Shown piece after piece: positions 1-64,000 of a stretch of DNA of 64,000 nt (within the stretch, counting starts at the first letter, position 1; each line of letters starts with the position of its first letter). The DNA comes from an uncultured Alistipes sp. (lineage in GTDB: Bacteria > Bacteroidota > Bacteroidia > Bacteroidales > Rikenellaceae): positions 1 through 64,000 of the forward strand of contig CALUNH010000004.1 of the NCBI GenBank assembly GCA_944321965.1, in the 5' to 3' direction. Under the pieces are notes generated by a model that saw only the letters and a list, made by a program, of their open reading frames with translations, was not told the DNA's origin and ran no database searches. The position numbers were made by a program, and so were the translations under genes.

Positions 1-146
1 TGGTTCGTCACTACAAATCTAAAAAATCTGTAGACTTTTTTATTTATTCCCCAGACACACTATTTGGAACAGTATCTTTCGGTCTCGTCCGGTCCTTATC
101 CCGGTCGTATCCCGCTCCGACCTCTGCTCCGACCACTTTCCGCCGG

Positions 147-809
147 TTACCAGACGATCGGCTCCTTGCCCTGACTGACGAGATACTCGTTGGCACGTGA
201 GAAGTGGCGGCACCCGAAGAAGCCGCGGTAGACCGAGAGCGGCGAAGGGTGTACGGCCTTCAGGATGAGGTTGCGCTGCGGGTCGGCAATGGCCCCCTTC
301 TTCTGGGCGTAACTGCCCCACAACATGTAGACGATGCCCTGCTTGCGCTCGGCGATGGCCCGCACGACGGCATCGGTGAAGGTTTCCCAGCCGCGCCCGG
401 CGTGCGAGGCGGCCTCGTGGGCCCGGACCGTCAGCACGGCGTTCAGCAACAGCACGCCCTGCTCGGCCCAGCGGTCGAGGTTCCCGCTGGCGGGAATCGG
501 GGTTCCGGTGTCGTCGTGCACCTCCTTGAAGATGTTCTGCAGCGAGGGCGGGAAGGGAATGCCGTCCGCGACCGAGAAACAGAGTCCGTTGGCCTGTCCG
601 GGACCGTGATAGGGGTCCTGGCCGATGATGACGACCTTCAACTCCTCGAACGGGCATTTGTCGAAGGCCCGGAAGATATTGCTTCCGCGCGGGAAGATGC
701 GGCGGGTGGCGTACTCCTGGCGGACGAAGTCGGTGAGTTGGGCGAAGTAGGGTTTTTCGAATTCCGGGGCGAGGATCTCCTTCCAGTCCGGGGCGATCTT
801 TACATCCAT
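147..809 (-). CDS. ung: Uracil-DNA glycosylase (family 1)
   Basis: Removes uracil from DNA as the first step of base excision repair in the cytoplasm. The 220-residue length is normal for family 1. The water-activating motif GQDPYHGPGQ is at residues 63-72 (catalytic Asp65) and the DNA-intercalation motif HPSPLS begins at His187. It is the last gene of a minus-strand run ricT-gldH-trmB-ung, but a terminator-like hairpin overlaps the end of trmB and a weak -7 match (TACATTTA, about 833-840) lies upstream, so it may have its own transcript. Bases 1-146 downstream hold no gene; there is only a weak A/T-flanked hairpin near 20-45 that could end this transcript. Confidence 0.97.
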   Translation of the reverse strand: MDVKIAPDWKEILAPEFEKPYFAQLTDFVRQEYATRRIFPRGSNIFRAFDKCPFEELKVVIIGQDPYHGPGQANGLCFSVADGIPFPPSLQNIFKEVHDDTGTPIPASGNLDRWAEQGVLLLNAVLTVRAHEAASHAGRGWETFTDAVVRAIAERKQGIVYMLWGSYAQKKGAIADPQRNLILKAVHPSPLSVYRGFFGCRHFSRANEYLVSQGKEPIVW

Positions 810-875
810 GAGACAAGGCGGTTAACCGAGGTGTAAATGTAGTAAAAAGATTTCGAAAAGAGCGGTGCGGGCACG

Positions 876-903
876 GAAAAACCGGACTCAACGTCCGGTT
901 TTG
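876..903 (-). terminator. Intrinsic terminator at end of trmB
   Basis: On the minus strand an AACCGGAC / GTCCGGTT stem with a 5-base loop is followed by a T run. It overlaps the last codons of trmB. The A run on the other side would allow function in both directions. Confidence 0.7.
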
Positions 904-1640
904 CGCTCCTCCTCGTCATCCTTTTCGAGTTTTTCGTCCTCCTCCCAGTCGAACCAGGGGAAGTCGCGCCGCCCGTCGAGGCGGAAGCGGGTGTAGGTGA
1001 TCGGGAGTCCCATGCCGAGGAAGCGCTCCTCGTAGGCGGTCTTTACGGAGAGCACCTCGTCGGCATACCCCGAGCCGTAGATGTCCGCCTCGGAGACCTC
1101 GCACGGAAGCCCGAAATGGCGGATCACCTCGTTCGTATAGGCGTAGAGATGCTTCGAATCGGTCTTGAGGTGGATGACGCCGTCGGGCCGCAGCAGCCGG
1201 GCGTAGTATTCGAGGAACAACGGCGAGGTGAGGCGTTTCTTGGCCCGCCGGGTTTTGAGCTGCGGGTCGGGGAAGGTGATCCAGAGTTCGGAGACCTCCC
1301 CTTCGGCAAAGAGCCCGTTGATGAATTCGATGCGCGTGCGGAGGAATCCGACGTTGCTCATGCCGCGTTCGGTGGCGGTCTTGGCGCCGCGCCACATGCG
1401 TGCCCCCTTGATGTCGATACCGATGTAGTTGCGGTTGGGGTCGCGTTCGGCCAGCGCCACGGTGTATTCCCCCTTCCCGCATCCGAGTTCGAGCACGATG
1501 GGGTGGTCGTTGTGGAAGAAATCGCGGTTCCAGTGCCCCTTCAGCGGATGGTCGTGGCGGAAAACCTCCTCGAATTCGGGCTGTACGAAGCACGTGAAGG
1601 TCAGGTTTTCGCGGAAGCGGCGGAGTTTGTCTTTTCCCAT
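888..1640 (-). CDS. trmB: tRNA (guanine-N7-)-methyltransferase TrmB
   Basis: Methylates G46 of tRNA using S-adenosylmethionine. At 250 residues it has the usual TrmB size. The SAM-binding motif VLELGCGKGEY lies near residues 50-60, followed by the IGIDIKGARMWRGAK segment and the family signature ITFPDPQLKTRRAKKRL, which carries the substrate-binding Asp-Pro. The C-terminal 20 residues are Glu/Lys-rich and look disordered. It follows gldH after 68 bases in the same direction. The stop codon lies inside a rho-independent-type hairpin, so transcription probably ends at this gene. Confidence 0.96.
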   Translation of the reverse strand: MGKDKLRRFRENLTFTCFVQPEFEEVFRHDHPLKGHWNRDFFHNDHPIVLELGCGKGEYTVALAERDPNRNYIGIDIKGARMWRGAKTATERGMSNVGFLRTRIEFINGLFAEGEVSELWITFPDPQLKTRRAKKRLTSPLFLEYYARLLRPDGVIHLKTDSKHLYAYTNEVIRHFGLPCEVSEADIYGSGYADEVLSVKTAYEERFLGMGLPITYTRFRLDGRRDFPWFDWEEDEKLEKDDEEERKTGR

Positions 1641-1708
1641 GGGTTTGTTGGCTTGGCATTATGGTTCGGTGGCGGGATGCGACCGGCCGGTTCCATCCCT
1701 TCCGTCTG

Positions 1709-2170
1709 TCAGTTGCTTTTCGAGAGGCGGAGCCCGACGGCCTCCACGCCGCGGACGCTGCGGACCGGCGTCACGCACCACCGGTATTCACCCGCACTGG
1801 CGAGCCGGATCCGACGGCGGTAGGGGATGAGTGCTTCGCCCGTCAGAGCCGCGGGGTTTTTCGTGCGGGGGATGGCCAGCAGGAACCGCTCTTCGAAGCG
1901 GAGCGAATCGGGTGCGATGGCGGCGATCCGTACCGTGAGGGTATCTTCCGCGAACCGTTCGTCGTAGCGCAGGAAGAGTACGGCATCGCGCAGCGTCACG
2001 GTGTCGGCATTCTCCATGCGGATTTCGGCCGTATGATCCCACCGGGCCGGATTGACATCCGAGGCGACGGTCTGGTACGGTGACGTGCAGCCCGTGAAGC
2101 CTCCGGCCATTCCGGCTGCTCCGACGAGCAGAAGCCCCGTCAGAAGCGTATCACGCAAGTTCCGCTTCAC
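1709..2170 (-). CDS. gldH: GldH-family lipoprotein
   Basis: Small lipoprotein of 153 residues with a signal peptide ending in the lipobox-like FTGC (Cys28). The mature part is a beta-rich domain with the pattern ENADTVTLRDAVLFLRYDERF typical of the GldH family. In gliding Bacteroidota GldH is needed for motility and type IX secretion, but many non-gliding gut members carry it and its role there is unclear. The position directly after a RicT/PSP1 gene (12-base gap) is the usual one for gldH. The family call rests on size, lipobox, context and general sequence feel rather than on a catalytic motif. Likely inner or outer membrane anchored on the periplasmic side. Confidence 0.75.
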   Translation of the reverse strand: MKRNLRDTLLTGLLLVGAAGMAGGFTGCTSPYQTVASDVNPARWDHTAEIRMENADTVTLRDAVLFLRYDERFAEDTLTVRIAAIAPDSLRFEERFLLAIPRTKNPAALTGEALIPYRRRIRLASAGEYRWCVTPVRSVRGVEAVGLRLSKSN

Positions 2171-2182
2171 CCTTTTCGCCTG

Positions 2183-3928
2183 CTATTCGTTGCGGGGCGG
2201 ATTTTCATTGCCGCCGTTGCTCCCGCCGTTCCGCTCTCCGCTGTTGCCGCCGTTCTGGGCATCCCGGTTCCCGCCGTTCCGCTCTCCGTTGTTGCGCTCT
2301 CCGTTGTTGCGGCGGCGGTTGTTGCGGCGGCGGTTTTCGCGGTTGCCGTTCTCGCGGTTGCCGTTCTCCGGCCTCGGTTCGCGGTTTTCGCGGTTGCCGT
2401 TCTCCGGTTTCGCCCCCCGGTTTTCGCGGTTGTTATTCTCCGGTTTCGGCCCCCGGTTTTCGCGGTTGCCCGGACGGCCGTTCTCCGACCGCGGACGCTC
2501 TCCGCTGCCGGGGTTTGCAGCGCCATCGCCGCCGTTATTTCCCGAAGTTCCGGAGTTGCTGCTCCCGTTGTTTCCGTTGTTTCCGCCGTTCCGGCCCCGC
2601 TGGTTGCGGCGCTGCGGATTCTCAGCCTGATTCCCGGACGGCTGTGCTCCGCCCTCTTCCGACGGGCTTCCCTGCCGCGAAGAGTCTGCCGAGGCACTCT
2701 GCTGTCCGTTCTGCTGTCGGCCTTGTCCGTTCTGTCCGTTCTGCCCGTTTTGTCCGTTGGTGCCCTCCTGCTGTCTGTTCTGTCCGCCGCGGTTCTTGTT
2801 GCGGCCGCCGCGTTTGCGGCGCTTGGTCTGGTCGAAGCGCGTAATGCTGTCCTCCTCCGAACGGTAGGTCGGCTCCTCGGACGTCGGACGCATGTCGTCT
2901 TCATGCTGCAGCTGCTCGACCTTTTTGCCCTGGCGGTTCAGCGCGAGGATCTCCTTCACGCGCGAAACGGGCAGTGTCGTGATGTTGGCCATCGTCTCCT
3001 TCGACGACGAGAAGGTCATCGTCCCGGCCAGCACGTCGCTCTTGACCAGAAACCACTCCCCGTCGACGGTCTGCAGGGGTTCGCGCAGCCGCGGGAAATC
3101 CTTGCGGGCATCGACATAGGTGTCGTATTCGTACATCATGCAGCACTTGAGTTTCGAGCACTGCCCGGCGAGTTTCTGGGGGTTGAGCGAGATGTCCTGC
3201 ACGCGGGCGGCGCCGGTCGTGACGCTCGAAAAGCTCGACATCCACGACGCACAGCACAGTTCGCGTCCGCAGGCGCCCAGCCCGCCGATGCGTCCGGCCT
3301 CCTGTCGGGCGCCGATCTGCTTCATCTCGATGCGGATGTGGAAGCGTTCGGCGAAGACCTTGATCAGTTCGCGGAAGTCGACCCGTTCGTCGGCGATGTA
3401 GTAGAAGATGGCCTTGATCTTGTCGCCCTGATACTCGACGTCGCCGATCTTCATGTTGAGTCCCATGTCGGCAGCGATCTGGCGCGAGGCGATCATCGTT
3501 TCGTGTTCGAGGGCGATGGCCTCCTGCCAGCGTTCGATATCGTAGGGTTTGGCCTTGCGGTAGATCTTCTTGAATTCGCCGTTGTAGGGGTTGAAACCCG
3601 TGCGGCGCATCTGCCGTGCCACGAGGTCGCCGGTCAGCGAGACGATGCCGATATCGTGTCCGGGCGAAGCCTCGACGGCCACGATGTCGCCGCGTTTGAG
3701 GTCGAGGTGGTTGACGTTCTGATAGAACGAACGGCGGGTATTCTTGAATCGCACCTCGACGATTTCCGAGGGTTCGTTGACGGGGAACTCTTCGAGCCAG
3801 GGGGTTTCGTGGAGTTTGAAACACCCGTCGCAGATTCTGGCTTCGGGTTCCGAACCGTCCTCACGGAAGGCGCAGCCGCGGCCCACTTCGGGCTTGTAGA
3901 CGCCTTTATGTTGTTTTTCGATCTCCAT
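2183..3928 (-). CDS. ricT: PSP1-domain protein, RicT homologue, with long Asn/Gly/Arg-rich tail
   Basis: 581 residues. The first 370 or so match the PSP1/RicT family: a Cys-rich N-terminal part (GRGCAF, ICDGCF) and the PSP1 core with the cysteine run GACGRELCCASW, then SKLKCCMMYEYDTY. In Bacillus RicT belongs to a Y-complex that affects RNA processing and carries Fe-S clusters. The last 200 residues are low complexity: NGQNGQ repeats, then repeated (P)ENGNRENR-type blocks and RRRNNRRRNN, which resembles an RNA-binding disordered tail. A -7 element TACCTTTA at about 3945-3952 precedes the ATG. First gene of the ricT-gldH-trmB run. Confidence 0.88.
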   Translation of the reverse strand: MEIEKQHKGVYKPEVGRGCAFREDGSEPEARICDGCFKLHETPWLEEFPVNEPSEIVEVRFKNTRRSFYQNVNHLDLKRGDIVAVEASPGHDIGIVSLTGDLVARQMRRTGFNPYNGEFKKIYRKAKPYDIERWQEAIALEHETMIASRQIAADMGLNMKIGDVEYQGDKIKAIFYYIADERVDFRELIKVFAERFHIRIEMKQIGARQEAGRIGGLGACGRELCCASWMSSFSSVTTGAARVQDISLNPQKLAGQCSKLKCCMMYEYDTYVDARKDFPRLREPLQTVDGEWFLVKSDVLAGTMTFSSSKETMANITTLPVSRVKEILALNRQGKKVEQLQHEDDMRPTSEEPTYRSEEDSITRFDQTKRRKRGGRNKNRGGQNRQQEGTNGQNGQNGQNGQGRQQNGQQSASADSSRQGSPSEEGGAQPSGNQAENPQRRNQRGRNGGNNGNNGSSNSGTSGNNGGDGAANPGSGERPRSENGRPGNRENRGPKPENNNRENRGAKPENGNRENREPRPENGNRENGNRENRRRNNRRRNNGERNNGERNGGNRDAQNGGNSGERNGGSNGGNENPPRNE

Positions 3929-3964
3929 TTCGGGTATAATTTGCGTAAAGGTACGAAAAATTTT

Positions 3965-5332
3965 TTATTTCACCGCGTAGAGCCGCCGCACACTGCGTCG
4001 GATGCGCAGGATCATCAGCGCGGCGGCGGTCGACAGCCCGAACGTGAAGCCGACGTAGAGCCCCGAGGGCCCCATCCCGAGGGTGAATCCCAGCAGGTAG
4101 CCCACCGGGAGGTTGAGGATCCAGTAGGAGATCAGGGCGATGGGCATGATGATCCGGACGTCCTGAATGCCGCGGAGGATGCCCACCGAGACGTTCTGAA
4201 CGCCGTCCGAGAGCTGGTAGAGCGCGGCGAATGCCAGGAGTTCGGAAGCGATGGCGATGACCTCGGCATTGGTCGTGAAGAGCGTGGGGATGAAGTGCCG
4301 CAGGGAGATGAAGACCAGGGCGGCGAATGCGTTCCAGACCAGGACGAGGTGGTACGAGGCTTTGGCGGCCAGCGAGAGTTCCCCGATATTCCGGGCTCCG
4401 TAGCAGTGGGAGATCCGGATGGTGGCTGCGGCGCCGATGGACATGACGATCATGAAGGCGCAGTTGCCGATGGTCATGGCGATCTGATTGGCGCTGATGG
4501 TGGTTTTGGCTTCGGCGCCGAACCATCCCATCATGATGCCCGTTCCGACGAAGGCCGAGGATTCGAGGAACATCTGCAGCGAGATCGGCCCGCCCATGTG
4601 GAGCAGCTGCCGGACATCCGTCCGGGAGAATTTCCGGCGCGAGAAACGCTGCAGGTAGAGCCGGTAGCGGGAGCGCGAGACGAAATAGCCGATGATGAGC
4701 ACCGCACCCATCACACGGGCGAGGAGGGTTCCGAGTCCGGCTCCTTCGGCGCCCATTTCGGGCATTCCGCAGTGTCCGTAGATGAAGAGGTAGTTGAAGC
4801 CGATGTTGGCGACGTTGGCGATGATCGTGGCGTACATCTCGGCGTGGGTGTTGCCGACGCCTTCGAGGAACTGCTTGAAGGCGAAGAAGAGCATCACGGC
4901 CGGCATACTGTACACGAGCATCCTGTAATAGGGGATGGCGGCGTCGACCACCTCGACGGGTTGCCGGAGGTGGTACATCAGCGGGATCAGTGCATACTGC
5001 ACGGCGGCCATGGCCACGCCGAGCAGGCCGTAGAAGAGGATTCCGTTCTGGAGCAGCCCGGCGGATTTTTCGCGGTCGTTCTGGGCGTAGAGCTCGCCGA
5101 CGAGGGGCGTCATGCCGAGGGCGATGCCGATCGAGGCGATGAAGAGGATGAAAAAGACCGTTCCGCCGAACGATACGGCCGCCAGCGGCAGGGGGTCGTC
5201 GCCTCCGTAGCGTCCGACCATGAGGTTGTCGGCGAACTGCGTGAGGATCTGCCCCAACTGGGTGAGTACCACGGGGAAGGCCAGTTTCAGATTCTGCCTG
5301 TACTGTTCCTTGTATGTCGAAAAACGATACAT
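3965..5332 (-). CDS. MATE family multidrug/sodium antiporter
   Basis: 455-residue polytopic inner-membrane exporter of the NorM-type MATE superfamily. The N-terminal half begins with FPVVLTQLGQILTQFADNLMVGRYG, the family's first helix pair, and a second copy of this pattern occurs in the second half (GGPISLQMFLESSAFVGTGIMMGWFG). Around 12 membrane segments are evident. The start at 5332 is chosen because a -7 element TACCTTTG (5352-5359) lies just upstream; the frame runs open further upstream but that would precede the transcription start. The substrate cannot be told from sequence. The neighbouring Clp ATPase gene is separated by its terminator. Confidence 0.92.
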   Translation of the reverse strand: MYRFSTYKEQYRQNLKLAFPVVLTQLGQILTQFADNLMVGRYGGDDPLPLAAVSFGGTVFFILFIASIGIALGMTPLVGELYAQNDREKSAGLLQNGILFYGLLGVAMAAVQYALIPLMYHLRQPVEVVDAAIPYYRMLVYSMPAVMLFFAFKQFLEGVGNTHAEMYATIIANVANIGFNYLFIYGHCGMPEMGAEGAGLGTLLARVMGAVLIIGYFVSRSRYRLYLQRFSRRKFSRTDVRQLLHMGGPISLQMFLESSAFVGTGIMMGWFGAEAKTTISANQIAMTIGNCAFMIVMSIGAAATIRISHCYGARNIGELSLAAKASYHLVLVWNAFAALVFISLRHFIPTLFTTNAEVIAIASELLAFAALYQLSDGVQNVSVGILRGIQDVRIIMPIALISYWILNLPVGYLLGFTLGMGPSGLYVGFTFGLSTAAALMILRIRRSVRRLYAVK

Positions 5333-5351
5333 ATCCGAAATTTTTGGTCTG

Positions 5352-5359
5352 CAAAGGTA
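5352..5359 (-). promoter_or_regulatory. -7 promoter element for MATE gene
   Basis: TACCTTTG on the minus strand matches the Bacteroidota -7 consensus TAnnTTTG, 19 bases before the ATG at 5332. It decides the start codon of the MATE gene. Confidence 0.65.
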
Positions 5360-5370
5360 CGAAATTCTTC

Positions 5371-5414
5371 CCGGAAAAAAGAAAAGGAGACCCTTTTGCG
5401 GAGGAATCTCCTTT
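5371..5414 (-). terminator. Intrinsic terminator after Clp ATPase gene
   Basis: Minus-strand AAAGGAGA / TCTCCTTT stem with a 16-base loop, followed by TTTTCTTTTTT. It ends the Clp transcript just upstream of the MATE promoter. Confidence 0.75.
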
Positions 5415-5469
5415 CCCGGTCCGGAAACGGATGTCGGGGTGTGTTGCGGAAATGGGCGGACCGCCGGGG

Positions 5470-7920
5470 TCACGCCACGCGCAGGCGGATGCCGCGCTGC
5501 TTGTCCGATTCGACGACCACGGTCCCGCCTTCGGGGAGTTTGCCGTCGATGATCAGTTCGGAGATGGGCTCTTCGACCTGATCCGTGAGCGTGCGCTTCA
5601 GGGCGCGGGCTCCGTAGCGGGCTTCGTAGCCCATGGCGGCGAGGCGGCGCCTGGCTCCGTCGGTAACCTTCACCTTGTATCCGAGGCGCCTGGCGCGGCG
5701 GAACAGCCCCTGCAGCTCCAGGTCGACGATCCGCTCCACGTCGGCGATCTCCAGCGAGCGGAACGAAACGATGTCGTCGATACGGTTCAGGAACTCCGGC
5801 GTGAAGGTCTGCTCCAGGGCCTTCCGGTATTCGGACTGCGGGGCGTCGTCGAGGGCGGCCTGCTTCGAGACCGTGGGGTAGCCGACCTGCACGGAGCGCC
5901 GGGCCGCAGCCTTCGATCCGACGTTCGAGGTCATGATCAGGATCGTATTCCGGAAGTCGACCCGGCGGCCCGCGCCGTCGGTGAGGTGCCCCTCGTCGAA
6001 GATCTGCAGCAGGGCGTTGAATACCTCGGGGTGGGCCTTTTCGATCTCGTCGAAGAGCACCACGGCATAGGGCTGGCGCCGCACGGCCTCGGTCAACTGT
6101 CCGCCCTCGCCGTATCCGACATACCCCGGGGGCGCACCGATCAGGCGGGCGACGTTGTGCTTTTCGGCATATTCGCTCATGTCGATGCGGATCAGGCCGC
6201 GGCGTTCGTCGAAAAGCCACTTTGAGACCTCCTTGGCCAGCAGGGTTTTGCCCACGCCCGTGGGCCCCACGAAGAGGAATACGCCGATCGGGCGGTTTTC
6301 GTCCTTCAGCCCGGCCCGCGCCCGGCGGATCGACCCGGCGATCCGTTTCACGGCCTCCTGCTGTCCGACGACCCGTCGGGCGAGGTGTTCCTGGAGACTT
6401 TGCAGCCGGGCCGTTTCTCCATCCGAGAGCCGTTCGGCCGGAATGCCCGTCATGGAGGTTATGACCTGCCGGATCTGCTCCTCGGTGATCTCCGCGGGGT
6501 TGTGTTCGAGCGAGCGCTGCCATTCGGCGCGGCTTTCGTCGAGTTTCGAGCGCAGGGCGATTTCGCGCATCCGCGCCGAGGCGGCCTTTTCGTAGACCAG
6601 GGCCTCGACGGCCTCGCGGCGTTCGCGGCGGACGTCGTGCAGCTCCTGTTCCATGTTCCGGAGCTCCTGGGGCTCGCAGGCCGACCGGAGATGGGCCCGC
6701 GAACCCGCCTCGTCCAGAATGTCGATGGCCTTGTCGGGGAAACAGCGGTCGGGGATGTAGCGTCCGGCGAGCTCCACGCAGGCCTGCAGGGCCGCATCCG
6801 TGTAGCGGACGCGGTGGTGGCGTTCGTAGTGCGGGGCGAGGTTGTGCAGGATGCGGAGGGTCTGCTCCGCGGTCGTAGGTTCGACCATGACCTTCTGGAA
6901 CCGCCGTTCGAGGGCGGCGTCGCACTCGATGTTTTCGCGGTATTCGTCGAGTGTCGTGGCGCCGATGGTCCGGATCTCGCCCCGGGCCAGGGCGGGTTTG
7001 AGGATGTTGGCCGTGTCGAGGCTTCCTTGTGTGGCTCCGGCCCCCACGATGGTATGGATTTCGTCGATGAAGAGGATCGTGCGGCGGTCGTTACGCAGTT
7101 CGTCGAGGAGCTGCTGCATCCGCTCCTCGAATTCGCCCCGGAATTTCGTCCCGGCGACCAGCGCCGCGATGTCGAGCGCGAAGAGGCGCTTGTCGGCGAT
7201 CGTGTAGGGGACTTCGCCCCGTGCGATGCGCAGGGCGAGTCCCTCGACGATCGCGCTCTTGCCCACACCGGCTTCGCCGATGAGCATCGGGTTGTTCTTC
7301 TTGCGCCGCGATAGGATCTGCACCACGCGCTCGATCTCGGCATCGCGCCCCACGACGGGGTCGATTTTCCCTTCGCGGGCCAGGCGCGTGAGGTCCGACC
7401 CGAACTTTTCGAGCAGGGTGTGTTTTTCGGCGGGTTTGTTCTCCTCGTGGAAATCGAGGAGGTTGACGACCGGGATTTCGGTGCGGAAATCGTCTCCCAC
7501 GGCGAATTTCCGCAGGTCCCGGGCAATGGTTTCGGCATTCACGCCGTACATCTCCAGCACCCGGGCGGTTGCCGTCGAGCGGTCTTCGGCGATCCGTTGC
7601 AGGGCGTGGGCCGTGGAGATGCTTTTGGCGGCGGTGGGGGTTGCGAGCAGTTCTTCGGTGAAGTGCCGGTAAAATTCTTCGGGCGTTCGGGCATCGGGCT
7701 GCCGGGGTGCGGCGATCTCCCGTTCGATGCGCAGGCATACCTGATAGAGCTCCCAGTCCTTGAGCCGGGAGGAGAGCAGTTGGTAGGCCAGGGATCCCTC
7801 TTCACGCAGCAGCTCCAGCGTGAGGAAATCCTTGAGCGAGTGGGTGGTTCCCGCCTTGGTGGTGTTGAAAGCCACCCGGGCGATGATACCCTCCAGCGTT
7901 TTTGAGATTTTCAGTTGCAT
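5470..7920 (-). CDS. ClpA/ClpC-type AAA+ unfoldase
   Basis: 816-residue double-AAA+ unfoldase of the Hsp100 class, which feeds proteins to ClpP or acts as a chaperone. It has an atypical N-domain (1-150), AAA-1 with Walker A GEAGVGKS (215-222) and Walker B ILFIDE (282-287), a short coiled middle domain with a UVR-like stretch (about 415-470), and AAA-2 with Walker A GPTGVGKT (552-559) and [13 protein letters not shown]. The short middle domain favours ClpC/ClpA over ClpB. At the usual ClpP-loop position the sequence is VGYP (679-682) rather than the common IGF/VGF/LGF triplet, so ClpP pairing is likely but not certain. An 18-bp inverted repeat upstream may control it. Confidence 0.92.
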
Positions 7921-7975
7921 GTTGCGTCGTCGTTAGAATTCGCCCAACTAACGGACGGACGCTTGTGTTTATTAT

Positions 7976-7993
7976 GTGAACGATATTGTTCAC
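7976..7993. promoter_or_regulatory. Inverted repeat upstream of Clp ATPase
   Basis: GTGAACGATATTGTTCAC is a near-perfect dyad (GTGAAC/GTTCAC arms, ATAT centre) 56-73 bases upstream of the Clp start. No T run follows on either strand, so it looks like an operator rather than a terminator. It is not a CIRCE or CtsR-type site. Confidence 0.5.
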
Positions 7994-8019
7994 TTCGGGG
8001 CCGAACCCCTCCCGGAAGG

Positions 8020-8523
8020 CTATCTGGCTGAGTCCCGGGGCCATTCGCCGACCTCCATGTCGCGCATCTCCCCGGCGTCGAACGTTAGCCGGATGGCGGT
8101 CCGGACCTTCTGGAATCCGAACTCCCCGGCGGCTCCGGGATTGACGGCCAGCAGCTCGTAGACGGGGTCGTACATCACCTTGAGGATGTGCGAATGTCCC
8201 GCGATGAAGAGCTTGGGCCGCAGCTCCTGAATCTGCTGTACGGCGCGCGGGTCGTAATGGCGGGGGTAGCCGCCGATGTGGGTCATCAGCACCCGAACCC
8301 CCTCGCATTCGAACGACAGGAAAGTCGGATAGACCCGGCGGGTCATGCCGCCGTCGATGTTGCCGCAGACGGCGCGCAGGGGCTTGAATGCGGCGATGCG
8401 GTCGGCCAGTTCGAGCGAGCCGATGTCGCCCGCGTGCCAGATCTCGTCGACATCCTTCAGAAATTCGCGCAGCCGTTCGTCGAACGTCCCGTGCGTATCG
8501 GAGATGATTCCTATCCTTTTCAT
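8020..8523 (-). CDS. YfcE/MJ0936-family metallophosphoesterase
   Basis: 167-residue calcineurin-like phosphodiesterase. All metal-binding blocks are present in order: SDTH (Asp9, His11), HAGDIG, CGNIDG, THIGGYP and GHSH. This minimal single-domain form cleaves phosphodiester bonds in vitro; the physiological substrate is unknown. The start at 8523 gives the canonical MKRIGIISDTHG opening. It follows rarA in the same direction with a 46-base gap and is probably co-transcribed. A conservative reading is a stand-alone phosphodiesterase of unknown role. Confidence 0.93.
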   Translation of the reverse strand: MKRIGIISDTHGTFDERLREFLKDVDEIWHAGDIGSLELADRIAAFKPLRAVCGNIDGGMTRRVYPTFLSFECEGVRVLMTHIGGYPRHYDPRAVQQIQELRPKLFIAGHSHILKVMYDPVYELLAVNPGAAGEFGFQKVRTAIRLTFDAGEMRDMEVGEWPRDSAR

Positions 8524-8569
8524 GTGTGTCGTGTTGCTGTGTTTTTCGGGCTGCCCTTGCCGCGTTGTT

Positions 8570-9847
8570 CTATTTGTATTTGTCCTTCCAGAGCCGGGCG
8601 ATGCGTTCGGCAATCTTGGCCTCGGCGGCATTCTGCGTGTCGGGTTCGTAGAACTTCGTCCCGGCGAGCGATTCGGGCAGGAACTCCAGTTCGGCAAAGT
8701 GTCCCTCGTAATCGTGGGCGTACTTGTAGCCGTCGGAGTATCCGGCCTGTTTCATGAGTTTGGTCGGGGCGTTGCGCAGGTGGAGCGGCACGGGACGGTT
8801 CGTCGTGTCGCGCTCCACGAGCGAGAGGGCCTTGCCGATGGCCATGTAGGCCGAATTGCTCTTGGGCGAGGTGGCCAGGTAGATCGTCGCCTCGGCCAGC
8901 GGGATGCGGGCCTCGGGCATCCCGATCTTGTGCACCGTGTCGAAGCAGGCGTTGGCCAGCAGCAGCGCGTTGGGGTTCGCCAGCCCGATGTCCTCCGCCG
9001 CGAGGATCACCAGCCGCCGGGCTATGAACCGCGGCTCCTCGCCTCCGGCCAGCATCCGCGCCAGGTAGTAGACGGCGGCATTGGGGTCGCTGCCCCGCAC
9101 CGACTTGATGAAGGCCGAAATGACGTCGTAATGCTGTTCGCCGTTCTTGTCGTAGAGGGCAATGTTCTCCTGGAGACAATCCTGCACGTATTGGTCGGTG
9201 ATCGTCACCTTCCCGTCGGTGGCTCCGACGAGGATGTCGAGGATGTTGAGCAGTTTGCGGGCATCGCCTCCCGCGAAACGGAACAGCGCTCCGGTCTCCC
9301 GGACCTCGATTTCGCGTTCGCGCAGTTCGAGGTCGGTGCGCAGGGCGCGGTCGAGGAGCGTCTGGAGGTCCTTGTCCTCCAGCGCCTTGAGAATGTAGAC
9401 CTGGCAGCGGCTCAGCAGCGGGGAGATCACCTCGAAGGAGGGGTTTTCGGTCGTGGCGCCGATCAGCGTGACGATCCCCTGCTCGACGGCCCCGAGCAGC
9501 GAATCCTGCTGCGACTTGTTGAAGCGGTGGATTTCGTCGATGAAGAGAAACGGGGGACGCTGGTCGAAGAATCGCTGTTTGCGGGCCGACTCGATCACTT
9601 CGCGGACCTCCTTGACGCCGGAAGTGACGGCCGAAAGGGTGAAGAAGGGCCGTTCGAGTTGCGAGGCGACGATCTTGGCGAGCGTGGTTTTGCCCACGCC
9701 CGGGGGACCCCAGAGGATGAACGAGGGAACGTTTCCCGTTTCGAAGAACTTGCGGAAGACGCCTTTCGGGCCCACGAGGTGTTCCTGTCCGATGTATTCG
9801 TCGAGGTTTTTGGGGCGCAGGCGTTCGGCCAAAGGGGTATTGGACAT
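8570..9847 (-). CDS. rarA: Replication-associated recombination protein A (RarA/MgsA)
   Basis: 425-residue AAA+ ATPase that acts at stalled replication forks. Starts MSNTPLAERLRPKNLDEYIGQ, the family signature; Walker A GPPGVGKT is at 47-54, followed by FLFIDEIHRFNKSQQD (Walker B) and GATTENPSFEV (sensor 1). The C-terminal region carries the RarA tetramerisation domain (VYYLARMLAGGEEPRFIARRL). The start at 9847 is preferred over longer in-frame extensions because the homologous N-terminus begins there and a -7-like TATCTTTA sits just upstream (about 9869-9876). First gene of a two-gene unit with the phosphoesterase. Confidence 0.96.
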   Translation of the reverse strand: MSNTPLAERLRPKNLDEYIGQEHLVGPKGVFRKFFETGNVPSFILWGPPGVGKTTLAKIVASQLERPFFTLSAVTSGVKEVREVIESARKQRFFDQRPPFLFIDEIHRFNKSQQDSLLGAVEQGIVTLIGATTENPSFEVISPLLSRCQVYILKALEDKDLQTLLDRALRTDLELREREIEVRETGALFRFAGGDARKLLNILDILVGATDGKVTITDQYVQDCLQENIALYDKNGEQHYDVISAFIKSVRGSDPNAAVYYLARMLAGGEEPRFIARRLVILAAEDIGLANPNALLLANACFDTVHKIGMPEARIPLAEATIYLATSPKSNSAYMAIGKALSLVERDTTNRPVPLHLRNAPTKLMKQAGYSDGYKYAHDYEGHFAELEFLPESLAGTKFYEPDTQNAAEAKIAERIARLWKDKYK

Positions 9848-9936
9848 GGTTTGGAAGATTTTTACGCCGTAAAGATAGCGAAAATTCCCCTTTTTTAAGG
9901 GCGGGAGCGCAGAACCGGGTCGAAAACTCTTCGCGA

Positions 9937-10028
9937 CACCTTCGCCCATAGAACCCTCCTCTTAGGAGGGGCTTTTTGACGATGCAAAAAGCGCCCGTCT
10001 AAGAGGCGGGTTTTCGTGGGCGATGGTG
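9937..10028. repeat. 92-bp imperfect inverted repeat (MITE/REP-like element)
   Basis: The left arm 9937-9978 and the right arm 9984-10028 are imperfect reverse complements: CACC(T/A)TCGCCCA at the tips, a shared CCTCTTAG block in the middle and GCTTTTTG/CAAAAAGC at the centre. Each arm also folds on itself (CCCTCCT-CTT-AGGAGGG and CCCGTC-TAAGA-GGCGGG), each followed by T residues. No gene ends into it from either side, so a terminator role is not obvious. The architecture resembles a mobile palindromic intergenic element. Confidence 0.6.
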
Positions 10029-10071
10029 GCTTCAAAAGGTTTCCGATCCGGTTCTCCGCTTTGATTATTTT

Positions 10072-10102
10072 TTTGATTCTTCTCCAAAAACCGCTATCTT
10101 TG
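10072..10102 (+). promoter_or_regulatory. Promoter of small RNA
   Basis: TTTG (10072-10075), a 19-base spacer, then TATCTTTG (10095-10102): a full match to the Bacteroidota housekeeping promoter. Transcription would start near 10109. Confidence 0.75.
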
Positions 10103-10108
10103 CCTTGT

Positions 10109-10240
10109 TGGCGGGTGCATCCGCCGCATGACATATTGTTTAACGTAAGCGTTACGTTATTGTTCCGACTAACAGAAACGGCAAAATTCAAACACGAAGG
10201 AACGGTAAATGTAATGCTCGCGCGTTGCGCGGGCTTTTGT
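10109..10240 (+). ncRNA. Probable small RNA of about 130 nt, unassigned family
   Basis: A strong promoter lies just upstream and a rho-independent terminator closes it: GCTCGCGC (10216-10223), loop GTT, GCGCGGGC, then TTTTGTTT. Between these are a GGCGG/CCGCC hairpin (10110-10125), an AACGTAA/TTACGTT hairpin (about 10142-10158) and a GTTCC/GGAAC stem enclosing about 32 bases. No open frame here looks like a protein. It does not match SRP RNA, tmRNA or RNase P by eye. It could also be a terminated leader of the lipoprotein gene at 10305, 60 bases further on. Confidence 0.6.
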
Positions 10241-10242
10241 TT
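10216..10242 (+). terminator. Terminator of small RNA
   Basis: An 8-bp GC-rich stem with a GTT loop followed by TTTTGTTT. Confidence 0.75.
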
Positions 10243-10304
10243 ATCGTCGTGTGGGGTATTGCCGTACCTTGTTAGCCGGTAAGTAACTGACCCGTGCATT
10301 TTTT

Positions 10305-10769
10305 ATGAAAAAACGGCAAATCTTTTTCCCGGTTTGGGGAGCGCTCCTGACGGTGCTGTTTCTGACGGGATGCGACCGGCAACTGCAATTCGATCTGGCT
10401 GAAGAGGAGTTCCTCCGCGTGACCGACCTGCAGGAGGAGCTGCTCGATGAGGTACTCTCCTCCTATGCGGCCCAGGGCCCCGAGAAATTCGATACCTTGA
10501 ATGCCGGTTATCTGCGTGACGGGACCTTTGCCTTGCTCGAATCGCTTGACGAGGAGGCCGGGTGCCAGCTCGACCGCATGGTGCGATTCTGCGACCGACG
10601 GCGGGTGAAACAACTGGTGGAGTGCATGGCGCTGCGGGAGCGGCTGACGCGGCGGCTCAACGATGCTGAAATGCCCTTCATCTACCGGGATTATCCGCCG
10701 CCCTGGGAGACCTCCGAACCCGTTATGCGAGCCCGGCTTCTCCGCCTGCGCCCGGCAAAGGACCGATAA
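10305..10769 (+). CDS. Small hypothetical lipoprotein
   Basis: 154 residues. The N-terminus is a signal peptide with lipobox LTGC (Cys24), so the protein is probably membrane-anchored in the periplasm. The rest is charged and mostly helical, with no cofactor or catalytic motif that I recognise and two cysteines in the middle (GCQ, RFCD). No clear promoter lies between the small-RNA terminator and the start, so it may depend on read-through or on a weak promoter near 10255-10290. Function unknown. Confidence 0.75.
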   Translation: MKKRQIFFPVWGALLTVLFLTGCDRQLQFDLAEEEFLRVTDLQEELLDEVLSSYAAQGPEKFDTLNAGYLRDGTFALLESLDEEAGCQLDRMVRFCDRRRVKQLVECMALRERLTRRLNDAEMPFIYRDYPPPWETSEPVMRARLLRLRPAKDR

Positions 10770-10824
10770 GCCGCTCTTCCGAGGGTTTGCCGGTGCCGGG
10801 AAGGTGATTTTTCGAAAATAATCG

Positions 10825-10832
10825 TATCTTTG
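10825..10832 (+). promoter_or_regulatory. -7 promoter element before CD225-like gene
   Basis: TATCTTTG, consensus -7 element, 31 bases before the ATG at 10864. Confidence 0.6.
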
Positions 10833-10863
10833 TAACCGTTCAATCCCAAATTGTTTCGATCAC

Positions 10864-11205
10864 ATGGAAATTCTCGATCCCCAATCGACTCCCGAGTCGG
10901 CAAATTCCGCTTCGACAGCCTTCGCATCCCAGCCTCAGGAGGTGAAACCCGACAACTTCCTGGCCTGGGCCATCGTCAGCACGATCCTTTGCTGCCTGCC
11001 CTGCGGCATTGTGGCCATCGTCTACGCTTCGCAGGTCGACTCCTACTGGTTCGCGGGCAATCATGAGGCGGCCCGGCGTTCCGCCAGGAATGCCCGGACG
11101 TGGACCTGGGTTTCGGTCGGTGTTGCAGCCTTCTGCTGGGTGGTTTACCTGCTCCTGGTGTTTGTCTTCGCGGCGGCCGTTTCGCTGCCCCTTTTCGACT
11201 TTTGA
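10864..11205 (+). CDS. CD225/dispanin-family membrane protein
   Basis: 113-residue protein with two membrane segments. After a polar, Ser/Pro/Gln-rich N-terminus of about 35 residues comes the CD225/dispanin pattern: NFLAWAIVSTILCCLPCGIVAIVYASQV, a polar loop with the conserved A-x-x-x-S-x-x-A-R spacing, and a second hydrophobic segment. The bacterial members have no settled function; many sit next to DUF2752 or TM2 genes. Here the next gene, a DUF2752 protein, starts on the base after this stop codon, so the pair is almost surely translated together. Confidence 0.85.
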   Translation: MEILDPQSTPESANSASTAFASQPQEVKPDNFLAWAIVSTILCCLPCGIVAIVYASQVDSYWFAGNHEAARRSARNARTWTWVSVGVAAFCWVVYLLLVFVFAAAVSLPLFDF

Positions 11206-11589
11206 TTGACACGCAGGTCGCTTTGGCTCGCCATCCCGATAGCGCTGCTGGGGATGGCGGCCCTTTATTATGCGGTCGATCCGTCGCATAGCGCCTGGCT
11301 GCCGCAATGCCCGTTCCATGCGCTGACGGGCTGGGAGTGCCCGGCCTGCGGCGGACAGCGCGCCCTGCACGCCCTGCTGCACGGACGGCCGGGGGAGGCG
11401 GTGCGGTTCAATCTGTTTCTCGTTGTCTCGGTTCCCTATTTCCTTGCCGTGGCGTGGACGTCGCTCGACCGCGGCCGGGTAGCGGGGCGTCTGCGCCCGA
11501 TCGTGCAGCACCGTTGGGTTGCCTATGCCTATTGCGTGCTGTTCGTCGTCTGGTGGGTGGTGCGCAACCTCCCGGGGGTGAATCCGTGA
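11206..11589 (+). CDS. DUF2752 membrane protein
   Basis: 127 residues starting with TTG immediately after the stop of the CD225-like gene. The DUF2752 signature is clear: CPFHALTGWECPACGGQRALHALLHG, with Cys35, Cys45 and Cys48, followed by two more membrane segments. Function unknown. DUF2752 and CD225/dispanin proteins often occur as pairs in Bacteroidota, which fits a shared membrane role. No ATG is available in the correct position, so the TTG start is inferred from the zero-gap junction and from hydrophobic sequence beginning straight after. Confidence 0.83.
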   Translation: MTRRSLWLAIPIALLGMAALYYAVDPSHSAWLPQCPFHALTGWECPACGGQRALHALLHGRPGEAVRFNLFLVVSVPYFLAVAWTSLDRGRVAGRLRPIVQHRWVAYAYCVLFVVWWVVRNLPGVNP

Positions 11590-11627
11590 ATTCGTGAACC
11601 GCGGATGATCCGACGGCTGACCCGATA

Positions 11628-11660
11628 AAAAAACGGTCCGGAATCTCCGGACCGTTTTTC
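11628..11660. terminator. Bidirectional terminator between DUF2752 gene and aspS
   Basis: AAAAACGGTCCGGA, loop ATC, TCCGGACCGTTTTT: a perfect stem with A run and T run, serving the two convergent genes. Confidence 0.85.
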
Positions 11661-11682
11661 ATGCTGCCGAATGGCCTCGGGG

Positions 11683-13440
11683 CTATGCCTCGGGTTTGCG
11701 CAGGTCGAGGTAGAGCTCGTCCAGCTGAGCCTGGTCGATATAGCCCGGGGCGTCGAGCATCACGTCGCGTCCGGCGTTGTTCTTCGGGAAGGCGATGTAG
11801 TCGCGGATCGACTCCGAGCCGCCGAACAGTGAGCAGAGCCGGTCGAAACCGAAGGCCAGACCTCCGTGAGGGGGTGCTCCGTACTTGAAGGCGTTCATCA
11901 GGAAGCCGAAACGGGCCTGCGCCTCGTCGGGAGTGAATCCCAACAGTTCGAACATCTTCTCCTGGAGTTTCGAGTCGTGGATACGGATCGAACCGCCGCC
12001 GATCTCCGTGCCGTTGCAGACGAAGTCGTAGGCGTTGGCCCGCACGCGCCCGGGGTCGCTGTCGAGGTAGGCGATATCCTCGGGTTTGGGCGAGGTGAAG
12101 GGGTGGTGTACGGCGTAGTAGCGCTGCGTCTCGTCGTCCCACTCGAAGAGCGGGAAATCGACGACCCACAGGGGTGCGAACTTCTTCGGGTCGCGCAGTC
12201 CGAGCTGCTGGGCCACTTCGAGGCGCAGGGCGCAGAGCTGCGTGAGGACCTTGAACTTCCTGCCGCAGAGGATGAAGACCATGTCGCCGGCCTTGGCGCC
12301 GCAGCGCTCGGCCATGGCGCGCACCTCCTCGGGCGAGTAGAACTTGTCGATGGAGGATTTCACGCCGCCTTCGGCTTCCAGGCGGATCCAGATGAGGCCC
12401 TTGGCGCCGATCTGCTGGCGTTTGACGAACTCCGTGAGGGCGTCGATCTGCTTGCGGGTATAGGTTGCGCAGCCCGGAGCGGCGAAACCGGTGATGTACT
12501 CGGCGTCGTCGAAGACCGAGAATCCGTGTCCCTTGGCCAGGTCGGTCAGATCGGAAAACTCCATGCCGAAGCGCAGGTCGGGTTTGTCCGAACCGTACTT
12601 CTCCATGGCCTCGATCCACGGCATCCGGCGCAGCGGCTCGGTGAATTCGATGCCCAGGACGGTTTTGAACATGTGTTTGGCCCAGCGTTCGAAGATTTCG
12701 AGCACGTCCTCCTGCTCGACGAACGACATTTCGCAGTCGATCTGGGTGAATTCCGGCTGGCGGTCGGCGCGCAGGTCCTCGTCGCGGAAGCAGCGCACGA
12801 TCTGGAAATACTTGTCGTATCCGGCGACCATCAGCAGTTGCTTCAGGGTCTGGGGCGACTGGGGCAGGGCGTAGAACTGGTTCGGGGACATGCGGCTCGG
12901 GACCACGAAGTCGCGTGCACCTTCGGGCGTGGAGTTGACCAGATAGGGGGTCTCGATCTCCAGGAATCCCTCGTCGGAAAGGAAACGGCGGATCTCCTGG
13001 GCCATTTTGTGGCGCAGGATCAGGTTCCGCTGCAGGGGCGGGCGGCGCAGGTCGAGGTAGCGGTACTTCATGCGCAGGTCGTCGCCTCCGTCCGAGACCT
13101 CCTCGATGGTGAAGGGCGGGACCTCGGCCTCGTGGAGCACCGTGATGCGGCGTGCCGAGACTTCGATGTCGCCGGTCGCCATCTTGGGGTTCTTCGACTG
13201 GCGTTCGACGACCTCGCCCTCGACCTGGATGACCCATTCGCGGCCGAGGCGTGCGGCGGTTTCGCGGGCTTCGGCCGGGGAGTGCTCCTCGACGACGATC
13301 TGCGTCAGGCCGTAGCGGTCGCGCAGGTCGATGAAGGTCATGGCCCCGAGGTTGCGGACTTTCTGTACCCAACCGGCCAGGGTGACCGTTTCGTGGACAT
13401 TGCAGGCGCGCAGGCACCCGCAAGTATGTGTTCTGTACAT
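11683..13440 (-). CDS. aspS: Aspartyl-tRNA synthetase
   Basis: 585-residue class IIb synthetase of the bacterial type. It has an N-terminal OB-fold anticodon-binding domain (1-110, [26 protein letters not shown]), class II motif 2 ([18 protein letters not shown]), the bacterial GAD insertion in the middle, and motif 3 ([10 protein letters not shown]) near the C-terminus. Length is normal. A -7 element TAACTTTG (13475-13482) lies 35-42 bases upstream of the ATG. Whether it also charges tRNA-Asn cannot be decided from this sequence alone. Confidence 0.98.
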
Positions 13441-13474
13441 GGTGTGTGTAAGTTAGTTTGTCCTTAGTAACCCA

Positions 13475-13482
13475 CAAAGTTA
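13475..13482 (-). promoter_or_regulatory. -7 promoter element for aspS
   Basis: TAACTTTG on the minus strand matches TAnnTTTG upstream of aspS. Confidence 0.6.
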
Positions 13483-13665
13483 ATAACTTTTTCCGTAACT
13501 TTTGCTTCTCGGGGGCGCCCGGGCGAAAAATTCGGGAGTCCGGGGCGGCACGGCGGCGGTTCGGCGAGGGCTCAGTGGAGGCACGGCGGAGGTCCGGCGG
13601 GGAATCGGGGCGGCGGAGGATTTGGAAATCCGGGAAAAAATCGCGTTTTTTGCCGAAAAATCGTC

Positions 13666-14112
13666 ATGGAACAGCGGCAAATCGATGAAAAATTCATGCG
13701 CCTCGCACTAAACGAGGCCCGAAAAGCGTTGGATCAGCAGGAGGTGCCCATCGGGGCGGTTGTTGTGGCCGACGGCGCGGTGATCGGCCGGGGGCACAAC
13801 CTCGTGGAGACGCTCTCCGACCCGACGGCCCACGCCGAGATGCAGGCCCTGACGGCCGCGGCCTCGACGCTCGGGGGCAAGTATCTGCAAAAGTGCACGT
13901 TGTACGTCACCGTCGAACCGTGCATCATGTGCGCCGGGGCGATCGGCTGGGCGCAGGTGAGCCGCGTGGTGTGGGGCGCCGACGACCCGAAACGGGGCTA
14001 CCGCCGTTACAGCGAGTCGGTCTTCCATCCGAAAACGACCGTGACGCCGGGGGTGCTTGCCGCGGAATGCGAGACGTTGATGACCTCTTTTTTCGCGGGT
14101 TTGCGGGATTAG
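13666..14112 (+). CDS. tadA: tRNA-specific adenosine deaminase TadA
   Basis: Converts A34 to inosine in the anticodon of tRNA-Arg(ACG). 148 residues; zinc ligands and the proton shuttle are all present: HAE (His56, Glu58) and PCIMC (Cys86, Cys89). The KRGY and SVFHPKTTVTPGVL segments are typical of TadA rather than guanine deaminase. The gene stands alone between aspS (divergent) and the TPR gene. The 225-base gap before it is very GC-rich, with a short direct repeat GGCACGGCGG, and shows no other gene. Confidence 0.95.
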   Translation: MEQRQIDEKFMRLALNEARKALDQQEVPIGAVVVADGAVIGRGHNLVETLSDPTAHAEMQALTAAASTLGGKYLQKCTLYVTVEPCIMCAGAIGWAQVSRVVWGADDPKRGYRRYSESVFHPKTTVTPGVLAAECETLMTSFFAGLRD

Positions 14113-14113
14113 A

Positions 14114-14146
14114 TTTGGCAAAAGTGGATTTTTTTTCGTATTTTTG
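14114..14146 (+). promoter_or_regulatory. Promoter of TPR protein gene
   Basis: TTTG (14114-14117), a 21-base spacer, then TATTTTTG (14139-14146), just after the tadA stop. Confidence 0.7.
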
Positions 14147-14214
14147 TCCCCAACGTATCCCAAGGCGGGGTACGGAACCGGAAAAACTCAACAAATCAAA
14201 GAATAGGAAAAAGC

Positions 14215-15153
14215 ATGAAAAAGATCTTTGTTTCGGCCGTGGCGCTGATGGCTGCTCTCACGCTTTCGGCTCAGGATGTTACGACAATCTTCAACGAAGC
14301 CGGTGCAGCGTTCAACGCCAAGGATTTCGCCGGTGCCGCCGCCAAGTTCGAGCAGGTGATCGACCTGGGTATCGACAACGAAGAGGTGGCCTCGCAGGTG
14401 GCAACCGCCAAGTCGACGCTCCCCAAATGCTACTACTATCTGGGCGGTGCGGCCATCAAGGCTCAGAACTACGACGAGGCGCTGAAGAACTTCACGAAAT
14501 CCGCCGAGCTGGCCGAACTCTACGGCGACATGACGCAGATGTCGAAGTCGAACGGGTGGGTGGCCAAAATCTACCAGATCCAGGGCGGCGATGCCTTCAA
14601 CAACAAGGACTATAAGACCGCAGCGGGCATCTTCGAGAAGGGTTACAAGGCCGACCCCGACAATACGGGCATGGCGCTGAACCTGGCGATGAGCTACTGC
14701 GAGATGGGCGAGTACGAGAAGGGCATGGACATCTACGAGGCCATTGCCGCCAAGACCCACCCGAAATACGCCGAGGACGTAGCCAAGGCCAAGGAGATGA
14801 TGGCCCTCTACACGAACAACAAGGTGGCCGAGATGCAGAGTGCCGGTGATTTCGACGGCATCATCGCGATGGCCGATGCCCAGTTGGAGAAGAACCCGAC
14901 GAGCGCCCTGTTCCAGAATGTGCGTCTCCAGGCCTACTCCGGCAAGAAGGATTATGCCAAGGTGATCGAGCTGGGCGAGGCTGCCGCCGAAGCGCAGGTC
15001 GAGGAGGAGGACAAGAGCCTGATGTACTATCTGCTGGGTGCGGCCTACAACGCCAAGGAGATGAAGCCGCAGGCCATTGCCGCCTTCCAGAAGGTGACGG
15101 CCGGTCCGGCAGCCGAGAATGCCAAGGCTGCCCTTGCCGAACTGCAGAAGTAA
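14215..15153 (+). CDS. Secreted TPR-repeat protein
   Basis: 312 residues with a signal peptide ending LTLSAQ. The mature protein is built of helical TPR-type repeats: AGAAFNAKDFAGAAAKFEQVIDLG, YYYLGGAAIKAQNYDEALKNF and GDAFNNKDYKTAAGIFEKGYK-like units. It is probably periplasmic and works as a protein-interaction scaffold; no partner can be named. Own promoter and terminator make it a single-gene transcript. Codon use and composition (Lys/Ala-rich, few Arg) suggest a highly expressed protein. Confidence 0.85.
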   Translation: MKKIFVSAVALMAALTLSAQDVTTIFNEAGAAFNAKDFAGAAAKFEQVIDLGIDNEEVASQVATAKSTLPKCYYYLGGAAIKAQNYDEALKNFTKSAELAELYGDMTQMSKSNGWVAKIYQIQGGDAFNNKDYKTAAGIFEKGYKADPDNTGMALNLAMSYCEMGEYEKGMDIYEAIAAKTHPKYAEDVAKAKEMMALYTNNKVAEMQSAGDFDGIIAMADAQLEKNPTSALFQNVRLQAYSGKKDYAKVIELGEAAAEAQVEEEDKSLMYYLLGAAYNAKEMKPQAIAAFQKVTAGPAAENAKAALAELQK

Positions 15154-15178
15154 ACGGTCCCGATCAGTCTGAGAAAAA

Positions 15179-15212
15179 CAGCCTCGGCACAATAGCCGAG
15201 GCTGTTTTTTGT
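15179..15212 (+). terminator. Terminator after TPR gene
   Basis: CAGCCTCGGC, loop ACAATA, GCCGAGGCTG, then TTTTTT: a perfect 10-bp stem. Confidence 0.9.
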
Positions 15213-15289
15213 GCCCTCTGAAACGGTCGAACGATACTTTGGTACGATATGTGCGTTTTTTGCGACGGCTCTCTAAAACAGCTGGAATC

Positions 15290-15412
15290 ATGGAAAAACA
15301 GACGTACATACGTCCCGAGATCGAGGTCACGGAGATCTGCATCGAGCGTGGATTCGCGGTCTCGTCGGTGGATGGCGATATCGAGGGTTTCGACCGGGAG
15401 GAGTGGGGATGA
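15290..15412 (+). CDS. 40-residue peptide coupled to fimbrillin gene
   Basis: Short open frame MEKQTYIRPEIEVTEICIE... ending in EEWG. There is no signal peptide or membrane segment. Its TGA stop overlaps the ATG of the fimbrillin-like gene (ATGA), which argues that it is translated and coupled to that gene. Small peptides with a K-x-Y-x-x-P-E-x-E-V opening and an acidic, Trp-containing end are common beside Bacteroidota surface-protein genes, but I know of no assigned function. Could be a regulator of coupling, a small partner, or simply a leader peptide. Confidence 0.6.
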   Translation: MEKQTYIRPEIEVTEICIERGFAVSSVDGDIEGFDREEWG

Positions 15413-17547
15413 CCGGACGGATTGTTGCTGCCGTGGTCGTGTGCGGGCTGACGTGTGCCTGCACTGCAGACCGGACCGGGGATACGGCCCCGCAGCGGAT
15501 GGTGACACGGCAGGTCCGGATCGAGGCCGCGGCTTCGGAGACCCGGACCGAACTGGCTTCGGACGGCTACAACATGCAGTGGAGCCCCGGTGACCGGATC
15601 GGGGTCTACGTCGAGAGCGGCGACAGCTTTACGACGACCAACGTGCCGCTGACCTTCGAGGGGACGGAGGCCTCCTCCAGCGGGACGTTCAGCGGGGAGA
15701 TTACGCTGACCGAGGGCGCCTCTTCCTATACGCTATATGCCTATTACCCCTATTCGGCGGGCAGCGGATCGAGTGCTTCGGGCGTGCCTTTCACGCTCGC
15801 CACGCAGCAGACGCAGTCCGCGGCGGGGGATTCGTCGCATCTGGGCGACTACGACTTTCTGGTGGCCGGGGCCGTGACGAGCACGACGGGCGATTTCGGG
15901 CCGCTGACCTTCAGCCACGCCTTTGCGGTGATCGAGGTCGACCTCACGGGATCGGGGACGATGGCCGGGAAGAGTGTCGAGTCGGTGATGCTCTTCGGGA
16001 CGGATGCCGCGACGGTCTCCTCGTCGGGCACGGTTTCCGGGACGGCGAACATGGCGGGCAGTTTTTCGGTCGACCTGACGTCGTCGACCGCTGCGGCCTC
16101 CTACGCAGGCGGTGCGGCGCAGATCAACTATTGCGGGGTGACCTTTTCGGAGCCTCCGACGCTCGGGACGGAGCCCGTGACGGCCTACCTGACGGTCAAT
16201 CCGGCGGACTATTCGCAGGGGGGCGGTGTGGTCTACGTCGTGGTGAGCACGACGGACGGCTATACGTCGACGTGGTCGATGCCGGGGATCGTGATTTCGG
16301 CGGCCCAGATGCCGGTCATCACGCAGGAGGTCGCGACGGGAACGGCCGCGGGGCCCACGGTCGAACTTTCGTCGTCGGGCGAGACGGCGAACTGCTATGT
16401 GGTGACGGTTCCGTCGCAGAGCTATTCGTTCGATGCGACGGTGGCCGGGAACGGCGTCATCCCGGACAGCCTCCAGCAGGCGGTGCAGCGCTACGAGGGG
16501 CGCACGCTGTCGGCCCAGATTACGGGCGGGGGCTATGCGAAACTGCTGTGGCAGAGCCAGCCGTGGCTGATCGAGCCGGGGAGCATCACCTATGCCGGCG
16601 GGGAGATCACCTTTGCGCTGACCGAACGTCCCACCGAACTGGGCGGGAATGCGGTGATTGCGCTCTATGCCGACGCCACGTCGGACGAGGCGTTGTGGAG
16701 CTGGCACATCTGGGTCACGGACCAGACCAACGAGGAGCTGCAGGCGGCGGCCGAGACCTATACGATGTACTCGACCTACGAAACGGTCTACGGGGCGGGT
16801 TCGGCGCAGATGATGGACCGCAATCTGGGGGCCGTCTACAAGGGAGACGGGCCCTATGCGCGGTCGTTCCGGGCGCCGCTTTTCCAGTGGGGCCGCAAGG
16901 ATCCCTTTCCGTGGGGCGACGTGGTTTACGATGCCGACAGCAATCCCTACAACTACCTTTCGGAGCGGACGGCGGTCCAGACGACCGGATCGCCTGGTCA
17001 GTATGTCGGTTATACGGGCAACACGTGGTATGCCACGGCGCATCCCGATACGTTCATCGCCACGACCCGGAGTTCCTCCTACGACTGGTATTGGGGCGGG
17101 GGGCAGGGTACGACCGCGGCCTGCCGCAACAATGCGCTGTGGGGGAATCCGAACGGCACGACCGTGGGTCAGGAGACGACCAAGACGCTCTTCGACCCAT
17201 GCCCGCCGGGCTGGAAGGTCCCGCATCCCTATGTCTTCAGCGCCTTCACGCAGACGGGCGCCACGGCGTCGGTATCGAGCGGTACGACGGAGGTGTCGGG
17301 GTCGTTCGTCCAGGGCTGGAACTTCATCTACAACGGCTCTTCGACGACCTACTATCCCGGTGTGGGCTATCGTTACGATGAATACGGGGCCTTTTTCTTC
17401 ACGCCGTCGGGTTATTACTGGACCAGTTCGCCTGCGCCTTCCGACTCGTTCGGGGCCTGGACCTTCGGGTTGACCTCGGCGACGGTCTACGAATGCTACG
17501 CCGATCCCCGGGGCTTCGGGCTTCCGGTCCGTTGCCAGCGGGATTGA
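15409..17547 (+). CDS. Fimbrillin-family lipoprotein with FISUMP-like C-terminal domain
   Basis: 712 residues. An N-terminal signal peptide ends in a lipobox-like TCAC (Cys18). Residues 40-310 resemble the fimbrillin/Mfa-like fold: SETRTELASDGYNMQWSPGDRIGVY, then LTFSHAFAVIEVDL, the usual two landmarks of that family. The last 250 residues resemble the Fibrobacter-type FISUMP domain: MMDRNLGAVY, CPPGWKVP, YYWTSS and the terminal GFGLPVRCQRD. It should be exported to the cell surface, either as a fimbrial tip or accessory component or as a free-standing surface lipoprotein; no other fimbrial gene is nearby. An alternative GTG start two codons upstream (15403) is less likely than the ATG that overlaps the preceding stop. 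Confidence 0.82.
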   Translation: MTGRIVAAVVVCGLTCACTADRTGDTAPQRMVTRQVRIEAAASETRTELASDGYNMQWSPGDRIGVYVESGDSFTTTNVPLTFEGTEASSSGTFSGEITLTEGASSYTLYAYYPYSAGSGSSASGVPFTLATQQTQSAAGDSSHLGDYDFLVAGAVTSTTGDFGPLTFSHAFAVIEVDLTGSGTMAGKSVESVMLFGTDAATVSSSGTVSGTANMAGSFSVDLTSSTAAASYAGGAAQINYCGVTFSEPPTLGTEPVTAYLTVNPADYSQGGGVVYVVVSTTDGYTSTWSMPGIVISAAQMPVITQEVATGTAAGPTVELSSSGETANCYVVTVPSQSYSFDATVAGNGVIPDSLQQAVQRYEGRTLSAQITGGGYAKLLWQSQPWLIEPGSITYAGGEITFALTERPTELGGNAVIALYADATSDEALWSWHIWVTDQTNEELQAAAETYTMYSTYETVYGAGSAQMMDRNLGAVYKGDGPYARSFRAPLFQWGRKDPFPWGDVVYDADSNPYNYLSERTAVQTTGSPGQYVGYTGNTWYATAHPDTFIATTRSSSYDWYWGGGQGTTAACRNNALWGNPNGTTVGQETTKTLFDPCPPGWKVPHPYVFSAFTQTGATASVSSGTTEVSGSFVQGWNFIYNGSSTTYYPGVGYRYDEYGAFFFTPSGYYWTSSPAPSDSFGAWTFGLTSATVYECYADPRGFGLPVRCQRD

Positions 17548-17571
17548 TCCCTGTGGCGGAGTCGGGGGCTT

Positions 17572-18525
17572 TTATCGGCTCTTCTCCCCGGAATCCTCCC
17601 GGTCCCCGGATCCGTTGCAGGGAGCCCCGATATGGCTGCGGATGCGTTCCAGGCCGCTGCGCGTAAGGGGAGTGCGTCCGCAGCGTTCGTCAAACTGTGC
17701 TTCGTCCATTCCGTACCACGCGGCGGCATCCATCGTCAGCGGATCGAAAACCGGGTCGAAAGCCCGGTTCCGGTGTTGCGGGGCGCGGCGGTTCCAGGGA
17801 CAGCAGCTCTGGCAGGCGTCGCATCCGAAGATCCAGCCGTCGAGACCGATCTCCGTGTCGGGTTTCCGTTCCACGGTGTGACAGGAGATGCAGCGTGCCG
17901 TATCGATTCCGCGTCCGGGCATGACGGCCCCCGCGGGGCAGTTCTCCACACAGGCCCGGCACTCCCCGCAGCGCGAACCTTCGAACGGCTTGTCGTAACG
18001 GTCGGCCTCTTCGGTAAGGATCAGCTCGCCCAGGACGACATAACTCCCGAATTGCGGGGTGACGAGCAGCGACTGCCGTCCGATCCACCCCAGCCCGGCC
18101 TCCACGGCCAGGAGCTTTTCGGCCAGGGGGGCCGTGTCGACGAAAGCGCGGCCGCGGACCTCGGGCGACGCCTCGCGCAGCCCCTCGAAGAGCTGGCGGA
18201 GCATCCGCCGCATCACCGCATGGTAGTCCTCGGCGCAGGCGTAGGAGGCGACCTTGGTGCGGTGCCCGTCGGGATAGCCGTCGCTCACGCGGTTTTTGTA
18301 GCCCACGGCGCAGATCACGGCCGTGCGGGCGCCGTCGACCAGTTTGCAGGGATCGAACCGCTTTTCCGTATTCCGCTCCAGATACTCCAGTGACGAGTGA
18401 TACCCCTTCCCGATCCATTCGCGGAATCGGGCTTCGGCGTCGGGGAGGTGTCGGCACGGCGCAAGGCCGCAGAGGTCGAATCCGATCCCGGCAGCCAGCC
18501 TTTTGGTATACGAAAGGTCGATCAT
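17572..18525 (-). CDS. queG: Epoxyqueuosine reductase QueG
   Basis: Last step of queuosine synthesis in tRNA: cobalamin- and Fe-S-dependent reduction of epoxyqueuosine. 317 residues, normal for the short form. Catalytic Asp130 lies in RAFVDTAPL. The first 4Fe-4S motif is CGECRACVENCP (Cys186, 189, 192, 196) and the second is built from CISC (212, 215) and CDACQSCCPWN (235-242). A -7 element TATTTTTG (18541-18548) lies only 15 bases from the ATG, so the leader is about 10 bases. Confidence 0.95.
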   Translation of the reverse strand: MIDLSYTKRLAAGIGFDLCGLAPCRHLPDAEARFREWIGKGYHSSLEYLERNTEKRFDPCKLVDGARTAVICAVGYKNRVSDGYPDGHRTKVASYACAEDYHAVMRRMLRQLFEGLREASPEVRGRAFVDTAPLAEKLLAVEAGLGWIGRQSLLVTPQFGSYVVLGELILTEEADRYDKPFEGSRCGECRACVENCPAGAVMPGRGIDTARCISCHTVERKPDTEIGLDGWIFGCDACQSCCPWNRRAPQHRNRAFDPVFDPLTMDAAAWYGMDEAQFDERCGRTPLTRSGLERIRSHIGAPCNGSGDREDSGEKSR

Positions 18526-18540
18526 GTTGATAATTTATGT

Positions 18541-18548
18541 CAAAAATA
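18541..18548 (-). promoter_or_regulatory. -7 promoter element for queG
   Basis: TATTTTTG on the minus strand, immediately upstream of queG; implies a very short leader. Confidence 0.6.
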
Positions 18549-18623
18549 GTATTTTTTGGTCGGAAATTCGTAATTTCGCCCCCGGATATTACGTTATTAT
18601 AACGGATTACAAGAACACACGTC

Positions 18624-20300
18624 ATGACTATAAATACATTCTACGAACTGGTCCGCAACAGCGTGGAGAAGTTCGCGTCCCGAATCGCCTACTCGATGTT
18701 CGACGGTGAGGATGTGACTTATGCCGAGGCGGGCCGTCGTATTGCCCGGGTGCAGGAGATCCTGACCACTTCGGGGCTTCGCCCCGGGGACAAGGTGGCC
18801 CTGCTGAGCAGCAACATGCCCAACTGGGGAGTCTGTTATCTGGCCGTCACGTCGGCCGGGATGGTTGCCGTGCCGATTCTCCCGGACTTCTCGGGCGAGG
18901 AACTCGACATGATTATCGAACATTCGGAAGCCAGGGCGCTGCTCGTTTCGGACCGTCTCTTTACGAAACTCTCGCGGCGGACCATCGACCGGCTGAACGT
19001 CGTGGTGCGCACGAAAAACCTCGGAGTCATTGCGCAGCATGTCCGGGAGGCGGGTGCTACGGGGATTCCGCAGCCCGGCGACCTGGCCGTGATCATCTAC
19101 ACCTCGGGTACGACCTCCAAGCCCAAGGGGGTGATGCTGACCCACGAGGCGCTCTGCAAACAGATCGAAATCTCGTCGGCCATCTTCCCGGTCGACGGTG
19201 AGGATACGTTCCTTTCGGTGCTTCCGCTGTCGCACACCTACGAGTGCTCGATCGGCATGATCTACCCCTTCTCGATGGGGGCGCGGGTGGTCTATCTGGA
19301 CCGTCCGCCCACGGCTTCGGCGCTGATGCCGGCGCTGCGGAGCGTGCGTCCCACGGTGATGCTCATCGTGCCGCTGGTCATCGAGAAGATCTACCGGCAC
19401 CAGGTGCTGGCCAAGTTCCAGTCGAACGGTTTCTGGCGCACGCTCTACCGGATCGGGTTCCTGCGCCGCTACCTGCACCGTGTGGCGGGCAAGAAGCTGA
19501 TGAAACTCTTCGGCCACCGGCTGCGGTTCCTGGGCATCGGGGGTTCGAAACTCGACGGCGGTGCCGAACGCTTCCTGCTGGAGGCGAAGGTCCCCTATGC
19601 CATCGGTTACGGACTGACGGAGACGGCCCCGTTGCTGGCCGGAGCGGCGCCTTCGCAGGTGCGCCTCGGATCCACGGGCCCGCAGGCCCCGGGGGTGCAG
19701 CTGCGGCTGGAGAACGTGAATCCCGAGACGCGGCAGGGCGAGATCGTGGCCCTGACTCCGAGCGTGATGCAGGGTTATTACAAGAATCCCGAAGCGACGG
19801 CCGAGGCCTTTACGGCGGACGGATGGTTCCGCACGGGCGACCTCGGGGAGTTCGACAAGGACGGCTGGCTCTACATCAAGGGGCGTCTGAAGAACATGAT
19901 CGTGGGCCCCGGCGGAGAGAACATCTACCCGGAGGATATCGAGAGCGTGCTGAACTCGCACGTCTGCATTGCGGATTCGATCGTCACGGAGCAGGAGGGG
20001 CGTCTGGTGGCGCTCGTGCACTTCAACCGCGACGAGATCGAGTCGATGATCGACGACTGGCGTGAGGAGTGGGAGTCGAAGAAGGAGGCCTGGGAGGCGA
20101 AGACCGAGCAGTTGAAGAAGGAGATCATGGATTTCGTGAATGCGAAGGTGAACCGGTTCTCGCGGATCTCCGAGGTGGTGGAGGAGAAGGAGGAGTTCGT
20201 GAAGACCCCGACGCAGAAGATCAAGCGTTTCCTCTATAACAAGAATACGCCGAACCCGAAGGAGAACCCCAAGGGCGGCTCCGCGGTGGAGAAGTCGTGA
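18624..20300 (+). CDS. AMP-forming long-chain acyl-CoA ligase
   Basis: 558-residue adenylate-forming enzyme that activates fatty acids to acyl-CoA. The AMP-binding P-loop YTSGTTSKPKG starts at Tyr159; later come YGLTETAPLLAG (motif A5), DGWFRTGDLGEFDKDG (A7) and the K-containing segment near the C-terminus (TPTQKIKRFLY). The last 60 residues include a charged, probably coiled-coil stretch. Residues 280-305 are Arg-rich and somewhat hydrophobic, consistent with membrane association. The gene is divergent from queG and ends before a strong terminator. Chain-length preference cannot be read from sequence. Confidence 0.92.
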   Translation: MTINTFYELVRNSVEKFASRIAYSMFDGEDVTYAEAGRRIARVQEILTTSGLRPGDKVALLSSNMPNWGVCYLAVTSAGMVAVPILPDFSGEELDMIIEHSEARALLVSDRLFTKLSRRTIDRLNVVVRTKNLGVIAQHVREAGATGIPQPGDLAVIIYTSGTTSKPKGVMLTHEALCKQIEISSAIFPVDGEDTFLSVLPLSHTYECSIGMIYPFSMGARVVYLDRPPTASALMPALRSVRPTVMLIVPLVIEKIYRHQVLAKFQSNGFWRTLYRIGFLRRYLHRVAGKKLMKLFGHRLRFLGIGGSKLDGGAERFLLEAKVPYAIGYGLTETAPLLAGAAPSQVRLGSTGPQAPGVQLRLENVNPETRQGEIVALTPSVMQGYYKNPEATAEAFTADGWFRTGDLGEFDKDGWLYIKGRLKNMIVGPGGENIYPEDIESVLNSHVCIADSIVTEQEGRLVALVHFNRDEIESMIDDWREEWESKKEAWEAKTEQLKKEIMDFVNAKVNRFSRISEVVEEKEEFVKTPTQKIKRFLYNKNTPNPKENPKGGSAVEKS

Positions 20301-20373
20301 CGGGGCTTGAGCCCGGGTCTGCCGAGGCAAGCCGGATCTCCCGGGCCGACAAAAAGTTCTTTGCGGGCCACTA

Positions 20374-20417
20374 ACACAGGAAAACCGCTTCGAATCATCG
20401 AAGCGGTTTTCCTGTGT
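20374..20417. terminator. Bidirectional terminator with perfect 20-bp stem
   Basis: ACACAGGAAAACCGCTTCGA, loop ATCA, then its exact reverse complement. It lies between the convergent acyl-CoA ligase and DUF2723 genes. Confidence 0.85.
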
Positions 20418-20481
20418 TTGGAAGAAGCTGATCCGGACTGACCGGGGCTTTCCCGCCTTTCGGCGACGTGTTATTCACATG

Positions 20482-23400
20482 TTATTCCACCGACTGCAGT
20501 TCGACCGAATCGGCCGTCGGGGTATCGCCCACGTCGATGAGGTTCTCTTCGGAGACACCCAATGTCCGGTAGTAGTCGTTCAGTTCGGCCACCACGTCCC
20601 GGCGTCCGGCATAGCTGGCCAGGTAGTAGACATCGCCCAGCTGGTCGAGTTTGTCGTCGATCAGATCCGAAACCATGTCGCCCTGGGCGCCGTCGAAACG
20701 CAGGTAGTATTCGATGTACTCGATCAGCGTGCGGGTGTATTCCCGCAACAGGGCGTCGCCCTTTTCGGCAGCCCCTTCGGCGCCCATGGCCGAGGCGGCG
20801 TAGTAGGCTTCGAGGAAGGGATAGGTGTTTGAGTCGGTGAAGCGGATCTGCGACGTCGGGAGTTTTTCGAGCCCCAGGTCGAGCAGCTCGACGGCTTCGT
20901 CGACGCGGTTCTCGCGCAGCAGCTCCTTGGCAACCCGGGCGAACGAGTCGCGGGCGTGCGAGGCCGAGAGGTTGTACTGGATGAAGTAATCGACGTAAAC
21001 CCTTGGATCGTTGAGGTTTCCGTAGCGGAAGGTCTCCTTGAGCAGCGGTGCGGCGTAATCGGCGTCGATGCGTCCGATCTCGTAGGGGTTCTGCACCGGC
21101 GTGAGGATCGGCACGAAACGGTAGGCATAGCCGTCAAACTGGAGGTAGTCCATCAGCCCGAGATCCTGCATGATGTAGACCTGCGTGAGGTAGACCGGAC
21201 GCTTCCAGTCGAAGTTGGCCAGCATGTCGAGGATCATCAGCTGGTTCTTGTCCAGCGAATTGCGCTTGATGTTGATATACACCGTATCGACCATCTTGTC
21301 GCGGTCCTTCTCGGCCACGATCCCCGAGGCGATGGCATTCTCCTTGTTCACGGGCAGGGCGATGCGTTTCGTGGGGATGTAGTCGGCCATGGTGCCGTCC
21401 GAGAGTTTGATCTGGCTCCGGGGGTCGTCGCTGCGCACGAAGTCGATCACGTCGCGGATCTCCACCGCGCGGTCGATGCTGTTCGTGACGTAGATCATGT
21501 CGTTGTTGTAGGTGTACTTGTGCTTGGGCAGCGAGAAGGGTACGCCGGGGGCCTCGTTGGCCCGGGTCTTCATCTCGTCGATGTACCATTCGCCCCCGAG
21601 GTACGACGTGTTCATGATCCGCACGTCGGGCCGCACGCCGTAGACCTCCTGGTTGTTCCACAGCGGGAAGGTGTCGTTGTCGCCGTAGTTGAGGATGATC
21701 GAGTTGGGCAGTGTCGACTGGAGGTAGTTCCAGCCGATGTCGCGGGCCATGGTGCGGTGCGAACGGTTGTGGTCGTCCCAGTTCTGGGCCGCGAGGATCC
21801 CCGGGACGCTCAGCGACACGAGTATGGCGGCCGCTGCCGGGATTGCGCTGCGGCGTTTGGTGCACTTCTCGAAGAGTTCGCGCAGGGCCAGCACCCCGAA
21901 TCCGATCCAGATCGAGAAGGCGTAGAACGATCCGGCATAAACGTAGTCGCGTTCACGGGGTTCGCCGGGCGAGGTGTTGAAGTAGAAGACCAGCGCCACG
22001 CCCATCATGATGAAGAGCCACATGACGATCGAGAAGTTGCGCGGATCGCGGTTCAACTGGTAGATCAGGCCGATCAACCCCAGCAGGAAGGGCAGGAAAT
22101 AGTAGGTGTTGCGGCCCTTGTTTTCGGCGATTTCGCGCGGCAGGTTGTCCTGCGGCCCGAGGTACATCTCGTCGATCCAGTCGATTCCCGAGAGCCAGTT
22201 TCCGTCGGTGATGGTCGTGCGCGAGGGCTGGATGTCGCTCTGGCGTCCGACGAAATTCCACAGGAAATAGCGCCAGTACATGTACGAGAGCTGGTAGTTG
22301 AAGAAGAAGTGGAGGTTTTCGCCGAAGGTCGGCTCCACGATGGTCCGCGTATCGCCGTAGGGGTCCGTATAGACGTGCTTGCGGCCGTAGTCGAGCACCT
22401 CGCCGCGCTGCGGGCGGCCCTGGGCGTCGCGTTGGATCTCGCCGTTTTCGTCGCGCAGCGTCTCGGTTTTCGTGCGGTAGGCGGCCCACTGCTTGTACTC
22501 CTTCTCGCCCTTGGCGTAGTTCCACATCCGCGGGAAGAGGGTCATGAACTCCGGGGCGTGGGTGTAGCCCGTCAGTACGGAGGTACGTTTGTACTTGCCG
22601 TCCTCGTCGAGATACCAGACGTGTTTCTCCTCGACGCCTTCGGGCGGAGCCGAGTACTGGGCGCCGTAGACGAGCGGGCGGCTGCCGTACTGGTCGCGGT
22701 TGAGCACCGAGAGCAGGGCGTGGGGGTTGTTCGGGTTGTTGGAGTTCATCGGCGGGTTGGCCGCGGCGCGGATGGTCATCGAGGCGTAGGACGAGAAGCC
22801 GACGAGCACCATCGTGGTCGAGATCAGGAAGAGGTTCAGCACCACGCGGCCCTTTTGGTGGGCTTTCCACGCGGCCCAGCCCAGGCCGAGGATCAGCGCC
22901 AGGGCGAAGACCACCATTCCGGAGTTGACGGGCAGCCCGAAGGTATTGACGAAGAGCGTGTCGACCTGGGCCCCGAACCAGACGGTGTAGGGGATGATGA
23001 TGTTGTTCAGGAAGATGATCAGCGCTCCGGCGAGCAGGGTTGTGGCGATGACGCCTTTCCAGGTGACGCGGTCGGTTTTGCGGAAGTAGTAGATGAAGAC
23101 CAGCGCGGGGATGCAGAGCAGGTTGAGGATGTGCACGCCGATGGAGAGTCCCATGAGGTAGGCGATCAGGACGATCCAGCGCGAGGCGTGGGGCTCGTCG
23201 GCCTGCTCCTCCCACTTGAGCATGAGCCAGACGACCAGCGCCGTGAACATCGACGAGAGTGCGTAAACCTCGCCTTCGATGGCCGAGAACCAGAAGGTGT
23301 CGGTGAAGGTGTAGGCCAGGGCTCCGACGGCTCCGGCGCCGAGGATGGCGACGACTCCCGGGGTGGTGAGTTCGGCGCCGTTGCGTGTGGCGAGGCGGCG

Positions 23401-23706
23401 GGCCAGGTGGGTGATTGTCCAGAAGAGGAAGAGAATGCAGAAGGCGCTGGCCAGGGAGTTCATGGCGTTGACGGCCATGCCCACGTAGTCGGGGTTTCCG
23501 AAGGCGAAGAGCGTGGCCAGGCGGGCCAGCATCATGAAGAGCGGGGCGCCGGGAGGGTGTCCGACTTCGAGTTTGTAGGAGGTGGCGATGAACTCCGAGC
23601 AGTCCCAGAGACTCGACACGGGTTCCATGGTCATCAGGTAGACGACGGCCGCAATGGCGAAGACGCCCCATCCGACGAGGTTGTTCCAGCGCTTGAAAAG
23701 GTGCAT
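20482..23706 (-). CDS. DUF2723 polytopic membrane protein
   Basis: 1074 residues. The N-terminal 170 residues are the DUF2723 domain, with the hallmark MEPVSSLWDCSEFIATSYKLEVGHPPGAPLF; Asp-Cys-Ser-Glu and Gly-His-Pro-Pro lie in the first periplasmic loop, as in GT-C-type glycosyltransferases. About 12-14 membrane segments fill residues 10-640. A soluble C-terminal part of about 400 residues faces the periplasm and ends in helical, TPR-like sequence (RENRVDEAVELLDLGLEKLP). The family is conserved in Bacteroidota and is likely a lipid-sugar-dependent glycosyltransferase; the acceptor is not known from this sequence. Downstream of the DEAD-box helicase gene with an 89-base gap. Confidence 0.85.
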   Translation of the reverse strand: MHLFKRWNNLVGWGVFAIAAVVYLMTMEPVSSLWDCSEFIATSYKLEVGHPPGAPLFMMLARLATLFAFGNPDYVGMAVNAMNSLASAFCILFLFWTITHLARRLATRNGAELTTPGVVAILGAGAVGALAYTFTDTFWFSAIEGEVYALSSMFTALVVWLMLKWEEQADEPHASRWIVLIAYLMGLSIGVHILNLLCIPALVFIYYFRKTDRVTWKGVIATTLLAGALIIFLNNIIIPYTVWFGAQVDTLFVNTFGLPVNSGMVVFALALILGLGWAAWKAHQKGRVVLNLFLISTTMVLVGFSSYASMTIRAAANPPMNSNNPNNPHALLSVLNRDQYGSRPLVYGAQYSAPPEGVEEKHVWYLDEDGKYKRTSVLTGYTHAPEFMTLFPRMWNYAKGEKEYKQWAAYRTKTETLRDENGEIQRDAQGRPQRGEVLDYGRKHVYTDPYGDTRTIVEPTFGENLHFFFNYQLSYMYWRYFLWNFVGRQSDIQPSRTTITDGNWLSGIDWIDEMYLGPQDNLPREIAENKGRNTYYFLPFLLGLIGLIYQLNRDPRNFSIVMWLFIMMGVALVFYFNTSPGEPRERDYVYAGSFYAFSIWIGFGVLALRELFEKCTKRRSAIPAAAAILVSLSVPGILAAQNWDDHNRSHRTMARDIGWNYLQSTLPNSIILNYGDNDTFPLWNNQEVYGVRPDVRIMNTSYLGGEWYIDEMKTRANEAPGVPFSLPKHKYTYNNDMIYVTNSIDRAVEIRDVIDFVRSDDPRSQIKLSDGTMADYIPTKRIALPVNKENAIASGIVAEKDRDKMVDTVYINIKRNSLDKNQLMILDMLANFDWKRPVYLTQVYIMQDLGLMDYLQFDGYAYRFVPILTPVQNPYEIGRIDADYAAPLLKETFRYGNLNDPRVYVDYFIQYNLSASHARDSFARVAKELLRENRVDEAVELLDLGLEKLPTSQIRFTDSNTYPFLEAYYAASAMGAEGAAEKGDALLREYTRTLIEYIEYYLRFDGAQGDMVSDLIDDKLDQLGDVYYLASYAGRRDVVAELNDYYRTLGVSEENLIDVGDTPTADSVELQSVE

Positions 23707-23795
23707 ATCGTTCTGTTCCTATATACTATACTGTTTCGGGAAGGGATGGGCCGGGAACCCTGCGGGCTCTTTTTCGCTCACCCTCCCCTCCTCGG

Positions 23796-26006
23796 TTATT
23801 TCCGAAATGATCGCAAAAGTAATGATTTAACGCGGTTTTTCCAATCGTTCGTGTGTGGAATGCGTTTTTGTGCCTCCATTTGTTCGTTCTCGTGGTCGGG
23901 CACCTGCCGTTCCCGGGCGCGTTCGATCCCGGTTTTCGGCTCTTCCTCCTCCTCGTTGGGGCGGGGCGTGTTGCGTGTCCGGGTTTTTTCGGGGCGTGCC
24001 GACGGATTCGGCGTGTTGCGCGTGGTTCCGGGGCGTGCCGACGGTTGTTTTTCCGGGGTCGAGCCTGCCGGTTTCTGCCGCGCGGCCGTTTTCGGGGCCT
24101 TTTCGGCGGCGGGGGCTGCCGTGTTCTGTCGGGCTGCCGTTTGCTGTCGGACTGCCGCTTTCGGGGCCTCTCCAGCCGTCGGAGTTGCCGCCGGGGCGCT
24201 CCCGACGGTGGAATCTGCCGTCGGTGCACTCTTTTTCCGGCGTCTTTTCCGGGGTTTGTCATCGGATTCCGGAGCGGAGGGGACGGATGTAGCGGATGCG
24301 GGCTGCGATTCGGCAGCGGTTTCCGGTGCGGCTCCGGATCTCAATCCGCTGGATTCGGCAGGCCTGGTCGCAGCGTGCGAAGAAAGCGAAACTTCGGCTG
24401 CGGGTTTCGTCCCGGGGGTTTCGACCGTCGCGGCGGACGATTCCATTGCTGCGGGTTCGGTCCTTCCGGCCCCGGCGCCGACACCGGCTTCCTCCGGCCC
24501 GTTTCCCGCTCCATTCTCCGGCTCTTGTCCGCGGCGACGCCTCCGACGGCGCTTTTTCGGAGCATTTTCCGTCGTGGAAATTTCGGAAGATTCCCTCTTT
24601 TCGGGCTTTTCGAGATGCTCGGAAGAGTGCGGTTTGGGGGCTTTCCCCGTTTTTTCGCCCTGTCCCTCCTGTCCCTCCTGTCCCTCCTTTTCGGCCTTTT
24701 CCTGGGTCTCGGCCTGAGGAGAGATTGCGGGGACCCCGGCAGGTGTTGCGGCGGGGCGTGCCTCCTTCTCTTTCCTCTTCGGGGCTGGGGCCGCTTTCGG
24801 CGCAGGCTGCGGGGCGGACCGCCGACCCGCTTTCGCGGCCTGCTTCCGCTCGGCTTCGGCCAGCGCCCGGGCGGCGTACTCCGGAACCTCCCCCTCGACG
24901 GGAATCGTCAAACCCGTCAGCCGCTGGATGTCGAGCAGGTACTCCAGCTCGGCCTCCGAACAGAATGACCACGCCGAGCCGTCACGCCCGGCGCGTCCCG
25001 TGCGGCCGATGCGGTGGACGTAGGTCTCGGCCACCTCCGGGAGCTCGTAGTTGATCACTAACGGCAGCTGGTCGATATCGATGCCGCGGGCCGCGATGTC
25101 CGTGGCGATCAGCACGCGGCACGCCCCCGACTTGAAGTCGTTCATCGCTCGGACGCGGGCATTCTGCGACTTGTTGCCGTGGATGGCTGCAGCTTCGATG
25201 CCTGCGCGGTTGAGGATCTTGGCGAGCCGGTCGGCGCCGTGTTTCGTGCGGGTGAAGACCAGCACCTGACGGGCCTCCGAATGGTGGAGCAGGTCGATCA
25301 GCAGGGCGCTCTTCTCGCTCTTCTCGGCGAAGTACACCCGCTGGGCGATGGTTTCGACGACCGATGCCGGAGGCGTCACGGCCACCAGCTCCGGGTCGTG
25401 GAGGATCCGGGCCGCCAGCGCGGCGATCTCCGCGGGCATCGTGGCCGAGAAAAAGAGCGTCTGCCGCCGTTCGGGCAGCAGCGGCAGGATGCGCCGGATG
25501 TCGTGGATGAAGCCCATGTCGAGCATCCGGTCGGCCTCGTCGAGGACGAAGATGCGCAGGTGCGTGAGCGAGATGTAGCCCTGGCCGATGAGGTCGAGCA
25601 GGCGTCCGGGCGTGGCGACGAGCAGGTCGACGCCCTGTTGGAGCGCCTCGACCTGCGGGCGCTGGTTCACGCCTCCGAAGATCACGCAGTGGCGGATCGG
25701 CGTGTAGCGGGCGTAGTCGCGGCAGCATTCGTCGATCTGGATGGCCAATTCGCGCGTCGGCGTGAGAACCAGCGCCCGGATCTCGCGCCGACCCCTGACG
25801 GGCGGCTCTGCGGCGAGCAGCTGGAGGATGGGCAGTGTGAAGGCTGCGGTTTTGCCCGTTCCGGTCTGGGCGCAGCCCTGCAGGTCGCGGCCCCGGAGTA
25901 CGGGCGGAATGGCTTGTTCCTGAATGGGGGTGGGGGTTTCGTAACCCTTCTCTTCGATGGCGCGCAACAGCGGCGCGGAGAGTCCTAAATCCTGAAAATT
26001 TATCAT
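23796..26006 (-). CDS. DEAD-box RNA helicase with long disordered tail
   Basis: 736 residues. A RhlE-type core of about 370 residues has the Q motif ([10 protein letters not shown]), motif I AQTGTGKT, motif Ia [21 protein letters not shown], and helicase C motifs ([24 protein letters not shown]). The remaining 350 residues are low complexity, rich in Ala, Pro, Lys, Glu and Arg, with no fold; such tails help RNA binding and condensate formation. The ATG at 26006 is preferred over a TTG four codons upstream, since a -7 element TACCTTTG (26015-26022) begins close by. Likely role in ribosome assembly or mRNA turnover. The tail is far longer than in typical RhlE. Confidence 0.93.
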
Positions 26007-26014
26007 AAATCGGG

Positions 26015-26022
26015 GCAAAGGT
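26015..26022 (-). promoter_or_regulatory. -7 promoter element for DEAD-box helicase
   Basis: TACCTTTG on the minus strand, 8 bases from the ATG, so the mRNA would be almost leaderless if this is the promoter. Confidence 0.5.
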
Positions 26023-26055
26023 ACGATAATTTTTCGGGATAACGCATAAAATTCG

Positions 26056-26063
26056 TATCTTTA
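26056..26063 (+). promoter_or_regulatory. -7 promoter element for cysS
   Basis: TATCTTTA, one mismatch to consensus. cysS also has a GGAGG Shine-Dalgarno (26087-26091) five bases before its ATG, which is unusual for this window. Confidence 0.55.
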
Positions 26064-26095
26064 CCCGTTCAAAACGACGATAAACGGAGGAAATT

Positions 26096-27571
26096 ATGGA
26101 ATCCAAACTTGTGATTTACAATACGCTCACCCGCCGCAAGGAGGAGTTCGAGCCGCTCGTCGAGGGACGGGTCGGGATGTATGTCTGCGGACCGACGGTC
26201 TACGGGGACCCGCATCTGGGACATGCCCGCCCGGCCGTAACCTTCGACCTGCTGTTCCGCTACCTCAAGGCTTCGGGGTACAAGGTCCGCTACGTGCGCA
26301 ACGTCACCGACGTCGGGCACCTCGAACACGATGCCGACGAGGGCGAGGACAAGATCGCCAAGAAGGCCCGCCTCGAACAGCTCGAACCCATGGAGGTGGC
26401 CCACTACTATACGGAGCGCTACCACCGCGCGATGGATGCCCTGAACGTCGAGTCGCCCTCGATCGAACCCCATGCTTCGGGACATATCATCGAGCAGATC
26501 GAGTTCGTCAAGCGGATTCTCGACGCGGGATTCGCCTACGAGTCGAACGGCTCGATCTACTTCGACGTCGAGAAGTACAATCGCAAATACCACTACGGAT
26601 GCCTCTCGGGCCGCAACCTCGACGACATCGTGACCAATACGCGCGAACTCGACGGACAGTCCGACAAGCACCACTCCTATGATTTCGCCCTTTGGAAGAA
26701 GGCTGCGCCCGAGCACATCATGCGCTGGCCCTCGCCCTGGAGCGACGGTTTCCCCGGCTGGCACATGGAGTGCTCGGCCATGTCGACGCGCTACCTCGGA
26801 GAGCGTTTCGACATCCACGGCGGAGGCATGGACCTCATGTTTCCGCACCACGAGTGCGAGATCGCGCAGTCGACGGCCGCCCTCGGCCACGACTCGGCCC
26901 GCTACTGGGTGCACAACAACATGATCACGATCAACGGCCAGAAGATGGGCAAGTCGCTCGGTAACTTCATCACCCTCGAAGAGCTCTTTACGGGCAGCCA
27001 CCGCCTGCTGGCCCAGGCCTATTCGCCGATGACGATCCGCTTCTTCGTGCTGCAGGCCCACTACCGCTCGACGCTCGACTTCTCGAACGAGGCGCTGCAG
27101 GCTGCCGAAAAGGGGCTCGACCGCCTGATGAAGGGTATCGAGACGCTTGACAGGATCAAGCCCGCGGCCGCATCGACCGTGCAGCCCGCGGAGCTGGAGG
27201 AGCGCTGCCGCGCGGCGATGGACGACGACCTGAACTCGCCGATGGTCATCTCGGCGCTGTTCGACTGGGTGCGCACGATCAACCAGCTCGCCGACGGAAA
27301 GGAGACCATCACGGCCGAAGACCTCGAAGCGCTGAAAGCCACCGTGCACCGCTACGCCTTCGACATCCTGGGCCTGCGCGACGAGAAGGCCGCCGGAGCG
27401 GCTGCCGGACGCGACTACGTGACGCCGCTCGTGGAGATGCTGCTCGACATCCGTCAGGGCGCCAAGGCCGCGAAGGACTGGACCACCTCGGACCGCATCC
27501 GCGACGGACTGACCGCCGCCGGAATCCGTGTCAAGGACCGCAAGGACGGCTCGGACTGGGAACTCGAATAG
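26096..27571 (+). CDS. cysS: Cysteinyl-tRNA synthetase
   Basis: 491-residue class I synthetase. The zinc-binding and HIGH regions are visible: [18 protein letters not shown] (HIGH as HLGH), then [10 protein letters not shown] with a zinc Cys, HHECEIAQS, and the KMSKS loop as KMGKS. The C-terminal DALR-like domain follows ([19 protein letters not shown]). Unlike most genes here it has a Shine-Dalgarno sequence. The next gene starts 11 bases downstream and may be co-transcribed. Confidence 0.97.
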
Positions 27572-27582
27572 CCCAACGGAGG

Positions 27583-28134
27583 ATGGACGAGAGGAGGAGC
27601 GCGAAAAACAGGGCCGGGGCCAACCCCCGGGGTGCCTGCCGGACGACGGCGGTGTGCATGGCGGCGGTCGTTGCCGCGATGCTCCTGGCGGGCTGCTCGT
27701 CGAATGTTTATCTGCAGGCCCGCAAACGGACGTCGATTACCGAAGGAATGCCCGATGCCCGGCAGCTGGACACCCTCACGCGCCACCGGATGACGGTCGG
27801 CGCCGAAGAGTGCTACGACCTGCTGCTCGGGGTGCTGCTCTCCGAAGGCTGCCTGATCGAGAACGCCGACCGGGCCTCGGGCCTCGTCGTGGCGCGGCAG
27901 GTGCTGCCGACCGGGGAGCTGACCCTCGTGCCGATGGCCGGGGAGATCCGGCGCCTGAGTTTCCTCGTGCAGCCGGCACACCTCACCAGCGAGGTGCGGC
28001 TCACGGTTTACGTCTCGCACCAGTGGTATCTGGATGAGGCGTCGGGCTTTACGACCGAGGAGCTGGGCCTCTCGACCGACCCGGCCATCTACCGGGAGTG
28101 GTTCGACCGGCTCGACCGCGCGGTGCCCCGGTAG
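27583..28134 (+). CDS. Hypothetical lipoprotein
   Basis: 183 residues. A long Arg-rich N-terminus (about 23 residues) precedes a hydrophobic segment and lipobox LAGC (Cys38), so the true start may be an internal codon such as the Met at residue 26 (27658), which gives a normal-length signal peptide. The mature part has a small alpha/beta pattern (TVGAEECYDLLLGVLLSEGCLIENADRASGLVVARQ) that could be a periplasmic binding or assembly module; I do not recognise a family. It follows cysS closely and ends just at the start of a 30-bp tandem repeat. Confidence 0.72.
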   Translation: MDERRSAKNRAGANPRGACRTTAVCMAAVVAAMLLAGCSSNVYLQARKRTSITEGMPDARQLDTLTRHRMTVGAEECYDLLLGVLLSEGCLIENADRASGLVVARQVLPTGELTLVPMAGEIRRLSFLVQPAHLTSEVRLTVYVSHQWYLDEASGFTTEELGLSTDPAIYREWFDRLDRAVPR

Positions 28135-28343
28135 GGGATGCGAGGCCGCGGGGTGCTGCGGCAGGGGATGCGAGGCCGCGGGGTGCTGCGGCAGGGGATG
28201 CGAGGATGCAGAATGCCGCGGAAGGGAATGCAAGGGTGCAGAATGCCGCGGAAGGGAATGCAAGGGTGCAGGGTGCTGCGGAAGGGAATGCAAGGCCGCA
28301 GGGCGTTGCGGCAGGGGTTGCAAGGATGCTGCGGCAGGGGTTG
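28133..28343. repeat. Tandem repeat, 30-bp unit, six full copies plus partial copies
   Basis: Units in exact 30-base register at 28141, 28171, 28201, 28231, 28261 and 28291; the first two are identical, later ones diverge by substitution only. A shortened copy (23 bases) ends the array. All three forward frames are open through it because 30 is a multiple of 3 and the unit has no stop. The stretch 28135-28440 holds no gene that I can support; after the array only a short leader precedes the MATE gene. Confidence 0.9.
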
Positions 28344-28440
28344 CAAGGAGTCCTGCCGTGAAGGCCCGGACCGCACTTCGGACGTCACGCCTGGAAAAAG
28401 ATGTGAATGAAGAATCTCTAAGCAAACAATAGAAAAATTT

Positions 28441-29841
28441 ATGGCGGAACTCAAAGTAGCGGCTTTGGAACTCGGAACCGAACGAATCCGCAAGCTGCTT
28501 GTCCAGTATGCCGTACCGGCGATCATCGCCATGACGGCATCGTCGCTTTACAACATGGTCGACAGTATCTTCATCGGCCATGGTGTCGGCCCGCTGGCCA
28601 TTTCGGGTCTGGCGCTGACCTTCCCGCTGATGAACCTCGCCGCAGCGTTCGGCTCGCTGGTCGGCGTGGGTGCCGCGACCCTCGTGTCGATGCGCCTCGG
28701 GCAGCGGGACTATGAAACGGCCCAGCGCGTCCTGGGCAACGTCGTGGTGCTCAACTGCATCATCGGAGTCGGATTCGGGATCATCGCCCTGCTGTTCCTC
28801 GACCCGATCCTCTACTTCTTCGGGGCCAGCGAGGCTACGATCGGCTACGCCCGCGAGTACATGGTCATCATCCTCCTGGGAAATGTCATCACCCATCTTT
28901 ACCTGGGTCTGAACTCTATCCTGCGGGCGGCGGGGCATCCCCGCAAGTCGATGACCGCCACGATCAACACGGTGGTCATCAACGCCATCCTCGACCCGAT
29001 CTTCATCTTCTGGTTCGACTGGGGAATCCGCGGCGCGGCCATTGCCACGGTGCTGGCGCAGATCATCTCGCTGATGTGGCAGTTCCGCATCCTCTCGAAC
29101 CGTGAGGAGCTGCTCCATTTCCGGCGCGGCATCTACCGCCTGCGGCGCAAGATCGTCCGCGATATCCTCTCGATCGGCATGTCGCCCTTTTTGATGAACC
29201 TTGCGGCGTGCTTCATCGTGATTCTGATCAACAAGGGGCTGAAGGAGTTCGGCGGCGACCTGATGATCGGAGCCTACGGCATCGTCAACCGTCTCGGGTT
29301 CTTCTTCGTGATGATCGTCATGGGTATCAACCAGGGAATGCAGCCCATCGCCGGATACAACTACGGCGCCCGGCAGTTCGACCGTGTGCTGCGGGTCCTG
29401 AAACTGACGATGATCGGCGCCACGTGCATCACGACGACCGGATTCCTGATCGGCGAACTCTTCCCGCGCCTGGCCGTAAGCCTTTTCACCACCGACGAGG
29501 AGCTGATCCGGCTCTCGATCGAGGGAATGCGTATCACCTTCATCTGCTATCCGATCATCGGCTTCCAGATGGTGGCCACGAACTTCTTCATGAGTATCGG
29601 CATGGCCTCGAAGGCGATTTTCCTGTCGCTGTCGCGGCAGCTGCTCTTCCTGATGCCGTTCCTGATCTTCCTGCCGCACATCTTCGATGCCTATACGCCG
29701 TGGAACGGCAGTTGGGGCGTATGGGCCTCGATGCCGCTGTCTGACCTCCTGGCCTCGATTGTGGCTTTCTTCATGCTGACTTACCAACTGCGGAAATTCC
29801 GGGCCATAAAACCCGAGGTCTCCGCCGAAAATCCGCAATGA
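28441..29841 (+). CDS. MATE family exporter (MepA-like)
   Basis: 466-residue, 12-helix inner-membrane antiporter. The family opening is VQYAVPAIIAMTASSLYNMVDSIFIGHGVG, and the corresponding repeat in the second half starts SIGMSPFLMNLAACFIVILINKG. MGINQGMQPIAGYNYGA is the typical MepA/DinF-side signature. It differs clearly from the other MATE gene at 3965, so this is not a recent duplication. The next gene begins 3 bases after its stop, which suggests co-expression with the cytidylate-kinase-like gene and prfB. Exported substrate unknown. Confidence 0.92.
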   Translation: MAELKVAALELGTERIRKLLVQYAVPAIIAMTASSLYNMVDSIFIGHGVGPLAISGLALTFPLMNLAAAFGSLVGVGAATLVSMRLGQRDYETAQRVLGNVVVLNCIIGVGFGIIALLFLDPILYFFGASEATIGYAREYMVIILLGNVITHLYLGLNSILRAAGHPRKSMTATINTVVINAILDPIFIFWFDWGIRGAAIATVLAQIISLMWQFRILSNREELLHFRRGIYRLRRKIVRDILSIGMSPFLMNLAACFIVILINKGLKEFGGDLMIGAYGIVNRLGFFFVMIVMGINQGMQPIAGYNYGARQFDRVLRVLKLTMIGATCITTTGFLIGELFPRLAVSLFTTDEELIRLSIEGMRITFICYPIIGFQMVATNFFMSIGMASKAIFLSLSRQLLFLMPFLIFLPHIFDAYTPWNGSWGVWASMPLSDLLASIVAFFMLTYQLRKFRAIKPEVSAENPQ

Positions 29842-29844
29842 CCT

Positions 29845-30486
29845 ATGGAACGCCAAAATTTCGTCATCAATATCGGCCGTCAGCTGGGCAGCGGCGGCAA
29901 ACCCATCGGGGAGATTATTGCCCGGCGTCTGGGCGTCAAGCTCTACGACAAGGAGTTGATCAACCTCTCGGCCCGCGAAAGCGGGCTGTGCCCGGAGTGT
30001 TTCGAACAGGCCGACGAACGGGGCCGAAAAGGGGTGCTGGCTACGCTGGTGGGCTACCTCCGGGCTCCGTTTACGGGCTACGAGGGCGGCAACACGAACA
30101 ACATCCTGGCCAATGAATCGCTGTTCCGGATCCAGAGCGACGTGATCCGCAATATCGCGGCACGCGAATCGGCGATCTTCGTAGGACGTTGTGCCGATTA
30201 CATTCTGCGGGACTATCCGCGCTGCGTGAACGTCTTCATTACGGCCGACGAGCGGGACCGCTGTGCGCGTCTCAGCGGGCGGCTGCACTGTACCGAGGCG
30301 GAGGCCCGGGCGATGATGGAGCGGGTGGACAGCCAGCGGGCTTCGTACTACAACTATTACAGTTCGCGGACCTGGGGCGAGGCGGCGACCTACCACCTGT
30401 GCGTGAACTCCTCGGTGCTGGGCGACGAGGGCACGGCGGATTTCATCCTGGAGTTCGCGGCGCGGAAACTCCACGAGCAATTTTAG
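29845..30486 (+). CDS. Cytidylate-kinase-like protein
   Basis: 213 residues of the Cytidylate_kin2 family. A P-loop-like glycine-rich turn GRQLGSGGKPIGEIIARRL is at residues 11-29, followed by KLYDKELI; later FVGRCADYILRDYPRCVNVFITA resembles the NMP-kinase core, and the Arg-rich lid-like segment is TADERDRCARLSGRL. These proteins are related to CMP kinase but usually accompany a separate true Cmk, and their substrate is unproven. It sits in a tight row MATE - this gene - prfB with 3- and 15-base gaps. Confidence 0.85.
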   Translation: MERQNFVINIGRQLGSGGKPIGEIIARRLGVKLYDKELINLSARESGLCPECFEQADERGRKGVLATLVGYLRAPFTGYEGGNTNNILANESLFRIQSDVIRNIAARESAIFVGRCADYILRDYPRCVNVFITADERDRCARLSGRLHCTEAEARAMMERVDSQRASYYNYYSSRTWGEAATYHLCVNSSVLGDEGTADFILEFAARKLHEQF

Positions 30487-30501
30487 ACGAAACAGCAAGA
30501 T

Positions 30502-31614
30502 ATGGTTTTATCCGAACAGATCAAGGAACTCGAAACGCGCCGCGAGGCGCTGGAACGCTGCCTGGATATCGAGCAGAAGCGCATCGACCTGCGCAACGAG
30601 GAGGAGAAGACCCAGGAGCCGACGTTCTGGGACGATCCCGACCGGGCGCGGGAGCAGCTGCGCAAGGTGGCGGGGATCAAGGCGTGGGTCGAGGATTATG
30701 ATGCGATCCGCAAGGATGTCGAGGACCTGGCGCTGATGCCCGACTTCGTGAAGGAGGGGGTCATGAGCGAGCAGGAGATGGATGCGCACTACGCCGCGAC
30801 GCTCGAAAAGGTCGAGCAGCTCGAACTGCGCAACATGCTGCGCCGCGACGAGGACAAATTGGGCGCCATCATGGACATCAACGCCGGGGCGGGCGGCACG
30901 GAGGCGCTGGACTGGGCCTCGATGCTGCTGCGCATGTACACGCGCTGGGGCGAGGCCCACGGCTACAAGGTCAAGGTGCTGGACTACCAGGCCGGTGACG
31001 AGGTGGGCGTGAAGTCGTGCACGATCGAGTTCGAGGGCGAGTACGCCTACGGCTACCTCAAGAGCGAGAACGGCGTGCACCGCATGGTGCGCCTCTCGCC
31101 GTTCAACGCCAACAACAAGCGGCAGACGACCTTTGCGTCGGTCTTCGTCTCGCCGGCCGTCGACGACACGATCGAGATTACGATCAACCCGGCGGACATC
31201 GAGTGGGATACGTTCCGTTCGTCGGGGGCCGGTGGTCAGAATGTCAACAAGGTCGAGACGGCCGTGCGGCTGCGTTACCACGGCAAGGACCCCGATACGG
31301 GCGAGCCGATCGAATACCTGATCGAGAACATGGAGACGCGCTCGCAGCTGATGAACCGCGAGAATGCGATGCGGATCCTGCGGTCGAAACTCTACCAGCG
31401 GGAGCTGGACAAGCGCATGGCCACGCAGCAGGCCCTGGAGGCCTCGAAGAAGAAAATCGAATGGGGTTCGCAGATCCGCTCGTACGTCTTCGACGACCGT
31501 CGCGTGAAGGACCACCGCACGGGGGTCCAGACCTCGGCCGTGGAGGCGGTGATGGACGGCGATCTGGATGCCTTCATCAAGGCCTACCTCATGGAGTTCG
31601 GCGGCCAGGCATAG
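30502..31614 (+). CDS. prfB: Peptide chain release factor 2
   Basis: Terminates translation at UGA and UAA. 370 residues. The stop-codon recognition tripeptide SPF (residues 199-201) marks it as RF2 and not RF1. The catalytic GGQ loop SSGAGGQNVNKV has Gly244-Gly245-Gln246. The gene is one uninterrupted frame: at the place where many bacteria carry the in-frame UGA for the autoregulatory +1 frameshift, this one reads Glu-Arg-Cys-Leu-Asp-Ile without a stop. It follows the kinase-like gene by 15 bases. Confidence 0.97.
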   Translation: MVLSEQIKELETRREALERCLDIEQKRIDLRNEEEKTQEPTFWDDPDRAREQLRKVAGIKAWVEDYDAIRKDVEDLALMPDFVKEGVMSEQEMDAHYAATLEKVEQLELRNMLRRDEDKLGAIMDINAGAGGTEALDWASMLLRMYTRWGEAHGYKVKVLDYQAGDEVGVKSCTIEFEGEYAYGYLKSENGVHRMVRLSPFNANNKRQTTFASVFVSPAVDDTIEITINPADIEWDTFRSSGAGGQNVNKVETAVRLRYHGKDPDTGEPIEYLIENMETRSQLMNRENAMRILRSKLYQRELDKRMATQQALEASKKKIEWGSQIRSYVFDDRRVKDHRTGVQTSAVEAVMDGDLDAFIKAYLMEFGGQA

Positions 31615-31728
31615 CCGGGGCCGGGGAGTTGGTGCCGGGGGTTGGACGGTAACAGGAACCGGAGGTTGGGAGCCGGGGACGGAGGTTGCCGTGGAACAAA
31701 CGGCGCCGGGGGCCGGAGCGGGCCGCTC

Positions 31729-32754
31729 TTAATAGAAAACGACCCAGCTGCCGATTTCATCCGTAGCAGCGATCCGCCACGCATCCGCTTCGCGGACCAG
31801 AATCACGGTCCAGATTGTCTCCTTGTTGTCGTCGAGTTGGACGCAGGCCCGTTCCAATCCGCTTTCGAGCAGCACATAATAGAGCCGTATTCCGGGTTTA
31901 TAGAAGGTGGTAAGGATCTCTTCATCAGCAAATGTGTGTTCGCACTCGACTCCGAGACGGCTCAGCAATTCGCGGCTGCGGCGTTCGGTGGCGGATTCCG
32001 GATACCGCATGCAGTATCCCTGTCCCGTCAGCGTGCCGTATTTCCGGAAAAACGCCTCCCCGAATGTGGCGATCTCGCACTTTTGTCGGTCCGGCAGGTA
32101 GAGGACCTGTTCGGCCGGAATCCCCGCTTCGGGCCGGAACGGCGCGATGAACTGCGTCTGCACGGGTGGCAGTTCCGACGTATTTCGGACATAGCGGGGC
32201 AGACTGTCGCGCAAAGCCCGGCATTCCAGACGCTTTACGCTGTCGCGGGCATAGGCCGGATCGAGATAGAGCTCCTCGCGGCGGCGCAGCAGGCGTACCG
32301 CATCCGCCAGCGTCGAATCGGGCGGCAGCAGGGCATAGATGATGCTGTCCTGGGGAATGAAGTAACACCCCCGGGGTTCGGCCGGGAAACCATAGGGTTC
32401 CGTGCGCACCTCGTCACCGTATCGGCGGCGCAGTATCCGGTCGCGGAAGTAGGCTTCGCACACCTCCGGAGTCGTCAGCGTGCGGAAGATTTCGTAGACG
32501 CACCGCTCGGGACCGGGTTGCGTGGGGACATTGCTGGCGTGCAACCGTCCTTCGCGGACCAGCTGCTCTTCGAAAGCGAAGTATTCGGCCTCCAGCTGGC
32601 GCAGCGAATCCTGTGTGGTGGCGGGGCCGGGCGGGGCAGTAGGGGAGGTCGGGGCGAGACGGGTGTCTCGGGTGAAACGGTCCGGATCGGCGGGTTTGGC
32701 GGCCCGGACCGGGATGACCGATCCCAACAGGAGCAGCAACCAGAACGTTCTCAT
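31729..32754 (-). CDS. Hypothetical secreted protein
   Basis: 341 residues with an N-terminal signal peptide (MRTFWLLLLLGSVIPVRA) and a Pro/Thr-rich spacer; no lipobox. The remainder has scattered cysteines (six to seven) and no motif that I recognise. The start at 32754 is set by a -7 element TATCTTTG at 32782-32789: the longer frame to 32784 would begin inside the promoter. Convergent with prfB; the 114 bases between them are GC-rich with imperfect GCCGGGG repeats and no T-run terminator. Function unknown; exported, probably periplasmic. Confidence 0.75.
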   Translation of the reverse strand: MRTFWLLLLLGSVIPVRAAKPADPDRFTRDTRLAPTSPTAPPGPATTQDSLRQLEAEYFAFEEQLVREGRLHASNVPTQPGPERCVYEIFRTLTTPEVCEAYFRDRILRRRYGDEVRTEPYGFPAEPRGCYFIPQDSIIYALLPPDSTLADAVRLLRRREELYLDPAYARDSVKRLECRALRDSLPRYVRNTSELPPVQTQFIAPFRPEAGIPAEQVLYLPDRQKCEIATFGEAFFRKYGTLTGQGYCMRYPESATERRSRELLSRLGVECEHTFADEEILTTFYKPGIRLYYVLLESGLERACVQLDDNKETIWTVILVREADAWRIAATDEIGSWVVFY

Positions 32755-32781
32755 AACGGAGGATTTTTCGAATGTATCTCT

Positions 32782-32789
32782 CAAAGATA
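32782..32789 (-). promoter_or_regulatory. -7 promoter element for secreted protein gene
   Basis: TATCTTTG on the minus strand; fixes the downstream gene's start at 32754. Confidence 0.65.
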
Positions 32790-32812
32790 GCTAAAAATCA
32801 ACGGTGAAGCAA

Positions 32813-34078
32813 ATGATAAAGCGCCTTTTTTCAATCGGGTCTGCATTCGTTGCGGGCCTTGCGGCGGTCGTCGTTGGTGTGACGGCGATCGTGACGCCGA
32901 TGCCCTCCGCGGCAGGGAACAGACCGGAGGGCTCCGGCGTGCTGGTCGGCATGACCGATACGGCTGCCTACTTCCCGCTGCTGCGCGGACGCCGCGTCGC
33001 CGTGCTGGCCAACCACACCTCCGTGGCCGGAATGCCCGGAACGGTGGGCGCTGCGGGACGCCCGGTAACGACCGACGGCGCGGGACGCGTGCACCTGGTC
33101 GACCTGCTTCACGAAAGCGGTTTCGACGTCGTGGCGATCTTCTCGCCCGAACACGGATTCCGCGGCACGGCCGATGCCGGGGAGAAGGTCGCCGGTTCGG
33201 TCGATGCCCGCACGGGCATCCCCATCCGCTCGCTCTACGACGGCCGCACGCTGCGACCCTCGGACGAGACGATGCGTTCGTTCGACGTGCTGGTCGTCGA
33301 CATGCAGGATGTCGGGCTGCGCTTTTACACCTACTACATCTCGATGCTGCGAATGATGGACGCCTCGTCCGAATTCGGACGGCCGGTCATCGTTCTCGAC
33401 CGCCCGAATCCCAACGGCGACAAGGTCGAGGGGCCACTGCTCGACATGCGTTACAAGTCGGGCGTCGGGGCGCTGCCGATCCCGGTGCTGCACGGCCTGA
33501 CGATGGGCGAGATCGCCCGCATGGCCGTGGGCGAGGGGTGGGCCCGGCGGTGCGACCTGACCGTCGTCCCGTGCCGCAACTACACCCACGCCACGGAGTA
33601 TGTGCTGCCCGTCGCGCCGTCGCCGAATCTTCCGACGCAGCGCGCCGTCTACCTCTATGCGGCGCTGTGCCCCTTCGAGGGGACGGTCGTGAGTCTCGGA
33701 CGCGGCACCGAAAAGCCGTTCGAGATCTACGGTCATCCCGATCTCAAGGGCCGCGCCTTCACCTTCACGCCGCGCCCGACCCCCGGGGCGAAGCACCCGC
33801 CGCTCGAAGGCCGCCTGTGCCGGGGCGAGGATTTGAGCCGCCTGCCGCTTGCCGAGGCCCGTGCGACGGGATTTTCATTGCAATATGTGATTGATGCTTG
33901 CGCCGATCTCGGGCTGGGCGAAGCCTTCTTTACGCCGATGTTCGAGAAACTGGTCGGTGTGGGGTGGATCCGCGAAATGATTCTCGACGGGGCCACGGAC
34001 GCCGAGATCCGGGCCCGCTGGGAGCCCGAAGCCGCGGCTTTCCGGCAACTCCGGGCAAAATACCTCCTGTACGAATAG
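32813..34078 (+). CDS. namZ: Exo-beta-N-acetylmuramidase NamZ-type (DUF1343)
   Basis: 421 residues. Signal-anchor-like N-terminus, then the DUF1343 fold: LRGRRVAVLANHTSVAG, IFSPEHGFRGTADAGEKV, IPIRSLYDGRTLRPSDE, DVLVVDMQDVGLRFYTY and PNPNGDKVEGPLLD are all landmark blocks, the HGFRG Glu-His and Asp residues being the likely active site. Characterised members release N-acetylmuramic acid from peptidoglycan fragments, so this enzyme probably works in cell-wall recycling outside the cytoplasm. A GTG at 32804 is an alternative start three codons upstream. A terminator follows at 34100. Confidence 0.9.
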   Translation: MIKRLFSIGSAFVAGLAAVVVGVTAIVTPMPSAAGNRPEGSGVLVGMTDTAAYFPLLRGRRVAVLANHTSVAGMPGTVGAAGRPVTTDGAGRVHLVDLLHESGFDVVAIFSPEHGFRGTADAGEKVAGSVDARTGIPIRSLYDGRTLRPSDETMRSFDVLVVDMQDVGLRFYTYYISMLRMMDASSEFGRPVIVLDRPNPNGDKVEGPLLDMRYKSGVGALPIPVLHGLTMGEIARMAVGEGWARRCDLTVVPCRNYTHATEYVLPVAPSPNLPTQRAVYLYAALCPFEGTVVSLGRGTEKPFEIYGHPDLKGRAFTFTPRPTPGAKHPPLEGRLCRGEDLSRLPLAEARATGFSLQYVIDACADLGLGEAFFTPMFEKLVGVGWIREMILDGATDAEIRARWEPEAAAFRQLRAKYLLYE

Positions 34079-34099
34079 GCCCGGCCTTCAATGAAGAAT

Positions 34100-34135
34100 G
34101 GCGATACGATCCGAGGAGGGTGGTATCGCCTTTTT
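34100..34135 (+). terminator. Terminator after NamZ gene
   Basis: GGCGATAC / GTATCGCC perfect 8-bp stem extended by weaker pairs, then TTTTT. Confidence 0.85.
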
Positions 34136-34196
34136 GCGGCTTCGCACCGGACAGGGGCTGTTCCGCTTCGGGGATGTTCCCGGTCCGGACGGAGGG

Positions 34197-34784
34197 TCAG
34201 TCGATCTCCGACGCCGCGATCCGGTCGGCCTCGGTCAGAGGCCGCAGCACGCGGCAGGGGTTCCCCGTGGCGATGACCCGCGGCGGGATGTCGCGCGAGA
34301 CGACGCTCCCGGCACCGATCACGGTCCCCTCGCCGATCGTCACCCCGCGCAGGATGACCGCGTTGCCGCCGATCCAGACGTTGTCGTGAATCACGACGGG
34401 CAGCGACTGCATGATCCCCTCGTTGCGCTGGTCGGCCAGCAGGGCGTGGTGCACGGTGTAGATCCCCACGTTGGGACCGATGTAGACGTGGTTGCCGATC
34501 TTAACGGGCGCCTCGTCGAGGATCGTGAGGTTGAAGTTCCCGACGAAGTGGTCGCCCACGGAGATCTGCTCCCCGAAGTCGCAGTGGAACGGGCTGTGGA
34601 GGCAGACCGCCTCGCCGACGTGTCCGAAGAGCTGCCGGATGATCGCCTCGCGCTCTTCGCGGCGGGAGGGCGGCAGCCGGTTGAGGCGGAAGCAAAGCTC
34701 TTCGGCGCGGAGCAGGGCGGCACCGATTTCGGGCGTTACGGCGTGGAGCCAGCGCCCGGTGCGCATTTTTTCGAGGTCGTTCAT
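34197..34784 (-). CDS. Maltose/galactoside O-acetyltransferase-like protein
   Basis: 195-residue left-handed beta-helix acetyltransferase of the LacA/Maa type. The N-terminal Mac domain (MNDLEKMRTGRWLHAV) is followed by hexapeptide repeats, including IGNHVYIGPNVGIYTVHHAL with the catalytic His, and VWIGGNAVILRGVTIGEGTVIGAGSVVSRDIP, then the CoA-loop ATGNPCRVLR. Transfers acetyl from acetyl-CoA to a sugar hydroxyl; the acceptor is unknown. Last gene of a serS-ferredoxin-acetyltransferase row, but a terminator separates it from the ferredoxin. Confidence 0.92.
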   Translation of the reverse strand: MNDLEKMRTGRWLHAVTPEIGAALLRAEELCFRLNRLPPSRREEREAIIRQLFGHVGEAVCLHSPFHCDFGEQISVGDHFVGNFNLTILDEAPVKIGNHVYIGPNVGIYTVHHALLADQRNEGIMQSLPVVIHDNVWIGGNAVILRGVTIGEGTVIGAGSVVSRDIPPRVIATGNPCRVLRPLTEADRIAASEID

Positions 34785-34796
34785 GGCCTGGGAACA

Positions 34797-34833
34797 AAAA
34801 AAACACGCCCCGGAAATTATCCCGAGGCGTGAT
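34797..34833 (-). terminator. Terminator after ferredoxin gene
   Basis: Minus strand CACGCC(t)CGG ... CCG(g)GGCGTG stem followed by eight T residues. It runs to within 13 bases of the acetyltransferase start. Confidence 0.85.
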
Positions 34834-34851
34834 TTACGGTTATTGCCGTTG

Positions 34852-35019
34852 TTACTCCGAAACGATTGCTTCGCTCGGGCAAACGCCTGCGCAGGTGCCG
34901 CAGTCGATGCACTTGTCGGGATCGATGACATAGATGTCGCCGGCCGAGATGGCCTCTACCGGGCATTCGCCGATGCAGGTCCCGCAAGCTACGCAGGAAT
35001 CAGTGATTTTGTAAGCCAT
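34852..35019 (-). CDS. 2[4Fe-4S] ferredoxin, 55 residues
   Basis: A classic clostridial-type ferredoxin: two complete CxxCxxCxxxCP motifs, CVACGTCIGECP (Cys9, 12, 15, 19) and CIDCGTCAGVCP (Cys37, 40, 43, 47), in a 55-residue acidic protein. Low-potential electron carrier of the cytoplasm, a likely partner for pyruvate:ferredoxin oxidoreductase or similar enzymes. The gene has its own promoter (-33 box inside the 3' end of serS) and its own terminator, so it is a single-gene transcript, which fits high expression. Confidence 0.97.
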   Translation of the reverse strand: MAYKITDSCVACGTCIGECPVEAISAGDIYVIDPDKCIDCGTCAGVCPSEAIVSE

Positions 35020-35058
35020 TTTTTTGCGTGTTTATGGTTAATGTGTGTAGTGTAATTG

Positions 35059-35089
35059 CAAATATAAAAACTTATTTGATAATATCAAA
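35059..35089 (-). promoter_or_regulatory. Promoter of ferredoxin gene, partly inside serS
   Basis: Minus strand TTTG (35086-35089), 19 bases, TATATTTG (35059-35066): full consensus. The -33 box lies in the last codons of serS. Confidence 0.8.
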
Positions 35090-36343
35090 ACCCGTATAGG
35101 GAATCAGCACCTCGGGAATGCGGATTCCTTCCGGGGTCTGGAAGTTTTCGAGCAGCGCGGCCACGATGCGCGGCAGGGCGAGCGACGATCCGTTGAGCGT
35201 GTGGGCCAGGCGGGTCTTCTTTTCGGCGTCGCGGTAGCGGAGCTTGAGGCGGTTGGCCTGGAACGACTCGAAGTTCGAGACCGAGGAGACCTCCAGCCAG
35301 CGTTTCTGCGCCTCGGAGTAGACCTCGAAGTCATAGGTCAGCGCCGAGGTGAAGGACATGTCGCCGCCGCAGAGCCGCAGGATGCGGTAGGGGAGCCCCA
35401 GCGACTTGACAATCCCCTCGACATGGGCGACCATGCCGTCGAGCGCCTCGTAGGATACTTCGGGCAGAGACAGCTGCACGATCTCCACCTTGTCGAACTG
35501 GTGCAGGCGGTTCAGGCCGCGCACGTCCTTGCCGTAGGAGCCGGCCTCGCGGCGGAAGCAGGGCGTGTAGGCGGTCATCTTGACGGGGAAATCCTTCTCT
35601 TCGAGGATTACGTCGCGGTAGATGTTCGTCACGGGCACCTCGGCCGTCGGCACGAGGTAGAAGTTGTCGACCGTGGCGTGGTACATCTGCCCCTCCTTGT
35701 CGGGGAGCTGTCCGGTCCCGAATCCCGACGCCTCGTTGACCATTACCGGCGGCTCGACCTCCAGGTATCCGGCGCGGGTGTTGCAGTCGAGGAAGTAGTT
35801 GATCAGCGCGCGCTGCAGGCGGGCGCCCTTGCCCTTGTAGACGGGGAATCCGGCTCCGGTGAGCTTCACGCCCAGGTCGAAGTCGATGATGTCGTATTTC
35901 TTGGCCAGCTCCCAGTGGGGCAGCGGGTTTTCGGGCAGCGTGGTGTAGCTCTCGACGAGCTTTACGACGAGGTTGTCCTCGGCCGTCTTGCCTTCGGGAA
36001 CGATCTCGGCCGGGAAGTTCGGCAGCGTGACGAGCGCGGCCTGCAGCTCCTGCTGTACGTCGTTCGACTCGGCCTGCAGGCGTGTCGACTTCTCCTTGAG
36101 GTCCGCCACGAAGCGTTTGCGCTCTTCGGCCTCGTCGCGGCGTCCCTGACCCATCAGGGCGCCGATCTCCTTGGCGGCCTTGTTCTGGGCGGCCAGCGTG
36201 TTGTCGAGTTCGAGCTGGAGGGCCTTGCGGCGGTCGTCGAGCGTGAGGATCTGGTCGATGACGGGAGCGGCGTCGACGCCCTTCTTGGCGAGTTTGCGGA
36301 CGGCGGCGTCGCGGTCGTCGCGGATTTGCTTGATCGTAAGCAT
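35072..36343 (-). CDS. serS: Seryl-tRNA synthetase
   Basis: 423-residue class II synthetase. The N-terminal long coiled-coil arm (residues 25-105) binds the tRNA variable arm. Motif 2 is CFRREAGSYGKDVRGLNRLHQFDKVEIVQ and motif 3 is NGSSLALPRIVAALLENFQ. The start MLTIKQIRDDRDAAV at 36343 matches the family N-terminus; the open frame extends 17 codons further but would pass the promoter (-7 TAATTTTG, about 36382-36389). Ends only a few bases before the ferredoxin promoter's -7 box. Confidence 0.97.
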   Translation of the reverse strand: MLTIKQIRDDRDAAVRKLAKKGVDAAPVIDQILTLDDRRKALQLELDNTLAAQNKAAKEIGALMGQGRRDEAEERKRFVADLKEKSTRLQAESNDVQQELQAALVTLPNFPAEIVPEGKTAEDNLVVKLVESYTTLPENPLPHWELAKKYDIIDFDLGVKLTGAGFPVYKGKGARLQRALINYFLDCNTRAGYLEVEPPVMVNEASGFGTGQLPDKEGQMYHATVDNFYLVPTAEVPVTNIYRDVILEEKDFPVKMTAYTPCFRREAGSYGKDVRGLNRLHQFDKVEIVQLSLPEVSYEALDGMVAHVEGIVKSLGLPYRILRLCGGDMSFTSALTYDFEVYSEAQKRWLEVSSVSNFESFQANRLKLRYRDAEKKTRLAHTLNGSSLALPRIVAALLENFQTPEGIRIPEVLIPYTGFDIIK

Positions 36344-36412
36344 GGTATCGGATGTTTTTTGTGTTTTCGCGTTACGAGCGACAAAATTACAAAACAATTC
36401 CTAAAATTGTCT

Positions 36413-36420
36413 TATTTTTG
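36413..36420 (+). promoter_or_regulatory. -7 promoter element for U32 peptidase gene
   Basis: TATTTTTG. It lies 17 bases before the GTG start, giving a leader of about 10 bases, and rules out the GTG at 36420 as a start. Confidence 0.65.
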
Positions 36421-36437
36421 TGCAAAATTCAATCCGT

Positions 36438-38315
36438 GTGAAAACCGTTGAACTGCTGGCTCCGGCCAAAGATTATGCCTCGGCCGTCGTGGCCGTGGAC
36501 GCGGGCGCCGATGCCGTCTATATCGGTGGCGCGCGCTTCGGGGCGCGTCAGGCCGCCGGGAACACCGCGGAGGAGATTGCCCGAGTCGCAGCGTATGCCC
36601 ACCGCTTCGGCGTGCGGGTCCACGTCACGCTCAACACGCTGCTCTGGGACGACGAACTGTCCGATGCCGAGCGGCAGGCTCGTGAGCTGATCGACGCCGG
36701 GGCCGACGCCCTGATCGTGCAGGACATGGCCCTGCGGCGGATGAACCTTCCCGTGGAGCTGCACGCTTCGACGCAGGTCTCGAACCGCACCCCCGAAGGG
36801 GCGCGCTTCCTCGCCGAGGCGGGTTTTTCACGGGTCATTCTCGAAAGGGCCCTTTCGCTTGACGAGATCCGGGCCATCTGCGCCGCCACGACGGCCGAGG
36901 TCGAGGTCTTCGTCCACGGGGCGATCTGCGTCGGGTACAGCGGCCGCTGCTTCCTCTCGCGGGCGATGTCCGGGCGCAGCGGCAACCGCGGGGCCTGCAG
37001 CCAGCCCTGCCGCCTGCCCTGGGATCTGGTCGACGGACGGGGCCGCAAACTCATTGCTGGGAAACACCTTCTGTCGGTCCGCGACCTGAACCTCTCGCAG
37101 CGCCTCGGCGAACTGGTCGATGCCGGTGTCGCGTCGTTCAAGATCGAAGGGCGCCTCAAGGACACCGGTTATATCCGTAACGTCGTGGCTTACTACCGCC
37201 GGGCGCTCGACGAAGTGCTGGCCGCACGTCCGGGCCTGTGCCGCGCATCGGTCGGGGAGAGCGTTCCGGACTTTGCGCCCGACCCCGCGAAGAGTTTTAC
37301 ACGCGGGGAATCCGAATACTTCTTCGACGGGAAATGCCCCGGCGTGGCGTCGTTCGACACCCCGAAGTCGGTCGGCGAGCGGATCGGCCGCGTGGCGCGG
37401 GTCGCAGGCGGGAGTTTCACGCTCGATGCCGATGCGGACCTCGCCCCGGGCGACGGACTCTGCCTGCTCACGCCGCACGGTGCGACGGGCACGAACGTCA
37501 ATGCTGCCGAGGGGCGCCGTATCACTCCGAACCGCATGGAGGGAATCACGCCCGGAGCAGAGGTGTTCCGGAACTACGACCGGCGGTTCACGCTGGCGCT
37601 GGAGCGCAGCCGGATGCGGCGCGTGATTCCGGTGCGGGCCGTGGTCGAGGCCTCCGAAGGGGGCTTCTCGATCGCCTGCACCGATTGCGAAGGGCTTTCG
37701 GCCGCGGCTTCGCGGACCCTGTCGCCCGACCGGGCGAAGAACCCCGAAGCCAATGCCGCGGCGCTGCGGGCGCAGGCGATGAAGTCGGGCGATACGATCT
37801 TTGCGGTGCGAGAGGTCGAGGTGCGGGGTGCCGAATGGTTTGTCCCGGCCTCACTGGCCGCCGAAGTGCGGCGCGAAGCCCTCGACGGGCTGCTGCGGGT
37901 CCGGTCCGAACGCCCCCTGCCGCACTGCATCCTGCCCGAAAACCCCGCGGCCCGCTACCCGGCGGAGCGCCTGACCGCCGAGGAGAATGTCACCAACCGC
38001 CTCGCCGAAGCCTTCTACCGCGACCACGGGGTGCGCGAGATCGAACCGCCGCTGGAACGCGCCGCCTCGGCCGTGGGACACACCGTGATGCGCTCGGCCT
38101 ACTGCATTCGCCGCGAGATTGGCGAGTGCCTGCGCGAGGGTTCGCGCCTCGGCGGCGACCTCTACCTCGAACACGGTGCGGAGCGTTTCCGGCTGGTGTT
38201 CGACTGTGCGACGTGCGAAATGTCGCTGGTGGCGTGCCCCGCCCGTTCCGCCCGTCCTGTCCGTTCGGCCCGTTCAACCCGTGCGCCGCACCGGAAAAAC
38301 GATTCGAAAAACTGA
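36438..38315 (+). CDS. Peptidase U32 family protein
   Basis: 625 residues. Opens with VELLAPAKDYASAVVAVDAGADAVYIGG, and has the U32 signature block EVEVFVHGAICVGYSGRCFLSRAMSGRSGNRGACSQPCRLPW with the conserved cysteines, followed by the collagenase-like C-terminal domain. Relatives such as TrhP/RlhA-type proteins help hydroxylate tRNA or rRNA bases with prephenate and Fe-S; others were described as collagenases. The assignment to one of these cannot be made here, though the family's RNA-modification role is more plausible for a cytoplasmic protein with no signal peptide. GTG start at 36438; first of four tightly spaced plus-strand genes. Confidence 0.9.
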   Translation: MKTVELLAPAKDYASAVVAVDAGADAVYIGGARFGARQAAGNTAEEIARVAAYAHRFGVRVHVTLNTLLWDDELSDAERQARELIDAGADALIVQDMALRRMNLPVELHASTQVSNRTPEGARFLAEAGFSRVILERALSLDEIRAICAATTAEVEVFVHGAICVGYSGRCFLSRAMSGRSGNRGACSQPCRLPWDLVDGRGRKLIAGKHLLSVRDLNLSQRLGELVDAGVASFKIEGRLKDTGYIRNVVAYYRRALDEVLAARPGLCRASVGESVPDFAPDPAKSFTRGESEYFFDGKCPGVASFDTPKSVGERIGRVARVAGGSFTLDADADLAPGDGLCLLTPHGATGTNVNAAEGRRITPNRMEGITPGAEVFRNYDRRFTLALERSRMRRVIPVRAVVEASEGGFSIACTDCEGLSAAASRTLSPDRAKNPEANAAALRAQAMKSGDTIFAVREVEVRGAEWFVPASLAAEVRREALDGLLRVRSERPLPHCILPENPAARYPAERLTAEENVTNRLAEAFYRDHGVREIEPPLERAASAVGHTVMRSAYCIRREIGECLREGSRLGGDLYLEHGAERFRLVFDCATCEMSLVACPARSARPVRSARSTRAPHRKNDSKN

Positions 38316-38324
38316 CCCCATACC

Positions 38325-39299
38325 ATGCAGCAGCAACTGACACCCGATTTCCCGGACTACGAACTCATCGACACGGGCGACTTCGAGAAACTCGAACGCT
38401 TCGGACGTTACGTCACGCGGCGCCCCGAACCGCAGGCCATCTGGCGGCGGACACTCCCTGAAGCGGAGTGGCGGCGGCTGGCCGATGCGTCGTTCCTGCG
38501 CGATGCCCGCAGCGACGAACGCGGCGAATGGCGCCTGGCGCCGCAGATGCCCGACCGCTGGTCGGTGACCTATGCCTGCCGGACGGCGAAGCTGCGGATG
38601 CGGTTGGCCCTTACGTCGTTCAAGCACGTCGGCATCTTCCCCGAACAGGCCGCCAACTGGGATTTTATCTACGATAACGTGCAGCGGCTCGGCGGTGCAG
38701 CCCCGGCGGCCCGAGCCGTATCCGGCTCCGCGGAGGGCGGTCTTCGGAATCTCGCCGGAAACGCTCCCGCAGTTGCGGCCGACCGCCCCTCCGCGGCGCC
38801 GCGAGTGCTGAACCTCTTCGCCTATACGGGTGGTGCGACCCTCGCGGCGCGGGCCGCCGGGGCCGAGGTGACGCACGTCGATTCGGTGAAGCAGGTCGTG
38901 ACGTGGGCCCGCGAGAACATGGAGTCGAGCGGGCTGGACGGCGTGCGCTGGATCGTCGAGGATGCCTTGAAGTTCGTGCACCGCGAGGTGCGCCGCGGCA
39001 ACCGCTACGCGGGGATCATCCTCGATCCCCCGGCCTACGGACGCGGGGCCAACGGCGAGAAGTGGGTCCTCGAAGACCAGATCGGCGAGATGCTCGACTG
39101 CTGCGCCCGGCTGCTGGAGCCCCGCGGGGCGTTTCTCGTGCTGAATCTCTACTCGATGGGCTTGTCCTCGACGCTGGCCCGCACGGCCGTGCGGCAGGCC
39201 TTCGGCGCTCCCGACGAGGAGCAGTGGGGTGAACTCTGCTTCACGGACCGCGCCGGGAAGGAGCTGCCCCTCGGCACCTATTACCGTTTCACCCGATAA
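38325..39299 (+). CDS. SAM-dependent (rRNA-type) methyltransferase
   Basis: 324 residues of the RlmI/RlmK-like class I methyltransferase group. SAM-binding block VLNLFAYTGGATLAARAAGAEVTHVDSVKQVVTWA is followed by DALKFVHRE and IILDPPAYGRG (DPPAY catalytic motif). There is no PUA domain. Residues 125-157 form an Ala/Arg/Gly-rich insertion just before the SAM site. The target is probably a 23S rRNA cytosine but is not provable from sequence. Nine bases after the U32 gene, so probably in one operon with it, which supports an RNA-modification theme. Confidence 0.85.
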   Translation: MQQQLTPDFPDYELIDTGDFEKLERFGRYVTRRPEPQAIWRRTLPEAEWRRLADASFLRDARSDERGEWRLAPQMPDRWSVTYACRTAKLRMRLALTSFKHVGIFPEQAANWDFIYDNVQRLGGAAPAARAVSGSAEGGLRNLAGNAPAVAADRPSAAPRVLNLFAYTGGATLAARAAGAEVTHVDSVKQVVTWARENMESSGLDGVRWIVEDALKFVHREVRRGNRYAGIILDPPAYGRGANGEKWVLEDQIGEMLDCCARLLEPRGAFLVLNLYSMGLSSTLARTAVRQAFGAPDEEQWGELCFTDRAGKELPLGTYYRFTR

Positions 39300-39310
39300 G
39301 CGCCGGAACG

Positions 39311-39760
39311 ATGGAGTGGCTGTTGAATCTGGGTTATCCGGGTCTTTTCATCGGAACGTTCCTTTCCGGAACGGTGTTGCCGATGAGTTCCGATGTGCTG
39401 CTGGTGGGAATGCTCGCCGCCGGGGCCGATCCCGTGGCGTGCCTGCTCCTCGCAACGGTGGGAAACTGGCTCGGGGCCATGACCTCCTACTGGCTCGGAT
39501 GGTTCGCCCGATGGGAGTGGCTGGAACGCGCCTTCAAGGTGCGTCCCGAGGCGCTGACCCGTCAGAAAGCACGTGTCGACCGCTTCGGCGTGTGGCTGGC
39601 TCCCTTTTTCTGGGTCCCGGTGATCGGCGTGGTCTTCATGATTGCCCTGGGCTTCTACCGCGTGCGGCCGCGCACGACCGCCCTCATGGCCCTGGCCGGG
39701 TCGTTTGTCCGTTTTCTGTTCTGGATTCTGCTGCAGCACCTCTTTTTCGGCCAGGCATAG
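39311..39760 (+). CDS. YqaA-family (DedA-like) membrane protein
   Basis: 149 residues with about four membrane segments. The opening GYPGLFIGTFLSGTVLPMSSDVLLVGMLAAG and the following LLLATVGNWLGAMTSYWLGWF are the SNARE-associated/DedA domain of the short YqaA type. DedA proteins are thought to move lipids (undecaprenyl phosphate or phosphatidyl species) across the inner membrane; the short YqaA forms have no assigned substrate. Starts 11 bases after the methyltransferase. Confidence 0.85.
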   Translation: MEWLLNLGYPGLFIGTFLSGTVLPMSSDVLLVGMLAAGADPVACLLLATVGNWLGAMTSYWLGWFARWEWLERAFKVRPEALTRQKARVDRFGVWLAPFFWVPVIGVVFMIALGFYRVRPRTTALMALAGSFVRFLFWILLQHLFFGQA

Positions 39761-39804
39761 CCCTGGGGACTCCGGAATGTTGAATATCCCAAAAACTGCG
39801 AAGT

Positions 39805-40095
39805 ATGACCTTGATCTTTACCGTCTTGTTCGGCGTATTGAGCGGCTGCCTGCTCTCGGTGCTGGTGGGGATTATCGGCAGCCGTCGTCGCATCGGCTTC
39901 GGCTGGGCGTTTCTCCTCAGCCTGCTCTTCACGCCCCTCGTGGGGCTGATCGTTGCCCTGATCTCCGACCCGCTGCCCGACGGCGTACAGCGCTGGGGCT
40001 GTATCGGGACGGTCGTTGCGGTGCTCGGCATCCTCTCGCTGATCGCCTTCCTGATGCTCCTGCTGACCGGCGGTGCCATGCTGGCCGTGATGTAG
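39805..40095 (+). CDS. Small hypothetical membrane protein
   Basis: 96 residues, almost wholly hydrophobic, with three predicted membrane segments and two short polar loops (GSRRRIG, SDPLPDGVQRW). No recognised family and no conserved catalytic residue. It follows the YqaA gene by 44 bases on the same strand and is convergent with the chromate transporter genes. Membrane-localised; function unknown. Confidence 0.65.
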   Translation: MTLIFTVLFGVLSGCLLSVLVGIIGSRRRIGFGWAFLLSLLFTPLVGLIVALISDPLPDGVQRWGCIGTVVAVLGILSLIAFLMLLLTGGAMLAVM

Positions 40096-40116
40096 CGGCG
40101 GCCGCTCCGTCCGGGT

Positions 40117-40698
40117 CTAATACCCGAAGACGTAATAGATGAAGATCCCGGCCACGGCCGAGAGGACGATCAGGAGAATCGGGTTCACCTTGCGCCACGA
40201 GCCGAGGAAGACTCCGCCGAAGAGCACCCAGCTCCAGGCGTCGATGAAGTTCTGCTCGTCGGGCTCCGAACTGTGGGGGAAGATCAGCAGCAGGGCCGCC
40301 GCGGCGATCATGCCGATCACTGCCGGTCGCATTCCCAGCATGGCTCCCTCGACCCACCGGTTGTTCTTCAGTTTCAGGAAGAAGCGCGCCACGAGGATCA
40401 TCAGCGTCAGCGACGGCAGGCACACCGCGAAGGTGGCGATCACTGATCCCAGCACGCCGCACCAGACATGCCCGGTCTGCATCCCCACCGAATAGCCGAC
40501 GTAGGTTGCCGAGTTGATGGCGATCGGCCCGGGGGTGATCTGCGAGATGGCCACGATGTCGGCGAACTGCGCGTTGGTGAGCCACGGGTGCTGCACGACG
40601 ACCTCGTTCTGGATGAGCGACAGCATGGCGTAGCCGCCGCCGAATCCGAAGAATCCGATCTTGAGGTATGAGACGAAGAGTTGCCAGAGAAGGAGCAT
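40117..40698 (-). CDS. Chromate transporter, single-domain half (ChrT)
   Basis: 193 residues, five or six membrane segments. Carries the CHR-domain signature FGGGYAMLSLIQNEVVVQHPWLTN and ISQITPGPIAINSATYVGY. Short CHR proteins are encoded in pairs and probably form an antiparallel dimer exporting chromate, or importing sulfate-like anions. Here the partner is at 41182, with a small secreted protein between the two, which is not usual. Confidence 0.92.
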   Translation of the reverse strand: MLLLWQLFVSYLKIGFFGFGGGYAMLSLIQNEVVVQHPWLTNAQFADIVAISQITPGPIAINSATYVGYSVGMQTGHVWCGVLGSVIATFAVCLPSLTLMILVARFFLKLKNNRWVEGAMLGMRPAVIGMIAAAALLLIFPHSSEPDEQNFIDAWSWVLFGGVFLGSWRKVNPILLIVLSAVAGIFIYYVFGY

Positions 40699-40711
40699 GT
40701 TGCAGGGCGGT

Positions 40712-41185
40712 TTATGGAAGGGTAACGTCCGTGATCACCAACTGCCCCTTGCGCAGCAGGGCGCGGAACGGAATGATGACGCAGCGATTTTCGTACGTGT
40801 CGAGATAGGCGACGGCATACCATTCGCCCTCGACATGTTCGACCGTGATCGTCGGCAGCGACCGCTTGTTGAAGTCCTGCGCCCGGATGATCGGGTCTCC
40901 GCCGCTCTCTTCCCGGGCCTTTTCCACCTTCCGGCGGGTGGCATCATCCAGGGGCGATGCGGGTTCCGCAATCTCCTCGTCGAAACTGGCCGACATCCAG
41001 CGGGCGTATTCCGTGTAGAACTTTTCCAGGGCTTCCCGGGTTTGTTCCGTGGCGGAGGCGGATCCGGCGGCTGCCTGCGTGGGGGCGGAGATCGTGTTCC
41101 GGGCCGAGGAGGGCTCGGCGGATATGGTTGCGAGGAGCAGCAGAACGAGCGGCAGGAGGTGTTTCATGGCTTGTGTCGGATTCAT
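40712..41185 (-). CDS. Hypothetical secreted protein between the two ChrT halves
   Basis: 157 residues with a clear signal peptide (MKHLLPLVLLLLATISA after a short extension). The mature part is a small mixed alpha/beta domain with blocks like FYTEYARWMSASF and VEHVEGEWYAVAYLDTYENRCVIIPF, which resembles a DUF3828-like or NTF2-type periplasmic domain. Its ATG overlaps the stop of the upstream chrT gene (ATGA), so the two are translationally coupled; an internal ATG at 41167 gives a tidier signal peptide. Function unknown. Confidence 0.72.
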   Translation of the reverse strand: MNPTQAMKHLLPLVLLLLATISAEPSSARNTISAPTQAAAGSASATEQTREALEKFYTEYARWMSASFDEEIAEPASPLDDATRRKVEKAREESGGDPIIRAQDFNKRSLPTITVEHVEGEWYAVAYLDTYENRCVIIPFRALLRKGQLVITDVTLP

Positions 41186-41745
41186 GCTTTCGGTTTGTTG
41201 TTGCGCTTGGCGATCCGCGGGGCGACGGACAACTCCCAGACGATGCCCCCGGCCGCCGCGATCAGCAGGATGTAGATCGGCGACCAGCCCAGCCCCCAGA
41301 CGGCCAGCGCCGAGGCGGCAATGACCGCGAACATCGCCCAGTGCATTCCGCGGGCCAGCGAGATGACCGGTCCGATGATCAGCGCCACGACCGCCGGGCG
41401 CATCCCCTTGAAGGCGGCATCGACGACCGGGTTGTGGCGCACGTCGGCGAAGAAGAGCGCAATGGTCAGCAGGATGACGAACGACGGCAGCACTACCCCC
41501 AACAGTGCGGCGGCCGCCCCGCGCAGCCCGCGGACCTTGTATCCCACGAAGACCGAGGTGTTGAGCGAAATCGGCCCCGGGACCGACTGGGCCAGCGTCA
41601 GCAGGTCGAGGAACTCCTTGCGTTCGACCCACTTCCGGTTGTCGATCACCTCGCGTTCGATCAGGGGGATCATGGCGTAGCCCCCGCCGAAGGTGAAGAG
41701 TCCGATCTTGAAGAACGAGGCGAATATCGTGCGCAGGCGGTTCAT
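41182..41745 (-). CDS. Chromate transporter, single-domain half (ChrT)
   Basis: 187 residues with the CHR signature FGGGYAMIPLIEREVIDNRKWVE and TLAQSVPGPISLNTSVFVGYKVRG. It is the companion of the half at 40117. It begins 12 bases after the HyfI-like gene and is probably transcribed from that gene's promoter at 42544, which puts both halves into the same operon as the orphan Fe-S small subunit. Confidence 0.92.
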   Translation of the reverse strand: MNRLRTIFASFFKIGLFTFGGGYAMIPLIEREVIDNRKWVERKEFLDLLTLAQSVPGPISLNTSVFVGYKVRGLRGAAAALLGVVLPSFVILLTIALFFADVRHNPVVDAAFKGMRPAVVALIIGPVISLARGMHWAMFAVIAASALAVWGLGWSPIYILLIAAAGGIVWELSVAPRIAKRNNKPKA

Positions 41746-41757
41746 CGTTTCAGGGTT

Positions 41758-42522
41758 TTATTCGCGTTTTTTGCGGCCCAGCAGGGTCAGCAGTCCGTCG
41801 ATGTAGGTCATCGGGTGGGTCGGGGCGCCGGGGAGCCAGAGGTCCGGGGTGTGGGTGTCGAGGAACCGCCGGTCGAGGGCCCGGCTTTCGGCGAAGAGTC
41901 CTCCGGAGCACGCCTCCGAACCGCACATCACGAGGATCTTGGGCTCGGCCACGGCGTCGTAGCAGATCTCCAGCGCCTCGGCCATGTTGGCCGAGATGGG
42001 GCCCGAAACGACCACGCCGTCGGCGTGTCGCGGCGAGGCCGTGAATCCGATGCCGAAGCGCCCGAGGTCGAAGTTGACGTTTCCCGTGGCGTTGAGCTCC
42101 ATTTCGACCGAGGCGTCGCCTCCGGCCGAGACTTCGCGCAGCTGCAGCGCCCGGGAGAAGCAGCGCCGGATGGCGGGGCGCACCCGTTCCGGATCGAAGG
42201 GCACATGCGTATCCCCGGCGTGCAGGACGAGCCCCTCGCGCGTGGGCGAACCGATGCGGTAGTCGTTCGTGAAACGCACGTTGCGCGGCGCTACCCGGGC
42301 GCACTCGCCGCAGAAGAGGCAGCGTCCCAGATCGAGCGACAGCGGTTCGGCCGTGAAGGCTCCCGTGGGGCAGATGGCCGCAGCGCGTTCCACCTCTTCC
42401 TTGTCCGGGGTTTCGGTCAGTTCGGGGCGTCCCCGGAACTCTTCGGTCAGTTCAACGGCATCGAGGTCCGGGATTGCCTGCCGTCCGTGGCTGCGCAGGA
42501 CCCGTATTTTCGGAAAAATCAT
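41758..42522 (-). CDS. HyfI/NuoB-like small subunit fused to a ferredoxin-type module, proximal cluster degenerate
   Basis: 254 residues. The N-terminal part has a single 4Fe-4S site: Cys51 (CPTGA) plus Cys68, 71, 74 (CLFCGEC), the pattern of one half-degenerate bicluster ferredoxin. The C-terminal part aligns with the hydrogenase-4/complex I small subunit (VVSGPISANMAEAL, SEACSGGLFAES, LWLPGAPTHPMTYIDGLLTLL). The CxxC that should hold the proximal cluster reads Asp136-Ala-Ser-Val139, and the usual GCPP is GAPT (Ala233), so most ligands are missing. Own promoter at 42544-42574; separated from its natural partners by the pectinesterase gene. Start at 42522 is fixed by that promoter. Confidence 0.85.
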   Translation of the reverse strand: MIFPKIRVLRSHGRQAIPDLDAVELTEEFRGRPELTETPDKEEVERAAAICPTGAFTAEPLSLDLGRCLFCGECARVAPRNVRFTNDYRIGSPTREGLVLHAGDTHVPFDPERVRPAIRRCFSRALQLREVSAGGDASVEMELNATGNVNFDLGRFGIGFTASPRHADGVVVSGPISANMAEALEICYDAVAEPKILVMCGSEACSGGLFAESRALDRRFLDTHTPDLWLPGAPTHPMTYIDGLLTLLGRKKRE

Positions 42523-42543
42523 GTTCGCAGATTTTGTATCGCG

Positions 42544-42574
42544 CAAAAATAGCGAAAAGCCGCGGTTCGTACAA
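42544..42574 (-). promoter_or_regulatory. Promoter of HyfI-like gene
   Basis: TTG (42572-42574), a 20-base spacer, then TATTTTTG (42544-42551), on the minus strand. Confidence 0.7.
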
Positions 42575-42599
42575 CTCTTTTCCCCGAATTGCGCAAAAC

Positions 42600-42645
42600 A
42601 GAGGCCGGAACTCCTCCCGACGGAGAGAATCCCGGCCCCGAAGCG
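42600..42645 (-). terminator. Possible terminator after pectinesterase
   Basis: Minus strand GGCCGGGA ... TTCCGGCC stem with a long, itself foldable loop, followed by TCTGTTTTG. The T run is imperfect. Confidence 0.4.
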
Positions 42646-42687
42646 GCTGCCCGGCGTCATTTCCGGCCCCGCAGCGGTTGCCAGGTG

Positions 42688-43800
42688 CTACTCCCGGCCC
42701 GGATCGGTGAAGGTAGTGGCCGGAAGCCAGTCGATGGCGTACTCCGTCGCGCTCGTCTTCGCGAAGATCTTCTCCACAGTGTACTCCGCGGCCTCGGCAT
42801 CGGTAAGCTGGCGTCCGCCGTTGGCACGTTGTGCGAGACGGTCGGCCGCGGCCCCCTCGCCCGTACACCGGTATTCGGCGAAGAGGGTCGGGGCAGGTGA
42901 CGTGGACGACATCACGGTCCACCCCTCGGCCTTCAGCGCCGACGGTTCCGTGCAGCGGAGGAAGACCGCACGCGGTTTCGCCTCTTGTGTCGGATACCAG
43001 CCCCGGCCCAGGTGAAAGTAGGAGAATTTCGCACCGTCGAAATCCGTCTCGTCCGACGACGGGAAGGTGATCGTGCAGTCCATGCAGACGATGCCGTACT
43101 GGTGGTCGGCCGGGGTCGACGGGGCCGTCACGACGCTGTTGTTGCGGTTCATGTGGAGCGTGCAGCGATCCAGCAGGATCGTCGACGACCCGAAGATGAA
43201 GTCGACGTTGCCCTCGACGTAGCAGTCGCGCAGGTAGACGCGCCCCGTGCCGCGGCCGTAGAAGGTGTCCTGATAGCCCGTGATGCGGCATCCGTAGAAG
43301 GCTGCCCGGTCGCCCTTGACCTGAACCGAAACGGCCTGCGTATTTTTGTTCACGGCGGTATTTGCCTGGCTGTTGACGTAGGTGTTGGCAATGGTGACGT
43401 TGCTGGCCGTGAAGTCGTTGGCTTCGACCAGGAAGGTCTGGCTTCCCGAAGTGCCGAGGGTTCCGCCTGCACCGTTGTCGCGGCCCGCATAGTCGTCCCA
43501 GGTGATGATGCACGTTGTGGCGTTGTCGCCGATGAGCGTCACGTAGGGGTGCCGCGAGGTCAGGGTTACCTTCTCCTCATAGATGCCCGGGCGCAGGCGC
43601 ACGATGTGGGGTTTGTTGTCCACCGGGAGGGCGTCGAAGGCCTCCTGTACGGTGGTGTAGTCGCCCGAGCCGTCGGCGGCCACGACGACCGTGTGGATCG
43701 GGTCGGAGGGTTCGGGGGTTTCGTCGCCCTTGTCCGATCCGCAGGCGGTCGGGAGGGCGAAGAGCAGCAGCGCTGCCGGAAGCAGGTACAGTTGTTTCAT
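42688..43800 (-). CDS. Pectinesterase (CE8) lipoprotein
   Basis: 370 residues. Signal peptide ends in the lipobox-like TACG (Cys20). The parallel beta-helix carries the CE8 landmarks: GSGDYTTVQEAFDALP, the YQDTFYGRGTGRVYLRDCYVEGNVDFIFG block with both catalytic aspartates (equivalents of YQDT and GTVDFIFG), and FSYFHLGRGWYP (LGRxW). Removes methyl esters from pectin outside the cell. There is no other polysaccharide-utilisation gene around it. A terminator upstream and a -7-like GAACTTTG (about 43832-43839) show a separate transcription unit placed inside the Hyf-like cluster. Confidence 0.92.
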   Translation of the reverse strand: MKQLYLLPAALLLFALPTACGSDKGDETPEPSDPIHTVVVAADGSGDYTTVQEAFDALPVDNKPHIVRLRPGIYEEKVTLTSRHPYVTLIGDNATTCIITWDDYAGRDNGAGGTLGTSGSQTFLVEANDFTASNVTIANTYVNSQANTAVNKNTQAVSVQVKGDRAAFYGCRITGYQDTFYGRGTGRVYLRDCYVEGNVDFIFGSSTILLDRCTLHMNRNNSVVTAPSTPADHQYGIVCMDCTITFPSSDETDFDGAKFSYFHLGRGWYPTQEAKPRAVFLRCTEPSALKAEGWTVMSSTSPAPTLFAEYRCTGEGAAADRLAQRANGGRQLTDAEAAEYTVEKIFAKTSATEYAIDWLPATTFTDPGRE

Positions 43801-43935
43801 GAATGGTTCGTGTTTTGGGTTTTCTGCAGGCAAAGTTCGGATTTCCTGCCTCGTTCGGCGGGGATTTTTCTACGAAAAACCGGGATTTTTTGCCGTTTCC
43901 AGCTCCGTGGCCCCGACTGGGAGGGGTGGCGGGCA

Positions 43936-43966
43936 TGAAAAACCCCGGTCGGTGGAACCGGGGCTT
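43936..43966 (-). terminator. Terminator at end of Hyf-like operon
   Basis: Minus strand CCCCGGT, loop TCCACCG, ACCGGGG, then TTTTT. It lies 21 bases after the stop of the large subunit. Confidence 0.88.
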
Positions 43967-43986
43967 TGGGGAACGGCAGGTGCGGA

Positions 43987-45516
43987 TCAGAGGTCGTGGC
44001 CGCAGTAGGAGAGGTTGAAACTCTTGTTGCAGATCGGGAAATCCGAGATTCCCTCGCCGCGCACGGACAGCGCCAGGGCCAGCCAGTTGTGCAGGCTCGG
44101 ATCCTTGATGCGGCAGGCGGCGATGCGCCCCTCGGCGTCGGTCACCACGACGTGGCAGGTCTCGCCCCGCCACCCCTCGACCAGCCCGAATGCGAGCGAC
44201 GAGGGGGTCAGCCGCGTCGTGTGGTCGGGGACGCCGCAGGGGTTTTCGAGATTCCCGTATTTCTGCTCGTAAATCGCTAACAGCCGGTCGATGTAGCGGG
44301 CCGACTGTGCCACCTCGCGGCTGCGGACCGTGAGGCGTGCCATCACGTCGCCCGTCTCCTCGATGACCGGCGTGTGGTGCAGGCACTTGCCGAACGATCC
44401 CCAGGGGTGCGTCGCGCGGATGTCGCGCCCCAGGCCGCTGGCGCGCGCCGCCTGTCCCACGCCGCCGATGCGCCGCATCTCGTCGCGCGGCACCACGCCG
44501 CACTGCTCGAAGCGCGCCAGCAACGAGGGCGACGACTCGATGTCGCGGCGCACCTCATCGTAACGCCGGGCGATTTCGGCCACGTTCGTGCGGATCATCG
44601 CCGAGGTTTCGGCCGTCAGCGGATGGTTGGTGCCGTGGGGGCGGATCAGCCCCTTGCCGAAGCGGTTGCCGCACCACGCCTGCGTGGTGTTGATCGTCAT
44701 CGTGCGCAGCGCCTCGCAGGCCACCTGCCCCAGCTGGTAGCCCGTATCCATCGACAGGGCGCCCGTATCGGCGATCTGCATGGCCATGCGTTCGAGTTCC
44801 AGCGCCACGGCCCGCTCGCGGTCCAGCTGGGCGGGGCGTTCGCGGCCCGTGAGCTTCTCGACCGCCTCGGCGAAGGCCGTGGCGTGGGCTACGGCGCTGT
44901 CTCCGGCTACGGCCTCCGCCAGGCACATCTGGCGCAGCCGGTTTCCCGTTGCGGCGAAGGCCGCCTCCACGCCCCGGTGCTGGTATCCCAGGGCGATTTC
45001 GAGGTGCAGGACCTGCTCGCCGTTGCAGATGAAGCGGAAGGCCCCCGGCTCGATGATCCCGGCGTGGATCGGACCCACGTTGACCTCGTGGAGCGATCCT
45101 CCGGCCATCGTGTAGAAGGGGTAGTTGTCGATCGAGCTGCGGCGGTCGTAGCGGTCGAAGGGAAAGCGCAGCGGCTTGGGCCACGGCTGCCCGTCGAAGC
45201 GCACGCCGTAGCGTTCGGCGATCTCCCGCTCGAAGGGGTGCAGCTGCGGGTGCCGGGCCGTGAGCGACGGAAGGGCCGTTTCGTCGTAGTAGCCCGTGGC
45301 GTGCGAGGTGACGAGTACCCGCCCCTCGGCGTCGTCCAGCACCAGGCAGTAGAAGCGCATCCGGTCGCCGGACGGCAGGGCGAAGTAGTGCGCCACGTGA
45401 TAGCGTTCCTCCTCCAGCCACCCGCACAGCAGGTCGTAGAAGTCGGCGTAGGCGATTTCGGGAATCTCCTCCAGGCGGATGGCTCCCGCGGTATTGTCGG
45501 TTACGAGGCAGTTCAT
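43987..45516 (-). CDS. HyfG/HycE-like large subunit without NiFe ligands
   Basis: 509 residues: an N-terminal NuoC-like domain (1-130) fused to a NuoD/hydrogenase large-subunit domain. Blocks HEVNVGPIHAGIIEPGAFRF and LHLEIALGYQHRGVE are typical of HycE/HyfG. Where true enzymes have the first NiFe-binding CGxC, this reads Ala204-Gly-Asp-Ser207 (in VAGDSAVAHATAF); at the C-terminal CxxC it reads Ser503-Tyr-Cys-Gly506, and there is no C-terminal extension for maturation. It therefore cannot hold a normal NiFe site. Overlaps the HyfF-like gene by 4 bases and ends the operon. Confidence 0.88.
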   Translation of the reverse strand: MNCLVTDNTAGAIRLEEIPEIAYADFYDLLCGWLEEERYHVAHYFALPSGDRMRFYCLVLDDAEGRVLVTSHATGYYDETALPSLTARHPQLHPFEREIAERYGVRFDGQPWPKPLRFPFDRYDRRSSIDNYPFYTMAGGSLHEVNVGPIHAGIIEPGAFRFICNGEQVLHLEIALGYQHRGVEAAFAATGNRLRQMCLAEAVAGDSAVAHATAFAEAVEKLTGRERPAQLDRERAVALELERMAMQIADTGALSMDTGYQLGQVACEALRTMTINTTQAWCGNRFGKGLIRPHGTNHPLTAETSAMIRTNVAEIARRYDEVRRDIESSPSLLARFEQCGVVPRDEMRRIGGVGQAARASGLGRDIRATHPWGSFGKCLHHTPVIEETGDVMARLTVRSREVAQSARYIDRLLAIYEQKYGNLENPCGVPDHTTRLTPSSLAFGLVEGWRGETCHVVVTDAEGRIAACRIKDPSLHNWLALALSVRGEGISDFPICNKSFNLSYCGHDL

Positions 45517-46913
45517 AGCATTGCTATTTGGTCGATCAGTTCACGCAGAAATTCCGGCTGCCAGAGCCCCAGCACCATGGCGGCGACCAGCAGCGAGAGG
45601 GCCGACCACGAGAGTGCCCGGTCGACCTTCGAGGGGTGTAGTTCGTCCTGGTTGGGCTGATAGCAGAGGCGGATCATGCGCGAGCAGAACGAGTAGATGA
45701 CGATGCACAACAGCAGCAGCATCCCCGCGACGAGCCACCATTGGTTTCCGGCGATCGTTTCGCGCAGGATCAGCAGCTCCGAGATGAAGAGCGGCGAGGG
45801 CGGGAAGGCCATCAGGACGACCATTCCGGTGAGCAGCCCCACGGCTCCGACGCGGTTGATGTGGATGTAGTCGCCGATGCGGTTGATGCGGTAACCGTTG
45901 TAGACCTGGCGCACGACGGCCATCTGCAGGAAGAGGCTGCTTTTGACGAAAGTGTGGCAGACGACGTGGAAGACCGCGGCCCAGACGCCGAGACCGCCCA
46001 CGCCGAGACCGATGGCGGCGATGCCCATGTTCTCGACGGTCGAGTAGGAGAGGAACCGCTTGTAGTTGTTCGTGCGGCGCAGGAAGAGCGCCCCGATGAC
46101 GAGCGACAGCACCCCGACGATCAGCAGCACGGAGCGCACCCAGGGGAAGACCTCCGTATCGGCGAGCGCCTTGTAGACGCGGTAGATGGCCAGGAATCCG
46201 GCATTGACCAGCCCCGTGGAGATCAGCGCCGAGGCCGGCGACGGAGCCGCGAAGTTGGCGTCGATGCCCACGGTGTGGAGCGGGAAGAGTTCCATCTTGC
46301 AGCTGTAGCCGCAGAGGATCAGCAGGAAGGCCGTCTTCAGGTAGAGGGCATTTCCGTGCGGGGCGGCTGCGGCGACGGCCGCGTAGTCGAGCGATTCGCA
46401 CTCGGTGGCGGCGGCCAGCAGCAGGATCCCCAGGTAGGCCATGGCGATGCCCGTCGAGCAGACGAAGACGTATTTCCAGGCCGCTTCGAGGGTCTGGGCC
46501 GTGCGCCGGTGGTAGATGATCCCGGCCGAGCAGAGCGTCGTGGCTTCGAGGAAGATCCACGTCACGGCCAGGTTCGAGGCGAAGTAGGCTCCCGTGATGG
46601 CCGTCGTCAGCAGCATCACCAGGGCCGAGTAGGTCCGGGTCTGCGAGAGGTCGTTGTCGCGCAGGTAGGCTTCGGAGTGGAAGTAGGCGAAGGCCGAGAC
46701 GATGCAGAGCAGCACGTAGAAGAGCGTTCCCGCGGCGTCGAAGCGGAACCAGCCGGTCGACTCCGAGCCGTAGAGCCCTCCGGCGAGAATCATTCCGGCG
46801 AAGGCCGCCTGCACGGCGTAGAAGAGCAGTCCGATCTGGAAAAGCTGCCGCTCGCGGCGGACCAGGAAGGCAGTCGAGGCGATCAGGATGCTTGCGATGA
46901 GGTAGGCGATCAT
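45513..46913 (-). CDS. HyfF-like (NuoM/N-type) ion-translocating membrane subunit
   Basis: 466 residues, 13-14 membrane segments of the antiporter-like Proton_antipo_M family. The conserved glutamate is in AVTWIFLEATTLCSAG, one conserved lysine in CGYSCKMELFPLHTVG and another in HTFVKSSLFLQM. These are the residues that carry ions in complex I subunits, so the channel looks functional. Fourth of five co-directional genes; 4-base gap from the HyfE-like gene and 4-base overlap with the large subunit. Confidence 0.9.
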   Translation of the reverse strand: MIAYLIASILIASTAFLVRRERQLFQIGLLFYAVQAAFAGMILAGGLYGSESTGWFRFDAAGTLFYVLLCIVSAFAYFHSEAYLRDNDLSQTRTYSALVMLLTTAITGAYFASNLAVTWIFLEATTLCSAGIIYHRRTAQTLEAAWKYVFVCSTGIAMAYLGILLLAAATECESLDYAAVAAAAPHGNALYLKTAFLLILCGYSCKMELFPLHTVGIDANFAAPSPASALISTGLVNAGFLAIYRVYKALADTEVFPWVRSVLLIVGVLSLVIGALFLRRTNNYKRFLSYSTVENMGIAAIGLGVGGLGVWAAVFHVVCHTFVKSSLFLQMAVVRQVYNGYRINRIGDYIHINRVGAVGLLTGMVVLMAFPPSPLFISELLILRETIAGNQWWLVAGMLLLLCIVIYSFCSRMIRLCYQPNQDELHPSKVDRALSWSALSLLVAAMVLGLWQPEFLRELIDQIAML

Positions 46914-46917
46914 GGTG

Positions 46918-47547
46918 TCAGTCCTTTACGTTGGTCAGCGAATCGGCGTCGTCGGCGTGGAGCTTGTCGTCGATTTTGGTGAAGAAGATGCCCAGCATCA
47001 GCACCGAGATGAGGATGTCGAGCAGGATGGCGAAGTTGATCAGCAGCGGCATCTCCACGCCGATGGCCGTCGAGAAGAGGAACACGCCGTTCTCGATGAC
47101 GAGGAACCCGACCATGTGGGAGAAGATCCGGCGCCGCATGACGATGAGGATCAGGCCGCTCAGCAGCGAGTAGAGGGCCACGCCGAAGAAGACGAGGTCG
47201 ACCGTCGAATCGGCGATGTAGTAGGTCAGCGAGGCGCTCACGGCCAGGGCCACGAGCGAGAGCAGCAGCGACTCCGACTGCGAGGATCCGGAGCGCTTCA
47301 CGCGGTTGATGCGCGTGCGGCGGATCACGGCGAAGAGCAGCCACGGAACCAGAATGCCCTTGAACAGCAGGGTTTCGAGCGCCACGAAGGCCAGTTCGGC
47401 GGGGTTGGCGGCGTGCAGGCGCACGAGCGCGATGCCGAACAGCAGCCAGCCCTGCAGGCCGATCAGCGAGGCGAAGTTGCGGAAACGCTCCGTGATCGAG
47501 AGGTAGACGAGCGTCACGACATAGAGAAGGATCAGCGGCAGAATCAT
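46918..47547 (-). CDS. HyfE-like membrane subunit (NuoK-related)
   Basis: 209 residues with five to six membrane segments. The C-terminal half resembles NuoK/MnhC (MVGFLVIENGVFLFSTAIGVEMPLLINFAILLDILISVLMLG) with the Glu in the ENG turn. HyfE is found in hydrogenase-4 but not in hydrogenase-3, so this cluster is of the Hyf type. Starts 4 bases inside the end of the HyfC-like gene (ATGA). Confidence 0.88.
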   Translation of the reverse strand: MILPLILLYVVTLVYLSITERFRNFASLIGLQGWLLFGIALVRLHAANPAELAFVALETLLFKGILVPWLLFAVIRRTRINRVKRSGSSQSESLLLSLVALAVSASLTYYIADSTVDLVFFGVALYSLLSGLILIVMRRRIFSHMVGFLVIENGVFLFSTAIGVEMPLLINFAILLDILISVLMLGIFFTKIDDKLHADDADSLTNVKD

Positions 47548-48458
47548 TGGAGTCCGATGTTAAGTTGGAGCAGGTAGCCCGTGAAGAAGACCAGGGCGGC
47601 CAGTGCCGTGATGGTGAGAATGAAGGTGGTGTTGCGGACGAGTTTGTTGCGGGCCTGGGTCGACTCGACGATCCCGACCGAGAGCCCCGTGAGCAGGACG
47701 GCCAGCGGTGCCGCGAACCACCACCGCGGGCAGACCGCTGCGGCTACGGCATCGGCCGCCAGCATCGACAGCGCGGCGCTTTTGATCCACGTCGAGATCT
47801 TGATCCAGGCCAGGTCCACGCCGCAGTAGTCGAGGCACATTACCTCGTGGATCATCGTCAGTTCGAGGTGGGTGCGGGGGTCGTCGACCGGCACGCGGCC
47901 GCTCTCCGTGAAGACGATCTTCGTCAGCACGTAGGCCGCCAGCAGCAGCACGACGATGAGTTTCGTATCGCCCGTGGCGTCGGCCTCGAAGATCGACGCG
48001 AAGGAGGTGTGGCCCGAGATCAGCGCCAGGGTTCCGAACGAGAGCATCAGCGCCGGTTCGACCAGTGCGCCGTATAGCGCCTCGCGGCTGGCGCCCATTC
48101 CCTCGAACGAACTGCCGGTGTCCATGGCCGCGAGGATCAGTGCCGTGCGTCCCACGGCCAGCAGGTAGGCGAAGGCCACCAGGTCGCCGTCGAACGAGAT
48201 GACGGGCCGCAGGTCGCCCACCGGGATGAAGAGCATGGCCACGAGCGAGGAGGCCAGGATGACCGACGGGGCCGTGCGGAAGAACGCGGTGGTCGTGGTG
48301 GAGTAGACGGCGCCCTTGCGCAGCAGCAGCCTCACGTCGTAGAGGTGCTGGGCGAAGCGGATTCCCTGGCGGCCGGCGAGCCGGGCCCGCGTGCGGTTGA
48401 TGACCCCCGGGATGCAGAGGGCTGCCAGCAGGATGAGGAGTGTATTGAGCAGTGCCAT
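47544..48458 (-). CDS. HyfC/NuoH-like membrane subunit
   Basis: 304 residues, about eight membrane segments, NADHdh/respiratory chain subunit 1 family. It holds the acidic loop TESGRVPVDDPRTHLELTMIHEVM, which in complex I links the quinone or redox module to the membrane arm. The ATG lies 2 bases after the stop of the HyfB-like gene. It should anchor the peripheral subunits to the membrane. Confidence 0.9.
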   Translation of the reverse strand: MALLNTLLILLAALCIPGVINRTRARLAGRQGIRFAQHLYDVRLLLRKGAVYSTTTTAFFRTAPSVILASSLVAMLFIPVGDLRPVISFDGDLVAFAYLLAVGRTALILAAMDTGSSFEGMGASREALYGALVEPALMLSFGTLALISGHTSFASIFEADATGDTKLIVVLLLAAYVLTKIVFTESGRVPVDDPRTHLELTMIHEVMCLDYCGVDLAWIKISTWIKSAALSMLAADAVAAAVCPRWWFAAPLAVLLTGLSVGIVESTQARNKLVRNTTFILTITALAALVFFTGYLLQLNIGLQ

Positions 48459-48460
48459 GG

Positions 48461-50449
48461 TCAGATGACGTTACAGATCGACAACAGGAATACCAGGACG
48501 AGGAAGGCCAGGGCGAAGAGCACGTAGTGGTTGATCTTGCCCGTGCGCAGGCGCATCACGCGCTGGTTGATCAGGCGCAGCAGCTCGACCCACCACGCCG
48601 AGAAGAGGCGTCCGATACGGTCGCGGTGGCCGATGTCGAAGCGGTGGGCGTCGGGGAAGATCTCGCCCTTGCCCACGGGGGAGCCTTCGCCGCTGTTCTG
48701 GGTCAGCGAGGTGGCGATGGACTGCAGCCCTTCGGAGAAGGATTCGCCGGTGTACTGCATCCGCACGTTCGGCGACGTGAAGCCGCAGCCCCAGGTCGGG
48801 CCTTCGGCCACGCGGCGGCCGTGCAGCGTGCGGCGGCGGAGCCACAGCAGAAGGGCGGCCACGACGATCAGCAGCCAGGCCACCCGCCCGGCGGCCGTGA
48901 GGGTCGGGCTGAGCAGCCAGTCGGCGGCGTCGGCCGGGGTGCGGAGGAAGAATCCCGCGGCGTGTGTCACCCCCGTGACGGCCGCCCGGGGAAAGAGTCC
49001 CACGAAGAGGATCCCGGCCAGCGGCAGCGCCATGGCGGCGATGCGGAGACTGTCGACCTCGGAGGCTTCGGCGACTTCGTGCGAGCGGGGTGCGCCGAGG
49101 AAGACCGTGCCGTAGAGTTTTGTGAAGGCCAGCACGACCAGCCCTCCGATTAGCGCCAGGGCCGCCAGTCCGGCTGCCGAGGCGAGGATGCCGCTCCCCG
49201 AGGCGATCCCGTCGAAGAGCCCGAGGTAGATGAGCAGTTCGGAGATGAAGCCGTTCAGCGGCGGCAGGGCGCAGATGGCCGCCGTACCCGTGAGGAAGAG
49301 GATCGAGGTCAGGGGCATGTGTTTCGAGAGCCCGCCCAGGGCGTCGAGCGACGTGGTGTGCGTTTGCGAGAGGATGTTCCCGGCGCCGAAGAAGAGCAGC
49401 GACTTGAAGAACGAGTGGTTGAGCGTGTGGAGCAGCGCCCCGGCCATGCCGCACAGCGCGACGAGCTGGTTGCCGGAAGCTTTCCCGAGGGCCGCGACGC
49501 CTGTGGCGAGGAGAATCACGCCGATGTTTTCGATCGAGGAGTAGGCCAGCAGGCGTTTCACGTCGTTCTGCGTGGCGGCGAGGATCACGCCCCAGAGTCC
49601 GGTGACGATTCCCAGCACGAGGAGGATCACCCCGGCGGTGTGCAGCACGGGCTGATCGCCCAGCGCCGCCACGGTGCGCAGGATACCGTAGACGCCCGTC
49701 TTGATCATCACGCCCGACATCAGGGCCGAGACGTGGGACGGGGCGGCGGGGTGCGCCTCCGGGAGCCAGACGTGCATCGGGAACATGCCGGCCTTCATGC
49801 CGAATCCGGCGAGGAAGACCAGGAAGAGCGGCAGGGCCTTCTGCGTGCGGAAATAGTCGCCCAGGGCATCGAAGGTCGCCGAGCCGCAGGCGGCGTCGAG
49901 GCGCACGAATCCCACGACGAGCAGCACGAAGCCGATGTGCATCATGATGAGGTAGGCCAGGGCTGCGCGGCTCACCTCCCGCCGCTGGGCGTCGTAGAGG
50001 ATCAGCAGGAACGACGCCACGGTCATCAGTTCCCAGAAGAAGAGGAACGAGAAGCCGCCGTCGGAGCAGACCACGCCCAGCATGGCGTAGTACATGACGG
50101 TGAGCGAGGCGTAGTGCAGCGAGACGTGGGCCGGGGATTTCGTGGCGAGGGTGTGGGCCAGGTAGCCCCGCGAATAGAGCACCGAGGCCACGGCTCCGAC
50201 CGAGATCAGCACCGCGAAGAGCGCCGAAAGGGGATCCAGCGACCCCGTGTCGCCGCCGAGCGGCGAGGCGGCCACCGACCACAGCACCTCGGGGGTGCCT
50301 CCGGCGAGTACGCCGAGGGCCCGGACCGTGATCCACAGGGCTCCGGCGGCCGTCAGCGTGAAGGCTGTCCAGACCTTGGCACGCAGCGGCGACGCGAAGA
50401 TCGCGGCGGCGATGAGGACCAGGAACAGAAGCGTGTAGAGAAAAAGCAT
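48461..50449 (-). CDS. HyfB-like (NuoL/M-type) ion-translocating membrane subunit
   Basis: 662 residues, about 16 membrane segments. First gene of the Hyf-like operon. Key ion-path residues are kept: Glu140 in FFWELMTVASF, Lys219 in GFGMKAGMFPMHVWLPEAHPAAPSH, Lys250 in GVMIKTGVYG and a lysine in NHSFFKSLLFFGAGN. The C-terminal tail has EGPTWGCGF, a HyfB trademark. The start at 50449 gives a normal first membrane helix. It lies 50 bases after rsmE on the same strand; no promoter is obvious in that gap, so it may be transcribed with rsmE. Confidence 0.92.
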   Translation of the reverse strand: MLFLYTLLFLVLIAAAIFASPLRAKVWTAFTLTAAGALWITVRALGVLAGGTPEVLWSVAASPLGGDTGSLDPLSALFAVLISVGAVASVLYSRGYLAHTLATKSPAHVSLHYASLTVMYYAMLGVVCSDGGFSFLFFWELMTVASFLLILYDAQRREVSRAALAYLIMMHIGFVLLVVGFVRLDAACGSATFDALGDYFRTQKALPLFLVFLAGFGMKAGMFPMHVWLPEAHPAAPSHVSALMSGVMIKTGVYGILRTVAALGDQPVLHTAGVILLVLGIVTGLWGVILAATQNDVKRLLAYSSIENIGVILLATGVAALGKASGNQLVALCGMAGALLHTLNHSFFKSLLFFGAGNILSQTHTTSLDALGGLSKHMPLTSILFLTGTAAICALPPLNGFISELLIYLGLFDGIASGSGILASAAGLAALALIGGLVVLAFTKLYGTVFLGAPRSHEVAEASEVDSLRIAAMALPLAGILFVGLFPRAAVTGVTHAAGFFLRTPADAADWLLSPTLTAAGRVAWLLIVVAALLLWLRRRTLHGRRVAEGPTWGCGFTSPNVRMQYTGESFSEGLQSIATSLTQNSGEGSPVGKGEIFPDAHRFDIGHRDRIGRLFSAWWVELLRLINQRVMRLRTGKINHYVLFALAFLVLVFLLSICNVI

Positions 50450-50499
50450 ATTTTTCCGGGAGTAAATGTTGTTTCGACAGGGGATTCGTTGCGGGGTTT

Positions 50500-51228
50500 T
50501 CAATCGTTGCGGGGCAGGAGATTTACCGTGGCGGTCATGACCGTGGCCACGACGGCGGCCGTTTCGGTGCGCAGGCGCTGGGGTCCGAGCGTGATCTCCT
50601 CGAAGCCGTGCGACAGCGCGAAGTCGATCTCTTCCGGCGAGAAGTCCCCTTCGGGTCCGATGAAGATCCGCACGGCCTCGCCCGGACGCAGGGTCGCGGC
50701 GAGGAGTGCCTTGCCGTTTGGCGTGTGCGGCGGCTCGCAATGGGCGATCAGGCTGCGGCCCTCGAAGGGAGCCGATGCGGCCTCGCGGAACGGCGTCAAC
50801 CCGGCCAGCTCCGGACGGTAGGCCTTCAGCGACTGCTTCATCGCCGCGGTGATCACCTTTTCGCCCCGCAGGGGCTTGAAGCTCCGCCGTTCGCTGTGGG
50901 CCGTTTCGAGCGGCACGATCTGCGTGACGCCCACCTCGGTGGCCTTTTCCAGAAACCATTCGAAGCGGTCGGGGTTCTTCGTCGGGGCCACGGCCATCAC
51001 CAGGCGGTAGGGCATCTTCTCGAATTCGGGGTGAGTCTCGACGATCCGCACCGTGCAGCGCCGCGGGTCGGCATCGGTGATCTCGGCCCGGCAGAGGTTC
51101 CCCCGGCCGTCGGTCAGGTGGATCGTGTCGCCGCACCCGAGCCGCAGCACGCGGACGCAGTGTTTCGACTCCTCTTCGCCCAGCGTGTACAGGGGCGGTT
51201 CGAGATCCGGAGCATAGAAGAGTTGCAT
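50500..51228 (-). CDS. rsmE: 16S rRNA (uracil1498-N3)-methyltransferase RsmE
   Basis: 242-residue SPOUT-class (knotted) methyltransferase with an N-terminal PUA-like domain. Landmarks: KHCVRVLRL near the N-terminus, AVAPTKNPDRFEWFLEKATEVGV, and the knot motif IFIGPEGDFSPEEIDFA followed by LGPQRLRTETAAV. Methylates U1498 in the ribosomal decoding region. Divergent from the M3 peptidase genes and directly upstream of the Hyf-like operon. Confidence 0.95.
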   Translation of the reverse strand: MQLFYAPDLEPPLYTLGEEESKHCVRVLRLGCGDTIHLTDGRGNLCRAEITDADPRRCTVRIVETHPEFEKMPYRLVMAVAPTKNPDRFEWFLEKATEVGVTQIVPLETAHSERRSFKPLRGEKVITAAMKQSLKAYRPELAGLTPFREAASAPFEGRSLIAHCEPPHTPNGKALLAATLRPGEAVRIFIGPEGDFSPEEIDFALSHGFEEITLGPQRLRTETAAVVATVMTATVNLLPRND

Positions 51229-51240
51229 GGAACGCGCTTG

Positions 51241-51270
51241 TTTGATTTACGGAATTTTATTGTACCTTTG
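51241..51270 (+). promoter_or_regulatory. Promoter of M3 peptidase gene
   Basis: TTTG (51241-51244), an 18-base spacer, then TACCTTTG (51263-51270). Gives a leader of about 120 bases before the ATG at 51400. Confidence 0.75.
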
Positions 51271-51399
51271 TCATGCCTGAGCCGAATGCCGGACGGAACG
51301 GGTGCGGACACCTCTCGGACGCTCCCGGGATCCCGTGGCGGGACCTTCCGCCGGATGTCGGGCTTGCGGCCCGCAAAGTTACATAAAATAACACGATTC

Positions 51400-53586
51400 A
51401 TGAAACGTATCATCGGTTTATCGACGCTTTTTCTGGCCATGACACTCGTTTGCTGCAAATCCGAGAAGCGTGTGGGTGAAAATCCCTTCTTCGCCGAGTG
51501 GAACACCCCCTACGGCGTGCCGCCCTTCGACCGGATCGAACCCGACCATTTCCTCCCGGCGCTGGAGCGCGGCATGTCGCTCCACGACGCCGAAATCGAC
51601 GCCATCACCTCGAACAACGACGAGGCGACCTTCGAAAACGTCATCCTCGCCTATGACAACTCCGGGACGATGCTCGCCCAGGTGGCGTTGATCTTCGATA
51701 TGCTCTGCGCTGCGGAGAACACCCCCGCGCTGGAGAAGATCCAGGTTGAGGTGGCCCCGCTGCTGGCATCCCATGCCGACAAGATCCTGCTCAACGGGAA
51801 GCTCTTCGAGCGAGTCAAGGAGGTTTACGACCGCCGTGCGACGCTCGATCTCGATGATGAACAGATGCGGCTGCTCGAAAAGACCTACCGGAAGTTCGTG
51901 CGGGCCGGGGCGCTGCTCGACGCCGAACGGAAGGCCCGCCTGAAGCAGATCAACGAGGAGTTGTCGCTGGCGGCCGTGAAGTTCGGGAACAACATCCGCT
52001 CGGAGAACAACAACTACGTGCTGATGCTCTCCACGGAGGAGCTGGAGGGGCTTCCGGCCAATGTGCGCGAGCAGGCCCGGGAAAAGGCCGCACAGCTGGG
52101 CAAACGGGACAAGTATGCCTTCACGCTGCAGAAACCGAGCCTGATTCCGTTCCTGACCTACTCCTCGAAACGCGAACTGCGCGAGGAGATCTACAACGCC
52201 TACCTGAACCGCTGCAACAACGGGGACGAGTATGACAACAAGCAGCTGATCAACGACTTCATCCGCCTGCGCACGGAGAAGGCCCACCTGTTGGGCTATC
52301 CCTCCTATGCGGCCTATGTCGTCGATGACGAGATGGCCCGCACGACCGATGCCGTCTACGGACTGCTCGACGAGATCTGGACCCCGGCGCTCGACCGTGC
52401 CAAGGGCGAGCTGGCCGAGATGGAGACGCTTTTCCGCAAGGATGTCCCCGACGGGGAGTTCGCCTCGTGGGACTGGTGGTACTACGCCGAGAAGCTGCGC
52501 AAGCAGAAGTATGCCCTCGATGAGGAGATGCTGCGGCCCTATCTCTCGCTGGAGAATGTCCAGACCGGCATCTTCTTCCTGGCCAACCGCCTCTACGGCA
52601 TCACCTTCCGGCCCGTTGTCGTGCCGCTGTACCATCCCGAGGCCGTGGCCTACGAGGTGCTCGATGCCGACGAGTCCCACCTCGGCATCCTCTATTTCGA
52701 CTTCTTCCCCCGCGACGGCAAGAGCCAGGGCGCCTGGTGCGGGAATTACGTCGAGCAGACCTGTGACGGAGAGGGGAACCGCGTGGCTCCCGTGGTGTCG
52801 ATCGTCTGCAACTTCACCCGCCCGACGGCGAACACCCCGGCGCTGCTGACCCTCGACGAGGCCGAAACGCTCTTCCACGAATTCGGACACGCCCTGCACT
52901 TCCTCTTCCACGATGTCAAGTACCGCGGGCTGACGGAGGTCGAGGGCGATTTCGTCGAACTCCCCTCGCAGCTTATGGAGAACTGGGCCTTCGACCCCGA
53001 GATGCTGAAGCAGTACGCCGTGCACTACCGCACGAACGAGGTGATCCCCCAGTATCTGATCGACAAGATCCGCAACAGCCGTCTTTTCAACCAGGGATTC
53101 ATGACCACGGAGCTCATCGCCGCGTCGCTCTCCGACATGGACATCCACTCGATGACCGAATATGCGCCGTTCGATCCCGTGGCCTTCGAACGCGAGGCGC
53201 TCTTCGACAGGCGCGGACTCATCCCGCAGATCGAACCGCGTTACCGCTACCCCTACTTCTCGCACATCTTCGACGGCGGCTATTCGGCCGGTTACTATTT
53301 CTATACGTGGGCCGCGGTGCTGGACAAGGATGTCTTCGAGGCCTTCCGCGAGAGCGGCGACCTCTTCAACAAGCGCATTGCCGACGATTTCCGCCGCAAG
53401 GTGCTGGCCCGGGGCGGTTCGGCCGACGGCATGACCCTCTACCGTGACTTCCGCGGCAAGGACCCCGACAAGATTCCCATGCTGCGCAGCCGCGGACTCT
53501 GGACCGATCCCGCTCCCGCCGACTCGCTGGACGCGATGCCTGCGCCCGCCGGAAAGGTGCCCGCCCGGGACGTTCCGGTGAAGTAA
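51400..53586 (+). CDS. M3-family zinc metallopeptidase, lipoprotein (first of two)
   Basis: 728 residues with a signal peptide and a lipobox-like VCCK (Cys19 or Cys20). Resembles peptidyl-dipeptidase Dcp: the zinc site HEFGH is at residues 493-497, with the third ligand in VEGDFVELPSQLMENW; the substrate-binding loop FDGGYSAGYYFYTWA is near the C-terminus. Removes dipeptides or degrades oligopeptides, here most likely on the periplasmic side. The ATG at 51400 is preferred because the frame upstream overlaps rsmE and precedes the promoter. Followed 45 bases later by a paralogue. Confidence 0.93.
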   Translation: MKRIIGLSTLFLAMTLVCCKSEKRVGENPFFAEWNTPYGVPPFDRIEPDHFLPALERGMSLHDAEIDAITSNNDEATFENVILAYDNSGTMLAQVALIFDMLCAAENTPALEKIQVEVAPLLASHADKILLNGKLFERVKEVYDRRATLDLDDEQMRLLEKTYRKFVRAGALLDAERKARLKQINEELSLAAVKFGNNIRSENNNYVLMLSTEELEGLPANVREQAREKAAQLGKRDKYAFTLQKPSLIPFLTYSSKRELREEIYNAYLNRCNNGDEYDNKQLINDFIRLRTEKAHLLGYPSYAAYVVDDEMARTTDAVYGLLDEIWTPALDRAKGELAEMETLFRKDVPDGEFASWDWWYYAEKLRKQKYALDEEMLRPYLSLENVQTGIFFLANRLYGITFRPVVVPLYHPEAVAYEVLDADESHLGILYFDFFPRDGKSQGAWCGNYVEQTCDGEGNRVAPVVSIVCNFTRPTANTPALLTLDEAETLFHEFGHALHFLFHDVKYRGLTEVEGDFVELPSQLMENWAFDPEMLKQYAVHYRTNEVIPQYLIDKIRNSRLFNQGFMTTELIAASLSDMDIHSMTEYAPFDPVAFEREALFDRRGLIPQIEPRYRYPYFSHIFDGGYSAGYYFYTWAAVLDKDVFEAFRESGDLFNKRIADDFRRKVLARGGSADGMTLYRDFRGKDPDKIPMLRSRGLWTDPAPADSLDAMPAPAGKVPARDVPVK

Positions 53587-53631
53587 CGCCCCCGCCCGAA
53601 TGAAGAGACCGAAATACCAAGAAAACCTTAT

Positions 53632-55749
53632 ATGAAAAAAGCAATTCTGATCATGGCAATTTCCGCTATGGCGGCAGGCTGTGCCGACAATTCGATTCCC
53701 AAGGCCCAACTGCCCGAACTGGATCTTTCGAACCCGCTGCTGGCCGCGTGGGAGACCCCGCACGCCACGCCGCCCTTCTCGAAGATCGAACTCCGACACT
53801 ATGAACCGGCCTTCGATGCCGCCATCGCCTGCTCGCGGGCCGAGATCGAGGCGATCGTCGCAAATCCCAAAAAGCCGACCTTCGGCAATACGGTCGTCGC
53901 CCTCGAACGCAGCGGCGCCCTTCTGTCGCGCATCGAGGGGATCTTCTTCAACCTGCTGGAGGCCGACACCTCGGACGAGATGCAGGAGATTGCCCTGCGC
54001 GTGCAGCCCAAACTGACCGAACTGTCCAACGACATCTCGCTCAACGAGGAGCTCTTTGCGCGTGTGAAGACCGTCTACGAGCACCCGGGACGCCTCAAGC
54101 AGGAGGACCGGATGCTGCTCGAAAAGACCTACAAGAGCTTCGCCCGCAACGGCGCGGCGCTCTCCGAGGCCGACAAGGAGCTCTACCGGCAGTACACCTC
54201 CGAGCTTTCGGCCCTGACGCTGCAGTTCGGGCAGAACTCGCTGGCCGCCACCAACGCCTTCACGCTCCGCATCACCGACCCGAAGGTCGTGGCCGAGCTG
54301 CCGGGCTTCGTGAAGGAGGGCATGGCCGCCGAGGCCGCCGCCCGCGGCGAGAAGGGGTGGACCGTGACGCTCCAGTACCCGAGCTACCTTCCCTTCATGA
54401 CCTACTCCACGAACCGCAAACTCAAGGAGCAGTTGTGGCGGGCGAACGGCTCGCGTGCCCTGGGCGGGGAGTTTGACAACACGGAGATCGTGAAGAAGAT
54501 CGCCAACACGCGGCTGAAGATCGCCAACCTGCTGGGCTACAAGTGCTACGCCGACTATGTGCTGGAGGAGCGCATGGCCGGGAGCACGGCGACCGTCGAG
54601 CAGTTCCTCGACGAGCTCCTCACGGCCACGAAGTCGTGGGCCGATGCCGATTACCGCACGGTGGGCGAGTATGCCGCCTCGCTGGGCTTCCAGGGCGAAC
54701 TGATGCCCTGGGACTGGGCCTATTACAGCGAGAAGTACAAGAACGAGAAATATGCGCTGAACGACGAGCTGGTGAAGCCCTACCTCGAACTCGAAAACGT
54801 CAAGAAAGGGGTCTTCCTGCTGGCCAACAAGCTCTACGGGCTGAACTTCACGCCCAATACGCAGATCGACGTCTACCATCCCGACGTGACGGCCTACGAC
54901 GTCACGGACCGCGACGGGCGCTTCATGGCAGTGCTCTACCTGGACTTCTTCCCGCGGGCCTCGAAGCGCTCGGGGGCCTGGATGACCGAGTTCCGCGGCG
55001 CGAAGGTCGTCGACGGAGAGGAGACCCGCCCGCTGGTGTCGCTGGTGATGAACTTCACCAAACCCACGGCTACGACCCCCTCACTGCTGACCTTCGACGA
55101 ATTCGAGACCTTCCTCCACGAGTTCGGCCACTCGCTGCACGGAATGCTCGGCGAGGGCCGGTACGAGTCGCTGACCGGCACGAGCGTCTACCGCGACTTC
55201 GTGGAGCTTCCGTCGCAGATCATGGAGAACTGGGCCACCGAGAAGGAGTACCTCGACCTGTGGGCCGTGCACTACCAGACCGGCGAGAAGATTCCCGCGG
55301 AGATCGTCGAGCGCATCGTTGCCGCGCAGAACTACCTGGCGGCCTACGCCAACGTGCGGCAGTTGTCGTTCGGATTCACGGATATGGCCTGGCATACGCT
55401 GACCGAACCCTTCGAGGGGGATGTCGAGGCCTTCGAGGTGGAGTCGATGGCTTCCACGCAGGTCCTGCCCGTCGTGTCGGGTACGGCGATGGCCCCCTCG
55501 TTCGGGCACATCTTCTCGGGCGGTTACGCTGCCGGGTATTACGGCTACAAGTGGGCCGAGGTGCTGGATGCCGATGCCTTCTCGCTCTTCAAGGAGAAGG
55601 GGATCTTCAACGAGGAGGTGGCCACGTCGTTCCGGGAGAATATCCTCGAAAAGGGCGGCACGGAGCATCCCATGGAGCTCTACGTGCGTTTCCGCGGCCA
55701 CAAGCCCGAAACCCGGGCGCTGATCGAGCGCATGGGGCTCGGAAAATAG
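53632..55749 (+). CDS. M3-family zinc metallopeptidase, lipoprotein (second of two)
   Basis: 705 residues, signal peptide with lipobox-like AAGC (Cys17). Zinc motif HEFGH at residues 496-500, third ligand in VYRDFVELPSQIMENW, and SGGYAAGYYGYKWAEV near the end. The two tandem proteins share layout and short motifs but differ clearly over most of their length, so the duplication is old. Probably the two have different peptide preferences. Ends before a clear terminator. Confidence 0.93.
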   Translation: MKKAILIMAISAMAAGCADNSIPKAQLPELDLSNPLLAAWETPHATPPFSKIELRHYEPAFDAAIACSRAEIEAIVANPKKPTFGNTVVALERSGALLSRIEGIFFNLLEADTSDEMQEIALRVQPKLTELSNDISLNEELFARVKTVYEHPGRLKQEDRMLLEKTYKSFARNGAALSEADKELYRQYTSELSALTLQFGQNSLAATNAFTLRITDPKVVAELPGFVKEGMAAEAAARGEKGWTVTLQYPSYLPFMTYSTNRKLKEQLWRANGSRALGGEFDNTEIVKKIANTRLKIANLLGYKCYADYVLEERMAGSTATVEQFLDELLTATKSWADADYRTVGEYAASLGFQGELMPWDWAYYSEKYKNEKYALNDELVKPYLELENVKKGVFLLANKLYGLNFTPNTQIDVYHPDVTAYDVTDRDGRFMAVLYLDFFPRASKRSGAWMTEFRGAKVVDGEETRPLVSLVMNFTKPTATTPSLLTFDEFETFLHEFGHSLHGMLGEGRYESLTGTSVYRDFVELPSQIMENWATEKEYLDLWAVHYQTGEKIPAEIVERIVAAQNYLAAYANVRQLSFGFTDMAWHTLTEPFEGDVEAFEVESMASTQVLPVVSGTAMAPSFGHIFSGGYAAGYYGYKWAEVLDADAFSLFKEKGIFNEEVATSFRENILEKGGTEHPMELYVRFRGHKPETRALIERMGLGK

Positions 55750-55785
55750 CCCCTCCCGGACCCGGCGAGCGGGATCCCGGAATGC

Positions 55786-55824
55786 GGAAAGCGGCTCCAG
55801 CCTTCGGGCGGGGCCGCTTTTTTC
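55786..55824 (+). terminator. Terminator after second M3 peptidase
   Basis: GCGGCTCC ... GGGGCCGC-type stem with TTCG in the loop, then TTTTTT. Confidence 0.8.
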
Positions 55825-55830
55825 GGGGGG

Positions 55831-55871
55831 GGTATTGTTCGGGATTATTGTGCGGGATTATTGTGCGGGGC
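55831..55871. repeat. Short tandem repeat, 13-bp unit, about three copies
   Basis: A 13-base unit close to TTATTGTGCGGGA is repeated about three times just after a G8 run. Intergenic. The whole interval 55750-56176 has no supported protein gene; it holds this repeat, two homopolymer runs and three terminator-like hairpins. Confidence 0.7.
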
Positions 55872-55937
55872 GCGGAATGTGAGCGACGTGTGCTGCCGTG
55901 CGGTACGGGCGGGCCTTTTCGAGTATGGGGAATGTTT

Positions 55938-55996
55938 CGGAACCCGAAGCGGCCGTGAACCTTTCCAATAAAAAACCGCTCCGGAATTCGGCGCGG
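55938..55996. repeat. 59-bp terminator-like repeat, copy A
   Basis: About 90% identical (53 of 59 bases) to copy B at 56108-56166. On the minus strand its right half reads as a hairpin (CCG...CCGG stem) followed by six T residues. Confidence 0.85.
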
Positions 55997-56094
55997 CGAT
56001 GATTTTTGCAGATGGGGCTGTGGGGCGCGTAGGGGTGCCGTAGAAAAGCCTGGCGGCCGCCCCTCTTTTTTCTCTTCCCCCCCCCTCCTCCAAA

Positions 56095-56167
56095 CAAAAA
56101 ACCGCCCCGGAACCCGAAGCGGTTGTGAGCCTTTCCAACAAAAAACCGCCCCGGAATTCGGAGCGGT
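56095..56167 (-). terminator. Two tandem terminators after tRNA-Gln (includes repeat copy B)
   Basis: Two consecutive minus-strand hairpins of the form ACCGC(t)CCG...CCGG(G)GCGGT followed by TTTTTT, at 56139-56167 and 56095-56124. The first ends the tRNA transcript; the second and the one in copy A are extra. Confidence 0.8.
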
Positions 56168-56176
56168 CTTTGGTGT

Positions 56177-56246
56177 TGAGCTACCTGGATTCGAACCAAG
56201 AATAACAGGACCAGAATCTGTTGTGTTACCATTACACCATAGCTCA
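56177..56246 (-). tRNA. tRNA-Gln (anticodon CTG)
   Basis: 70 bases on the minus strand. A perfect 7-bp acceptor stem (TGAGCTA/TAGCTCA), D-arm, anticodon loop TTCTGGT with CTG at positions 34-36, variable loop TATT, and T-arm CTTGG-TTCGAAT-CCAGG. The CCA end is not encoded. The anticodon stem ACAGA/CCTGT has an A-C mismatch at its loop-closing pair (31-39). Reads CAG codons. Preceded by a consensus promoter. Confidence 0.95.
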
Positions 56247-56263
56247 ATGACGTTTTGGTGATG

Positions 56264-56294
56264 CAAAAGTAGAACTTTATTTTGCAATTGCAAA
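56264..56294 (-). promoter_or_regulatory. Promoter of tRNA-Gln, with 14-bp palindrome
   Basis: Minus strand TTTG (56291-56294), 19 bases, TACTTTTG (56264-56271): full consensus. The -33 box is one half of a perfect palindrome TTTGCAATTGCAAA at 56281-56294. Confidence 0.8.
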
Positions 56295-56316
56295 GAAAAT
56301 TCCGAAAAAAATTTCG

Positions 56317-56324
56317 TATATTTG
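56317..56324 (+). promoter_or_regulatory. -7 promoter element for nucleoside transporter
   Basis: TATATTTG; no clear -33 box at the expected distance. Confidence 0.6.
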
Positions 56325-56384
56325 TTTTAATCTCCTCGGAGATAAACCGAATGAAACTTGAAATATTTTGTAAATCATCGTATT

Positions 56385-57767
56385 ATGGGAATTAAACTGC
56401 GACTCGTCGTCATGAACTTCCTCCAGTTCGCCGTGTGGGGTTCTTATTTGGTGTGTATCGGCAATTTCCTGGGCCGAGTGGGATTGGGCGATTATATCTC
56501 CTGGTTTTATGTGGCGCAAGGAGTCGTGTCGATCTTTATGCCCGCAATCATCGGGGCCATCGCCGACAAGTTCATCGAGCCCCAACGCCTGCTGGGCATT
56601 TCCCACCTGACCGCCGGACTCTTCATGCTCGTGGCTGCCTGGTTCGGCTACGAGGCCACGATGCAGACCCTCGCCGGCGAGGCAACCTCCATTGGCCCGA
56701 TCTTTACGGCCTACTGCCTGAGCGTGGCCTTCTACATGCCGACGATCGCCCTTGCGAATACCGTGGCCTTCTCGATCCTCAAGAGCCGCGGGTTCGATAC
56801 CGTCAAGGACTTCCCGCCGATCCGCGTCTTCGGAACCGTCGGCTTCATCGCCGCCATGTGGTTCGTCAATTTCGTCGGATTCGGGGGCCTCGGCGTCCAG
56901 ACGCAGAACCTCGAAGGGGTCGAAACCCTTGCGCTCGTCCCCATGGCCGCACAGTTCACCTACATGCAGCTCATCGTCTGCGGCGCCCTGGGACTGCTGC
57001 TCGGCTTGTATGCCTTCAGTCTCCCGGCCTGCCCGATTGTCCGCTCGGCCGGCAAGGAGCACAAATCCCTGGCCCAGCGCCTCGGACTGGATGCCTTCGT
57101 ACTCTTCAAACAGCGCAAAATGGCCCTCTTCTTCATCTTCTCGATGCTGCTGGGCGTCTCGCTCCAGATCACCAACGGATACGCAACCCCCTATATCAAC
57201 AGCTTCGCCGCGATGTCCGAAAGCTGGTTCGCCGAGAATCCTACGCTGCTGGTCTCCGTCTCGCAGGTCTCCGAGGCACTGTGCATCCTGCTGATCCCGT
57301 TCTGCCTTAAACGCTTTGGGATCAAGATCGTGATGCTGATGGCCATGTTTGCCTGGGTGCTGCGTTTCGGGTTCTTCGGGATCGGAACGACGGAGAGCAT
57401 CACGGGCATCGTCCTGCTCTTCCTCTCCTGCATCGTCTACGGCGTGGCGTTCGACTTCTTCAACGTCTCCGGGGCTCTCTTCGTCGAGCAGGAGGCCTCG
57501 AAACCCATGCAGGCCAGTGCCCAGGGGTTGTTCATGCTGATGACCAACGGTATCGGCGCTTCGGTCGGAACCTGGATTGCCGGGAAAATCGTCTCCCATT
57601 ATTGCAGCTGGGAGGGTGGTTATCTCGTCGCCCGGGAGGGTGTTGAGGGCGGATGGCCCGCTACATGGCTTATCTTTGCCGGGTATGCCCTGGTGGTAGC
57701 CGTGGTCTTCGCTTTCGTCTTCCGTTACAAGCACAACCCCGAAGCCATCGGGAAGGTCAGCCATTGA
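56385..57767 (+). CDS. Nucleoside:H+ symporter (NHS/MFS family)
   Basis: 460 residues with 12 membrane segments. The NupG-type opening MGIKLRLVVMNFLQFAVWGSYL and FGTVGFIAAMW (segment 4-5) are characteristic. It probably imports nucleosides with protons. The ATG at 56385 is preferred over an in-frame TTG at 56358 because of the family N-terminus. Only 4 bases separate its stop from the nitroreductase-type gene. Confidence 0.92.
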   Translation: MGIKLRLVVMNFLQFAVWGSYLVCIGNFLGRVGLGDYISWFYVAQGVVSIFMPAIIGAIADKFIEPQRLLGISHLTAGLFMLVAAWFGYEATMQTLAGEATSIGPIFTAYCLSVAFYMPTIALANTVAFSILKSRGFDTVKDFPPIRVFGTVGFIAAMWFVNFVGFGGLGVQTQNLEGVETLALVPMAAQFTYMQLIVCGALGLLLGLYAFSLPACPIVRSAGKEHKSLAQRLGLDAFVLFKQRKMALFFIFSMLLGVSLQITNGYATPYINSFAAMSESWFAENPTLLVSVSQVSEALCILLIPFCLKRFGIKIVMLMAMFAWVLRFGFFGIGTTESITGIVLLFLSCIVYGVAFDFFNVSGALFVEQEASKPMQASAQGLFMLMTNGIGASVGTWIAGKIVSHYCSWEGGYLVAREGVEGGWPATWLIFAGYALVVAVVFAFVFRYKHNPEAIGKVSH

Positions 57768-57771
57768 TCGG

Positions 57772-58623
57772 ATGGAGATTCGCGTTCGGGAGTCCTGCAT
57801 CCGTTGCGGGCGTTGCGTAAGGGTTTGTCCGTCGCAGATCTTCGTGCAGGAGACACCGCGGAGTGTCGTGTCGCTCCGCAAACCGGAGAACTGCATCCGC
57901 TGCGGGCATTGTGTCGCGGCCTGCCCTGCCGGGGCGGTCGAGCACGAAGCCTTCCCGCCGGAGCGTGTCCACGCCTTCGCGCGCCGCGACCTGCCGACGC
58001 CCGAACAGGTGGAGTTGCTGCTGGCTGTGCGGCGTTCGAACCGCGCGCTCTCCGACCGGCCCGTGCCGCCCGAGTGGATGGACCGCATCATCGCTGCTGC
58101 CGACCGCGCCCCGACGGCCAGCAATGCCCGACAGTTGGGATATACGCTCGTCACGGAACCCGAACGACTGCGTGAAGTGACCGAATATACGTTACTGATT
58201 TTCCGGCGGTTGGAGCGGTTGCTTTCGAATCCGCTGGTGAAGCCCTGGCTGAAGCCGCTGATGCCGGGGGCTTATCGCTACCTGCCGGTCTTTGCGCGGT
58301 TGCGGCGTGAATATGCCGAAGGCCGTGACCGCATTCTGCGCGGCGCTACGGCTCTGCTCTTCATCCATGCGCCCCGTGCGAGCCGTTTCGGCGCCGAGGA
58401 TGCCAATCTCGCCTGTCAGAACGCCTCACTCATGGCCGAGGCGCTGGGCGTGAGTCAGATCTACATGGGTTTTGTCCTGACGGCCGTCCGCCAGGACCGG
58501 CACAAGCGGTTGAATCGGATGCTGGGCCTTGGGGATCGGCGCGTCTGTGCGATTCTGGCCTTCGGGATGCCCGAATTCCTCTATCCCAACTACATCGACC
58601 GCGATCCGGCCCCGAGAAACTGA
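57772..58623 (+). CDS. Ferredoxin-nitroreductase fusion protein
   Basis: 283 residues. Residues 1-60 carry two full 4Fe-4S motifs: CIRCGRCVRVCP (Cys8, 11, 14, 18) and CIRCGHCVAACP. Residues 80-283 are an FMN-dependent nitroreductase fold, with the FMN-binding RRSNRALSDRPVP and APTASNARQLGY segments and DANLACQNASLMAEALG. The Fe-S module should deliver electrons from ferredoxin-type donors to the flavin. The substrate is unknown; coupling to a nucleoside importer hints at use on an imported compound but that is inference. Confidence 0.92.
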   Translation: MEIRVRESCIRCGRCVRVCPSQIFVQETPRSVVSLRKPENCIRCGHCVAACPAGAVEHEAFPPERVHAFARRDLPTPEQVELLLAVRRSNRALSDRPVPPEWMDRIIAAADRAPTASNARQLGYTLVTEPERLREVTEYTLLIFRRLERLLSNPLVKPWLKPLMPGAYRYLPVFARLRREYAEGRDRILRGATALLFIHAPRASRFGAEDANLACQNASLMAEALGVSQIYMGFVLTAVRQDRHKRLNRMLGLGDRRVCAILAFGMPEFLYPNYIDRDPAPRN

Positions 58624-58645
58624 ACCCGAGGTCGTCCGGCGTATG

Positions 58646-58679
58646 CAAAAAAGGAGCGGTTTTCGACCGCTCCTTTTTA
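58646..58679. terminator. Bidirectional terminator
   Basis: AAAAGGAGCGGT, loop TTTCG, ACCGCTCCTTTTT: an A run and a T run flank a GC-rich stem between convergent genes. Confidence 0.9.
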
Positions 58680-58704
58680 TATCTGTATTTTCGCCGTTTT
58701 TCCC

Positions 58705-58812
58705 GGCTCCTCCGGCTCCTCCGGCTCCTCCGGCTCCTCCGGCTCTTGCGGCTCCTCCGGCTCTTGCGGCTCCTCCGGCCCTTTCGGCCCTTCCGGCCCT
58801 TCCGGCTCTCTT
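58705..58812. repeat. Tandem repeat, 9-bp unit, twelve copies
   Basis: Twelve consecutive 9-base units with consensus GGCTCCTCC; variants GGCTCTTGC, GGCCCTTTC and GGCCCTTCC alternate. The array ends 16 bases from the stop codon of lptD. Not coding on the evidence of gene context. Confidence 0.92.
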
Positions 58813-58827
58813 GCGGCCCCCCCTTCC

Positions 58828-61815
58828 TTAATACATGTTGTCGTACATCGACTGCGACTTGTCGTATTTCAGGTCCGAGAGCGATGCCGCCTTCACGCCG
58901 ATGTTGAAACTCCACGACCGGTGGTAGCCGAACGGAATCCACGAAAAGGACATCTGCCAGCAGTGCAGGTCGCGCGTGATCGATACCGATGAGGTGGTCA
59001 GTTTCCTCGTCTTGATGTCGTAGCCGCCCTGGAACGTGATACCCGTCTTGGGGGTGAGGTTCACCGAACCGTTGAATCCGATGGTCTGCGTGATGTTCTT
59101 GCGGTAGCCCGTCGTGCCGTTGTTGACGTAGGATACCGAGTAGTTCACCGCGTAGTTGAATCCGAAGTTCCACGGCAGCGAGAAATCATAGTAGCTTTGG
59201 GCCATGTACTGCCTTCGCAGCACGGGGTCCAGCTGCCCGTAGGGGTCGTAGAAGGGGTTCTGGTACTCCGGAGGGATCGACGTGATGTCGTTCACCGCCG
59301 GGGTGCTCTTGTCCTCGCGCGACTTGAACGTGTAGCCGAACGACCAGCCCGTCGAGGTGATGCGCCCCGGGAAGAAGAGCTTGTCGTAACGCACGCCCTG
59401 CGGTGTCACCCGGTAGGGGTCGAGCGTCGCCGAGAGGTTGATGCCGAAGTTCTTGAAGATCGTCGAGCGGAACGACAGCGAGATGGTCGACAGCCGCATC
59501 GAGTCGGCCAGGAAGTTGTACGAACCGCTGGCCCGCAGTTCATCGATGAGCTTGATCTTCTTCACGCCCGAGGTGTCGCGTTTCGAGAGCACCTTCATTT
59601 CGAGGTTCTGCGACAGCGAGAAGCTCATCGACATCGAACGCCCCGACGACGGGACGCCGTAGGCATTGACCGCATAGGGCGAATAGGTCGTGAAACGGCC
59701 CGTCGAGTCGGTCTGGCGCGTCAGGTAGTATCCGTATTTCGGATCGCTGAAGTCCGGGGCGTAGGAGAAGCTGATCGACGGCGTCAGCGTGTGGCGGATG
59801 GCCTGGATCTTGCGGTCGCGGCGCTTCTTCGTGAAGTCGTACATGCCGTAGACGGTCGTCGACGTCGAGACGCTGAAATTGTAGTTGTACAGACGGTAGA
59901 ATCCGTAGTTCGTCGGCAGCGTGTCGGTCTTGTTCGTCACCGGGTTCCACTCGTACTCCACCTTCTTGAAGTACCATTTTTCGGTGTAGTTTGCCGACGG
60001 CGTGAGGTTGATGTAGTTGAAGAGGTTGAACGACGCCGAAACCGGAATCGAGTGTTCGATGCCGTTCTTCATGTTGTCGAGCGTCTTTTTGGTGAAGATT
60101 TCCGATTCGGTGGTCGTCACCGAGTTGGTCATCTTGCCCGTGTACTGCATCGAGATCTTCTCGTACCAGCGGTCCTTGCCCATCTTCTCCTTGCGCTTGA
60201 AGGGGTAGAAGCGCGAGACGTTGAAGACCACCGTCGGCAGGGTAATCGAGAGTGACTGGTTCTGGGAGTTCTGCGATACGGCCATGTTTGCCGAGAGCGA
60301 GAAGGGGGTTCCGGCCCAGTTCTTCGAGTAGGAGATCGACGAGTTGGTCTGCGTGGCGAGAATGTCGTTGAGCGTCGTGGCCGAATACTTGCTGTAACCG
60401 CTCGTGGCGAAGTTCACCGACGCCGAGAAGGTCGAGCCCGGATTGGCCTTGGCATCCTGCGAGTGGGTCCACTGGATGCGGAAGTTGTTCTGCTTGATGT
60501 AGTCGGGTTCACCCTTCTCGCCGGTCTTCACGCTTGAAAATTCCATGTTGAAACTGCCGCTGTACTTGTAGCGCTTGATGTAGCGCGAGGCGGCCGAAGC
60601 CTCCCACGATCCCAGCGTATAGATACCTCCGCGCACGGCCAGATCGGCATAGTCGCCCAGCGTGAAGTAGTAGCCCAGGTCGCGCAGGAAGAAACCCTTG
60701 GAGTATTCCTCGCCGTAGGTGGGCATCAGAAGTCCCGATTTCGGGCCCGAACTGATCGGGAAGAAGCCCTCGGGAATGCCGAGGAAGTAGATCGGGACGT
60801 CCTCCATGACCAGGTAGGCCGGGCCCGTGATGACCTTCTTGCCGGGGATCACTTTCGCCTTGGTCATCGCCAGGTAGAAGTGCGGGTGGTCGGTTTCGTC
60901 GCACGTCGTGTACTTGCCGTGCTGGATGTTGATCGTGTTGTCGGGCATCTTCTTCACGCTCCCGCCCACGAGCCAGCCGTCGCCCTGCTGCGTGGCCACA
61001 CCCTTGATCTTGGCCTTCTTCGAATCGAGGTTGTAGGTGATCGTGTCCATCTGGTAGGAGGCCGAACCGTCCGAGAATTCGGGTTTAGTGACGATCGGTT
61101 TGCCGTCGAGCGAGTCGGGTTTGCCGTAGGCGTGGACCAGTTTCGAGTTCATGTCGATGCGCATGAAGTCGGCCTTGAGGTTGCTGTTCTGGTAGGTTAC
61201 GTCGCCCTGGTTGTAGATGTAGACCAGCTTGTTGCGCACGTCGTAGACCAGCGAGTCGGTATTCTTGCCCGAGATCGGGTCGTCGAGGAATGCTCCGGCC
61301 GGCCGGGGTTTCTTCACCGTGTCGCGCCGCATCGTGTCGGCGGCGAGCGAATCCGCGGCAAGCGAGTCGGCCCGCATCTGCAGCGAGTCGCTCTTCAGGG
61401 CGATGAGCGAATCGACCTGGGCCGAGAAGAGCGAATCCTTCTCCTGCTGGCTCAGGGCGTTGAAGGCGGCGTTGCGCCGGGCCCGTTCGCGGGAGACCCG
61501 GGCTTCCCGGCGGGCTTCGCGGCGCGAAACCGAAGCGGACGGCGACGTGGGGGCGGAGAGTGCGGAGGGCGCGGAAAGTGCGGGCGGCTCGGACGAAACG
61601 GCAGATGCCGCGGGGCCCTGGGCTGCGGAATCCCCGCCCCGGGAGACGTCGTGCGCCTGCAAAAGGGTATCCTCTCCGAGCCGGAACGGGGCGGTGCGAG
61701 GTGCCATGCCGCCCAATACGCCCTGGGCGAACAGCATGAGCACGGCCGCCGACAAGAGATATTTTGCCCTTACCTTATCCAAAATTCCAAAAATTTTCCG
61801 TACCTTTGCCGACAA
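58828..61815 (-). CDS. lptD: LPS-assembly protein LptD, Bacteroidota type
   Basis: 995 residues. Signal peptide (KYLLSAAVLMLFAQGVLG), a Ser/Ala/Arg/Glu-rich spacer to about residue 165, an OstA/LptA-like beta-jellyroll (GDVTYQNSNLKADFMRIDMNSKLVHAYG), then a beta-barrel of about 650 residues with alternating aromatic strands. Inserts LPS into the outer leaflet of the outer membrane. No ATG precedes the signal peptide: the likely start is TTG at 61815 (or TTG at 61782); ATG at 61737 would cut the signal sequence. A -7 element TATCTTTG (61874-61881) precedes it. Divergent from the amidase gene. Confidence 0.9.
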   Translation of the reverse strand: MSAKVRKIFGILDKVRAKYLLSAAVLMLFAQGVLGGMAPRTAPFRLGEDTLLQAHDVSRGGDSAAQGPAASAVSSEPPALSAPSALSAPTSPSASVSRREARREARVSRERARRNAAFNALSQQEKDSLFSAQVDSLIALKSDSLQMRADSLAADSLAADTMRRDTVKKPRPAGAFLDDPISGKNTDSLVYDVRNKLVYIYNQGDVTYQNSNLKADFMRIDMNSKLVHAYGKPDSLDGKPIVTKPEFSDGSASYQMDTITYNLDSKKAKIKGVATQQGDGWLVGGSVKKMPDNTINIQHGKYTTCDETDHPHFYLAMTKAKVIPGKKVITGPAYLVMEDVPIYFLGIPEGFFPISSGPKSGLLMPTYGEEYSKGFFLRDLGYYFTLGDYADLAVRGGIYTLGSWEASAASRYIKRYKYSGSFNMEFSSVKTGEKGEPDYIKQNNFRIQWTHSQDAKANPGSTFSASVNFATSGYSKYSATTLNDILATQTNSSISYSKNWAGTPFSLSANMAVSQNSQNQSLSITLPTVVFNVSRFYPFKRKEKMGKDRWYEKISMQYTGKMTNSVTTTESEIFTKKTLDNMKNGIEHSIPVSASFNLFNYINLTPSANYTEKWYFKKVEYEWNPVTNKTDTLPTNYGFYRLYNYNFSVSTSTTVYGMYDFTKKRRDRKIQAIRHTLTPSISFSYAPDFSDPKYGYYLTRQTDSTGRFTTYSPYAVNAYGVPSSGRSMSMSFSLSQNLEMKVLSKRDTSGVKKIKLIDELRASGSYNFLADSMRLSTISLSFRSTIFKNFGINLSATLDPYRVTPQGVRYDKLFFPGRITSTGWSFGYTFKSREDKSTPAVNDITSIPPEYQNPFYDPYGQLDPVLRRQYMAQSYYDFSLPWNFGFNYAVNYSVSYVNNGTTGYRKNITQTIGFNGSVNLTPKTGITFQGGYDIKTRKLTTSSVSITRDLHCWQMSFSWIPFGYHRSWSFNIGVKAASLSDLKYDKSQSMYDNMY

Positions 61816-61824
61816 GTCGGCAAA
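61801..61824. promoter_or_regulatory. Amidase promoter -7 box overlapping a 20-bp inverted repeat
   Basis: TACCTTTG (61801-61808) on the plus strand is the -7 box of the amidase gene. It overlaps TTTGCCGACAAGTCGGCAAA (61805-61824), 9-bp arms with an AA centre, which also covers the TTG start of lptD on the other strand. Confidence 0.6.
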
Positions 61825-61873
61825 AACGCCCGGATCGAGCCTCTGAGGCCCTCCTGCCGCGTTTTCGGCTCGA

Positions 61874-61881
61874 CAAAGATA
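61874..61881 (-). promoter_or_regulatory. -7 promoter element for lptD
   Basis: TATCTTTG on the minus strand, 59-66 bases before the TTG start at 61815; it lies within the leader of the divergent amidase transcript. Confidence 0.6.
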
Positions 61882-61922
61882 GGTAAAAAATTACAGAAAG
61901 CTTGCACTTGGCACCATTAAAT

Positions 61923-63227
61923 ATGCGCACGCGCCTTTTGCTGCTCTTCGCTTTCGCGGTTGCCGCCGTCTGTACAAACGCGGCTGCCGCGGGGAATATT
62001 GTGCATGGTGTCGGGGTCGTGGTGATCGATGCCGGACACGGCGGCAAGTTCCCCGGGGCGCATTACGGCGGTGTCTACGAAAAGGACCTCACGCTGAAGG
62101 TGGCCCTCAAACTCGGGAAACTCATCGAGGAGGGAATGCCGGGCGTCAAGGTCGTCTACACGCGAACCTCGGACAAGGCCCTGGGTGCCGATCTGGCGAC
62201 GGACCTCCAGGCCCGGGCCGACATCGCGAACAACGCCGGGGGCGATCTCTTCATTTCGATCCATGCCAATGCGGCGCCGCGGGCCACGGCCGTCAAGGGC
62301 GTTGAGACGCTCATCATGGGCGAAACTCCCAAGGAGCAACGCTATAACGAGAATGCCCTCTACGAAAGCAACCGCGAGGACCTGATCGACATGTCGGACG
62401 AACGAACCGCCGCCATCGTGCGGGCCTATATCCAGAACCTGCAGTTCACCTACGGTGAGTACAGCATGGCCATCGCCCGCTGCATCCAGACGCAGTACAC
62501 CAAGGCCGGACGCAACTCCCGGGGCGTGAAACGGCAGCTGCTGCGCGTGCTGTACGCCACGGACATGCCCGGTGCGCTGACCGAGATCGGGTTCATGACC
62601 AATGCCCAGGAGCTGGCCTACATGAAGTCGGAGAAGGGCCAGAACGAAATCGCCGTGTCGATCTACCGTGCCGTGAAGGAGTATTCGTCCTACGTGCTCG
62701 AAACCCGCACGGCCGAGGAGGGTGCTGCCGCGGAGCGTGCGACGCCGGACGCCGGGCCGCAAAAGGAGACCCCCGCCGCCTCGAAACCCGCCTCGGAATC
62801 CGCTCCGACCCCCGCCGAGGATGCCGCGAAGCGGGACGCCTCCGCCGCGAAGAGCGCGGCAAAACCCGACCCGAAGGCCGAATCGGCCGGGAAAAACTCC
62901 CCCAAAACCGAAAAGGAGGAGAAGGGCGCAAAGGACGGGTCGGCGAAAGCAGGTGCGGCGAAAAGCGGGGCTGCGGCGTCGGAACCCTTGCGCTATACGG
63001 TGCAGGTGCTCGCCTCGGCCAAGCCCGTTCCGCTGAACTCCGCGCAGTTCCGGACCTACCGCGGCCGGGTGAAACAATATCTGTCGGACGGACGCTTCCC
63101 CTACAAATATGGCGTCGGTGAGTACGATTCGCGTGCCGCCGCCCAGCGCAGGGTCGCCGAAATCCGCAAAACCTTCCCCGACGCCTTTGTCGTCTGCTGC
63201 CGGGGTACGCAAATTGTAAAGAAGTAA
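61923..63227 (+). CDS. N-acetylmuramoyl-L-alanine amidase with C-terminal SPOR-like domain
   Basis: 434 residues. Signal peptide (RLLLLFAFAVAAVCTNAAAA), then Amidase_3: VVVIDAGHGGKFPGAHYGGVYEKDLTL with zinc His and Glu, DLFISIHANA with the second His, and MPGALTEIGFMTN with the catalytic Glu. A disordered Ala/Lys/Pro/Glu-rich linker (about 270-350) leads to a SPOR-like end (YTVQVLASAKPVPLNSAQF ... RRVAEIRKTFPDAFVV) expected to bind denuded glycan at the septum. Cuts stem peptides from murein for cell separation. The ATG at 61923 is chosen over an upstream in-frame codon. The MlaD-like gene follows after 9 bases. Confidence 0.94.
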   Translation: MRTRLLLLFAFAVAAVCTNAAAAGNIVHGVGVVVIDAGHGGKFPGAHYGGVYEKDLTLKVALKLGKLIEEGMPGVKVVYTRTSDKALGADLATDLQARADIANNAGGDLFISIHANAAPRATAVKGVETLIMGETPKEQRYNENALYESNREDLIDMSDERTAAIVRAYIQNLQFTYGEYSMAIARCIQTQYTKAGRNSRGVKRQLLRVLYATDMPGALTEIGFMTNAQELAYMKSEKGQNEIAVSIYRAVKEYSSYVLETRTAEEGAAAERATPDAGPQKETPAASKPASESAPTPAEDAAKRDASAAKSAAKPDPKAESAGKNSPKTEKEEKGAKDGSAKAGAAKSGAAASEPLRYTVQVLASAKPVPLNSAQFRTYRGRVKQYLSDGRFPYKYGVGEYDSRAAAQRRVAEIRKTFPDAFVVCCRGTQIVKK

Positions 63228-63236
63228 AAAAAGCAT

Positions 63237-64000
63237 ATGAAAAGGGAAGTCAAGATCGGCATATTCGCCGTGGCGATGATCGTGGCCGCCTGGGCCGGAA
63301 TCCGGTTCCTGCAGGGCCTGGATGTCCTCAGCCGCAATGCGGTCTACTACGCCTCCTACGATCAGGTGAGCGGAATCCAGGCCGCCTCGCCCATCATGTT
63401 GAAGGGGGTCAAGGTCGGAACGGTTACCGACATCTCGCTCGATCCCCGGCGCAGCGACAATGTCGTGCTGCAGTTCACCATCAAGCGCCAGTACCGCATC
63501 CCGAAGGACTCCGAAGCCAAGATCTTCAGCGACGGTTTCATGGGCGGAAAGGCTATCGAAATCGTCTACGGAAAATCGTCGGAGTATCTCGAAAAGGGCG
63601 ATACGCTGCGTTCGGTGCGGAGCCGCGATCTGATGGATATGGCCGGCTCGGAGCTGGAGTTCTTCAAACAGAAGGTCTCGCAGGTGACCGCCGACCTCTC
63701 GCGGACACTCAACAACCTGAATCTCCTGATGGAGGACAATGCGCAGAGTATCAACGGAACACTCCGGCATCTCGATGCCATGTCGGGCGATCTGGCCGAC
63801 CTGCTCGATACCGAAAAACAGAATCTTGCCTCCGCCGTGGAGAACCTGACGGCCTTCTCCGAAATGTTGGGCGAGAATGCCCCGCGGGTCGACAGCATGA
63901 TGGGAAACCTGAACCGCATCACCACGGAGCTGGCCGATGCGGGATTCGCCCGGGAGCTCTCCGAGACGGTCGGGGAGATGAACCTCCTGCTGGAGCGTAT
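63237..64000 (+). CDS. MlaD/MCE-family protein (3' end outside window)
   Basis: The first 254 residues are visible. One N-terminal membrane helix (IGIFAVAMIVAAWAGIRFLQG), then one MCE domain (VYYASYDQVSGIQAASPIMLKGVKVGTVTDISLD), then a long helical region (KQKVSQVTADLSRTLNNLNLL). Anchored in the inner membrane, it should form a hexameric ring carrying phospholipids between the membranes. An amidase followed by this gene is common in Bacteroidota. The frame is open at the window edge. Confidence 0.92.
   Translation, partial: MKREVKIGIFAVAMIVAAWAGIRFLQGLDVLSRNAVYYASYDQVSGIQAASPIMLKGVKVGTVTDISLDPRRSDNVVLQFTIKRQYRIPKDSEAKIFSDGFMGGKAIEIVYGKSSEYLEKGDTLRSVRSRDLMDMAGSELEFFKQKVSQVTADLSRTLNNLNLLMEDNAQSINGTLRHLDAMSGDLADLLDTEKQNLASAVENLTAFSEMLGENAPRVDSMMGNLNRITTELADAGFARELSETVGEMNLLLER

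Follow-up and report, generated by a model that had tools for sequence, protein, structure and literature searches.

On the minus strand of the window, by which the whole analysed stretch of 64,000 nucleotides from an uncultured Alistipes sp. is meant, lie genes for a large and a small subunit of hydrogenase type together with a set of membrane subunits. The features are given below with the evidence on which each assignment is based.

41758..42522, minus strand: EhrS/HyfHI-like fused ferredoxin and small subunit, 254 aa (alignments, predicted model)
42688..43800, minus strand: pectinesterase-like gene between the large- and small-subunit genes (Pfam)
43938..43963, minus strand: terminator-like hairpin and T run just 3' of the large-subunit gene (read directly; -18.5 kcal/mol, z -3.5)
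43987..45516, minus strand: EhrL/HyfG-like large subunit, NuoC remnant plus NuoD, 509 aa, without NiFe ligands (Pfam, alignments, AlphaFold2)
45513..46913, minus strand: HyfF-like antiporter subunit, 466 aa (sequence comparison)
46918..47547, minus strand: HyfE-like (NuoK-related) membrane subunit, 209 aa (sequence comparison)
47544..48458, minus strand: HyfC/NuoH-like membrane anchor, 304 aa (Pfam)
48461..50449, minus strand: HyfB-like antiporter subunit, about 662 aa, its start an internal ATG of a longer ORF (sequence comparison)
50500..51228, minus strand: rsmE-like RNA methyltransferase, upstream and outside the complex (synteny conserved in the genus; Pfam of the syntenic gene in locus L064)

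The hairpin at 43938..43963 was not among the listings of the consensus terminator scan. The pectinesterase-like gene was considered as a partner of the complex and rejected, since among the loci compared no others than the window, L037 and L038 have it interposed between both genes; in these three related genomes a hairpin, too, stands between them. Past the 3' end of the small-subunit gene, at 40712-41632 on the minus strand, an ORF of 306 aa without Pfam match, possibly a shadow ORF, has similar counterparts in several close relatives. In genome G007 the small-subunit gene (C11:50321-51079) is located on a different contig from the large-subunit gene. HyfB-like antiporter subunits form a tandem pair in many Ehr operons (L052, L076, L078, L080, L082, L085, L093 and others) and are single in the Alistipes type.

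The large subunit comprises a NuoC domain (PF00329, residues 56-117) and a NuoD domain (PF00346, residues 265-502), and the top solved match to its family profile was E. coli HycE (7z0s_E, E 5.4e-67), which is also the closest fold to the AlphaFold2 model (pLDDT 84, pTM 0.88, TMq 0.83); pocket geometry is not to be read from this model, in which the pocket stretches 146-158 and 503-509 have pLDDT below 50. Aligned with E. coli HyfG, HycE and NuoCD, A204-G205-D206-S207 takes the place of the hydrogenase CGIC and S503-Y504-C505-G506 that of CYSC, and the same ligand columns were obtained by hmmsearch of the family against HycE and MbhL. None of the four NiFe-ligand cysteines is kept (A204, S207, S503, G506), exactly as the earlier note had read these positions, and C505 lies outside them. 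The comparison was extended to 101 Ehr-type large subunits, namely 80 loci from a contig scan (the best 80 of at least 576 relatives), 20 genome stretches and the window, and throughout these alignments the two CxxC motifs that hold the NiFe centre in group 4 [NiFe] hydrogenases were absent, no intact pair being placed at the ligand positions. D206 was found in 101/101, S503 and G506 in 100/100 (one row is truncated), and Cys at position 204 in eight of the 101, neither the window nor others of its genus among them. As the same replacements recur in all rows compared, they are neither chance nor sequencing error. In 100/100 rows the protein stops at column 509, which bears out the reported lack of a maturation peptide; we take this end to be the point where the maturation protease trims a hydrogenase. 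HypD, needed for NiFe maturation, was present in seven of 24 genomes outside the genus and in none of 37 genomes of the genus, many of which are drafts, with the window's own genome 85% complete. The missing ligands and the HypD count both support the proposal that the complex would be unable to make or use hydrogen, and 'hydrogenase-4' or 'formate hydrogenlyase' as names for these genes mislead, as had been cautioned.

Passages of four papers describe Ehr by the loss of the NiFe cysteines (PMC10284858; PMC10432482; PMC7304191; PMC6349859), its function is called unknown in print in two of them (PMC10284858; PMC10432482), and HydDB, in the part of its description concerned, leaves Ehr out of the hydrogenases (PMC5037454). 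The pointer to Ehr in the earlier note was right: the Ehr-type rows share the ligand loss, and the window groups with Ehr of other phyla. The loss in the large subunit is hence already described for Ehr, and what is new here is a second loss, by which the small subunit is deprived of its proximal-cluster ligands as well.

In the small subunit the ligands of the proximal [4Fe-4S] cluster are replaced by D136, V139, E203 and A233, and the ferredoxin part keeps C51, C68, C71 and C74, so that one ferredoxin-type cluster site is left. The proximal cluster corresponds to N2 of complex I, and the retained site, to go by the usual pairing of ferredoxin cysteines and the cluster numbering of complex I, presumably is the middle link of the three-cluster chain. 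The protein aligns with HyfI, HycG and MbhJ, and hmmsearch against the solved MbhJ (6cfw_J) gave the same four columns 136/139/203/233; its predicted model (pLDDT 85, residues 144-150 below 50) folds like NuoB/PSST, HycG and MbhJ. Among 96 rows the proximal quartet is CCCC in 40, namely 38 Ehr rows and the E. coli proteins HyfI and HycG; NuoB has LCCC, and 55 rows have at most one Cys. The main set of 93 Ehr small subunits, drawn largely from the best 80 of at least 576 relatives with six of these 80 loci yielding no small subunit, thus contains 38 with intact and 55 with lost proximal ligands. Replacements in the lost rows follow a pattern: position 136 is Asp in 52 and position 203 an acidic residue (Asp or Glu) in 54, position 233 is taken by Asn, Ala or Thr in 52, and position 139 is still Cys in 27. 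D-C-D-N is the commonest quartet outside Alistipes (25/96 rows), and Alistipes-type rows as a rule have Val/Ile and Ala/Thr within the quartet. Cys 51/68/71/74 were present in 54 of the 55 lost rows, the exception being L056, which is without the domain, and column 78, a Cys of the other ferredoxin cluster, is occupied by it in 5/54 lost rows versus 33/38 intact rows. Judged by these sequences, the Ehr complex of the window belongs to a Bacteroidota subtype that appears to have lost the path by which electrons reached the former active site. In open-licence literature, a scope outside which the founding Ehr papers fall, no report of an Ehr without proximal cluster was found, one query having returned mostly dinitrogen chemistry. 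Proximal ligands are not stated as Ehr-defining in the excerpts of the literature consulted, and they were found here in most other phyla.

The nearest named relatives of the window belong to Alistipes, with 'Candidatus Alistipes faecavium' (L061) at 81% identity, among the matches listed (best 80 of at least 576). Ehr was found in 21 and a NuoD-type complex I in four of the 37 genus genomes, and Ehr is therefore usually the sole superfamily member detected in the genus; its presence in 21/37 also means that the complex is dispensable. The genome of the window itself holds at G000:C17 (L006) a separate nuoABCDHIJKLMN set with no nuoEFG beside it. Of 395 sampled Bacteroidota genomes, 17 had a clear Ehr, with a score of roughly 398 bits or higher to the A1 profile.

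Trees were built on the large subunit and thereby without the columns of the trait itself, which lies in the small subunit; both were quick searches with SH-aLRT support only, from which near-copies had been removed by hand (16 rows in the first, 25 in the second). HyfG and HycE, the only hydrogenases included, split from Ehr at a starred support of 100. Since this outgroup is intact, absence of the proximal ligands is read as loss. Losses are found mainly in one Bacteroidota clade, which in the first tree comprises 46 rows (40 lost, six unknown, none intact) at a starred support of 100. Outside it stand, as separate losses, L139 (Planctomycetales) and L056 (genome G048), both single sequences from draft genomes, L056 in addition a long branch with a warning; their quartets are NEEW and DCDD, respectively. 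Proximal ligands are kept in Ignavibacteriales and some other Bacteroidota. The first tree needs three state changes and the second four, of which the starred branches force at least three. Seven loci were added in the second tree: L141-L142 represent the L056 type with its ligands intact, L145-L147 are intact, and the intact Bacteroidota row L144 joins the lost clade with poorly supported placement. Locus L074, titled Phycisphaerae, is nested among Bacteroidota, which may reflect a transfer or faulty binning.

The large-subunit pocket is retained irrespective of this loss. Columns conserved to at least 97% number 105 in the 38 intact rows and 91 in the 55 lost rows, with 79 common to both, and 30 of these 79 are unlike both HyfG and HycE, including E173, D206, D250, N497, K498, S503 and G506. 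H151, at the position of the quinone-site His of NuoCD, and E156, aligned with MbhL E21, are each found in 101/101 Ehr-type large subunits, and the position of the quinone-site Tyr is Gly in 100/101. A pocket that stays the same whether the proximal cluster is present or absent should do work that does not depend on electrons from that cluster, and this is our central inference. In the membrane part, HyfB keeps the positions of TM5 Glu, TM7 Lys, TM8 Lys and TM12 Glu, presumably charged channel residues, and Glu and Lys were also read in HyfF.

The genes of the complex are under purifying selection. Pairwise dN/dS (Nei-Gojobori) of the window versus L037, L038, L039 and L041, in this order, came to 0.088, 0.189, 0.235 and 0.208 for the large and 0.094, 0.125, 0.197 and 0.216 for the small subunit, and lay between 0.028 and 0.336 for the membrane subunits; the neighbouring rsmE gave 0.197, 0.276, 0.283 and 0.275, and the pectinesterase 0.259 and 0.177 (versus L037 and L038 only). 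The earlier expectation that the complex performs 'another reaction, or none' becomes more precise in this light, 'none' being disfavoured by purifying selection together with a strictly conserved, Ehr-specific pocket.

Neighbouring genes, called crudely as longest ORFs, were scanned with Pfam in 114 of 146 cases (64/83 nearest, 50/63 second nearest). HTH_17 (14/64) and EIIA (13/64) recurred, and the few other recurrent families had two genes each. A gene coding for a fusion of an HTH with a PTS EIIA(Ntr-type) domain stands by the operon in 24/44 intact versus 1/55 lost loci, both lower bounds given that several loci are cut upstream; examples are L104:3161-3928, with 23 other intact loci, and L139. 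This hints that intact Ehr operons are controlled through the nitrogen-type phosphotransferase system. In E. coli, potassium transport is a target of EIIA-Ntr proteins, and the adjacency may be a hint of ion homeostasis, for the intact type only. SulP-type anion transporters lie near six Ehr loci (L071:11417-13087, L073:5998-8199, L144, L107, L126, L142), directly downstream in L071 and L073, which are proximal-cluster-free, the other four being intact; six are too few to read. For the Bacteroidota subtype the neighbour genes give little clue.

Known Ehr complexes (EhrABCDLS of Geobacter, and those of comammox Nitrospira, ammonia-oxidising archaea, CPR and Saganbacteria) likewise combine a NiFe-ligand-free large subunit with Hyf-type membrane subunits, and the loci of Geomonas and Geobacter argillaceus share family, gene order and pocket signature with the window. 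However, these two and most other non-Bacteroidota Ehr loci keep the four proximal Cys, which the window does not. With hydrogenase-4 and formate hydrogenlyase of E. coli, the HyfG/HycE complexes, it has in common the fold, the fused NuoC/NuoD layout and the subunit set, but the NiFe ligands, the C-terminal extension and the proximal ligands are missing, and the operon is without hyfD and hyfA. Another group 4 relative without NiFe function is MBS/MBX of Pyrococcus, a sulfane sulfur reductase. A proximal cluster held by three Cys is the catalytic centre of MBS, which is without a Glu equivalent to MbhL E21, according to the part of the source concerned (PMC7684303); the window, in contrast, lacks the three-Cys cluster and its family has E156 at that position. 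Respiratory complex I shares homologous NuoB, CD, H, I and antiporter subunits, whereas the window lacks the quinone-site Tyr and the N2 ligands, and complex I-like or MBS-like chemistry was rejected on account of these missing ligands. Related antiporter subunits are also found in Mrp Na+/H+ antiporters, from which the window differs by its hydrogenase-type soluble module; Mrp MNHE was detected in none of the 37 genus genomes. Mrp works without electron transfer, a mode of action that is proposed for the present complex as well.

The loss of the proximal ligands in the small subunit argues against any reaction that needs electrons delivered to the pocket. From an anatomy of ligand losses, a single cluster site, a conserved pocket and conserved membrane subunits we infer a mechanism to which we assign about an even chance, that of an ion translocator triggered not by electrons but by the binding of protons or a ligand in the pocket. 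The complex would move ions, H+ and perhaps Na+ or K+ in exchange, like its Mrp cousins, and the conserved pocket residues H151, E156, D206, K498, S503 and Y504 would serve either to accept and give off protons or to hold a ligand that is not redox-active. Such protonation or binding would trigger the membrane arm, a part that in complex I is commonly ascribed to the protonation of quinone, and the remaining [4Fe-4S] cluster may be structural or a redox switch gating transport. Counted against this reading were the strict conservation of the retained cluster site, which could mean redox chemistry elsewhere, the D-C-D-N quartet outside Alistipes, where an unusual metal site is possible, and the hairpin and pectinesterase gene in the species of the window and the split contigs in G007, which could be early decay.

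A smaller though appreciable chance is given to a redox enzyme with a new terminal site, in which ferredoxin or another donor would feed the remaining [4Fe-4S] cluster and this a nearby acceptor outside the old pocket, driving the membrane arm. The near-universal retention of the four cysteines of that cluster in lost rows speaks for it, and Rnf/Nqr components in 37/37 genus genomes mean that ferredoxin/NADH electron transport exists; yet both neighbours in the wire, the proximal ligands and the Cys at position 78, are missing in most rows, and the invariant large-subunit pocket would be left without evident reason. We consider it unlikely that the former proximal site binds another metal or cluster through Asp, Glu, Asn and Cys, by which electrons would still reach the pocket. 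The non-random residues at ligands 1, 2 and 3 (positions 136, 139 and 203) would suit such a site, but the window quartet D, V, E, A offers two possible ligands, and the Val/Ile and Ala/Thr of most Alistipes-type rows fit it no better.

A decaying remnant without function would explain the ligand loss, the operon broken in a few Alistipes genomes and the patchy presence in the genus. It was rejected on dN/dS well below 1 in all subunits and on conservation, that is, intact frames and 79 near-invariant columns common across an old and diverse clade, and we hold it to be very improbable. Slighter still is the chance that the complex serves a formate dehydrogenase as its membrane partner, which passages on Saganbacteria and relatives propose for those lineages (PMC6349859) and which the increase of Geobacter Ehr proteins on formate, in the part of the report concerned, would allow (PMC7894505). 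The molybdopterin oxidoreductase family PF00384 was found in none of the 37 genus genomes, many of which are drafts, in which a single absence weighs little, and was also absent from G054 and G059, Ehr-bearing genomes of other families; for this genus the coupling was rejected on the count of 0/37. An equally faint prospect is a complex I-like quinone reductase, for which the match of H151 to the quinone-site His speaks, and against which stand the Gly at the Tyr position and the loss of the N2 ligands.

The translocator triggered from the pocket touches a long-standing debate on complex I, namely by what means the redox chemistry of the soluble arm brings about distant proton movement in the membrane arm. 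A natural relative that keeps pocket and pump and is without the last cluster of the wire lets redox and pumping be separated. That Ehr with and without a proximal cluster have one common pocket suggests that the job of this pocket needs no such electrons, and if ions are still moved, pocket protonation or ligand binding alone would be able to run the membrane arm.
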